Origin: an uncultured bacterium
GTDB lineage: Bacteria > Cyanobacteriota > Vampirovibrionia > Gastranaerophilales > Gastranaerophilaceae
Length of the DNA: 38,258 nucleotides
Assembly: GCA_949284985.1 (NCBI GenBank)
Contig: CASDWY010000026.1
Coordinates: forward strand, 1-38,258
Direction of reading: 5' to 3'
This document shows, one piece after another, positions 1 through 38,258 of the stretch. Position 1 is the stretch's first letter, and each line of letters begins with the position of its first letter. Made by a program: the position numbers and the translations under genes. The notes beneath the pieces were generated by a model. That model had not been told where the DNA came from and did not search any database. It saw nothing but the letters and a program-made list of their open reading frames with translations.

Positions 1-2763
1 AATATTTTAGGTACTGGTGATTTGAGCTTAAGCGGTACAAATGATATTTCCACAAGCACAAATACAATTTCGCAAAATTCGATAACAAATACAGGTGATT
101 TAACAGCAAATGTTGGTCAAATCACTTTAACAGACGGTATGACAAATAACAGTAACTTGAACTTAAAAGGCGGAGTTGATTCTGCGCTTGAAAATAAATT
201 AGCAATTTCAGGCTCAGGAACTACAACATTTACTGATAAAGTTAAAAACAGTGCAGATATAGAACAAACAACTCTTTCAAATGCAGGTGAATTAACAAAT
301 ACAGGCAGTATAACAGCATCTGTTGATAACTCAGGAACTTTGACTTCTTCTGCTGACAATATTACTGGAACTGTTGATAATACTGGTACTTACAATATTC
401 AAGGCGGAACTATTGCGAGTGCTATTTCAGGAGACGGTATAATTAATATTTCTGATGCCGTTACATCAAATGTTACAAACACTGCAACAGGTGAGGTTAA
501 TATTCTAGATGGTGCAACTCTCGCACTCGGCAGTGGTCAAACTGAATTGTTTGCAGACGCAATCAGTATAAATGCTCAAAACGGCTCAACAATCGACTTG
601 CTTAACGGCTCATCTGAATCAGTAAATATAGATAATTTAATAATTGCTGCAGGTGATAATGTTAAGTTACAAATTGATTGGAATGACAGCATAGATTCTT
701 CATCCGAAGACATAAACGGCAATTTGAACCTGTCTAAAGTTGATTTAACAGGTCAAACTACAGATGAAAGTTATGTATTATCAAATATAAATAATTTGAA
801 TTTAAGCGAAAATATACAACTTATTAGCGATACAAATTTCAATAATTATTTAGAACTTGAAAACGGTGTTCTTGGTACTAGTAAAATAAACCTTGCAGAT
901 GCTGTAAATAATAAAGATGCGCAAAACAGGGTTTATCAGCTTACCGGTAATGAAGAAGTTTCAACTGCACTGGGTACAATGGAAGGTAATAATTCAACTC
1001 TAATCGTAAACGGCGCAGGAAACGAAATTAAAGGAAACGATAATACAGGAGCAGAAATCAGTGCTGGAAATACGCTTTCATTAAATAACATAAAAGAAAT
1101 AGACGGATTTAATGAAGACTTATTTGCAGTTAATGAAGGAACTATTAATCTTTATGATGTTACAATAAGCGATAAAGTGGAAGGAAACGGTATTGTTAAC
1201 ATTAACGGTAATTCAACGGTTAATAATTCAATTACAAATACTATAAACTTAAATTCAGGAGAGCTAACTCTTGGTCAAAATGGTGATTTATCTCAAGCTG
1301 TTTCACTTATTGCACAAGGCGGTGGGTTGAGCTTGCAAAATGGAGCAATTCAAAACACAAATCTCGGTAGTCTTGTATTAAACAATGACTTGAATTTGAA
1401 ATTGGACGGAAACTTTGCAAATCAAACACTCGATACAATTACCGCAAACACCTTTGAAGCAAACGGAAACAATATTAATGTATCAAATATATTAATAACG
1501 GAACCGACAACGGTAACATCTTTCTCTATCTCGCCGCTTGGCGAAGGTATGGATAGTGCGGTAAAAGACGCTCTTGCCGGTGCAATTCAATACACGGGCG
1601 GAGATATTACATACTCTCCAATCTATAAATATACTGCAAGTTATGACCCGACAACAGCTATGTTTAACTTTGGGCTTGTTGGCGGAGGCGGATATGACAG
1701 CTTTAACCCTTCTGTATTGGCAGCTCCTGTTGCAGCACAACTCGGCGGATACTTAAATCAATTAAATGCTTATGATAACGCTTTCAGAAACATGGATATG
1801 TACATGTTAATGACAAAAGAACAACGTCAGGCAATGAAATACCGCAACAAATATGCCTCTATTGCAAACAATAACATAGTATTTGACCCGACGGTTAACC
1901 AATACGAAAATAAAGCTGGATGGTTTAGACCTTATGCAACATTTGAAAGCGTTGCATTGAACAATGGTCCTAAAGTATCAAATATTGCTTATGGTTCATA
2001 TTTTGGCGCGGATTCCGAACTTTATGATTTAGGTCATGGCTGGGATGGCATGTGGGGAGTATATGGTGGGTATAACGGCTCTCATCAATCTTATGATGGT
2101 GTTAGCATATACCAAAACGGCGGAACTTTAGGTGCTGTTGGTATGGCATACAAAGGCAATTTCTTCACTGGCTTAACTGCAAATGTTGGAGCTAATGCAG
2201 GCGAAGCAAGCACAATGTTTGGTCGTGAAGACTTTGCAATGTTAATGACTGGTATAGCATCAAAAACTGGTTATAACATTGAACTTGCTAAAGGTAAATT
2301 TATAATTCAACCTAATTTCTTGATGTCATATTCATTTATTAACACATTTGATTATAGAAACGCAGCAGGTGTAAGTATTGATTCAGATCCATTACATGCT
2401 ATTCAATTGGAACCGGGTATTAAATTCATTGGTAATCTTAAAAATGGATGGCAACCATATGCGGGTGTGAGCGTTGTATGGAACATTATGGATAGAACTC
2501 ACTTCACTGCTAATGATGTATCACTTCCAAATCTTTCAATTGATCCGTTTGTTAAATACGGTGTGGGTGTTAGAAAATCCTGGGGTGAAAGATTTACAGG
2601 CTTTGTACAAGCATATGTTACAAACGGCGGCAGAAACGGTGTTGGCTTGCAATGTGGTTTCAGATGGGCTTTAGGTAAAACTAAACCGTCTAATATCGAT
2701 AGAACAAGCTCAGGTATTCCTGAATTACCAAAAGCTCAAGTAACATTAAATAATATAAAATAG
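1..2763 (+). CDS. Autotransporter-like outer-membrane protein, 5' end outside window
   Basis: The frame is open from base 1, so the true start lies upstream; the TTG at 22 is not a credible start. Roughly the first 500 residues are low-complexity, Asn/Thr/Ser/Gly-rich, with recurring motifs such as NTG, NSG, DGATL and GDGIINI, typical of a right-handed beta-helix passenger. From about nucleotide 1900 the protein changes to alternating aromatic/polar strands (GWFRPYATFES, MWGVYGGYNGSHQSYDG, WQPYAGVSVVWNIMDRTHF, VGLQCGFRWALG), which looks like a C-terminal autotransporter beta-barrel. About 29 polar residues follow the last strand; classical autotransporters end at the barrel with an aromatic residue. 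Expected role: surface-exposed passenger anchored in the outer membrane. The downstream gene encodes an OmpH/Skp chaperone, which fits. Family-level call is good; the substrate or adhesion role is unknown. Confidence 0.8.
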   Translation, partial: NILGTGDLSLSGTNDISTSTNTISQNSITNTGDLTANVGQITLTDGMTNNSNLNLKGGVDSALENKLAISGSGTTTFTDKVKNSADIEQTTLSNAGELTNTGSITASVDNSGTLTSSADNITGTVDNTGTYNIQGGTIASAISGDGIINISDAVTSNVTNTATGEVNILDGATLALGSGQTELFADAISINAQNGSTIDLLNGSSESVNIDNLIIAAGDNVKLQIDWNDSIDSSSEDINGNLNLSKVDLTGQTTDESYVLSNINNLNLSENIQLISDTNFNNYLELENGVLGTSKINLADAVNNKDAQNRVYQLTGNEEVSTALGTMEGNNSTLIVNGAGNEIKGNDNTGAEISAGNTLSLNNIKEIDGFNEDLFAVNEGTINLYDVTISDKVEGNGIVNINGNSTVNNSITNTINLNSGELTLGQNGDLSQAVSLIAQGGGLSLQNGAIQNTNLGSLVLNNDLNLKLDGNFANQTLDTITANTFEANGNNINVSNILITEPTTVTSFSISPLGEGMDSAVKDALAGAIQYTGGDITYSPIYKYTASYDPTTAMFNFGLVGGGGYDSFNPSVLAAPVAAQLGGYLNQLNAYDNAFRNMDMYMLMTKEQRQAMKYRNKYASIANNNIVFDPTVNQYENKAGWFRPYATFESVALNNGPKVSNIAYGSYFGADSELYDLGHGWDGMWGVYGGYNGSHQSYDGVSIYQNGGTLGAVGMAYKGNFFTGLTANVGANAGEASTMFGREDFAMLMTGIASKTGYNIELAKGKFIIQPNFLMSYSFINTFDYRNAAGVSIDSDPLHAIQLEPGIKFIGNLKNGWQPYAGVSVVWNIMDRTHFTANDVSLPNLSIDPFVKYGVGVRKSWGERFTGFVQAYVTNGGRNGVGLQCGFRWALGKTKPSNIDRTSSGIPELPKAQVTLNNIK

Positions 2764-2814
2764 TATAGTGGCAGAGAGGTTAGTTCCTACTTTGTATTTA
2801 ACAAGGAGAAAAAA

Positions 2815-3282
2815 ATGAAAAAACAAATTACAACATTAACAATTGCAGCAACAGCATTTATTATGGGGCTTGGTATCAATAATTTTGCAATGTCAGACGT
2901 TCCATCAAATTATAAGGTAGCTGTTGTAGACGTAAATGCAGTAGTTCAAAAATCTGCTCAAGTACAAGCATTAAAAAAGGAACAGCGACAAAAAATGCAA
3001 GAACTCCAAAAATGGCTTGAAACCGTAAGAGCTGATGTACAAAAGCAATCAACCAAAGAAGGCAAAGAAAAACTTGTTAAAAAATATGATGCTGAATTTG
3101 CAAAAAAACAAGAAGCAATCAAAAAGAATTACGCAGGTAAGCTTCAAGCCATTGATAAAAGCATAAGTGCAACAATAGCTGCTGAAGCCAAAGCTAAAAG
3201 CTATAATTTAGTGCTTTCCAAGGGCGTGGTTTTATACGGAGGAGAGGATATAACTGCAAGTATTTCAAAAATTGTGAAATAA
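2815..3282 (+). CDS. OmpH/Skp-family periplasmic chaperone
   Basis: 155 residues. An N-terminal signal peptide (MKKQITTLTIAATAFIMGLG, cleavage likely near NNFA) precedes the Skp/OmpH pattern: a first strand VAVVDVNAVVQKS, then a long charged helical arm (KKEQRQKMQELQKWLETVRADVQ... AKKQEAIKKNYAGKLQ), then a closing VLSKGVVLYGGEDIT strand and helix. Length and layout match Skp, which holds unfolded outer-membrane proteins in the periplasm. It starts 51 bases after the autotransporter stop with a strong AAGGAG site at 2804-2809 and no terminator between, so the two are probably co-transcribed. A hairpin terminator follows at 3302-3329. Confidence 0.88.
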   Translation: MKKQITTLTIAATAFIMGLGINNFAMSDVPSNYKVAVVDVNAVVQKSAQVQALKKEQRQKMQELQKWLETVRADVQKQSTKEGKEKLVKKYDAEFAKKQEAIKKNYAGKLQAIDKSISATIAAEAKAKSYNLVLSKGVVLYGGEDITASISKIVK

Positions 3283-3301
3283 TTGCTTTATATTGGATAA
3301 A

Positions 3302-3329
3302 AAGAGTCTCGATAATAGAGGCTCTTTTT
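3302..3329 (+). terminator. Intrinsic terminator after ompH/skp
   Basis: Stem AAGAGTCTC (3302-3310) pairs with GAGGCTCTT (3318-3326) with one G-T wobble around a 7-base loop GATAATA, followed by T's. It ends the autotransporter/skp transcript. Confidence 0.8.
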
Positions 3330-3421
3330 GTATAAAATAATTAAGATTTGTACCAAAATAATCATACTAACCGTACACCATAATCAAACCATGTGTTCCT
3401 TTACAATGATTATTAAATTAC

Positions 3422-3450
3422 TTGTAGTTTAATAAAAAATAATTTATTAT
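3422..3450 (+). promoter_or_regulatory. Probable sigma-70-type promoter for gene at 3485
   Basis: TTGTAG at 3422-3427 and TATTAT at 3445-3450 are separated by 17 bases, with the start codon 35 bases further on. Placed after the upstream terminator. The region is very AT-rich, so chance matches are possible. Confidence 0.5.
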
Positions 3451-3484
3451 TGTGTTTGAGTATTTTTATTGAATAGGAGTTTTT

Positions 3485-4018
3485 ATGAAAGGATTACCGA
3501 TAGTTTTTATTTGTGTATGTTTATTGGTTTTTCTTGCGATTAATAATGTGCAAAAAAATTATAAATTTGAAAAAAATAGAAAAAAAATTGAAAAGCAGAT
3601 GAATTTATCAGGGTTTGAAAATTTTAAATATAATGTTGTTCCATTATCGCAAGAGGCACAGTTGTTTTTAAAATCTAAAGATCCATATAAAAATTATTTT
3701 CTTGCTAATAAAAAATTTGTTGTTTATGTAGAAATTAAAGGATGTCCTTATAATGGTGCATTTGTTGCCTCATTAAATAAATATAAAAACAATGTAGAGT
3801 ATTCTTCTAAATATAATTTTCTCTCATTGCCAAGTACTGGTTTTATGAGGTTTGCTAGTAAAGCAGAGTATAAAGGATATAAAGATTTTTATGACGTTTG
3901 TTCAGGATATTGTATAGTAAATCCGATAAAAAAACAGATTTTTTCTATACAGGAAAAAGAATATGATGTTTTAATAAAATACATGGATCGTATGTTTAGT
4001 CAGTTGCAGAATTGGTAA
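3485..4018 (+). CDS. Unknown membrane-anchored protein
   Basis: 177 residues. A single hydrophobic segment at residues 4-20 (LPIVFICVCLLVFLAIN) followed by a Lys-rich stretch (FEKNRKKIEKQ) indicates an inner-membrane anchor with the C-terminal domain outside the cytoplasm. That domain contains four cysteines (KGCPYNG, DVCSGYC), possibly disulphide-forming. I do not recognise the family. The start has a good AGGAG site at 3476-3480. The next gene follows 45 bases later on the same strand, so the two may be co-transcribed. Confidence 0.7.
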   Translation: MKGLPIVFICVCLLVFLAINNVQKNYKFEKNRKKIEKQMNLSGFENFKYNVVPLSQEAQLFLKSKDPYKNYFLANKKFVVYVEIKGCPYNGAFVASLNKYKNNVEYSSKYNFLSLPSTGFMRFASKAEYKGYKDFYDVCSGYCIVNPIKKQIFSIQEKEYDVLIKYMDRMFSQLQNW

Positions 4019-4063
4019 AGCAATGGATGTGATTGTTGTAAGCTATAAGAAAAAGGATTAGTT

Positions 4064-4672
4064 ATGAGAAAGTTTATTTTATTTATAGTTTTTATGTTTT
4101 TAGTTCTGCCTGCAAATGCTTCAACTGTAATTGTAAAGAGTAGAGAGCGTTTTTCTACAAAATATCCTAAACGATATATTTCAGTTTCAGTAGTAGAGCC
4201 GGCAAAGCTGAAAAATGGAGTTTATTTGGAAAAAAATGCAATTATTAATGGAAGAATTATTGAGGTAAAAGAGGCAAAGCGTGGAAAGAGAAATGCTTAT
4301 TTTGTTTTTGTCCCTGTATCATATAGTATTCCATCAAAAGGAGTTACAAAAACATTGAGAAGTTCAAATTTGGAAACAAAATTGGTTGGATATAAAAAAA
4401 TGAATAAGAAAGAAACGGCTATAAAAACGAGTGTTAGTGCAGGAGGTCTTATAATTCCCGGATTTTCACAGGCGTATTGGTTTGGAAAAGGAGTTGCAAA
4501 ACCTGTTAAGGGTAAAAATCGTTTTTCTTCCGGAATGTATACAATGTATAAAAATTCTCCATTTGTATATATAGAAGAGGGAAATGAGTTGGTGGTTAAG
4601 CCTGGAACTTATTTAAAAATGAAGTTTTATTATGCTAACAAACCTCGTTGGCAAATTTGGAAAAGGGTTTAG
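4064..4672 (+). CDS. Exported protein with VirB10/TrbI-like barrel pattern, unknown role
   Basis: 202 residues with a clear signal peptide (MRKFILFIVFMFLVLPANAS, cleavage after ANA). The mature part has strand-loop patterns such as LEKNAIINGRIIEV, YFVFVPVSYSIPSKG and ELVVKPGTYLKMKF, resembling the 'P-x-GT-x-hydrophobic-G' strands of VirB10/TrbI-type beta domains. The protein at 30660-31373 has the same arrangement (LPKGTIFRGTI, LYLSLDHVVTPTG), so the two are probably distant paralogues. No secretion-system genes surround it. It ends convergently with the ROK-like gene, sharing four bases at the stop codons (4669-4672), with no terminator between. Confidence 0.7.
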   Translation: MRKFILFIVFMFLVLPANASTVIVKSRERFSTKYPKRYISVSVVEPAKLKNGVYLEKNAIINGRIIEVKEAKRGKRNAYFVFVPVSYSIPSKGVTKTLRSSNLETKLVGYKKMNKKETAIKTSVSAGGLIIPGFSQAYWFGKGVAKPVKGKNRFSSGMYTMYKNSPFVYIEEGNELVVKPGTYLKMKFYYANKPRWQIWKRV

Positions 4673-5850
4673 TTGTATATGTTATACCAAGCTGTTGGGT
4701 TTCCAACTTCTTTACCTTTTTGTAGGAGTTGAGCACCTTCTGTATTGTCTTTAATATTTAAAAATATTATTTTTAATGATTTTGGGTCACCCATAAGAGT
4801 TTTTCCAACAGGTGTTAAATTTGCTTGAATTTTTTTTCTTAATCTTGCACTAAATTTGTCTTCATCGCCGTATTCTGGGTAATGTTTAAATTCGGGATTT
4901 TTATTTACAGAGGCTTTTAAACTATTGGCAATTGGTCCTGTAATTAAAACGGTATGAACTTTTGATTCACAAATTCTTGTTGCAATTAATTGAGCGAATG
5001 ATTCCATATATTTGTCAATAGCAAATTTTGATGCTTTATTGTGTTCTTCTTCGGAAATATATGGAAGTAGACTTTTGGTTACTTCATAGTTATCAACAAC
5101 CATAGTGTTTTCACCTATTAGTGCCCGTTCTGCTTCATTTAAATTTAGTGCATCTGCATAATTTTTTCTTAAACTAAAAGCTCTAACATCAGATTCAAGC
5201 GATTCTTTATTTGTATTATTTTTGATAGAGTGCTGAATTTCTGTTGGTTTTATTTTTATATTGTCATTGTCTACCATTATAATTCCTGTACCTAATCCGC
5301 CACCAGGGTAAAGATAAATTATTTCTTCTCCTTCTTTTAAGACGTCAGGATGGTGTTGCTGTAGCTGAAGTAAAAGGCAGGCTCCAGCACCAGCCATGTC
5401 ATTTACGTGTCTTGTTTGTTTGATTTTCATTCCAAGGTTTTTGAGATTTATATCTACATTGCTTGGATTTATTGGACGTTCGAATCTTTTTCTTCTCATA
5501 TCATCGTAATAAAAATTTGACAGCATAAATCCATTATTTTTACTGTTGCTTATTTTGGCTCCAGGATAACAAACAGTAAGCATTATTTGATTTTCAGGAT
5601 CTGCATGCTTTATTTCATCGTGGTGATTGTATTCAAAGGCTGCAATTTTTGAAGCAAGATTGCTTTCGAATAAATATTCATTTCTATCTGCATTTTTTTC
5701 AAAAATAGTAAGTCGTTCTTTTGCAATTATGTTGTTATTTTCATCAATTGCACAAAGTTTTAAAGATCCATTAATTGTGCTTGCACCAATATCTACATTT
5801 GTATAGTGCGCTTTAAAAGATATTGAAGGTTTAATTGGGTTAATTTTCAT
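4669..5850 (-). CDS. ROK/glucokinase-like sugar kinase
   Basis: 393 residues. After a short N-terminal leader (MKINPIKPSISFKAH) the protein shows the ASKHA/ROK landmarks in order: phosphate-1-like VDIGASTINGSLKL (about residue 19), a catalytic-loop Asp in RHVNDMAGAGACLL, the Gly-rich phosphate-2 loop PGGGLGTGIIMV followed by EIQHS (like EIGH in ROK kinases), and an adenosine-type VLITGPIANSL near residue 300. The CxCGxxGC zinc motif of many ROK proteins is absent. It probably phosphorylates a hexose or amino sugar in the cytoplasm; the substrate cannot be read from sequence. The leader ahead of the kinase fold is unusual. Single gene, divergent from the metal exporter. Confidence 0.7.
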   Translation of the reverse strand: MKINPIKPSISFKAHYTNVDIGASTINGSLKLCAIDENNNIIAKERLTIFEKNADRNEYLFESNLASKIAAFEYNHHDEIKHADPENQIMLTVCYPGAKISNSKNNGFMLSNFYYDDMRRKRFERPINPSNVDINLKNLGMKIKQTRHVNDMAGAGACLLLQLQQHHPDVLKEGEEIIYLYPGGGLGTGIIMVDNDNIKIKPTEIQHSIKNNTNKESLESDVRAFSLRKNYADALNLNEAERALIGENTMVVDNYEVTKSLLPYISEEEHNKASKFAIDKYMESFAQLIATRICESKVHTVLITGPIANSLKASVNKNPEFKHYPEYGDEDKFSARLRKKIQANLTPVGKTLMGDPKSLKIIFLNIKDNTEGAQLLQKGKEVGNPTAWYNIYN

Positions 5851-5919
5851 TTTATTCTTTTCCTAGTCAGTAAGTTTAAATATAATAATATATTTTTTTT
5901 GCTAGCAGGAATTGAAAAG

Positions 5920-5947
5920 TTAAGTTATGTTAAAACTATGTTATAAT
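5920..5947 (+). promoter_or_regulatory. Possible promoter for metal exporter gene
   Basis: A consensus TATAAT at 5942-5947 is preceded by a weak TTAAGT (5920-5925) at 16 bases. The predicted start of transcription would lie close to the AAGGA site, giving a very short leader; no manganese riboswitch fits in the remaining space. Confidence 0.4.
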
Positions 5948-5968
5948 TAGACAAGGAAAATAATAAAA

Positions 5969-6922
5969 ATGATTTTGGACGTAATACAAAAAATTAATTC
6001 AGTTAATGAGCTTTTATTTTCACCAATAGATGCGATATTAGAGAATATGTCTTGTGCATTTTGGATAAAAGAGGCATTAATTGATAGTTTACATATGGTA
6101 CCGTTTTTATTGTTTATATTTTTTGTAATAGGATTTATAGAGTATTTTTATTCCGAAAAAACTGAGGTGTTAGCGCAGCGATCAGCATTAACCGGACCTT
6201 TTATAGGGAGTTTGCTAGCTTCCATTCCACAGTGTGGTTTTTCTGTTATGGCAAGTTCTTTGTATACAAGACGATTAATTACACGTGGAACGCTTCTTGC
6301 TGTTTTTATAGCGACTTCAGATGAAGCTATTCCGGTAATTCTTGCGGAGCCGAAAAGCTTTTCTTTAGTAGTCCCTTTGGTGATTATTAAAATTATTATT
6401 GCTTTAATTGTTGGTTATGGTTTGGATTTAGTTTTAAAATCAAAGAGAAAAAGCCTTTGTGAGGCAAAATTGAATATAGATGAAGCAGATGAGGGATGTT
6501 GCCATCATAAAATTGGTAAGGTGGATAAAAAGGATTTATGGCTGCATCCGATTGTTCATACTTTAAATATTTTTATATTTATTTTGTTGGTAACTTTGAT
6601 AATAAATTATATTGTAATGTTGGTTGGCGGTGAAGAGGCCTTGGGTAAATTTCTTATGGGCGGAACAATATTTCAACCGATATTGACTGCAATTTTTGGT
6701 TTGATACCTAATTGTGCAGCTTCTGTTGCTTTGACTTTAATGTATATGAAAGGAGCTATTGGTTTTGGAGCTGTTATATCAGGGTTATGTTCTGGTGCTG
6801 GGCTTGGGCTTTTAGTTTTGCTTAAAAAAAATAATAACAAAAAGGATACGTGCTTTATTATATTGACTCTTTTAATTACTAGTATGGTTGCGGGGTTAAT
6901 TGTTCAATTTTTGTTTGATTAA
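5969..6922 (+). CDS. Putative 10TM heavy-metal (manganese/arsenic-type) exporter
   Basis: 317 residues with about eight to ten hydrophobic segments in two halves. Hallmarks of the ArsP_2/'putative manganese transporter' family are present: IPQCGFSVMASSLYTRRLITRGTL followed by VFIATSDEAIPVIL in the first half, and LIPNCAASVALTLMYMKGAI followed by SGLCSGAGLG in the second. This is an internal two-fold repeat with a cysteine in each half. The central cytoplasmic loop carries a Cys/His cluster (GCCHHKIGK, about residues 176-184), a plausible metal site. It is expected in the inner membrane exporting a divalent or semi-metal ion. It is a single gene with its own upstream TATAAT; the next gene starts 88 bases later. 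Confidence 0.8.
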   Translation: MILDVIQKINSVNELLFSPIDAILENMSCAFWIKEALIDSLHMVPFLLFIFFVIGFIEYFYSEKTEVLAQRSALTGPFIGSLLASIPQCGFSVMASSLYTRRLITRGTLLAVFIATSDEAIPVILAEPKSFSLVVPLVIIKIIIALIVGYGLDLVLKSKRKSLCEAKLNIDEADEGCCHHKIGKVDKKDLWLHPIVHTLNIFIFILLVTLIINYIVMLVGGEEALGKFLMGGTIFQPILTAIFGLIPNCAASVALTLMYMKGAIGFGAVISGLCSGAGLGLLVLLKKNNNKKDTCFIILTLLITSMVAGLIVQFLFD

Positions 6923-7010
6923 TAATAATCTATTATCTATGTTGGTTGGTAATTGCATTAAATTATAATTCAGAGAATACTTTTATAGTGAGTTATAAAA
7001 GGAGACAAGT

Positions 7011-7352
7011 ATGGATATTTTTCTTAGGTGGATTGCTTATTCTCTTGCAATTATGTTTATTGCATGGCTTATTCCCGGGATAAGTGTATCAAGTATATGG
7101 GTTGCATTGATGGTAGTAGTTATTATGGGGTTAATAAATATATTTTTGCGTCCACTTTTGACATTTATTTCACTGCCTATTAATATTCTTACATTGGGAT
7201 TATTTACATTTGTACTTAATGCTTTGTTATTTATGCTTGCAGGGTATATCACTCCTGGATTTTTTGTGGATGGTTTTTGGAGTGCATTGTTTGGCTCTTT
7301 GATACTTTCAGTATTAAGTATTCCTATAAATAAAATTGAATATAAGGAGTAA
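7011..7352 (+). CDS. YvlD/phage-holin-4-2-type small membrane protein
   Basis: 113 residues, almost entirely four hydrophobic helices. The signature of the family is clear: WLIPGISVSSIW, then GLINIFLRPLLTFISLPINILTLGLFTFVLNALLFMLAGY, then FFVDGFWSALFGSLILSVLS. Despite the Pfam name, members are common chromosomal inner-membrane proteins without a proven holin role, and nothing here is phage-like. A GGAG site lies at 7001-7004. It ends at a strong hairpin (7358-7394) that separates it from nfeD. Confidence 0.85.
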   Translation: MDIFLRWIAYSLAIMFIAWLIPGISVSSIWVALMVVVIMGLINIFLRPLLTFISLPINILTLGLFTFVLNALLFMLAGYITPGFFVDGFWSALFGSLILSVLSIPINKIEYKE

Positions 7353-7357
7353 GTTAT

Positions 7358-7394
7358 AAATTTCCGCAATTTATTAATTGCGGAAATTTGTTTT
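7358..7394 (+). terminator. Strong intrinsic terminator
   Basis: A perfect 14-bp stem, AAATTTCCGCAATT (7358-7371) with AATTGCGGAAATTT (7376-7389), closes a TATT loop and is followed by GTTTT. The symmetrical A/T arms could act in both directions, but only plus-strand genes flank it. Confidence 0.85.
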
Positions 7395-7395
7395 A

Positions 7396-7424
7396 TTGAC
7401 AAATAGAATAAATATTGATACTAT
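7396..7424 (+). promoter_or_regulatory. Promoter of the nfeD-band7 operon
   Basis: Consensus TTGACA (7396-7401), 17-base spacer, TACTAT (7419-7424). It lies immediately after the preceding terminator and 27 bases before the nfeD start, the best sigma-70-type match I found in the window. Confidence 0.75.
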
Positions 7425-7450
7425 TTGTTTTGTAGTAGGAGAAAGCTAAT

Positions 7451-7876
7451 ATGGAAATTTGGCAGTTGTGGGGAGTTTTAGGAATATTTTTCATTATAAT
7501 TGAAATGACAACTCCGGTTTTGTTTTTTTTGAATTTAGCATTTTCAGCAGTAATTGTTGGAATAATTGCTTATTATGTAAATATATCTTTGACATTACAA
7601 ATAACAATTTTTGCAGTAATGTCGATTATGTTTTTGGTATTTTTACGTCCGTTTCTTATGAAGATAAAGGAAGAACCGGATAAAACAGGTGTAAAGGCTG
7701 CATATTATGGTCAACAAGCAACTGTTACAGAAAGAATTACAGACAAAACAGGTAGAATAGCTGTTTTTGGAGAAGCATGGGATGCACGTTCTGAAGATAA
7801 CCAAAGTATTGAGGAAGGTGCGATTGTGCAAATTGTTAATAGTCAGGGTTTAGTAATGATTGTAAAAAAAATATAG
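7451..7876 (+). CDS. NfeD-family membrane protein
   Basis: 141 residues. Three hydrophobic segments cover about residues 1-75, followed by a soluble OB-fold-like domain (GQQATVTERI... GRIAVFGEAWDARSEDNQSIEEGAIVQIVNSQGLVMIVKKI), including the diagnostic G..W.A.S...I..G..V.V....G..L.V pattern of NfeD. This is the short form lacking the ClpP-like protease domain. NfeD proteins are encoded next to SPFH partners and are thought to help organise membrane domains. Here the SPFH gene starts 10 bases later, so the pair forms an operon. Confidence 0.9.
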   Translation: MEIWQLWGVLGIFFIIIEMTTPVLFFLNLAFSAVIVGIIAYYVNISLTLQITIFAVMSIMFLVFLRPFLMKIKEEPDKTGVKAAYYGQQATVTERITDKTGRIAVFGEAWDARSEDNQSIEEGAIVQIVNSQGLVMIVKKI

Positions 7877-7886
7877 GAGATATGTT

Positions 7887-8855
7887 ATGTTGCTTAGTTT
7901 GCTGTTTATTTTGGTAGTACTTTATTTCGTTTCAGCTGTAAAAATTGTTAAACAAGCAGAAGTAATGGTTATTGAGCGTTTGGGTAAGTTTCATAAAATT
8001 CTTAATTCAGGTCCAAACTTAATTGTTCCTATTATTGATGTACCTAGAGGTGTGCAATGGAAACAACAAATTAAAACTATTGATGGACGAATAATATATA
8101 CTGTTCAAGAAAGACATAAAATTGATCTTAGAGAATCTGTTTACGATTTTCCAAGACAAAATGTTATTACTAAGGATAATGTTTCTATTGGAATAAATGC
8201 ACTTATTTATTTTCAAATAGTTGATCCTAAAAGTGCGGTATATGAAATTCAAAATTTACCTGAAGCTATTGAAAAACTAACCCAAACAACGTTAAGAAAT
8301 ATTATTGGTGAAATGGATTTAGATGAAACATTTGTTTCCAGAGATACGATTAATAACAAGTTGAGAATAATATTGGACGAAGCTTCGCACAAGTGGGGCG
8401 TGAAAGTTAACAGGGTTGAACTTCAAGATATTATTCCTCCATCAGATATTCAAGCAGCAATGGAAAAACAGATGAAAGCTGAAAGAGAAAGACGAGCAGT
8501 AATATTGGAAGCAGAAGGCCAAAAACGTTCGGCAATTCTTAAGGCAGAAGGACAACGTGAATCAGAAATAGCAAATGCAGAAGGTGAAAAGCAAGCTGCA
8601 GTATTGCGAGCACAGGGGCTTGCAGAAGCGAGAGTTATGCAAGCAGAAGCAGAAGCAGAAGCGATTAGACGAACTATTGCTGCAATTGAGGGGCATGGTG
8701 AGCCGGATAAATATTTGATTGCTGTAAGATATCTTGAAACGCTTAAAAAAATGGTTGAAGGTAAAGATAATAAAGTTGTTTATATGCCATATGAAGCAAC
8801 CGGTATATTGTCATCAGTTGATGGTATTAAACAAATGTTAGACGCTTCTAAATAA
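7887..8855 (+). CDS. SPFH/band 7 (stomatin/QmcA-like) protein
   Basis: 322 residues: an N-terminal membrane helix (LLSLLFILVVLYFVSAVKIV), then the SPFH domain (VMVIERLGKFHKILNSGPNLIVPIIDV, ITKDNVSIGINALIYFQIVDP), then VNRVELQDIIPPSDIQAAMEKQMKAERERRA and a long Ala/Glu-rich coiled coil with repeated AEGQ/AEAE units (about 205-262). Such proteins oligomerise at the inner membrane and form scaffolds with NfeD. The sequence between the start of the SPFH domain and the VITKDNV strand (about residues 50-90, KTIDGRIIYTVQERHKIDLR) seems longer than in typical members. Co-transcribed with nfeD and followed by a bidirectional terminator. Confidence 0.9.
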   Translation: MLLSLLFILVVLYFVSAVKIVKQAEVMVIERLGKFHKILNSGPNLIVPIIDVPRGVQWKQQIKTIDGRIIYTVQERHKIDLRESVYDFPRQNVITKDNVSIGINALIYFQIVDPKSAVYEIQNLPEAIEKLTQTTLRNIIGEMDLDETFVSRDTINNKLRIILDEASHKWGVKVNRVELQDIIPPSDIQAAMEKQMKAERERRAVILEAEGQKRSAILKAEGQRESEIANAEGEKQAAVLRAQGLAEARVMQAEAEAEAIRRTIAAIEGHGEPDKYLIAVRYLETLKKMVEGKDNKVVYMPYEATGILSSVDGIKQMLDASK

Positions 8856-8865
8856 ATTTATTTAT

Positions 8866-8897
8866 AAAAAAAGTGGGTCTTATGACCCACTTTTTTG
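8866..8897. terminator. Bidirectional terminator between convergent genes
   Basis: AGTGGGTC (8872-8879) pairs with GACCCACT (8884-8891) around TTAT. A's precede and T's follow the stem, so both strands read as hairpin plus T-run. It serves the band 7 gene on plus and the EF-hand gene on minus. Confidence 0.85.
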
Positions 8898-8911
8898 TTT
8901 TATGTTTTATT

Positions 8912-10843
8912 TTAAACAATTTCATCTGGCTTGATTTTATTATCAACAGTTGTTTCTGTTGTAGAGGCTACAGTCTCTGTAGTGTTAGTTGCTTCAGTAG
9001 TTGCTGTTTCTTCGATGTTTTCATCTTCGTTTTCATTTTCATCTTCGTCTTCAACTCTGCTGAGCTCAGCACCTGTGTTATTTGCAGCTGATGCAGTAAC
9101 TTGAGCAAGTTCTTCTTCTTTGTTTGCAATATTATTTGCATCAGTTTCAATAATGTCTTCGGCATTTTCTACAGTGAGTTCTGTAGTCATGCGTTCAACA
9201 GCCATATAGTCTTCAGGACGTGCTGCGTAATTGAGTGCATCAGCAACTTCGTTTGGATCAAGCCCGAATGAGTAAGCTTCACCATACATATGTCCGTAGA
9301 ATAAATCATTGTATTCTTCAGTATTTTCGGTTTGTTTACCAAGTGTTTCTTCGCCATTTACTGTGAGAGTAAATTCTGCGACTCTGGTATTGCCGTTGAG
9401 GTTGGTTCCTTTCGCGTCGGCAATAGCTGTGTAAGATGCAAGGTCAAGTGATTCGAAACCAGATTCTTTAATTCCGTTGAAGCCATAGTTTCCGCCACCG
9501 GTTAGTGATTGGTCAACGTCTACAACTCTTATACCGCCTGCAGCTAGCTCATCTGCGGTTAAAGTATTGTCTCCATTGGTATCAAATGCAGCGAGTTCAG
9601 CCCATCCGTTTTGAGCACCAACAAATTCTTCAGCACCATCAAAGATGTTGTCACCGTCACGGTCTATTGCGAACATAAAGTTTCTATCGCCTTCGCGCCA
9701 TCCGATAGGGTCTGCAGAACCTTTGTTTCCGTTTTCATCTTCAGAACCTCTTTCGAATGTGCCGCCCCATAATGTTGCATATTGGTTTTCAAGTTCACGA
9801 TAAGCTTTTTCTGCGTTAAGTCCGTGACCAAAAGGTACCATAATATTTCCATTTTGTTCATTATATCCAACTTGTGCGCCACTGTAAATTTGACCAATTG
9901 CAAATCCGGCTTGAGTTACGTCCATACCAGATAAGTACATTAATTCTAGTGCAGAGTACTTGCTGAAATCAGCTTCTTCAACTGCTGCTGATTTTTCTTC
10001 CGGAGTCATTGCATCAAGTTCAGCTTTTCTTGCAGCATCTACTGTACCTGAACCTGTTAAAGACTCTTTCAGACTCTTTACTGCAGGGTTGCTATTAGAG
10101 AATTTGTCGTCGCTACCCGCAGGTTCTTTAAATGCGTCTATAATCTTATCACCAAGTGCTTCTTGAGATGGTGAGTAATATGGGCGTTCCATTGATTGTT
10201 GTATATCTGCACGTTCTTTCTTTTCAGGTACTTGTGCTTTTAATTGTTTTAACATATCAAGTGATGCTTCTGTTGTTTGATATTTTGCTTTGTTTTCATT
10301 TATACTGTCTAACATTGTTGCAATTTTATTGCTCAAACTTGTAATTTTTTGACCTTTTGAGTCCATTGCTTCCAAGTGGGCTTCCATAGCAGCTCCACCA
10401 GGTGCATTACCGTTTTTGAGCGAATTTGCTATGTACATTGGAATTTCTTCTTTTTCAATTTCACCTTTCATGTACATATTGTAAGCTTCATCTGTAGCTG
10501 CTGTAACAAGGTCTTGTTGCTCTTTAATATTTTTATCAGCTTGTTTGGAAGCTTGATATGATTCTTCGTTCAAGTCATTTACTAGAGAATTCATTTCTTC
10601 ATTAGCATATTTTTGTTGATTGTATACTTCATCAATTTCTGCTTGAATTTCATCAAGTAATGCTTCAAGTTGTTGAATTTGGCGTTCGATTGTTGCAGTA
10701 GTTCCTTCTGCATCTGAAGTATTCCAAATTTGAGTTGAGAATAAATTTGTAAGATCTGTTAATTGATCAGCAGTTACATTTCCTTTAATTGCGCTTAATT
10801 GACTTATAGCTGCGTCAAAACTGTTTACACTTTGAATGTTCAT
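8912..10843 (-). CDS. Large EF-hand/RTX-like calcium-binding protein, unknown role
   Basis: 643 residues without an N-terminal signal peptide or membrane helix. Residues about 45-110 and 155-205 are helical and Gln/Glu-rich, likely coiled coil. At 394-402 (DRDGDNIFD) and 421-432 (DTNGDNTLTADE) are two EF-hand-type calcium loops, linked by EEFVGAQNGWAELAAF. This 'D-D-DG-EEF-G-NG-ELA-D-NGD' layout matches the calcium-binding segment of many RTX/type I-secreted proteins. The last ~55 residues are acidic then Thr-rich (DENENEDENIEE, TTETVASTTETT). No nonapeptide RTX repeats are visible. It starts with GAGGT upstream of ATG, stands alone as a transcript, and has more balanced codon use than its neighbours, suggesting high expression. 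Secretion is possible but unproved. Confidence 0.75.
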   Translation of the reverse strand: MNIQSVNSFDAAISQLSAIKGNVTADQLTDLTNLFSTQIWNTSDAEGTTATIERQIQQLEALLDEIQAEIDEVYNQQKYANEEMNSLVNDLNEESYQASKQADKNIKEQQDLVTAATDEAYNMYMKGEIEKEEIPMYIANSLKNGNAPGGAAMEAHLEAMDSKGQKITSLSNKIATMLDSINENKAKYQTTEASLDMLKQLKAQVPEKKERADIQQSMERPYYSPSQEALGDKIIDAFKEPAGSDDKFSNSNPAVKSLKESLTGSGTVDAARKAELDAMTPEEKSAAVEEADFSKYSALELMYLSGMDVTQAGFAIGQIYSGAQVGYNEQNGNIMVPFGHGLNAEKAYRELENQYATLWGGTFERGSEDENGNKGSADPIGWREGDRNFMFAIDRDGDNIFDGAEEFVGAQNGWAELAAFDTNGDNTLTADELAAGGIRVVDVDQSLTGGGNYGFNGIKESGFESLDLASYTAIADAKGTNLNGNTRVAEFTLTVNGEETLGKQTENTEEYNDLFYGHMYGEAYSFGLDPNEVADALNYAARPEDYMAVERMTTELTVENAEDIIETDANNIANKEEELAQVTASAANNTGAELSRVEDEDENENEDENIEETATTEATNTTETVASTTETTVDNKIKPDEIV

Positions 10844-10907
10844 AAGATATTACCTCGATTAAACCACACATCCATGTAAAAACAAAAATTTAAGGGTAAT
10901 TTCAAGT

Positions 10908-10979
10908 TTCGATATATATTTAACATATCTTTACAATATACTCCTTATATTATGTCTTCCATGCATTTTATATATCGAA
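10908..10979. repeat. Spaced 11-bp inverted repeat
   Basis: TTCGATATATA at 10908-10918 and its exact reverse complement TATATATCGAA at 10969-10979 are 50 bases apart, 65-135 bases upstream of the EF-hand gene start. Could be a two-site operator or an RNA stem in the leader. Confidence 0.6.
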
Positions 10980-11095
10980 GCATGTTTTTAAAAACTTTAG
11001 TTAATTTTATGTTGAAGTTTACAATTGTTAATATTTTCAAAGAAGCTTTGAGCAATAGCCTTGTTATTATTAAGTTGTAGCTGTTTGTAATATAT

Positions 11096-11123
11096 AAAAG
11101 ACCTCTTTAAAAAGAGGTCTTTT
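11096..11123. terminator. Terminator after the HPF gene
   Basis: AAAAGACCTCT (11096-11106) pairs with AGAGGTCTTTT (11113-11123). On the minus strand it lies 27 bases after the HPF stop codon. The stem is A/T-flanked on both sides and so may work in both directions. Confidence 0.8.
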
Positions 11124-11149
11124 AGAAAATTGAATTATTTAATTTTGGG

Positions 11150-11527
11150 TTATTCTGCTTCAACAATAACGTCTTCTTCGTCTTTTATTGTAGAAGTTGT
11201 ATCTTTTCTGATTGAATCAGTATATGATTTTGCTTTATTTTTTTCTTTATATTTTTTAACTTGTCTATCTAATTTATCTGCTACCAGATCAATGCTTGCA
11301 TACATAGACTCAGCGGTTTCTGCAACTTGAACTTGACCGGTTGTAAATTTGCAGCTAACTTCGGCTGTATGATTTTCTGCTACTGATGGATTTTTGATAA
11401 CGCTTAAAACTACATCAATACCTGTAATTTGGTCATAGTGGTTTGCTACTTTACCTATTTTTTCTTTGGCGTAAGCTTTAATCGCATCTGTGATTTCAAT
11501 GTTGCGTCCGTTTACGTATATACGCAT
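11150..11527 (-). CDS. hpf: Short ribosome hibernation promoting factor
   Basis: 125 residues from the preferred ATG at 11527. An in-frame ATG 12 bases upstream (11539) overlaps the GGAGG (complement of 11533-11537) that serves the second ATG at a 5-base spacing, so I take the second. The HPF/RaiA fold is clear: MRIYVNGRNIEITDAIKAYAKEKI, then IDVVLSVIK, TAEVSCKF, VQVAETAESMYASIDLVADKLDRQVKKYKEK. The basic helix after DKLDRQ is the rRNA-contact region. The acidic tail (KDEEDVIVEAE) replaces the dimerising C-terminal domain of long HPF, so this is the short type, which acts with a separate dimerisation factor in gamma-proteobacteria. It binds the 30S decoding region in slow growth. Confidence 0.88.
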   Translation of the reverse strand: MRIYVNGRNIEITDAIKAYAKEKIGKVANHYDQITGIDVVLSVIKNPSVAENHTAEVSCKFTTGQVQVAETAESMYASIDLVADKLDRQVKKYKEKNKAKSYTDSIRKDTTSTIKDEEDVIVEAE

Positions 11528-11623
11528 ATTTGCCTCCATAAATTGTTGTACTTATTTAGTATAAACTATAACTGTTAAAAATTAAAGCCTTTTTAGGGTT
11601 CTTTTAAAAAATGTATATATTAA

Positions 11624-12160
11624 TTAATAATTTTGTGATTGAGTTTCTTCGTCTTCGTCTTTGAGCATAGAAAGATCTCTATTGTAGGAACTATCGAAGT
11701 CTTCTGGGAGCATGTCTGTATCCGGCCAAATTGTATCTTCATCAAAACGGCAAGCACAGAGGTTGTCTGTGGAAGATAAATCGGTATTTGTTAAATCTGT
11801 TCCATTGAATGTAGTGCCAGAGGTATCTGTTTCTGTCATATTACAGTATGAGAGAGTAGCGTAAGAAAAATCAGCACCTATAAGAAGACTTTCTGAAAAG
11901 TCGCACTCAATTAAAGTTGAGCGAGTGAAATCTACAGAAGTCAGATCACAATTTGCAAAAGAAACGCAAGAAAATTCACTGTCAGAAAAACTGGAGCCTG
12001 AAAAATCTATGTTTGTGAGATTAACATCAGAGAGTGTGCAGTTATTAAAATGAGTTTCAGTTAGGTCAAGTTCTTCATCTGTGGAGTTGCGAAGCTCATT
12101 GAACGCAGGTGCATCATTTAGAATTAAATCTGTAAGTTCTTCTTTTGTGTATTGTGACAT
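11624..12160 (-). CDS. Pentapeptide-repeat protein
   Basis: 178 residues. Residues about 30-135 are built from A(D/N)LXX-like five-residue units, e.g. LTETHFNNCTLSDVNLTNIDF, DFSESLLIGADFSYATLSYCN, TDLTNTDLSSTDN, with Phe/Leu at every fifth position; this folds as a right-handed quadrilateral beta-helix. Serine, threonine and acidic residues dominate the outward positions, giving a negatively charged surface like DNA-mimicking members, but function is not inferable. The N-terminal ~30 residues (YTKEELTDLILN) are helical, the acidic tail DEDEETQSQ is disordered. It lies 20 bases after the response regulator gene, in the same operon. Confidence 0.85.
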   Translation of the reverse strand: MSQYTKEELTDLILNDAPAFNELRNSTDEELDLTETHFNNCTLSDVNLTNIDFSGSSFSDSEFSCVSFANCDLTSVDFTRSTLIECDFSESLLIGADFSYATLSYCNMTETDTSGTTFNGTDLTNTDLSSTDNLCACRFDEDTIWPDTDMLPEDFDSSYNRDLSMLKDEDEETQSQNY

Positions 12161-12180
12161 TGATAATCTCCTTTAATAGT

Positions 12181-12804
12181 TTAATCTGTAATTTTCATTT
12201 GCATAGCAACCAGAACTGCTTGTGTTCGATTTTTTACTTTTAATTTTTTAAATATATTATTTAGATGAGCTTTAACAGTATATTCTTTTACAAAGAGTTC
12301 TTTAGCAATTGTATCATTTTTGGCACCTTTGGCAACGAGTTTAAGAACTTCTTTTTCGCGTTCTGTTAAGGGTTCTATATCTTGTGCAACATCTATATTT
12401 ATTTCGGTATTTTGGGAGGCTTCTTGTTGCCATTTTGTTCTTCTAAGCAGGGCTTCTATCCGAGCCAGGAGGTTTGGCAAGATAAATGGTTTTGTTATAT
12501 AATCATCTGCACCGGCTCTTAGACCTGAAACTTGTTTACTTTCTTCGTTTACGGCAGTTAGCATTATAATAGACAGGTGTTTTAGTTTATTATCGTTTCT
12601 AATTGCTTTGAGTGTTTGCCAGCCATCCATAACAGGCATCATTACGTCGAGTAATACTATATCAAAGTTGTTATTTTTTTGTAGTATTTTGAGTGCTTGT
12701 AAGCCGTTTGTAGCAATTTCAACGTCATATCCGTACATTGGTAATGCATCTGCTATATATTTAGGGTTGTCATCTACAATTAAGATGTTTCCAATTGAGC
12801 TCAT
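12181..12804 (-). CDS. NarL/LuxR-type response regulator
   Basis: 207 residues. The receiver domain (about 5-125) has the acidic pair in ILIVDDNPKY, the phospho-acceptor Asp in FDIVLLDVMMPVMDGW, the Thr in IIMLTA and Lys in DDYITKPF, so it should be phosphorylatable. A linker leads to a C-terminal GerE/LuxR helix-turn-helix (PLTEREKEVLKLVAKGAKND, then TIAKELFVKEYTVKAHLNNIFKKL). It is expected to bind DNA on phosphorylation. No kinase gene adjoins it directly; the nearest is the kinase at 18906. It lies between the TPR gene (59 bases upstream) and the pentapeptide gene. Confidence 0.9.
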   Translation of the reverse strand: MSSIGNILIVDDNPKYIADALPMYGYDVEIATNGLQALKILQKNNNFDIVLLDVMMPVMDGWQTLKAIRNDNKLKHLSIIMLTAVNEESKQVSGLRAGADDYITKPFILPNLLARIEALLRRTKWQQEASQNTEINIDVAQDIEPLTEREKEVLKLVAKGAKNDTIAKELFVKEYTVKAHLNNIFKKLKVKNRTQAVLVAMQMKITD

Positions 12805-12863
12805 TGTATAGTCCTTCTTAGGTATTATATATTATTTAATACTGATTTTAATGATGCTACATC

Positions 12864-14459
12864 CTATAAATTGAGGGTATTTAATTCTTTTTGTGCAGGT
12901 GTATAATTTGGATTTAGTTTTAAAGATTTTTTAAAACTTGCTGCAGCTGCTGATGTTTTGGAATTATATTTATGCAAAAGCCCTTCAAGATAGTAGTATT
13001 TATAATTTTCTTTGTTTGATATGCGTACCGAGAGCAAGTATTTTTCAGCAAGCTCAATATTATTGTTTAAAAGGTTTATTTCTGCAAGATCAATCCAGGC
13101 ATCATTATTAAAGGCATTTAGCGATAAGGCTTTACGCAAGTATTCCATTTGCTTTTCCGGATAGATTTCTGACATAATGTAGTATAAGTTCGATGAGGTT
13201 GGCTTTTTAAGAAGGATAGATGCACATATTTCTTTTGCTTTAGTTGTTTCACCGGTACGATTTAATAGTTGTGCAATAAGAGCGCTTATGCTCAAATCAG
13301 ATTTTGCATATTTTTGTGCTTGGTTATAGTATGACAAAGCAGCTTCATATGTTCCGGTCATTTTTTCTACTGTTCCTAAACCTTTAAGTGCCGGGGCATA
13401 TTTTTTGTTGTATGTTAGGGCTTTGTTATAGGCTTCTTTGGCTTTGGTGTATTCTCCTATGTTTAATTGGATATCTCCAAGCAGGGTATATGCTTCATAA
13501 TTCTTTCTTTTGGCTGAAATACTGTTGTTTGCTTCTTTTGTTGCTCGATTGTATTCTCCAATTAGCAAGAAATAATTTGCAAGATGTAATTTTGATTTAG
13601 CTGTATCTTTAAAGTAGTTTGCTAGGGTGTATTGGTATTGGACGTCAATTCCCAGCTGAAATTTATCAATAATGAATCCAAGAGTTTTAATTTTATTGAG
13701 AATTTTTAGTGATTCATTATAGTTTTTAGTTTCACAAAGTATTTTTGCTTTATATTGCATATAAAATGGAGAGTTCTTTTTTATATTGAGTGCTTTGTTT
13801 ATTGAATTTAAAGCTTTGCCAAATTCCCCGGATTCATAATAAGCTTGGGACATAATATAGTTTGCGTAATCTGACTTTTTAAGAAGATTTGAATGTTTTG
13901 ACAGTTCTTTTACAGTTTCCTTTGACAGGTTGTTATAGTATATGTCCGCATACAGTTCTGCAAGAAGAATTTCTTCGTCATAAGTTAAAGCAATCGACGG
14001 GAAAAATATTGTTTTTATAGAGTCTGTTTGAGTTTTATACAATTCTGCATCAGCAATTTGGTTTATTGCATGTTGAGAAAGAGTAAAAAAACCAATATTT
14101 GCAAGTTTATATGCCATTAAAAGGGCTTGAAAGTCATTATTGCCGGACGCCATTACGGCTTTAGTATAGTCACTGTATGCGGCTGTTATATTTGATTGGG
14201 CAAATTTATCATCTCCGCTTATAAAATATTTTCCGAAACTATTTTTATTGGATGAAATTTCAGAAATACTTTCTGTTGAAGATATTCCATCAAGAGTAAT
14301 GAGTTTTATTAAATCGTTATTGATTTTATTGCGGTTTACGTTAATTTCAATTGACGATGGAGAAGCTTTAGGGGATTGCAGATTTAAATGTACCTCTTGA
14401 GCCGAGGCATATGATATTGTCGCAATTAAGATTGTCAGTACTAGTAAAAAATTTTTCAT
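12864..14459 (-). CDS. Exported TPR-repeat protein
   Basis: 531 residues with a signal peptide (MKNFLLVLTILIATISYASA, cleavage before QEVHL). Most of the rest is tetratricopeptide-like helix pairs; clear units include AYYESGEFGKALNSINKAL, AYTLLGDIQLNIGEYTKAKEAYNKAL, ALKGLGTVEKMTGTYEAALSYYNQA and LHKYNSKTSAAAASFKKSLKLNPNY. It is probably a periplasmic or membrane-associated scaffold. Only five bases separate it from the HD-GYP gene upstream, so they are co-transcribed, and it may help that protein's pathway at the envelope. Confidence 0.85.
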   Translation of the reverse strand: MKNFLLVLTILIATISYASAQEVHLNLQSPKASPSSIEINVNRNKINNDLIKLITLDGISSTESISEISSNKNSFGKYFISGDDKFAQSNITAAYSDYTKAVMASGNNDFQALLMAYKLANIGFFTLSQHAINQIADAELYKTQTDSIKTIFFPSIALTYDEEILLAELYADIYYNNLSKETVKELSKHSNLLKKSDYANYIMSQAYYESGEFGKALNSINKALNIKKNSPFYMQYKAKILCETKNYNESLKILNKIKTLGFIIDKFQLGIDVQYQYTLANYFKDTAKSKLHLANYFLLIGEYNRATKEANNSISAKRKNYEAYTLLGDIQLNIGEYTKAKEAYNKALTYNKKYAPALKGLGTVEKMTGTYEAALSYYNQAQKYAKSDLSISALIAQLLNRTGETTKAKEICASILLKKPTSSNLYYIMSEIYPEKQMEYLRKALSLNAFNNDAWIDLAEINLLNNNIELAEKYLLSVRISNKENYKYYYLEGLLHKYNSKTSAAAASFKKSLKLNPNYTPAQKELNTLNL

Positions 14460-14464
14460 AGTTT

Positions 14465-16207
14465 TTATATTCCTGTTGATTTATTAGTATAATATACGTT
14501 AAATAAATCAACAAAATAACGCTGGTGTTCATTTATCGCGTCAGTAGTTGATAGCGTATCGTATAAATTTTTCATAGTATATTGGTGTAATATTTCTCTA
14601 TGTTCGTCTGTTAGTGAAGAATTGTATTCAGTAAGAAAAACATCAACCATTTTGTCACATGGTATTTGGAAAAAGGCTTTAACTATTTTGGGATCAAAAT
14701 GTGAGCCAGCTCCGTTTTTAATTATATTCATAGCTTCAATTATTGGCATTTTGTCACGGTAATGACGTTTTGAGGTGATTGCATCAAAAACATCTGCTAC
14801 AGCTAAAATACGACCACCCAAGAGTATTTCTTCACCTTTGAGCTTTTTAAAATATCCGCTGCCATCGAATTTTTCGTGGTGAGATGCTGCTATATCTGCA
14901 ACTTGAGCATATTGATCCGATAAATAAATTTTGCTCAAGATTTCGTGTGTAATATAAGCGTGTTGTTGAATATGAGCGTATTCTTCTGGGGTAAGTTTTC
15001 CTTCTTTTTGAAGTACTGAATCCCGTATGCCGATTTTACCTATATCGTGAAGAGTTGCTGCGTGTTTGATGACTTCTTTTTCATCGTCATTTAAGTTTAG
15101 GATATTGCATATGAGTTGGGCATACATACAAACACGACTTGAATGACCTGATGTTATTTTGTCTCTTGCGTCTATTGAAGCGGCAAGCGTATCTATAAAA
15201 CTTGCAAATAGGCGTTTTTGATCTTCTAACATTTTTTGTTGATAGTTAAAAAGCATTGTATTTTCAAGTGCAATGCCGGCGCTTGAGCCTAAGGCGATTA
15301 GGATATCTTCATCTTCACTTGTAAAAACACCATCTTTTTTATTCAAAACTTGAAATACGCCAATTATTTCGTGTTTAAGATTTCTTATTGGCATGCAAAG
15401 GATGGTTTTTGTAGTATAACCTGTTTGGTTATCTATTTCCTTGTTAAAGCGATCATCGTTGTATGCATCTTTTATATTTATAGTGTTACCTGTCATTGCA
15501 GAGTGACCGGCTAAACCTTTGCTGGCAGAAAATCTTATTTCTTGTGAACCCATTCCGGTTGCAACTTTTGACCATAATTCAAGTTTTTCTTTATCTAGTA
15601 AAAATACTGTACATCTATCTGCATTTAAAGCGTTTGCTGTTTCAGTAGCAATAGTTTCTAAAAGAGAATCAAGATTAGTTTCTGCGGATACTAATCTTCC
15701 TATTTTGAGCAAACTTAATAGTGTAGAATTTTTTGTTTGGTTGCTCAGTTTTTGTTCAATAAAATCAATAGAATTTTGAGTTTTTTCAAAAATTTTATTT
15801 AAAAATAGAGCGCTTTTTTCTTTTAAAATTGCTATATTAGTTTCTTGATTTAATTTTTGAAGTATAATTTTTGCTTCATGTAGATTATTTTCATAGAAGC
15901 ATATTATACCGCTTACAAACCTATTAGAGTCTATAGCATCTTGATATTGTGTTTTTTGTGCAAGAAATTTAGCTTCTTCGATTATTTTCAGTGTTGTATC
16001 GAAATCATCTGTTTTTAATAAGTAGCCGCATAAAGCCATCCAGGATAAGCAGATAGAAACTCCTTGTGGTTGTTTTGCGGAGGCGTAATTTTTTATTGCT
16101 TCTTTTAGGATATTTAAGGCATATTTGAAGTCAGATTTATCTAGTGCTTCAAGTGCCTGAAGAAGTGTTTTGTCTGTTTTTGTTGAATTTATTGTAGTGT
16201 TTGGCAT
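14465..16207 (-). CDS. GAF and HD-GYP domain phosphodiesterase
   Basis: 580 residues. N-terminal ~150 residues are TPR-like helices (LQALEALDKSDFKYALNILK), followed by a GAF domain (about 165-318; NADRCTVFLLD, GLAGHSAMTGNTINIKDAYN, CMPIRN, GVFQVLNKK) and an HD-GYP domain (about 335-510). Metal-binding residues are in place: H355, H387-D388, H416, H443-H444 and D448. The signature loop reads HHEKFDGSGYF instead of HHE..DG.GYP, the proline being Phe453. HD-GYP enzymes hydrolyse c-di-GMP, or cGAMP in some groups. The GAF domain presumably senses a small ligand. Lies divergent to the glycosyltransferase gene. Confidence 0.9.
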   Translation of the reverse strand: MPNTTINSTKTDKTLLQALEALDKSDFKYALNILKEAIKNYASAKQPQGVSICLSWMALCGYLLKTDDFDTTLKIIEEAKFLAQKTQYQDAIDSNRFVSGIICFYENNLHEAKIILQKLNQETNIAILKEKSALFLNKIFEKTQNSIDFIEQKLSNQTKNSTLLSLLKIGRLVSAETNLDSLLETIATETANALNADRCTVFLLDKEKLELWSKVATGMGSQEIRFSASKGLAGHSAMTGNTINIKDAYNDDRFNKEIDNQTGYTTKTILCMPIRNLKHEIIGVFQVLNKKDGVFTSEDEDILIALGSSAGIALENTMLFNYQQKMLEDQKRLFASFIDTLAASIDARDKITSGHSSRVCMYAQLICNILNLNDDEKEVIKHAATLHDIGKIGIRDSVLQKEGKLTPEEYAHIQQHAYITHEILSKIYLSDQYAQVADIAASHHEKFDGSGYFKKLKGEEILLGGRILAVADVFDAITSKRHYRDKMPIIEAMNIIKNGAGSHFDPKIVKAFFQIPCDKMVDVFLTEYNSSLTDEHREILHQYTMKNLYDTLSTTDAINEHQRYFVDLFNVYYTNKSTGI

Positions 16208-16286
16208 TAATTATATTAATCCTGTTATACTTATGTTATTATTATATAATATTACATTATTATTTACTATATAGCAAAGGATTTTT

Positions 16287-16976
16287 ATGAAGAAGATTAG
16301 TATAATTATCCCTGTTTACAATGAAAAAGAAACTTTAAGAAATATTATAAAAAGAGTAGAAGAAGCATCATTTTGTAATTTAGAAAAAGAAATAATTTTT
16401 GTAGATGATGCATCTATTGATGGCTCATCAGATATTCTTAAAGAGTATGAAGGCAAGTATAGAGTTTTGCGCCATGAAATGAATATGGGTAAAGGTGCTG
16501 CAATTAGAACTGCTTTAGGGCATTTAAGCGGCGATATTGTAGTTATTCAAGACGCAGATTTGGAATATGATCCTATGGATTATAATAAACTTTTACCGCT
16601 TATTTTAGAGGATAAGGCTGATGTGGTTTATGGCTCAAGATTTTTAGCAAGACAGGGAAATGGCTCATTTATGCTTACGCATTATTTGGGAAATAAAGTT
16701 CTAACAATAATAACTAATATATTATATAATGTTACACTTACTGATATGGAAACTTGTTATAAGGTTTTTCGCGCAGAATTTATTAAGGATATAAAAATAG
16801 AATCAGATAGATTTGATTTTGAACCTGAAATTACAGCAAAAGTTATCAAGAAAGGTGCAAGAATTAAAGAAGTTCCAATATCTTATTATGGAAGAATACA
16901 CGCAGAGGGGAAAAAGATAACCTGGAAAGATGGTATTCATGCACTTAGAGCATTGTTAAAATATAGATTTAAGTAA
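16287..16976 (+). CDS. GT2 glycosyltransferase (dolichyl-phosphate mannose synthase-like)
   Basis: 229 residues, one GT-A domain. Motifs: IIIPVYNEKETL (nucleotide-binding strand), FVDDASIDGSSDI, NMGKGAAIRTALGH, and the DXD-type VVIQDADLEYDP; then YGSRFL and the acceptor region DMETCYKVFRAEF. No C-terminal membrane helix, so it is a soluble DPMS-like type that moves a sugar from NDP-sugar to a polyprenyl phosphate. It has an AAGGA site at 16276-16280 and no obvious operon partners; the downstream pckA has its own leader. Confidence 0.88.
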   Translation: MKKISIIIPVYNEKETLRNIIKRVEEASFCNLEKEIIFVDDASIDGSSDILKEYEGKYRVLRHEMNMGKGAAIRTALGHLSGDIVVIQDADLEYDPMDYNKLLPLILEDKADVVYGSRFLARQGNGSFMLTHYLGNKVLTIITNILYNVTLTDMETCYKVFRAEFIKDIKIESDRFDFEPEITAKVIKKGARIKEVPISYYGRIHAEGKKITWKDGIHALRALLKYRFK

Positions 16977-17092
16977 GTTTAAAAATACTGTTTTTTTATG
17001 CTTGTATATTTTTTTTGTGTTTGTGCTAAGATTGGAGTGTGTGACTAAACACATGACAAAAAGACATTTCTACACAAAAAGGAGATTAAAAT

Positions 17093-18754
17093 ATGTCAAC
17101 AAAAGAATTTTTTACAAATTCTGAAGAGCTGAAAAAATTAATGTCAGCAGCGCGTGCTACAATTACAGCGCCATTCTTTGGAAACAATGTAGAAGAAGTA
17201 AAATCCGTATCAGAAGCATACAAATTGGCTAAAAATAGCCCTGGTACAATTGAATTAACAGGAATGCCTGTTTATCAACCTGAAAAAATAGGTCTGCCAC
17301 AAGGAGCTAATCAATTATTGTTCAACGATGGTACAGTTGTAGGTCGTTGTGCAGCAGCTAGAAAAATTGTTGGCGAACCCGGTTGCGATTTGGGTTATCT
17401 TCTTCCTATAATTCGTGAAGCTGTTTACGGAACACGTGACAAGCTTATGTATAAAACGGAAGTGGTTGTAGGCTTAGAAGAAGACTTTATGATTAAGGCA
17501 CACCTTATGATTCCGGAAGGTTTTGAAAATATTATGTATTCTTGGATGTTAAACTTCCAGTATATAAACGAAATATATTCTCAAATGTACGCAGAATCAA
17601 GAGAATGGAATGAAGGAGATATTTATGTATTCTCTGATCCTGATTGGTCACACCCTGATTTTCCATACGGTTTGACATTCTTTGATCCTGAACACAATTG
17701 TGCAGCTATTTTGGGTATGAGATATTTTGGAGAACACAAAAAAGGTACATTGACATTGGCTTGGGGCGCAGCTGCTCGTAATGGTTATGCTTCTTGCCAT
17801 GGTGGTATGAAACGTTACAACTTGGATGGTGGAAAATCTTTCCAAGTAGCTGTATTTGGTTTGTCTGGCTCAGGTAAATCAACTATTACTCACGCTAAAC
17901 ACAACAACAAGTATGATATTACCGTTCTTCATGACGATGCATTTATTATTAATGTTCATGATAAATATACAATAGCATTGGAGCCTGCATATTTTGATAA
18001 AACAGCAGATTACCCAATAGGTTGTGATGATAACAAATATATCTTGACACAACAAAACGCTGGGGCTATTCAAACAGCAGATGGAAAAGTTGTTTCAGTT
18101 ACAGAAGATATTAGAAATGGTAATGGTCGTGCTGTTAAGTCCAAATTGTGGTCTCCAAACAGAGTTGATAGAATTAATGAACCTATCAATGCTATTTTCT
18201 GGTTGATGAAGGATCCTACTATTCCTCCTGTATTAAAACTTTCAGGTGCGTCTTTGGGCTCGGCTATGGGTGCAACTCTTGCAACTAAACGTTCTTCTGC
18301 TGAAAGACTTGCGAAAGGTGTAGATCCAAATGCTTTGGTTGTAGAACCTTATGCTAACCCATTTAGAGTTTATCCTCTTGAAATGGATTACACAAGATTT
18401 AAACAACTTATTGAAGATGGCGTTGATTGCTATATCTTGAATACAGGTGAGTTTATGGGAACAAAAGTTCAACCTAAACATACACTTGGTATTATCGAAG
18501 CAATAGTTGAAGGTTCGGCTAATTTCCATAAATGGGAAAACTTCTCTGATATTCAAATTATGGATATTGACGGATTTGATGCATCGTTTAAAAATGCACA
18601 GTACGCTCAACAATTTGTTGCTCGTATGCAAGATAGAATTGATTTCGTTAAGTCAAGAGAAACAGAAAAAGCAGGAATTGATAAGCTTCCTGCTGATGCA
18701 CTTGAAGCTCTTCAAAAAGTTATTAATGAAGCAAAGGTTACTGCTTCTGTGTAA
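17093..18754 (+). CDS. pckA: ATP-dependent phosphoenolpyruvate carboxykinase
   Basis: 553 residues, slightly longer than the ~530-540 usual. Key elements: kinase-1a P-loop GLSGSGKST (256-264), acidic kinase-2-type VLHDDAF (278-284), the substrate-site region GMRYFGEHKKGTLTLAWG (208-225), SPNRVDRINEPINAIFW and the later VDCYILNTGEFMGTKV. It converts oxaloacetate and ATP to PEP, CO2 and ADP, or runs in reverse to fix CO2 in fermenters. The sequence resembles, from memory, the form found in gut Clostridia rather than the E. coli form. Strong AAGGAG site; a large terminator follows. Single-gene transcript, codon use fits high expression. Confidence 0.9.
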   Translation: MSTKEFFTNSEELKKLMSAARATITAPFFGNNVEEVKSVSEAYKLAKNSPGTIELTGMPVYQPEKIGLPQGANQLLFNDGTVVGRCAAARKIVGEPGCDLGYLLPIIREAVYGTRDKLMYKTEVVVGLEEDFMIKAHLMIPEGFENIMYSWMLNFQYINEIYSQMYAESREWNEGDIYVFSDPDWSHPDFPYGLTFFDPEHNCAAILGMRYFGEHKKGTLTLAWGAAARNGYASCHGGMKRYNLDGGKSFQVAVFGLSGSGKSTITHAKHNNKYDITVLHDDAFIINVHDKYTIALEPAYFDKTADYPIGCDDNKYILTQQNAGAIQTADGKVVSVTEDIRNGNGRAVKSKLWSPNRVDRINEPINAIFWLMKDPTIPPVLKLSGASLGSAMGATLATKRSSAERLAKGVDPNALVVEPYANPFRVYPLEMDYTRFKQLIEDGVDCYILNTGEFMGTKVQPKHTLGIIEAIVEGSANFHKWENFSDIQIMDIDGFDASFKNAQYAQQFVARMQDRIDFVKSRETEKAGIDKLPADALEALQKVINEAKVTASV

Positions 18755-18766
18755 TTTTAAACTTTT

Positions 18767-18803
18767 AAAGGAGGCGAGGTATTTAACCTCGCCTCCTTTT
18801 TAG
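18767..18803 (+). terminator. Strong terminator after pckA
   Basis: A 14-bp GC-rich stem, AAAGGAGGCGAGGT (18767-18780) with ACCTCGCCTCCTTT (18786-18799), loop ATTTA, then T's. Typical of a highly expressed single gene. Confidence 0.9.
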
Positions 18804-18905
18804 TATTTAGGTTTTAGTTATGTTGAAAAGTGGTTAGGCTTTAGCCTTAAATATTACAAATTTTAAAAAATAAGCCAGAGAAAAACTTAATGTTAAAATA
18901 TTATT

Positions 18906-20972
18906 ATGGCAAGAGTATTGTTTATTACAAATAATAAAGAAAAAGCAGAGTTGGTACAAGATGTGTTGTGCAAGAATGCTTTAGAGGTTGAAGTAGTATT
19001 GGAGGAAGTTATAATTTTTGATAAAATTATGGCTTTTTTCCCGGATTTAATTTTGCTTGATGTTTCTTTTAATACTCAAGATATAACACTTTTGGCTAAA
19101 AAGATTAAAATTCATACTCAGACGGATAATGTTATTTTTTCTTTGTTGGTTCCGCAGGATTGTGATAATCAGGATTTGTTAAAAACAGCTACTTCATATA
19201 TTACTGAGCCGTTAAATGAAAAAATTTTAATTTCTACAATCATGTCAGCTATTAGGATGAAAAATTCTTTGGATGTACTATCGAGGAATAATGCTGATTT
19301 AGCTAAGAGTCTTTATCAACTTGATGTTTTATATAATACAAGTACTCAGTTTGCAGGTTCTTTGGACAGAGAGAAGCTTATAAATATAATGTTAGAGGGT
19401 TTGGAAAAAAGCTTAAGTTTTAATCTCTCATACATTTTATTATTTAATAATGATAATGATATAAAGTTGATAGTGAATTCGCTTCATCCTCTTTCAGAGC
19501 GTTTTGAACAGGCAATAAAGCTTAGAGCAATGATTTCATACAAATCATTGTTTGATAAAAAACAAATGCCTTATGCTATTAATCCGGATATAATTTCTGT
19601 GGAAAAGAGAATTAAGCATCCTTATGTAGAGTATGATTTGCCGGTTCTGAATTTTGATAATATGTTTGCTCCTGTAACGATAGGTGAAAAATTTTTTGGC
19701 GTAATTGAAGTTTTTCGGGAAGAAGAGTTTAAAAGTGAGGATGCAACATGTTTTCAAACTCTTTCAAAGCAAGTTTCAATCCCTTTGGAGACTGCAACTT
19801 TGTATGATGAAATAAAGCAAACCAATATTAAGTTGGAAAATCTGGAGAAGATGAAGTCTGAATTTATATCAATTGTTTCACATGAGCTTCGGACGCCATT
19901 AACAGCTATAAAGAATTCTTTAGGAATATTGAAAGGTGGTGCTGCAGGAGAAACAACTGCTGTTATGGATAAATTTTTGGGGCTTGCGGAGAGAAATGTG
20001 CTGCGCTTAAAGGGAATTATAAATGATCTTTTAGATTTATCAAAAATAGAAGCCGGCAAAATGAAGTATAGTTTTGAAAAAGCTGATATTATGTCGCCGG
20101 TTGAAACAGTTAAAACTACGCTTGAAAATTTGATGAAAGAAAAAAATATAGTTTTTTCGCTTAATTATGATGAAAACTTACCGCAGGTATTTATTGACAC
20201 GATGAGAATAGAGCAGGTTGTAATGAATTTGCTTTCAAATGCAATAAAATTTACTCCAGAGAATGGTGAAATAAAACTTTGTGTATCGAAAATGTCAGGC
20301 AGTCAAATTGATAGAAGTGATGCGGTAGATGATAGGGAGTATATCGTAGTTTTGGTAGAAGATTCAGGAATAGGTATAGAAAAGGAGAATTTGGAAAAAG
20401 TATTTGATAAATTCCAGCAAATAGAAAGTTCTTTGTCAAGAAAAATTGGTGGTACAGGTTTGGGGCTTCCTATTGCAAAGCAGCTTGTTGATGCGCACAA
20501 GGGACTTATATGGGTAGAAAGTGCTATAAATAAAGGGTCAAAATTTTATTTTGCTATTCCTGTACTTTCTGATTTAGAGGCGTTTAAGGCTGGTCTTGAA
20601 AAACAAATTGCTGTTGCAAAGTCAAACTGTTATACATTGGGTGTTATCAAAATATCAGAGCGGATGGATAATAGTACAGTTTTTTTAAACGACATTGTTT
20701 CTGGTTTGATAAATATTGTCAGAAAAGGAGTTAATGTAAAAGAATATATAGTTAATGAAAATAATTTTAAAACTATTTATTATACGGTAATGCAAATGGA
20801 TAGATTTGCACTTAATTTTGTTGGTAAAAAAATAGATGGTTTTGTTAAAACCGAGCCAAGGTATGAAAAATGTGATATATTGTTTTCAACGGTACTTTAT
20901 CCTGATGATGAAGTTACAGTAGATGGATTAATTGAAAAATTAGATAATGATATTATTGAAGTTAAGCTTTAG
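18906..20972 (+). CDS. Histidine kinase with pseudo-receiver, GAF and extra C-terminal domain
   Basis: 688 residues, no membrane helix. Domains: a receiver-like fold (1-118) with Asp52 but lacking the acidic pair (NN at 9-10) and the Lys (Glu101 in ITEPL), so a pseudo-receiver; a GAF domain (about 135-300); HisKA with His326 in IVSHELRTPLTAIKN; HATPase_c with MNLLSNAIKF, VEDSGIGIEKE, KVFDKFQQ and GGTGLGLPIAKQL (ends near 550). The last ~130 residues resemble a degenerate GGDEF fold (NCYTLGVIKIS... CDILFSTVLYPDDEVTVDGLIEKL) with no GGDEF motif. Cognate regulator is probably the receiver gene 9 bases downstream. No ribosome site precedes the ATG, but TAAAAT ends 6 bases before it. Confidence 0.88.
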   Translation: MARVLFITNNKEKAELVQDVLCKNALEVEVVLEEVIIFDKIMAFFPDLILLDVSFNTQDITLLAKKIKIHTQTDNVIFSLLVPQDCDNQDLLKTATSYITEPLNEKILISTIMSAIRMKNSLDVLSRNNADLAKSLYQLDVLYNTSTQFAGSLDREKLINIMLEGLEKSLSFNLSYILLFNNDNDIKLIVNSLHPLSERFEQAIKLRAMISYKSLFDKKQMPYAINPDIISVEKRIKHPYVEYDLPVLNFDNMFAPVTIGEKFFGVIEVFREEEFKSEDATCFQTLSKQVSIPLETATLYDEIKQTNIKLENLEKMKSEFISIVSHELRTPLTAIKNSLGILKGGAAGETTAVMDKFLGLAERNVLRLKGIINDLLDLSKIEAGKMKYSFEKADIMSPVETVKTTLENLMKEKNIVFSLNYDENLPQVFIDTMRIEQVVMNLLSNAIKFTPENGEIKLCVSKMSGSQIDRSDAVDDREYIVVLVEDSGIGIEKENLEKVFDKFQQIESSLSRKIGGTGLGLPIAKQLVDAHKGLIWVESAINKGSKFYFAIPVLSDLEAFKAGLEKQIAVAKSNCYTLGVIKISERMDNSTVFLNDIVSGLINIVRKGVNVKEYIVNENNFKTIYYTVMQMDRFALNFVGKKIDGFVKTEPRYEKCDILFSTVLYPDDEVTVDGLIEKLDNDIIEVKL

Positions 20973-20981
20973 GGGATTATG

Positions 20982-21353
20982 ATGTCGGAAAATAAAACAA
21001 TATTAATAGTTGATGATGAGCAAGATATAGTAGAAACTCTAAAATTTATATTAGAGGCTAATGGTTATAAGTGTTATTGTGCATATAACGGTGAGGATGG
21101 ATTAAATCAAGCTAAAGAAATTAAGCCGGATTTAATTATTTTGGATGTAATGATGCCTAAGATAAATGGTTATAAAATTTCACGTTTATTGAAGTACGAT
21201 AATAAATATAAAGACATACCAATAATTATGGTTACAGCTCGTTCCCAAGAGCAGGACAAGTTGATTGGAGAAGAAACAGGGGTAAATGAATATATATCTA
21301 AACCATTTGAATTGGAAGAAATACTAGATGCTGTGAGAAAATATTTGGATTAA
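20982..21353 (+). CDS. Single-domain response regulator
   Basis: 123 residues, one receiver domain and no output domain. All phosphorylation residues are present: DDE in ILIVDDEQDIV, Asp in LIILDVMMPKINGY, Thr in IIMVTARS and Lys in YISKPFELEE. I choose the second of two adjacent ATGs because AGGGGA (20971-20976) is 5 bases from it but only 2 from the first. It follows the kinase by 9 bases and precedes the PilB-like gene by 2, so it likely passes phosphate-dependent signals between the two by protein contact, like CheY or PilG/PilH. Confidence 0.9.
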   Translation: MSENKTILIVDDEQDIVETLKFILEANGYKCYCAYNGEDGLNQAKEIKPDLIILDVMMPKINGYKISRLLKYDNKYKDIPIIMVTARSQEQDKLIGEETGVNEYISKPFELEEILDAVRKYLD

Positions 21354-21355
21354 TT

Positions 21356-22735
21356 ATGGAATCTTTAAGCAATAAAACGCTGGAAAAACTTAAATATGAT
21401 CTTGTGAGGGATAATATTGTTTCATATGAAACAATAGAAAAAGCACAGGAGCTTGCATCTGCCCAAAATATTAATCTAGGTCAAGTACTTATTAATCTTG
21501 GAGTTATAAAAGAAGATGAGCTTTTAAAGTTTTTGGAATCAAAGCTTCATATTCCTTATGTAAACCTTGATGATTATTCGCTAGATACAAAGTGTTTAGA
21601 ATTGATAAGCTTTAATGACGCAAAAAAATATAAAATTATCCCTCTTTTTAAAATAGAAGATGTTCTTACAGTTGCTATGGCGGATCCTTTAGACTTATTT
21701 GCGATAGAAAAAATTTTAGAAAAAGTGGATTTTGAAATAGAACCTGTAATTTCTTCAGAAAATTCTGTTATGAAAAAAATTGAGGAGTATTATAAGACTG
21801 ACCATACGGTTGGACAAATTTATACTGATGATACGCAACCTAAATTTGATTGGCGAGATGAAATACATAATGAAAATTTATCGGAAGAACATATTCAAAA
21901 AATAATTCGATCAATACTTAAACAAGCTATTCTTGAAAATGTACATGAGCTTTTCTTCGAGCACGGTGTAAATGGGCTAGGTGTTAATTTTAAGAAAAAT
22001 AGTGAAGTAATACAAAAAGGTTTTGTTCCTGATTTGTTGGTTTCTCCTTTTATAATGCGTTTAAAATTTCTTTCCAATTTGGATCCGCAAGTTTCAGAAA
22101 TACCACAACTTGGAAAATTATCTTTTAAAGTTGATGATTTATCTTTAATTGCCAGTGTGTCAGCGTTTCCAATTATTCAAGGAGAAAGAATTGCTATAAA
22201 AATATATAAACCGCCTAAAAAGCTCGATGAGCTTCAGTTGGATAGTTCTAAAAGAGCGTTACTTAATGAAGCTTTTAATGTTCCAGGAATTATACTTGTT
22301 TGTGGTTCGAATTTAAGTGGTAAAACTCATTTTATATATTCGATGTTGTCAGAAATTGGCGATAGTATGAAAAATGTTATGACAATAGAATCTATAACTA
22401 AGTATGATTTGCCAAATGTTAACCAGTGTGAATTAAATGAAAATATTGGGTTCAATTTGGATAAGGCAATGAGATTTATAGAATTTCAACAGCCGGATGT
22501 TATTTATTTTGAAGGTATAAGTACAAAAGAGGGATTAGATTATTTTTCAAGCCTTGTATTTAAAGATAAGATTTTGATAACAGAGTTTATGGCAAATAAT
22601 TTTGATGATTTGCGAAAAAAACTTTCTTATCCGGAGTTTTCTATGTTTAAATCTTTGTTGAGCTGTTTGGTATTTATGCACAGTCAAGAAAGCATAGAGA
22701 TTTTTAATAAAGAAGCTTTAGACAAGTATTTATAA
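21356..22735 (+). CDS. Degenerate PilB/GspE-family ATPase with MshEN-like domain
   Basis: 459 residues against about 560-580 for PilB. Residues ~1-145 match the T2SSE_N/MshEN fold (INLGQVLINLGVIKEDELLKFL, IPLFKIEDVLTVAMADP). The ATPase part aligns with PilB (YKPPKKLDELQL; LPNVNQCELNENIGFNLDKAMRFIEFQQPDVI) and keeps Walker A GSNLSGKT (317-324). Catalytic motifs are altered: the Asp box TIEDPVEY reads TIESITKY, Walker B MVGEIRD reads YFEGIST, the HTGH-type His box is missing (ITEFMANN), and the C-terminal CxxC zinc motif is gone. It may bind ATP without driving a pilus. Two bases after the response regulator stop; probably a signalling or regulatory derivative. Confidence 0.85.
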   Translation: MESLSNKTLEKLKYDLVRDNIVSYETIEKAQELASAQNINLGQVLINLGVIKEDELLKFLESKLHIPYVNLDDYSLDTKCLELISFNDAKKYKIIPLFKIEDVLTVAMADPLDLFAIEKILEKVDFEIEPVISSENSVMKKIEEYYKTDHTVGQIYTDDTQPKFDWRDEIHNENLSEEHIQKIIRSILKQAILENVHELFFEHGVNGLGVNFKKNSEVIQKGFVPDLLVSPFIMRLKFLSNLDPQVSEIPQLGKLSFKVDDLSLIASVSAFPIIQGERIAIKIYKPPKKLDELQLDSSKRALLNEAFNVPGIILVCGSNLSGKTHFIYSMLSEIGDSMKNVMTIESITKYDLPNVNQCELNENIGFNLDKAMRFIEFQQPDVIYFEGISTKEGLDYFSSLVFKDKILITEFMANNFDDLRKKLSYPEFSMFKSLLSCLVFMHSQESIEIFNKEALDKYL

Positions 22736-22746
22736 GGAGTTAAATT

Positions 22747-23007
22747 ATGCCACAACCATTTCAAACCCCAACACAGCAAATAAAAACAAGAGTCTCAGTT
22801 TTAGTCTTTTTAAAAGGAAACGCAGCTCCGCTTGTTTTATATGTTGACAATCCTATAGAACTTTATGAAGAAGTGCTTTCTTATTTAAAATTGCCTGCAA
22901 CTTCAAAGATTGTTGAAAAAGACACACAAGGTCCAATTAAAAGAGTAGCCTTTCAAACAAGTCAAATTTCAGCAGTAGCAATGCAAGAGGAACAATATTT
23001 TCAATAA
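22747..23007 (+). CDS. Small unknown protein in the kinase/PilB-like operon
   Basis: 86 residues, not recognised. It begins 11 bases after the PilB-like gene with an AAGGAG site (22733-22738), so it is the last gene of the operon. The core reads as strand-helix-strand (RVSVLVFLKG, PLVLYVDNPIELYEEVLSYLKL, KRVAFQTSQISAVAMQEE), resembling small beta-sandwich or PilZ-size adaptors only in length and hydrophobic pattern. No signal peptide or membrane helix. Ends two bases before the convergent stop of the XRE gene. Tight linkage suggests a partner of the PilB-like protein. Confidence 0.7.
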   Translation: MPQPFQTPTQQIKTRVSVLVFLKGNAAPLVLYVDNPIELYEEVLSYLKLPATSKIVEKDTQGPIKRVAFQTSQISAVAMQEEQYFQ

Positions 23008-23009
23008 CG

Positions 23010-23234
23010 CTAGGACACAAGCTCAGAAATTGAAACATCAAGACGTTTTGCAATGTTAATAAGTTTTGATATTTTAAAATCATACTCAGCTCGTTCAATC
23101 ATTCCGATGTAAGAACCGGAAACACCTGCTCGAAAGGCAAGTTCCTCCCTGGAAAGACCTTTTTTAATACGAATTTCCTTAATTTTGTTGCCAATTTTTT
23201 TGCGAGCAGTTAGTGTCATATAGCAATTTTCCAA
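23010..23234 (-). CDS. XRE/Cro-family transcriptional regulator
   Basis: 74 residues from a TTG start that has an AGGGA site 6 bases upstream; a later in-frame ATG at 23219 (MTLTARK) has a weaker site, so the start is uncertain. Almost the whole protein is an HTH_3 domain: IGNKIKEIRIKKGLSREELA, FRAGVSGSYIGMIERAEYDF, ISKLINIAKRLDVSISELVS. No ligand or protease domain. It is divergent from the pseudopilin gene, with a 17-bp palindrome in the shared upstream region that is a natural operator candidate. Confidence 0.87.
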   Translation of the reverse strand: MENCYMTLTARKKIGNKIKEIRIKKGLSREELAFRAGVSGSYIGMIERAEYDFKISKLINIAKRLDVSISELVS

Positions 23235-23245
23235 TTACAATCCCT

Positions 23246-23294
23246 ACTTGTCCACAAGTCCGACTTGTGATAAAGTGATAAATAGGTGTTATCA
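23246..23294. promoter_or_regulatory. Palindromic operator region between XRE and pseudopilin genes
   Basis: CACAAGTC-C-GACTTGTG (23253-23269) is a perfect 17-bp palindrome. Including the flank, half-sites ACTTGT/ACAAGT/ACTTGT occur at 23246, 23254 and 23263. Next to it, GTGATAA and GTGATAA occur in tandem (23267 and 23275) and TGATAA/TTATCA form another inverted repeat (23276-23294). Position between divergent genes fits autoregulation and pilin control by the XRE protein. Confidence 0.7.
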
Positions 23295-23307
23295 TAGGAG
23301 ATCATTT

Positions 23308-24045
23308 ATGAAAAGATTGGCTTTTACATTGGCAGAAGTGTTAATAACCTTGACGGTTATAGGCGTTATTGCCGCTATGACCGTGTCGACGCTGGTTTCA
23401 AAATACCAAAAACAAACCTATGTAGTTGGGTTGAAAAGATCATATTCTGAATTGTCAAATGCTATTATAATGATGCCTGTTCGTATGGGATGTCCCGCCG
23501 GTGATTTTGTTTGTGCCGGGTTGTTCAAAAATGATGCGGGGGATGTCAATACCCGTGATGCAATGAACTTGTTCGCAGAGCAAATGAAAGTAGTAAAATC
23601 ATGTAGTGCTGGAAAAAAAGGTTGCGGACCGGATAAATATAGTATTTATATTGGCGGTGATAGTGGTGTTAGCTATGCTTATCCTTATACTCGTTTTGTT
23701 GATTTCCCATCAATATTAACTGCTAGCGGAGTAGCCTATGCCTTTTTTACCGGTCTTTTTTCCGGAGAGGTTCCTAATCTTGGTATTTATGTGGATATAA
23801 ATAACCAAAAAGGACCTAATCGTCAAGGAAGAGATATATTTTTGTTTATTATCGCCCGGCAAGATCATAATGGAATAAAGCAAGGAACCCTAATGCCTAT
23901 GGGATCAGAATTGTATTCAAAGTATCAAGGACAAGGTTCGTATAGAGGAACTTGGAAAAATGGCAATTATCCTTGTTTAAAACAAAAATCAGTTGGTTCA
24001 TATTGTGCTGGTCGCGTCCTCGAAGAAAATGCCATGAATTATTAA
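23308..24045 (+). CDS. Pseudopilin-like protein with class III leader
   Basis: 245 residues from the ATG at 23308, which has TAGGAG 7 bases upstream; in-frame codons further upstream lie in the operator region. Leader MKRLA is followed by FTLAEVLITLTVIGVIAAMT: cleavage before Phe with Glu at +5, as prepilin peptidase requires. A helical stretch (YVVGLKRSYSELSNAI) leads to a large globular domain rich in paired cysteines (GCPAGDFVCAG, CSAGKKGCGPD) and ending SYCAGRVLEENAMNY. A second copy with the same ending lies at 37571-38258. Such proteins form minor-pilin or T2SS-like fibres at the inner membrane; the actual filament is unknown. Confidence 0.87.
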   Translation: MKRLAFTLAEVLITLTVIGVIAAMTVSTLVSKYQKQTYVVGLKRSYSELSNAIIMMPVRMGCPAGDFVCAGLFKNDAGDVNTRDAMNLFAEQMKVVKSCSAGKKGCGPDKYSIYIGGDSGVSYAYPYTRFVDFPSILTASGVAYAFFTGLFSGEVPNLGIYVDINNQKGPNRQGRDIFLFIIARQDHNGIKQGTLMPMGSELYSKYQGQGSYRGTWKNGNYPCLKQKSVGSYCAGRVLEENAMNY

Positions 24046-24118
24046 TTTTTTCTTTCCAAAAAACTTTTTTTGTGTCTTAATTGTATTTAGCTAAAGATAA
24101 TTGATAAGGAATAAGTAT

Positions 24119-24781
24119 ATGCAAGCTAGAACAGCAGCTAGAGAATTGGCACTTATATTATTTTCACAGTTTGATAAGGAAATATCCCAATACGAAACAA
24201 AAGAATTTGAAGATATTATTTTAAAATCAGTTAGGACGCTTACAAATAATGCAACAGAAGATTTAAAAGTATCTGTGGGTCATTTGTTAGAAATGAAAGA
24301 GTTTATTGATGAATATGAAGCAAACCATCCGACTAACTTGGAGCGTCCATTGACAGTTTCTAATGTACCTGTTCCATTGCCGATGACTTCTGATATGTCA
24401 GGGCGAATTGATGAAATGATTGCAGTTGCTGAGAAGGCATTTGTTGCTTTGGAAATTGCGGAGATGACAACGCTGGAAGAAAAAAGCGCAGTAAAAGAAT
24501 TTACTTTAAAAATAGCAGAAGAATATAAAAAGCATTGCCAAGAAATTGACGGATATATAAAAGAATTTGCGATTGGTTGGGATTTTTCAAGGCTTGTAAA
24601 AATTGACAAGGATATTATGCGGATCGCAAGTGCGGAAATTTTGTATATAAAAGATGCTCCGGATAAAGTTGTTATAGATGAAGCAATAGAACTGGCTAAA
24701 AAATATTCTACAGAAGATAGTGCGTCATTTATTAATGGAATTTTAGGTAAAATAATTGAAATAAAAAAGCGGTTAAATTAG
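24119..24781 (+). CDS. nusB: NusB transcription antitermination factor
   Basis: 220 residues from the ATG at 24119, with AAGGAA 7 bases upstream; a TTG 18 bases earlier is not needed. N-terminus QARTAARELALILFSQFD is the NusB RNA-binding start, and the C-terminal half matches well (FSRLVKIDKDIMRIASAEIL, APDKVVIDEAIELAKKYSTE, SASFINGILGKI). It is longer than the usual 130-160 because of an insertion of about 60 residues (near 45-110), including LERPLTVSNVPVPLP. NusB with NusE binds boxA RNA to prevent early termination, mainly in rRNA operons. ftsY begins 6 bases later. Confidence 0.9.
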   Translation: MQARTAARELALILFSQFDKEISQYETKEFEDIILKSVRTLTNNATEDLKVSVGHLLEMKEFIDEYEANHPTNLERPLTVSNVPVPLPMTSDMSGRIDEMIAVAEKAFVALEIAEMTTLEEKSAVKEFTLKIAEEYKKHCQEIDGYIKEFAIGWDFSRLVKIDKDIMRIASAEILYIKDAPDKVVIDEAIELAKKYSTEDSASFINGILGKIIEIKKRLN

Positions 24782-24787
24782 GTTAAT

Positions 24788-25771
24788 ATGGTTTTTAACT
24801 TTTTTAAAAAAGATAATGATAGTAGTAAAGATAATTTGTTAAATGAGGAGCCGCAGCAGTCGAAAGGATTTTGGGGTATATCGGTTGATAATTTAAAAAA
24901 AATTGTCTCGAATACTACGCAATCGCTTGTAAATAATGTTGTTAATCAGTTTGAAAATGCAGAAGAATTGGACGAATTTATATTGGATGATATGGAGGAT
25001 GCTTTAATAAAGGCGGATCTGGGGGTAGGAGTTGCAAGCGAAATTATTGATACTTTGCGGCAAAGAAAAGAAATAAAACCATCAAAAGTGAAGGAATTTT
25101 TAAGAAAGTCTTTTTCAGAAATTTTAAATACTGCAGGTAGTTCTGAACTATCTTATAAAAACGGTGAGTTGAATATCTATTTTATAACAGGTGTGAATGG
25201 AGCCGGTAAAACTACATTAATAGGGAAATTAGCTAATAAATTCAAGCAAGAGGGGAAGAAAGTTCTTATTGCAGCAGGAGATACGTTCAGAGCAGCAGCA
25301 GAAGAGCAGCTCAACATTTGGAGTGAGCGTGCTAATGCTGATATAGTCAGGCGTGATGGAGCAGACCCGGCATCTGTTGTATATGATGCAATTCAAAAAG
25401 GTAAAAATGAGAATTATGATGTTTTGTTGATAGATACAGCAGGGCGTTTACAAAATAAATTTAATTTAATGCAAGAATTAACTAAAATAAAAATGGTTAT
25501 AGATAAAAATTCTCCCGAAAATTTAAGGGAATGTTTGTTGGTTATAGATGCTAATACTGGACAAAATGGACTGGCACAAGCAAAGGTGTTTTCAGAAGCA
25601 GTAAATTTAACGTCTGTAGCCCTAACGAAGTTAGATGGGTCTGCCCGTGGTGGAATTATTATAAGTATTGCTAAGGATTTGAAATTACCGGTCAAACTTA
25701 TTGGTGTTGGTGAAAAACTTGATGATTTAAGAACATTTAATAGTGAAGATTTTATAACAGCATTGTTTTAA
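24788..25771 (+). CDS. ftsY: Signal recognition particle receptor FtsY
   Basis: 327 residues. The NG domain is complete: N-domain helices (LDDMEDALIKADLGVGVASEI), G1 GVNGAGKT (135-142), GDTFRAAAEEQL, DTAGRLQNKFNLM, TKLDGSARGG and GVGEKLDDLRTF. The acidic A region is reduced to a short N-terminal segment with a hydrophobic/basic start (MVFNFFKKDN), which would serve membrane contact. FtsY docks SRP-ribosome complexes to SecYEG; secY itself is three genes downstream. Co-transcribed with nusB; a hairpin structure follows. Confidence 0.93.
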   Translation: MVFNFFKKDNDSSKDNLLNEEPQQSKGFWGISVDNLKKIVSNTTQSLVNNVVNQFENAEELDEFILDDMEDALIKADLGVGVASEIIDTLRQRKEIKPSKVKEFLRKSFSEILNTAGSSELSYKNGELNIYFITGVNGAGKTTLIGKLANKFKQEGKKVLIAAGDTFRAAAEEQLNIWSERANADIVRRDGADPASVVYDAIQKGKNENYDVLLIDTAGRLQNKFNLMQELTKIKMVIDKNSPENLRECLLVIDANTGQNGLAQAKVFSEAVNLTSVALTKLDGSARGGIIISIAKDLKLPVKLIGVGEKLDDLRTFNSEDFITALF

Positions 25772-25860
25772 ATCTTTGTTACAAAAGCTATGAGATACTT
25801 GCATGTAAAAGTTTTTTTTATATAATAAAGGAGTCAGAAAACTAAAATCCAAAAACTCTT

Positions 25861-25930
25861 AACATGCTTTGCTGAAAAAACAGGTAGTTTACCTGTATAA
25901 AATATTTCAGAGAATTAGGCATGTTTTTTT
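25861..25930 (+). terminator. Nested three-helix hairpin ending in T-run after ftsY
   Basis: AACATGC (25861-25867) pairs with GCATGTT (25919-25925), CTGAAA (25872-25877) with TTTCAG (25905-25910), and ACAGGTA (25880-25886) with TACCTGT (25890-25896) around GTT; seven T's start at 25924. It is probably the ftsY terminator, but it is much longer than the other terminators here and could be a small RNA. Confidence 0.65.
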
Positions 25931-25942
25931 AAACCCAAAAAG

Positions 25943-25948
25943 TATAAT
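25943..25948 (+). promoter_or_regulatory. -10 element for rpsE operon
   Basis: TATAAT at 25943-25948, 24 bases before the rpsE ATG, lies just downstream of the terminator-like hairpin. No convincing -35 at 17 bases. It implies rpsE begins a transcript. Confidence 0.5.
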
Positions 25949-25972
25949 TTTACATTAAAAAAGGAAAAATAA

Positions 25973-26593
25973 ATGTCAGAAGAAAATTTAAATGAAACAG
26001 TTGAAGTTACAGAAGCAACAGAAGAAGTAGTTGAAGTTGTAGCTGAACAAGCAGAAAAGCCTCAAAGAAAAGGCAAAAAGAGAAAAATAGAAGCTACAGA
26101 GCCGGAAAAACCGGTTTCTGAGTGGGAAGAACGAGTTGTCCAAATTAGCCGTGTAACAAAAGTTGTTAAGGGCGGTAAGAAGTTGAGCTTTAGAGCAATT
26201 GTTATTGTAGGTAACAAAAAAGGACAAGTAGGAGTAGGTTGTGCAAAAGCTGCAGAAGTTATAGTTGCAATTCAAAAAGCTATTGCAGATGGCAGAAAAA
26301 ACCTGATTACAGTACCTATTTTTAAAACAACAATTCCACATCCTATTACAGGTCGTTCTGGAGCAGGCAGTGTAATGCTCAGACCTGCATCAGAAGGTAC
26401 AGGAGTTATTGCAGGTGGTGCAGTACGTTCAGTATTGGAGCTTGCTGGTATTGAAAACATTTTAAGTAAATCTCTTGGTTCAAAATCACCATTAAACGCA
26501 GCAAATGCAACAATGGAAGCTTTAAAATCGTTGAGAATGTTCAATGATGTTGCAAAGCGCCGCGGTATTGCGCTTAAAGATATGCTTAACTAA
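25973..26593 (+). CDS. rpsE: 30S ribosomal protein S5
   Basis: 206 residues against about 165 usual. The S5 core begins near residue 48 ([20 protein letters not shown]) and contains [40 protein letters not shown] and the C-terminal [13 protein letters not shown]. The extra N-terminal ~47 residues are Glu/Val/Thr-rich then Lys-rich ([15 protein letters not shown]) and lie before the S5 fold; an acidic/basic disordered extension. S5 sits at the decoding region and mRNA entry. Upstream is ftsY, not rplR as in the usual spc operon; rpmD follows. Confidence 0.95.
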
Positions 26594-26652
26594 TCAGTTG
26601 GCTAATAGGATTACAAAATATCTTTGATATTAAATAATGAAGGAAATAAAAA

Positions 26653-26832
26653 ATGGCAAATCAAATAAAAATTAAACTTAAGAAAAGTCTTATCGGATCT
26701 TCCGAAAAGCAAATAAAAGTTGTAAACGGACTTGGTTTGAAAAAAGTTAATCAAGTTGTTGAGCAATATGATACTCCAACAATTATGGGTATGATTAATA
26801 AAGTATCGCACCTTGTTGAAATTGTTAAATAG
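26653..26832 (+). CDS. rpmD: 50S ribosomal protein L30
   Basis: 59 residues: MANQIKIKLKKSLIGSSEKQ, then IKVVNGLGLKKVNQVVEQYD, then TPTIMGMINKVSHLVEIVK, a complete L30 by length and by its GSSEKQ...GLGLKKVNQVVE...MINKVSHLV pattern. GAAGGAAA lies upstream. The position between rpsE and rplO matches the spc operon. It is short enough to be missed by ORF callers with a 60-residue limit. Confidence 0.95.
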   Translation: MANQIKIKLKKSLIGSSEKQIKVVNGLGLKKVNQVVEQYDTPTIMGMINKVSHLVEIVK

Positions 26833-26859
26833 AATAAAACTAATTGAAAGGTAATAAAA

Positions 26860-27312
26860 ATGACAGAAATGATAGCAATAGAAGATTTAAGACCGGCAGA
26901 AGGTGCCACAAAAAGGACTAAAAGAGTAGGTCGTGGTCGTTCATCAGGTTGTGGTAAAACATCGAGTCGTGGACATAACGGAGAAGGACAACGTTCAGGA
27001 AGCTCTGCAAAAAGAGGTTTTGAAGGTGGTCAAATGCCTGGATATAGACAAATGCCGAAGTTAAAAGGTTTTGAGGTTATCAGAAAGATTGAAGCTGCCG
27101 CTCTTAATGTTTCTGATATTGAAAAACTAGGTATGGATAAAGTTTGTCTAGAATGTTTAAAAGAAGCTGGAAAAGTACGTAACTCAGCAAAAGTATTAAG
27201 AATTTTAGGTAATGGAGAGATTACCAAAGCAGTTACAGTAAAGGCAGCGCACTTTACGGCATCAGCAAAAGAAAAAATTGAAAAAGCAGGCGGAAAGGCT
27301 GAATTAGTATAA
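26860..27312 (+). CDS. rplO: 50S ribosomal protein L15
   Basis: 150 residues. The Gly-rich N-terminal L15 arm is clear (KRVGRGRSSGCGKTSSRGHN, AKRGFEGGQMPGYRQMPKLKGF), followed by the globular domain (VSDIEKLGMDKV, VRNSAKVLRILGNGEI, KAVTVKAAHFTASAKEKIEKAGGKAELV). Length is normal. Its stop overlaps the secY start by one base (TAATG), giving translational coupling in the same operon. Binds 23S rRNA late in 50S assembly. Confidence 0.95.
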   Translation: MTEMIAIEDLRPAEGATKRTKRVGRGRSSGCGKTSSRGHNGEGQRSGSSAKRGFEGGQMPGYRQMPKLKGFEVIRKIEAAALNVSDIEKLGMDKVCLECLKEAGKVRNSAKVLRILGNGEITKAVTVKAAHFTASAKEKIEKAGGKAELV

Positions 27313-28646
27313 TGAAAAACAATTATGCCCAACCGACGCCCGATATTGTCGGAATGGTTAAAGCATCGGGGCTTAAAGAAAAAGCGATATTCACTTTGCT
27401 AGCAATAGCAGTGTTTAGGTTTTTAGCGCAAGTGCCATTATTTGGTATAAATAATGAAGTATTTTCTCATATAGCTGCAGGAAATAATCTTATTGCATTT
27501 ATAGATTTATTTTCAGGTGGCGCGCTTGGGAAAGTTTCTATAATTGCACTTGGTATAGGACCGTATATTACTGCATCGATTGTTATGCAGTTGATGGCGG
27601 TGGTTGTTCCGCAGTGGGAACAAATGCAAAAAGAAGACGGGGAAGCCGGCAGAAGAAAATTGTCGCAGTATAGTAGAATTTTGACGGTTTTTATTGCTTT
27701 GTTTCAAGGCGGTGTATTTTTATCGTTTCTTACTCATCAAGCGCCAATGGCTATTTTGCAAGGAGTTAATAAAAGCTTGTTCTTTTTTGGTTCAATGTTG
27801 ATATTAACAGCAGGTGCAGTGTTTGTAATGTGGCTATCTGAGTTAATTACAGAACGCGGAATAGGAAATGGCGGTTCTTTGCTGATTTTTGCCGGAATTT
27901 TGGCAGGGATACCTGTTTATGCTTCTAAAACGGGACAATTAATTGCAAATGATACAGGCATGCAGGCAAATCTTGTGTTGTTGTTAATGATTTTTGCCGC
28001 AACAATGGTTCTGATTGTTATAATGCAAGAAGCTATAAGGAAAGTAATTATAGTTAATCCTAAAAGGCAGGTTGGAAATAAGATTTATGGTGGAGTTAAC
28101 ACTCATATTCCATTTAAACTTAATCCTGGTGGGGTTATGCCTATAATTTTTGCGGTGGCAATTTTGTTTTTCCCGGCGACTGTTCTCCAAGTTTTGGGGC
28201 AAGCTTTTAGGGGAAAAGCTTTAGAATCTGTATTTGAACATTTGACACAGGTTTTGAGTCCTACAGGTTTTACGTATTATATAATTTATTTTGCATTAAT
28301 TGTTTTGTTAACATTTTTCTACGCATCAATTATGCCGAATATGCAGCCTAAAGACATTGCAAATAACTTGAAAAAGTATGGTTCTTCTATTCCTGGTGTA
28401 AAGCCGGGACGTCCAACAGCTGAGGCTTTGGATAAGATTTTATCTAAGACAACTTTTATTGGTGCAATGGCATTGGGAATTATTGCGTTAATTCCATCTT
28501 TGGCAAGTAAAATAACAAATATAACTACTTTCCAAGGGATTGGGGCTACATCTTTAATAATTATGGTAGGAGTTGCTTTAGATTTGATAAATCAAGTCAA
28601 AACTCATTTGCTGGCAAAACAGTATGAAAGTTTTTTGAAAGAATAA
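27312..28646 (+). CDS. secY: Protein translocase subunit SecY
   Basis: 444 residues with ten hydrophobic helices. Recognisable SecY landmarks include FLAQVPLFGINNEVF, the plug/GIGPYITASIVMQL segment, ERGIGNGGSLLIFAGI, PKRQVGNKIYGGVNTHIPFKLNPGGVMPIIFA, and MQPKDIANNLKKYGSSIPGVKPGRPTAE. Length is typical. It forms the protein-conducting channel with SecE and SecG. Coupled to rplO by a one-base overlap. A bidirectional terminator follows, so adk and map, which often follow directly, are separated here. Confidence 0.96.
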   Translation: MKNNYAQPTPDIVGMVKASGLKEKAIFTLLAIAVFRFLAQVPLFGINNEVFSHIAAGNNLIAFIDLFSGGALGKVSIIALGIGPYITASIVMQLMAVVVPQWEQMQKEDGEAGRRKLSQYSRILTVFIALFQGGVFLSFLTHQAPMAILQGVNKSLFFFGSMLILTAGAVFVMWLSELITERGIGNGGSLLIFAGILAGIPVYASKTGQLIANDTGMQANLVLLLMIFAATMVLIVIMQEAIRKVIIVNPKRQVGNKIYGGVNTHIPFKLNPGGVMPIIFAVAILFFPATVLQVLGQAFRGKALESVFEHLTQVLSPTGFTYYIIYFALIVLLTFFYASIMPNMQPKDIANNLKKYGSSIPGVKPGRPTAEALDKILSKTTFIGAMALGIIALIPSLASKITNITTFQGIGATSLIIMVGVALDLINQVKTHLLAKQYESFLKE

Positions 28647-28654
28647 TCATTTAT

Positions 28655-28686
28655 AAAAAAAACCCCGAGTTCGGGGTTTTTTTTTG
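28655..28686. terminator. Bidirectional terminator after secY
   Basis: A-tract, then CCCCG (28663-28667), AGTT loop, CGGGG (28672-28676), then a T-run. The symmetric A/T flanks allow it to end both secY and the convergent small gene at 28697-29059. Confidence 0.9.
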
Positions 28687-28696
28687 TTATTAATTT

Positions 28697-29059
28697 TTAA
28701 TTGCTTTTATTTTTTTGAGAATGATATAGGCGTTTAAGAAGGTATAAAGCAGTAAATGTTAGTCCGGTTATAGTTGAGGTTTTAGCAATAGATGGTTTTG
28801 AAATTTTACCGGAAGCTGCAATTTTGTTTAAATTGGTTTTGTAGTTTAAATATAAATTGATAGTTTTGCAAATAATTTTTTTAGGAATAGATTTTAATAC
28901 CAAAATGGTTTTACTAATTCCTTTGGCATTGGATAGTGAGTTAAAATTTTTAATTGCTTGTTTTTGAACGGTGTATGATGCTATCGCACCTAATGCGGCA
29001 GATGTTGTTCCTATTGCTATGGCTTTTTTTGTAGTTGGTGAGACTGCTGATATATTCAT
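28697..29059 (-). CDS. Small unknown protein with two hydrophobic segments
   Basis: 120 residues, Lys/Ala/Ser-rich. Hydrophobic stretches at about 13-32 (AIAIGTTSAALGAIASYTV) and about 92-106 (TSTITGLTFTALYLL) suggest a small membrane protein with a basic loop between and a basic C-terminus. Starts MNISAVSP, similar in style to other MNI/MSI/MKI openings in this window. Not recognised. It interrupts the secY-adk order on the opposite strand and ends at the shared terminator. Confidence 0.65.
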   Translation of the reverse strand: MNISAVSPTTKKAIAIGTTSAALGAIASYTVQKQAIKNFNSLSNAKGISKTILVLKSIPKKIICKTINLYLNYKTNLNKIAASGKISKPSIAKTSTITGLTFTALYLLKRLYHSQKNKSN

Positions 29060-29204
29060 GTTAAATTCCTTTGTATATTATAAAGTTCGATAATTTATTT
29101 TTTGATAGAAATTATCCTAAAAATTAATAAAAGTTAATAATAAAATAAATTTTATTACAAAAGAGGTTTTGTGATAAAATGGATGAAGAAAGAGGGGATA
29201 TAGA

Positions 29205-29858
29205 ATGAAAAAAGAACTTTTATTTATGGGTCCACCGGCTAGTGGAAAGGGAACGCAAACTCACAGATTGTCAAAAGAAACAGGGTACCCTCATGTTGAT
29301 ACGGGTTCATTGCTTCGAAGTGCTATTAAAAAAGGTACAGAGACAGGGTTGGTGGCAAAGTCATTTATAGATAAAGGACAGCTGGTGCCAATTGATATAG
29401 TTGCAAAGATTATAAAAGAACGATTGATGGAGCAGGATTGTCAAAACGGTTTTATATTAGATGGTTTTCCGCGAAGTTTGGAACAAGCATTGGCACTCGA
29501 TGAAATTAAAAAAGAAATAGATGCAGGCAAAGAAGTGGATTTTAAGGTTATAAATTTTGAGATACCCGAAGACGCATTGTTGGAAAGAATAGTAAACAGA
29601 GTTTCATGTCCGGTTTGTGGGGAAATTTATAATAAAAAATTTACACCTCCCAAAAAGGATGGTATATGCGATAAATGTGCATCTGTCTTAACACAAAGGA
29701 AAGATGATACAGAGGAGGTCGCAAAATCAAGGTTTGCAACATATCATAAAGAAACAGAGCCTCTTATAAATTTTTATAGTACGCGAGGACAGTTAATTAA
29801 TTTGGATGCGCAAGGAACAAGCGAAGAAATTTATAAAAGAATTAAGGAATTAATTTAA
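29205..29858 (+). CDS. adk: Adenylate kinase (zinc-LID type)
   Basis: 217 residues, normal for long bacterial adenylate kinases. P-loop GPPASGKGT (9-17; Ala-Ser replaces the more common Gly-Ala), AMP-site DTGSLLR, DGFPRSLEQA, and a LID with four cysteines C135, C138, C155 and C158 (CPVCGE, CDKC) binding zinc. Catalyses ATP + AMP = 2 ADP. Its stop overlaps map by one base (TAATG). GGGGA ribosome site about 6 bases upstream. Confidence 0.95.
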   Translation: MKKELLFMGPPASGKGTQTHRLSKETGYPHVDTGSLLRSAIKKGTETGLVAKSFIDKGQLVPIDIVAKIIKERLMEQDCQNGFILDGFPRSLEQALALDEIKKEIDAGKEVDFKVINFEIPEDALLERIVNRVSCPVCGEIYNKKFTPPKKDGICDKCASVLTQRKDDTEEVAKSRFATYHKETEPLINFYSTRGQLINLDAQGTSEEIYKRIKELI

Positions 29859-30613
29859 TGGTAAACAGAAAATCAAGAGAAGAAATAAAATTAATGAAAA
29901 TGGCAGGTGATATTGTTGCACAAGTGCATGAAGCAATGAAATCAGCTGTGAAGCCAGGTGTTTCAACAAAGGAACTTGATGATATCGCGTACGATATAAT
30001 TAAGAAAAATAAGGCAATACCGACATTTAAAGGTTATCATGGCTTTCCTGCGTCAATATGTGCATCAATAAATGATGAGGTTGTGCATGGTATTCCTTCA
30101 GATAAAAGAATACTTAAAGATGGGGATATAGTTGCGATAGATGTTGGTGCTACTTTTCATGGTTTAGTAGGAGATAGCGCTTGGACATATGCTGTAGGTG
30201 AAATATCTGAAGAAAATAAAAAACTTATGGAGGGTACGGAAAAGGCGCTTATGGCGGGAATTGCTCAAATGATTGCAGGAAACACCCTAAACGATGTTGG
30301 CGGAGCGATAGAAGATGTTGCTAAAGAATACAATCTTGGTATTGTTCGTCAATATGGAGGACATGGGGTTGGACGAAATATGCATGAAGAACCATTTGTT
30401 TTTAACTATAGAACAAAAGATAAAACTGTTTTAAAGCCCGGTATGACAATAGCAATAGAACCGATGTTGAATTTAGGCGGAGATGATGTATTTGAGCATG
30501 CTGACGGCTGGACAGTTTCAACTGTGGATAAAAGTGCATCTGCGCATTTTGAACATACAGTTTTAGTTACTGAAGGGGAGCCGGTGATTTTAACACAACT
30601 TGCCCAAAAATAA
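29858..30613 (+). CDS. map: Methionine aminopeptidase type I
   Basis: 251 residues, pita-bread fold. Metal ligands D95 (AIDVGATF), D106 (VGDSAWT), H169 (GGHGVGRNMHEEP), E201 (IEPML) and E232 (HFEHT), plus the conserved H61 in GYHGFP. It removes the initiator Met from nascent proteins. Coupled to adk by a one-base overlap, as in the classical secY-adk-map order. infA, which frequently follows, is not present; a VirB10-like exported protein comes next. Confidence 0.95.
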   Translation: MVNRKSREEIKLMKMAGDIVAQVHEAMKSAVKPGVSTKELDDIAYDIIKKNKAIPTFKGYHGFPASICASINDEVVHGIPSDKRILKDGDIVAIDVGATFHGLVGDSAWTYAVGEISEENKKLMEGTEKALMAGIAQMIAGNTLNDVGGAIEDVAKEYNLGIVRQYGGHGVGRNMHEEPFVFNYRTKDKTVLKPGMTIAIEPMLNLGGDDVFEHADGWTVSTVDKSASAHFEHTVLVTEGEPVILTQLAQK

Positions 30614-30659
30614 GAAAAGCTGTAAAATTGCTTTATAATTGAAACATATCGGAGGATAG

Positions 30660-31373
30660 ATGAAAAAAATAATAAATTTAATTTTGTGTACATGTGCAAT
30701 ATTCGCAGTTGTTACACATAGTTGCAATGCGGCGATTATGCCACGTAAGCAATATCAAGCGAATGTTCAATCAAAACGATTGTCTAAAGGAACAACGATT
30801 AAGCTGCAAATGATGGATCCGGCGTCTACAGTGGATTCTACACAAGGTGATATGTTTCAGGCAATGTTAGTGGAAGATAAAATTGCTGATGGAACAATGA
30901 TACTGCCAAAAGGTACGATTTTTAGAGGGACTATAGATAAGGTTGTTCCTAGCAAGAGATTATCTAGAGGCGCAGTTTTATATTTAAGTCTAGATCATGT
31001 TGTTACGCCGACAGGAAGACAAGTACCGGTGCAAACAGGTTTGATGAGTAATGGAATTGTTCTTACGACTGATGGAGGTATAAAAGCCGGAGGTAATTAT
31101 GGTTATGCGTTGCAAAAAAATTGGGAAACCGCAACAAATATTATGGGCAATTGCATAGACTGGGGCGTTGATGTAGGTGATAAGGCATTGTGGGGCTGGC
31201 CAAAATATTTAACTATTCCTGTAGGTTCCGCAGCAGGTGTAGTTGGTGGTTTTGTTTATTATATCGGAGATGCGGTAGTAGATTTGTTTAAGAAAGGCGG
31301 AGACGTAACTTTCCATCAAGGTTCGATTATAGATTTTATTCTGACGGATTCAGTTGACGTTCCGGTTCATTAA
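30660..31373 (+). CDS. Exported protein with VirB10/TrbI-like pattern
   Basis: 237 residues with a signal peptide (MKKIINLILCTCAIFAVVTH to CNA). The mature part reads KGTTIKLQMMDPASTVDS, GDMFQAMLVEDKI, TMILPKGTIFRGTIDKVVPS, LYLSLDHVVTPTGRQVPV, which resembles the VirB10/TrbI beta domain ('GT-x-L ... P-KG-x-G ... G-R-L ... P-G'). It continues with a hydrophobic Gly/Ala stretch (IPVGSAAGVVGGFVYYIG) and ends FHQGSIIDFILTD. Likely a distant paralogue of the 4064 gene. It probably sits in the envelope; no transporter genes flank it. GGAGG site (30651-30655). Confidence 0.7.
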   Translation: MKKIINLILCTCAIFAVVTHSCNAAIMPRKQYQANVQSKRLSKGTTIKLQMMDPASTVDSTQGDMFQAMLVEDKIADGTMILPKGTIFRGTIDKVVPSKRLSRGAVLYLSLDHVVTPTGRQVPVQTGLMSNGIVLTTDGGIKAGGNYGYALQKNWETATNIMGNCIDWGVDVGDKALWGWPKYLTIPVGSAAGVVGGFVYYIGDAVVDLFKKGGDVTFHQGSIIDFILTDSVDVPVH

Positions 31374-31374
31374 A

Positions 31375-31872
31375 ATGTTTTATTTGACTAGGTTAAAAAC
31401 AGAAAAAAAGATTGCTTCGATTTTAAGAAAAAAAAATTGGCAGTTGAGTATTGCAGAATCCTGTACCGGTGGTCTTGTTAGTTCTAGAATGACCGATCTT
31501 TCAGGAAGTTCAGAATATATAACTGTAAATTTTGTAACTTATTCTAATGACGCAAAGGTCAAATACTTGGGTGTGAATGAAACTACGCTTAAGGATTATG
31601 GAGCAGTAAGCAGCCAGACGGCAGAAGAGATGGTAAATGGCTTGGCGAAAAAAACCGGTTGTGATGTCGCACTTGCTACAACAGGTATAGCAGGACCTAC
31701 AGGAGGTTCGGAAACAAAACCTGTTGGAACTGTTTTTGTCGGAGTTAAAATAAAGCAAACAGTTGTTGTTAAGCGTTTTAATTTAAATCCATCATACTCC
31801 AGAATAAGGATGAAAAGGAAGTTTACAAAGCATGCTTTAGAGTTCCTTCTAGAGCAATTGACTAATTCGTAA
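31375..31872 (+). CDS. CinA C-terminal-type nicotinamide-nucleotide amidase
   Basis: 165 residues from ATG 31375, two bases after the preceding stop (TAAAATG), so coupled; a TTG at 31354 is in frame and possible but weak. CinA_C landmarks: LSIAESCTGGLVSSRMTDLSGSS, FVTYSNDAKVKYLGV, YGAVSSQTAEEMVNGLAKK, ATTGIAGPTGGSETKPVGTVFVGV, KRFNLN. Only the amidase domain is present (PncC type); the N-terminal COG1058 domain is missing. It hydrolyses NMN to NaMN and NH3. Upstream gene of the series is not functionally related. Confidence 0.87.
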   Translation: MFYLTRLKTEKKIASILRKKNWQLSIAESCTGGLVSSRMTDLSGSSEYITVNFVTYSNDAKVKYLGVNETTLKDYGAVSSQTAEEMVNGLAKKTGCDVALATTGIAGPTGGSETKPVGTVFVGVKIKQTVVVKRFNLNPSYSRIRMKRKFTKHALEFLLEQLTNS

Positions 31873-31917
31873 AAAAGCTATATGTTTTTGTATAATTAAT
31901 GATATTGAGGAGATGTA

Positions 31918-32850
31918 ATGAACGTAGTTGACTGTATAAAAAATACATTTAAAATAACAGTAAAAAATTTTATATTGGTGCAGCCACTAGTTTTGTTTTT
32001 TATTATTTTTATTTTTTTGATTGGTGGAATGTATGGCATGCGTGCCAGTAATAAAATTGTATTTTTATTTTTTTCTGTTGTTAGTTTGTTAATAGTAGCT
32101 GCGTTTATGGCTGGTTGGCTATATATGGCGAAAAAAACTATTGCCTTTGAATTTAACAAAGATATTCCGGAAGAAGAAAAAGCGTTAAAATCATTAGGTT
32201 TGATAAAACATTTTTTTGTTGGAGTGGGACAGTACTTTGTACCAATGATTTTGTTTGGAACAATCTATTTAGTATTTCAAAATTTAGTTATGTATTTTGC
32301 TTTAAAATTAGGACTTCAGGTTTTTTCGGGACTAGATTTTGATTTTACTAAGGCAAATCCCTTGGAAGTTTTGTTAGAACCTAGTTGTAATGCGCAGATT
32401 GCGAACTGTACGGCAACCAAAATAGCTTGGGCAGCGTGGTTATTATTTTTAATAATTGTTTTGCCGTTTTTTACAATGTGGTGGACTCCTGCACTGTTTT
32501 ATAGTGCTAAAAATCCTATTTTAGCAATAAAAAAAGGTATAATATTTTTATTTAAAAATTTTGCAGCCTCAGTTGGATTATATTTATTTCTTTCGATATT
32601 TTATAGTTTTAGTTTGTTGATAAATACTTTTGCACCTACATCAATTAACCTTGAAGATAACTTTATATTGGGTATAATTTTATTATTATTTGGAGTATTT
32701 TTTCTTTTTTATTACCCAACGTATTATGTTGTGTTAATATTTTTATATTATGGACAACATAGCGAACACTCGGCAAAAGATTATATCGATATCGGGGATG
32801 ACAGCGACAGGCAAAAGCTCGCTGGCAGTGACCCTGGCAAAGAAGATTAA
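31918..32850 (+). CDS. Unknown multi-spanning membrane protein
   Basis: 310 residues with about six hydrophobic segments: residues 20-38, 50-68, about 110-130, 165-190, 215-240 and 250-275. A loop with acidic and Cys residues (SCNAQIANCTATK) follows the third. The C-terminal ~35 residues (HSEHSAKDYIDIG, DRQKLAGSDPGKED) are polar, out of the membrane, and encoded by bases that overlap miaA in another frame. Length and topology resemble DUF4013/'glycerophosphoryl diester'-type membrane proteins only vaguely; I do not recognise the family. Starts after GAGGAG (31908-31913). Overlaps miaA by 101 bases. Confidence 0.7.
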   Translation: MNVVDCIKNTFKITVKNFILVQPLVLFFIIFIFLIGGMYGMRASNKIVFLFFSVVSLLIVAAFMAGWLYMAKKTIAFEFNKDIPEEEKALKSLGLIKHFFVGVGQYFVPMILFGTIYLVFQNLVMYFALKLGLQVFSGLDFDFTKANPLEVLLEPSCNAQIANCTATKIAWAAWLLFLIIVLPFFTMWWTPALFYSAKNPILAIKKGIIFLFKNFAASVGLYLFLSIFYSFSLLINTFAPTSINLEDNFILGIILLLFGVFFLFYYPTYYVVLIFLYYGQHSEHSAKDYIDIGDDSDRQKLAGSDPGKED

Positions 32851-33694
32851 TGGTGAGATAATATCTGCGGATTCTAGGCAGGTTTATCGTGGTTATAATA
32901 TAGCTACAGCTAAAATTACTCCAAAAGAAACGGATGGAGTAAAACACTATCTTATTGATATTTTAGACCCAAATGAGGAATTTTCGGCTGGAATATTTGT
33001 GAACTTGGCAAAAACTTGTATAAGTGAAATTGCACAAAAAGGTAAAATTCCTATTATTATAGGTGGAACAGGTCTGTATTTAAAAATGTTATTAGATGGA
33101 ATAGATATGCCTAAAAGTAAGCCGGATTACGAGTTAAGAAATGAGTTAGAAAATATTTTGAAAAAACAAGGAACAGTGGCTTTGTATAATATGCTTTGTC
33201 TTTTAGATGCTGAGTTTGCAGCTACAATTCATCCTAACGATACATATAAAATTATGCGCTCGATTGAAATATTGAAGCATTCCAATACTTCAATGTCAAA
33301 GGCACGTGGGTACAAAAATAAAGAATATGATGTTCTTAAGATAGCATTGGGTGCGTTAGATAGAGAAGTAATATATAGGCGAATTAATCAAAGAGTTGAT
33401 TTGATGTTTCAATTGGGCTTGGAAGCGGAAGCTCGAAGTTTTTATGATAGTAATCCTAACTTAAAATCATTTTTAAGCACAATCGGATATCAAGAGTTTG
33501 TACCATATTTTAAAGGTGAGTGCCGGATAGAGGAAGTTGTGGAAAAAATTAAACGTAATACTAGAAGGTATGCAAAACGGCAATTAACTTGGTTTAAAGC
33601 TCAAAAAGATATTCATTGGTTTAACATAGACGAACTTAGCCCAGAAATAATTGAGCTTAAAGTTTTAGAGTTATGTAATCAATTTATATTTTAG
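32750..33694 (+). CDS. miaA: tRNA dimethylallyltransferase
   Basis: 314 residues. MiaA signature motifs: P-loop GMTATGKS (16-23), IISADSRQVYRGYNIATAK, TDGVKHYLIDILDPNEEFSAG, IIIGGTGLYLKMLLDG and TRRYAKRQLTWFK. It adds a prenyl group to A37 of tRNAs reading UNN codons. The first 33 codons, including the P-loop, overlap the 3' end of the preceding gene in a different frame. No clear ribosome site precedes the ATG, so translation may depend on coupling. Ends with a four-base overlap with the convergent MFS gene. Confidence 0.93.
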   Translation: MDNIANTRQKIISISGMTATGKSSLAVTLAKKINGEIISADSRQVYRGYNIATAKITPKETDGVKHYLIDILDPNEEFSAGIFVNLAKTCISEIAQKGKIPIIIGGTGLYLKMLLDGIDMPKSKPDYELRNELENILKKQGTVALYNMLCLLDAEFAATIHPNDTYKIMRSIEILKHSNTSMSKARGYKNKEYDVLKIALGALDREVIYRRINQRVDLMFQLGLEAEARSFYDSNPNLKSFLSTIGYQEFVPYFKGECRIEEVVEKIKRNTRRYAKRQLTWFKAQKDIHWFNIDELSPEIIELKVLELCNQFIF

Positions 33695-35070
33695 TGTTCT
33701 GTTTTTTCAGAAATGAACAGCGCAGAAGCCGCAGCAATAAGAATGAGAACTCCTCCAATAAGGAAAGAATATTCCCAATGGTGGTTTGTAAGTCCGTTAT
33801 CCAAGTTAATAACGCATTTGTCTATAAAATTAGCCATAACCGTACAAACTAAGATTTGTGGACCTGCAATGAAGATATTAAAAATACCCATAATTGCACC
33901 TTCTGAGCCGGGTTTTATATGTTCAGATAGCATAGCAAAAGGCAATGCCAAAATACTTGCCCAACCAATACCTGCAATTGCAATAAAGAAAAGTACTTCT
34001 GTTTTTTCAGTAGTTGCTGCTAAGCCAAAGAAAGTCAATGCCATAATTACAAGAGCAACGATATGTACTTTTTTGTTTCCAAACTTTGAAGATAAAACTC
34101 CTATTGGAATAGAAATTAGGAAACAAATTAAGTTGAAAATAGCAAAACCAACAGAAGCATAGTTTGTAGCATCAATGGTGGCTTGGGAATAAACTGCTTT
34201 TTCTATTTCAGTCATAGAAGTTGTATTTGGTACGCCAAATACGTTGTGTACAGCAAATTGTGTAAAAAATATCATTAAGCTCATTACACCAAGCCAAGTG
34301 AAAAATTGCATAATGCATATTTTAAAAACATCAGGAGAGGCATTAAAAAATTCTTTTAAATTGTCTATGAAGGACGGACGTTTTTCTTGTGACTGTATTT
34401 CAGATGTATTAAATTTACGTTCTTTTGTTGTTATACAAGTCCAAATCATAGCGAGAGAAAAGGCTAGGGCCGCCATAATAAATTGAGCATTAATTGACAT
34501 TTGATAATCAAAAGCAAAATTTAAAAATGGAGCAGTTCCCGCCGCAATTACAGAGCCCAGACCAATGGCAAAGCTTAGATAAGAATTTGCAATAGCATGT
34601 TGCTCAGCCGGAACATTGTCTGGAATAAGTGCACGATAAGGACCTTGAGCGGCATTAACACAGGCATCTATAACCCATATCATAATAGCAGCTATTAAAA
34701 GCCCTGTATATGATGGTAAATTTGTGTTTAATAGATTGGATAAATTTTCTGCTATATTTCCGCTTTGAGGAAATAACCACAGAGCAACTGCGGCAAGCAA
34801 TGCGCCAAATAACAAATAAGGTCTTCTTCGTCCGAAGCGAGTTTCAGTAGTATCGGACATGGCACCTATTATAGGTTGTACCAGCATTCCTGTTACCGGG
34901 CCGGCAAGCCAAATTAAGCCAAATAATAAAGGATCTGCACCCAATCCCTCTGTTACAGGTCCGGAAAGAATTATTCTCATTTGCCAGGCAAATTGTAACC
35001 CAAAAAAACCCAAGCAAAAGTTTAATAGTTGTGTTGTGGTAAACTTTTTCATTTCTTGTTGCTTTTCCAT
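33691..35070 (-). CDS. MFS transporter of the GPH/sucrose-symporter type
   Basis: 459 residues, about twelve hydrophobic helices. Diagnostic motif GAMSDTTETRFGRRRPYLL (69-87) matches the loop 2-3 sequence of SUT/SLC45-type sugar:proton symporters; the cytoplasmic loop between helices 6 and 7 is KERKFNTSEIQSQEKRPSFIDN. N-terminal FGLQFAWQMRIILSGPVTEGLG is also like this family. Substrate likely a disaccharide or sugar, not readable. GGAG lies 7 bases before ATG. Ends within 4 bases of miaA; divergent from the second glycosyltransferase. Confidence 0.85.
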   Translation of the reverse strand: MEKQQEMKKFTTTQLLNFCLGFFGLQFAWQMRIILSGPVTEGLGADPLLFGLIWLAGPVTGMLVQPIIGAMSDTTETRFGRRRPYLLFGALLAAVALWLFPQSGNIAENLSNLLNTNLPSYTGLLIAAIMIWVIDACVNAAQGPYRALIPDNVPAEQHAIANSYLSFAIGLGSVIAAGTAPFLNFAFDYQMSINAQFIMAALAFSLAMIWTCITTKERKFNTSEIQSQEKRPSFIDNLKEFFNASPDVFKICIMQFFTWLGVMSLMIFFTQFAVHNVFGVPNTTSMTEIEKAVYSQATIDATNYASVGFAIFNLICFLISIPIGVLSSKFGNKKVHIVALVIMALTFFGLAATTEKTEVLFFIAIAGIGWASILALPFAMLSEHIKPGSEGAIMGIFNIFIAGPQILVCTVMANFIDKCVINLDNGLTNHHWEYSFLIGGVLILIAAASALFISEKTEH

Positions 35071-35113
35071 TAGCCATCTCCAAAATCTTTTTTTATTTTA
35101 GCACAAGTTATAG

Positions 35114-35119
35114 TATAAT
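35114..35119 (+). promoter_or_regulatory. -10 element immediately upstream of the 35127 gene
   Basis: TATAAT at 35114-35119. Transcription would start around 35125-35128, at the start codon itself, suggesting a leaderless mRNA. The -35 is poor. Confidence 0.5.
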
Positions 35120-35126
35120 ATAAATT

Positions 35127-35924
35127 ATGTTAAATGGGAAGAAAATAGTTGTAATATTGCCTGCATATAACGCAGAAAAAACTCTAGCACATACATATAG
35201 TGAGATTTGTTTTTCCATGGTGGACGAAGTTATCTTAACTGATGATTATTCACGAGACAAAACAAAAGATATAGCTAAAGAGTTAAATATTACAACGATT
35301 GTGCATAAAAAAAATAAAGGCTATGGAGGTAATCAAAAATCTTGTTATAAAGCAGCGCTTAGAAGTGGAGCAGATATAGTTATCATGCTGCATCCTGATT
35401 ATCAATATAGTCCTAAGCTGGTACCGGCGATTGCAGCAATGATGGCTTATGGGCAATACGATGCTGTTATTGCTTCTAGGATGTTGTCGAATTCTGCTTT
35501 AAGGGGTGGAATGCCATTGTATAAATTTTTTGCTAATAAAATTTTAACTTGGTTTCAAAATTTTATGTTGGGAGAGAACCTTTCGGAATATCATACTGGT
35601 TTTAGGGGCTTTACGCGTGAAGTTCTTGAGACGCTTCCATTGGAAGATTGTGATGATGATTTTATTTTCGATAACGAAATGTTGTCGTTAATTTTTTATT
35701 ATAATTTTAAAGTTGGAGAGGTCTCTTGTCCTACAAAGTATTTTCCTGAGGCTTCATCTATAAATTTTGTACGCAGCTTAAAATATGGGATTGGCGTTTT
35801 AAAAATAAGTTGTTTGTATGTGCTTGCAAGTTTAGGATTTTATAAATCGAAAATTTTTTCTAAAAGCGCAAAAAAGCTTGATATGGATGAAGAGTTGAAT
35901 TATTACTACATACGCAGAGATTAA
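35127..35924 (+). CDS. GT2 glycosyltransferase, DPM1-like
   Basis: 265 residues. Motifs: VVILPAYNAEKTL, VILTDDYSRDKTKDIA, NKGYGGNQKSCYKAAL, and the DXD-like VIMLHPDYQYSP; followed by ASRML, FMLGENLSEYHTGFRGFTREV. The C-terminal LKYGIGVLKISCLYVLASLGF may be an amphipathic or membrane-touching helix. It likely glycosylates a polyprenyl phosphate or lipid at the inner-membrane face. No ribosome site is visible before ATG; the TATAAT ends 7 bases upstream. Overlaps recF (convergent) by four bases. Different from the GT2 at 16287, with a HPD rather than DAD motif. Confidence 0.85.
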   Translation: MLNGKKIVVILPAYNAEKTLAHTYSEICFSMVDEVILTDDYSRDKTKDIAKELNITTIVHKKNKGYGGNQKSCYKAALRSGADIVIMLHPDYQYSPKLVPAIAAMMAYGQYDAVIASRMLSNSALRGGMPLYKFFANKILTWFQNFMLGENLSEYHTGFRGFTREVLETLPLEDCDDDFIFDNEMLSLIFYYNFKVGEVSCPTKYFPEASSINFVRSLKYGIGVLKISCLYVLASLGFYKSKIFSKSAKKLDMDEELNYYYIRRD

Positions 35925-37051
35925 GAAATTAATTTTCCGTTTTGGATTTTAACTATGTCTACTTTTTTCAAATAGTCTTCTTTAAATTGAAGAGTGTCTA
36001 CAGAAGTAATAATTGTTTGGATTTCTGTACCGATTGCATCCAGAAGATAACCTTGTCTAATATCATCAAGTTCGGCAAGAACGTCGTCTAACAGGAGTAT
36101 AGGTTTATCTTTAATTTTTTCTTCTAATAGGATTAATTCGGATAACTTTAGTGAAAGAACAATGGTTCTTTGTTGACCTTGGGATGCAAATTTTTTGGCT
36201 TGGATATTATTAATAAAGAAAGAAATATCATCTCTATGCGGACCAACGAGAGATGTTGCTCGAATGATTTCTTCATTTTTACGTTGCGCTAATCGAGATT
36301 CAAAAATTTTGGATATTGTTTCTGCGTCCGGTATTTCATCATTTAAAATATCAAAATCATCAAGTACTTTTGAGTTGTAAGTTATTGTTAAAAGTTCATC
36401 CGAGGCTATTTCTGAATGTTTTACTTGTGCTATCATAAGGAGTTCTTTGAGGAATTTTAAGCGTAAGTATATTATGTTACTACCTGCTATAGCACATTGG
36501 AGGTTTAATATGTCTAGGAGTTCTGTATTTGTGTTCAGGTTACCTTTAATTTCTTTTAGGAAATTATTTTTTTGTGTTTTTATCTTGTTAAATTTTTGCA
36601 ATCTGTCAAGGTAAGCGGGATAAATTTGGGAAATGGCTAAATCTAGCCAAGCTCTTCTATCATCAGGTGTACCTCTGAGTAGAAGCAAGTCTGAAACACT
36701 GAAACTAACAACATTCAAGTATCTTATAAATTCTGAGGATTTTGTTTTTTTAATTCCGTTTATTTTTAAAGTTTTTCTTTTGGGAGGGTTTATTATTATG
36801 TCCAGATTAAACATATTTAGGTCTTTTTTTAGTAAACCTGTTATTGTTGCAAAATCTTTTCCCCACAAAATTATTTCATTGTCTGTAGAGGCTCTTAAGG
36901 AATTGAGTGAAGATAAAAACTGTATAGATTCTAATAGGTTAGTTTTTCCCTGAGCGTTTTTTCCTGTTATAAGCGTTATGTTTGACTTAAAATTGATGTT
37001 TAAGTCAGAATAGTTTCTATAATTTTTTAATTCCAGCTTTTCTAAAAACAC
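35921..37051 (-). CDS. recF: DNA replication and repair protein RecF
   Basis: 376 residues, typical length. N-terminal ELKNYRNYSDLNINF, Walker A GKNAQGKTN (30-38), FSVSDLLLLRGTPDDRRAWLD, the ABC signature region FASQGQQRTIVLSLKLSELILLEE, and Walker B ILLLDDVLAELDD. RecF loads RecA at gaps with RecO and RecR. In many bacteria it lies beside dnaN and dnaA; here it does not. It is followed convergently by the GT2 gene. No operon partner is evident. Confidence 0.95.
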   Translation of the reverse strand: MFLEKLELKNYRNYSDLNINFKSNITLITGKNAQGKTNLLESIQFLSSLNSLRASTDNEIILWGKDFATITGLLKKDLNMFNLDIIINPPKRKTLKINGIKKTKSSEFIRYLNVVSFSVSDLLLLRGTPDDRRAWLDLAISQIYPAYLDRLQKFNKIKTQKNNFLKEIKGNLNTNTELLDILNLQCAIAGSNIIYLRLKFLKELLMIAQVKHSEIASDELLTITYNSKVLDDFDILNDEIPDAETISKIFESRLAQRKNEEIIRATSLVGPHRDDISFFINNIQAKKFASQGQQRTIVLSLKLSELILLEEKIKDKPILLLDDVLAELDDIRQGYLLDAIGTEIQTIITSVDTLQFKEDYLKKVDIVKIQNGKLIS

Positions 37052-37092
37052 TTTTCCTCCAATATTAGTATAGCAGAATGAAAGCTGGAATA

Positions 37093-37479
37093 TTATTTTT
37101 TAACAATACTTTGCCAAATTTTTTGTATATCTTCTTTGAATTTTGGAGGTTGAGTTTTAGGAGTTTTGCATAAATTTTTTATCCCCCAAATAGAGTGCCT
37201 GTAGCGGAAACCTACTGCTATGGTTATTAATGTTAAAATTAATTTTGTTAAATCTGAGATATTTTTTTGCAAATTAGGATATTTTTCAGAGAGTTTTAAT
37301 CGTTGATGGTGGTTGATGGATTTTAAAAATGATTTGTAATAATCTTCACCAAGTTGGAGTTCGTCATGTAATGAATATTGATATACAGCAGGTGAGTTTA
37401 CCACCCCAATAGGTGTTACTTTAAATTTCAAATGAGGATTGATAACAGGCATCTTGCTGTCAGATGGTGAGATAGACAT
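37093..37479 (-). CDS. Small unknown protein with one hydrophobic segment
   Basis: 128 residues, not recognised. One hydrophobic segment near residues 79-91 (LTKLILTLITIAVGF) separates a polar N-terminal half (HDELQLGEDYYKSFLKSINHH) from a basic C-terminal tail (KTPKTQPPKFKEDIQKIWQ). Without a signal peptide, it could be a single-pass inner-membrane protein. GGAGG precedes ATG. Starts with MSISPSDS, in the style of other small proteins here. Confidence 0.65.
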   Translation of the reverse strand: MSISPSDSKMPVINPHLKFKVTPIGVVNSPAVYQYSLHDELQLGEDYYKSFLKSINHHQRLKLSEKYPNLQKNISDLTKLILTLITIAVGFRYRHSIWGIKNLCKTPKTQPPKFKEDIQKIWQSIVKK

Positions 37480-37570
37480 AGAACCTCCGTTGAATAGAAT
37501 AAAACAAAAAATAAAAAAAATTGCGCAACAGCAGTTTGAGGTTCAATTTTATAAACAATTTGTTACAAAG

Positions 37571-38258
37571 CTAATAATTCATCGCATCTTCTTCTAACAC
37601 CCGTCCTGCGCAGTATTCTGCTCCATATTCTCCTTTGTTAACATTTTCAGTCGTGCAGTAGTTGTTATTTCTCCAGTAGTATCCTTCACCATGTACATCA
37701 GCAGATAATTTTGAGCCCCAAGGAACAACAGTTCCTTGAGGGATGTTATAGCGACTTTCTTCGTATTCGTTTGTAATGTCGAAATAAAATTGATCTCTTC
37801 CATATTTATTTGGACCTTTAAAGCTATTTATGTCTATAAGAAAACGGTCTGAAGCATAAGTAAACCATATCATCCCATCGTTAGAAATAAATAGGGCAGA
37901 GATAGTTGTGTTGTTGGTTGCGGAATATAAATTGTTTGTTGCATTAACGCATTCTGAATCAGTTGAGCCCCTGTAACACAATTTATTAATTTTAAACTGT
38001 TTAGAGAGAAGATATAACTGTTTCTTGCCTATATTTCCATTAAACTCCTGCCCATCAATGTTTTTAATGTCATTCCACCCTGCGCAATCATAATCCCCGG
38101 GCGAGCAGCCTTGAGTGATAGGAATCATCTTCATAGCATTTTGAAGTTGAGAGTAGGCTTTTTTAAGCCCAACAACATAGGTATGTTTTTGGTAGCTAGA
38201 GATTAAATTAGGAATGGTTAAAGCAGCAATAACGCCAATAATAGTGAGAGTAATCAAA
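37571..38258 (-). CDS. Pseudopilin-like protein, 5' end outside window
   Basis: Runs off the right edge; at least 228 residues visible. The visible start reads LITLTIIGVIAALTIPNLIS, the middle of an FTLAEVLITL-type class III leader and helix, so the true start lies outside and the internal TTG is not it. Shares with the 23308 protein: YVVGLKKAYSQLQNAM, GCSPGDYDCAG, INSFKGPNKYGRDQF and the end EYCAGRVLEEDAMNY. It is a paralogue in a filament or secretion pseudopilin family. Ends in TAG. Confidence 0.87.
   Translation of the reverse strand, partial: LITLTIIGVIAALTIPNLISSYQKHTYVVGLKKAYSQLQNAMKMIPITQGCSPGDYDCAGWNDIKNIDGQEFNGNIGKKQLYLLSKQFKINKLCYRGSTDSECVNATNNLYSATNNTTISALFISNDGMIWFTYASDRFLIDINSFKGPNKYGRDQFYFDITNEYEESRYNIPQGTVVPWGSKLSADVHGEGYYWRNNNYCTTENVNKGEYGAEYCAGRVLEEDAMNY

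Follow-up and report, generated by a model that had tools for sequence, protein, structure and literature searches.

A PilB-like pseudo-ATPase encoded beside histidine kinase and stand-alone receiver genes in Gastranaerophilales: a possible signalling output apart from the type IV pilus

The Gastranaerophilales are gut-dwelling bacteria of a class of non-photosynthetic relatives of the Cyanobacteria. In a genome of this order, the gene of a protein resembling the pilus motor PilB lies directly behind the genes of a histidine kinase and a receiver, which raises the question of whether the protein drives pili or serves the two-component system. The original prediction, made from the DNA alone, held that a pilus motor had been converted into a signalling or regulatory ATPase controlled by the adjacent receiver. 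To our knowledge, little is known about pseudo-enzymes derived from secretion or pilus motors. The stretch of DNA analysed, hereafter the window, comprises 38,258 nt of a Candidatus Gastranaerophilales genome (G000; contig CASDWY010000026.1 of GCA_949284985.1) and contains the following genes:

18906 to 20972, plus strand: histidine kinase, 688 aa (Pfam HisKA/HATPase)
20979 to 21353, plus strand: stand-alone receiver of the CheY/PhoB type (Pfam Response_reg, 1.9e-29)
21356 to 22735, plus strand: PilB/GspE-type pseudo-ATPase (pseudo-PilB), 459 aa (Pfam MshEN and T2SSE; TIGR02538, 175.7 bits)
22747 to 23007, plus strand: small ORF, 86 aa, judged to be outside the system

The positions and order of these genes agree with the original prediction, as does the absence of pil genes from the kinase-receiver-pseudo-PilB triad; the canonical pilB-pilC pair sits on contig C13. 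The kinase and receiver genes are separated by 6 bases (9 when counted from the second ATG) and the receiver and pseudo-PilB genes by 2 bases; the small ORF starts 11 bases after the pseudo-PilB gene. The window also encodes a very divergent PEP carboxykinase of the ATP type at 17093-18754 (Pfam 56.7 bits, far below the NCBIfam cut-offs) and, downstream of the triad, one prepilin at 23248-24045. The prepilin gene was dropped as a meaningful neighbour because such a gene occurs within 6.5 kb of pseudo-PilB in only 12 of 117 loci.

Pseudo-PilB was present in all 39 sampled relatives, which belong to seven families. In a phylum-wide sample, by our count, 170 of the 173 genomes of the order have an orthologue (E < 1e-90), namely 167 of 170 in the family and 3 of 3 among the other genomes of the order. 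In ten genomes representing other families within the class, and in the remainder of the phylum sample, only matches at the level of canonical PilB were found. Distant matches elsewhere in the phylum (E to 1e-59) were rejected as orthologues, the best of them being canonical PilB proteins encoded in pilB-pilT-pilC settings. The receiver gene is directly upstream of pseudo-PilB in 107 of 111 non-redundant loci, with a median gap of 3 bases, and in 84 of those 107 loci the kinase gene directly precedes that of the receiver. The kinase gene of G219 is inverted, yet all three genes are adjacent. Three genomes have the kinase-receiver pair on a different contig from pseudo-PilB and still keep both parts. 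No other neighbour of pseudo-PilB is conserved in more than 25 of 117 loci. The association is no mere coincidence, and the conserved unit is the kinase, the receiver and pseudo-PilB, three genes in all. Neither pseudo-PilB nor the kinase was found in G178, G301 and G403, though PilB, PilC and pilins are present. This joint lack is weak evidence: with the genes side by side, a single gap in the assembly could account for both absences. All sequences of the order used here are from assembled genomes of uncultured bacteria, and absences rest on draft metagenome assemblies.

The product of the small ORF has no Pfam match. The gene adjoins the triad in the window's genus only; its homologues are single-copy, occur throughout the order and head the DUF177-rpmF-plsX-fabH operon in most of the other genera examined (loci L223-L226, L229 and L230). 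As an order-wide gene located elsewhere in other genera, it was rejected as a fourth component, and the four-gene block of the original prediction is reduced to three. It encodes a small conserved protein, unassigned to a family, that moved behind pseudo-PilB in the window's genus.

Pseudo-PilB has the predicted fold of a pilus motor. Its AF2 model (pLDDT 84.8) matches Geobacter PilB 5zfr with Z 23.1 (AF2/VIA), which bears out the relationship to PilB assumed in the original prediction; the domain architecture is also that of PilB/GspE, with a truncated C-terminal part. On TIGR02538, the PilB model, its 175.7 bits compare with a cut-off of 675.65 and with the 558 bits reached by the canonical PilB that this genome also encodes. 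The catalytic residues were mapped by aligning 39 homologues on the numbering of Geobacter metallireducens PilB, the structures of which define the residue roles (Mg-binding E357, catalytic E395, the arginine fingers and others; PMC5424180). The motif positions in the window are:

22304 to 22327, plus strand: Walker A, G-x4-GKT, residues 317-324 (GSNLSGKT in the window protein)
22382 to 22402, plus strand: position of the ASP box, residues 343-349 (TIESITK), with an invariant Lys in place of the Mg-binding E357 of PilB
22499 to 22516, plus strand: position of Walker B and the catalytic Glu, residues 382-387 (VIYFEG), from the alignment

The GK[ST] of Walker A is kept in 35 of the 39 homologues. 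E357 of the ASP box is replaced by Lys in all 39 (K349 in the window protein); an invariant glutamate, E345, persists in the same box. The catalytic E395 is replaced in 30 of 39 (G387 in the window protein), with an invariant glutamate (E386) one residue ahead of its position. The arginine finger R271 has become S, I, V or L across the homologues (S267 in the window protein), and R286 has become K in 37 of 39 (K282). Of the HIS-box residues, H413 is K in 37 of 39 (K405) and H420 is L, M or another residue (M412). The zinc tetra-cysteine C-terminus is missing, the protein ending before that region. The altered Asp box, Walker B, His box and zinc cysteines that were noted from the window, alongside a retained MshEN-like N-domain and Walker A, are real changes fixed across the order. 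G026 and the genomes of family f6, four in all, have lost Walker A but still keep the gene and, in family f6, the triad. In the latter family (loci L073, L075 and L076) the Walker A loop is erased whereas the MshEN portion is retained along with the E-S/A-x-x-K box; the erasure is evidently a second step of degeneration. Since the catalytic set is replaced and the gene persists in four genomes even without Walker A, pseudo-PilB can hardly function as a PilB-type motor. It may still bind ATP, yet should not hydrolyse it in the manner of PilB, although the invariant glutamate one residue before the catalytic position leaves room for some unusual hydrolysis.

The window genome possesses a canonical pilB-pilC pair, two PilT-like genes and a Tad-type ATPase locus. 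With a separate canonical PilB encoded next to PilC, pseudo-PilB was rejected as the sole motor of the genome, a possibility that the original prediction had acknowledged. Most triad-bearing genomes likewise carry PilB, PilC and pilins. The prepilin N-terminal signal was matched 41 times in the window genome and up to 64 times in relatives, a pseudopilin repertoire that is unusually large, with genes often scattered singly.

A clade of five Gastranaerophilales genomes has lost the type IV pilus motors. In three of them, G219, G338 and G369 (97-99% complete), no PilB/PilT, no PF00482 (PilC/GspF-type) protein and no prepilin signal was found, and all three still carry the kinase-receiver-pseudo-PilB triad. 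They form the clade (support 0.998) with the genomes of loci L164 and L136, in which there was no other PilB-family member above the cut-off; one of these two genomes has two weak prepilin matches and the other none. PilB is present, by contrast, in both of the nearest sister genomes. In G219, G338 and G369, pseudo-PilB thus occurs without the PilC and pilins that accompany a PilB-type protein. The three pseudo-PilB proteins are 77-89% identical, with dN of 0.09-0.17 and saturated dS. As this protein identity has persisted despite saturated synonymous sites, purifying selection, to judge from the substitutions, has kept pseudo-PilB after pilus loss in the clade. Its retention in a clade without motor genes and its absence from three piliated genomes argue that pseudo-PilB does not act as a motor and is not bound to a role in piliation. 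This case is strong but not final, because it derives from one loss event (n=1) and draft genomes.

The two proteins encoded beside pseudo-PilB keep the conserved residues of a two-component pair. The kinase consists of a receiver-like N-terminal domain, a GAF-like domain, HisKA, HATPase_c and a degenerate GGDEF-fold tail (Pfam), and in the alignment its phospho-acceptor H326, N445 of the N box and the G boxes are invariant. No transmembrane segment was predicted in it; the maximal 19-residue hydropathy, 1.78 at residue 35, lies in a predicted beta-alpha domain. The kinase is thus a predicted soluble protein (AF2 model, pLDDT 80.5). Its tail is located as follows:

20571 to 20969, plus strand: degenerate GGDEF-fold C-terminal domain of the kinase, without a GGDEF signature (hhalign)

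When compared with the genome's own GGDEF domains by hhalign, the tail matched with a probability of 95% (E 2.9e-8, 125 columns), as opposed to 0.7% for a receiver control, but the probability falls to 54% with a shallower alignment. Many relatives have shorter kinases of about 550 aa, and many of these are without the GGDEF-fold tail. In the receiver, D12, D13, D56, T86 and K108 are invariant in 29 sequences, such that the whole phosphorylation pocket, with its Asp, Thr and Lys residues, is kept. The receiver has no output domain.

The N-terminal part of pseudo-PilB might suggest a further input, since MshEN domains of other systems bind c-di-GMP. Two regions are distinguished:

21386 to 21544, plus strand: MshEN c-di-GMP motif region, residues 11-63 (NF053729, 28.9 bits, cut-off 38)
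21548 to 21808, plus strand: C-terminal half of MshEN, residues 65-151 (Pfam MshEN, 62.8 bits)

The model of pseudo-PilB superimposes on the c-di-GMP-bound N-domain of MshE (5htl) with Z 19.1 and an rmsd of 1.9 over 138 residues. The MshEN motif comprises two 24-residue repeats, RLGxx..G..LxxxLxxQ, of 53 residues in all, and mutation of Gly11 in MshE abolished c-di-GMP binding (PMC5013675). In pseudo-PilB, motif I is broken: K11-L12-K13 replaces R-L-G, and E/Q31 and A34 replace the final Leu and Gln. Motif II is nearly intact (N40-L41-G42 ... L60 ... K63). On NF053729, the NCBI model of the c-di-GMP motif, four members (the window protein, two orthologues from pilus-less genomes and one from family f6) score 20-29 bits, below the cut-off of 38, whereas the window genome's canonical PilB scores 48.2. 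With motif I broken, at a glycine essential in MshE among other positions, and the scores below the cut-off, c-di-GMP binding by pseudo-PilB in the known mode is unlikely, and this part of the original prediction is weakened.

The gene set, its conservation throughout the order, the replaced catalytic residues, the intact sites of kinase and receiver, the separate PilB and the retention of the triad in pilus-less genomes form the observed side of the system. Our preferred reading, which we regard as reasonably probable, is a dedicated phosphosignalling module in which the receiver acts through the PilB-derived pseudo-ATPase on a partner other than, or not only, the type IV pilus. The soluble kinase would phosphorylate the stand-alone receiver, which, having no output domain, would dock on the pseudo-PilB encoded by the neighbouring gene. 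Pseudo-PilB would bind ATP without PilB-like hydrolysis, perhaps as a nucleotide-dependent ring, and its conformation or nucleotide state would be passed to a downstream partner. These steps are reasonable in view of two precedents, the binding of PilB by the receiver EmvR and signalling by Myxococcus xanthus PilB, both discussed below. The adjacency of separate receiver and ATPase genes is no proof of interaction, and the receiver could serve another target. Of the original prediction, the conversion of a motor into a signalling ATPase has gained support from the separate PilB, the replaced hydrolytic residues and the pilus-less retention; control of pseudo-PilB by the adjacent receiver is plausible by analogy with the precedents. 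A more far-reaching view, for which the chances appear evenly balanced, is that early in the Gastranaerophilales a duplicated PilB was turned into an ATP-sensing two-component output independent of pili and is now a near-universal regulator of another process.

Other explanations were weighed against this module. Pseudo-PilB might regulate the pilus by joining or blocking the hexamer of canonical PilB or its docking to PilC, with the receiver switching it on or off. The fold shared with PilB, the co-occurrence of PilB, PilC and pilins in most triad genomes and the many prepilins of the window genome are in line with such a role, as are the known regulation of PilB by single-domain receivers (PMC11973254) and by paralogues, with two motors and an inhibitor reported in Acinetobacter (PMC8213720). 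Arguing against pilus regulation are the purifying selection on pseudo-PilB in a clade without motor genes, the three piliated genomes without it, the replacement of the inter-subunit residues R271, R286, H413 and H420, and the lack of pil neighbours, including the scarcity of nearby prepilin genes. Pilus regulation is therefore considered unlikely, albeit the strongest of the competing explanations. Much less can be said for a divergent yet active motor of another secretion or filament system. Walker A in 35 of 39 homologues and the invariant E386 and E345 would fit an active enzyme, but the Mg-coordinating Glu is Lys throughout, the arginine finger R271 is lost, four genomes keep the gene with Walker A erased, and G219, G338 and G369 keep it without any PF00482 protein; we consider such a motor very improbable.

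An effector that senses c-di-GMP through the MshEN domain, with the receiver as a second input, would accord with the clear MshEN fold, the nearly intact motif II, the GGDEF-like fold of the kinase tail and the seven to eight GGDEF proteins of the window genome. The loss of Arg, Gly and Gln from motif I and the NF053729 scores speak against it and render it doubtful, more so than pilus regulation. That the genes are neighbours without a functional tie could be argued from the three genomes in which pseudo-PilB and the kinase-receiver pair are on different contigs. The linkage across seven families in the absence of any other conserved neighbour, and the inversion in G219 that moved the kinase but left the three genes adjacent, make mere neighbourhood hardly credible.

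The dedicated phosphosignalling module can be placed among known systems. Pseudo-PilB shares with PilB/GspE (TIGR02538, PF00437) the MshEN, N2 and RecA-like domains, the fold and Walker A, but it is without the catalytic Glu, the ASP-box Glu, R271, both HIS-box His residues and the zinc cysteines. It has 459 aa instead of about 570-680, is encoded away from pilus genes and is kept without pili. With the MshE-type c-di-GMP receptor (PMC5013675) it has the N-terminal MshEN fold in common, whereas half of the 53-residue motif is broken. In Xanthomonas oryzae, the single-domain receiver EmvR binds PilB, whose ATPase activity then drops by roughly 40% (PMC11973254). Both systems pair a receiver without an output domain with a PilB-family protein; EmvR, however, is an orphan receiver acting on a genuine motor, unlike the dedicated kinase-receiver-pseudo-motor locus described here, where canonical PilB is separate. 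PilB of M. xanthus needs neither hydrolysis nor pili to regulate exopolysaccharide (PMC5544727), and hydrolysis- and pilus-independent signalling by a PilB-family protein is what is proposed here. M. xanthus employs one bifunctional PilB, in contrast to a duplicate that is unfit as a normal motor and has its own two-component system. A search of the open-access literature turned up no described system with the kinase-receiver-pseudo-PilB set, nor any paper linking such a set to Gastranaerophilales; the original prediction likewise knew of no system with its exact gene set. If the proposal is correct, a whole bacterial order employs a disabled pilus motor as a two-component output, the pilus-less clade separates the signalling role from pilus assembly without genetics, and researchers gain a concrete regulator to examine in these gut bacteria. 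The Gastranaerophilales locus would then be a natural, fully specialised counterpart to PilB signalling in Myxococcus and Xanthomonas.
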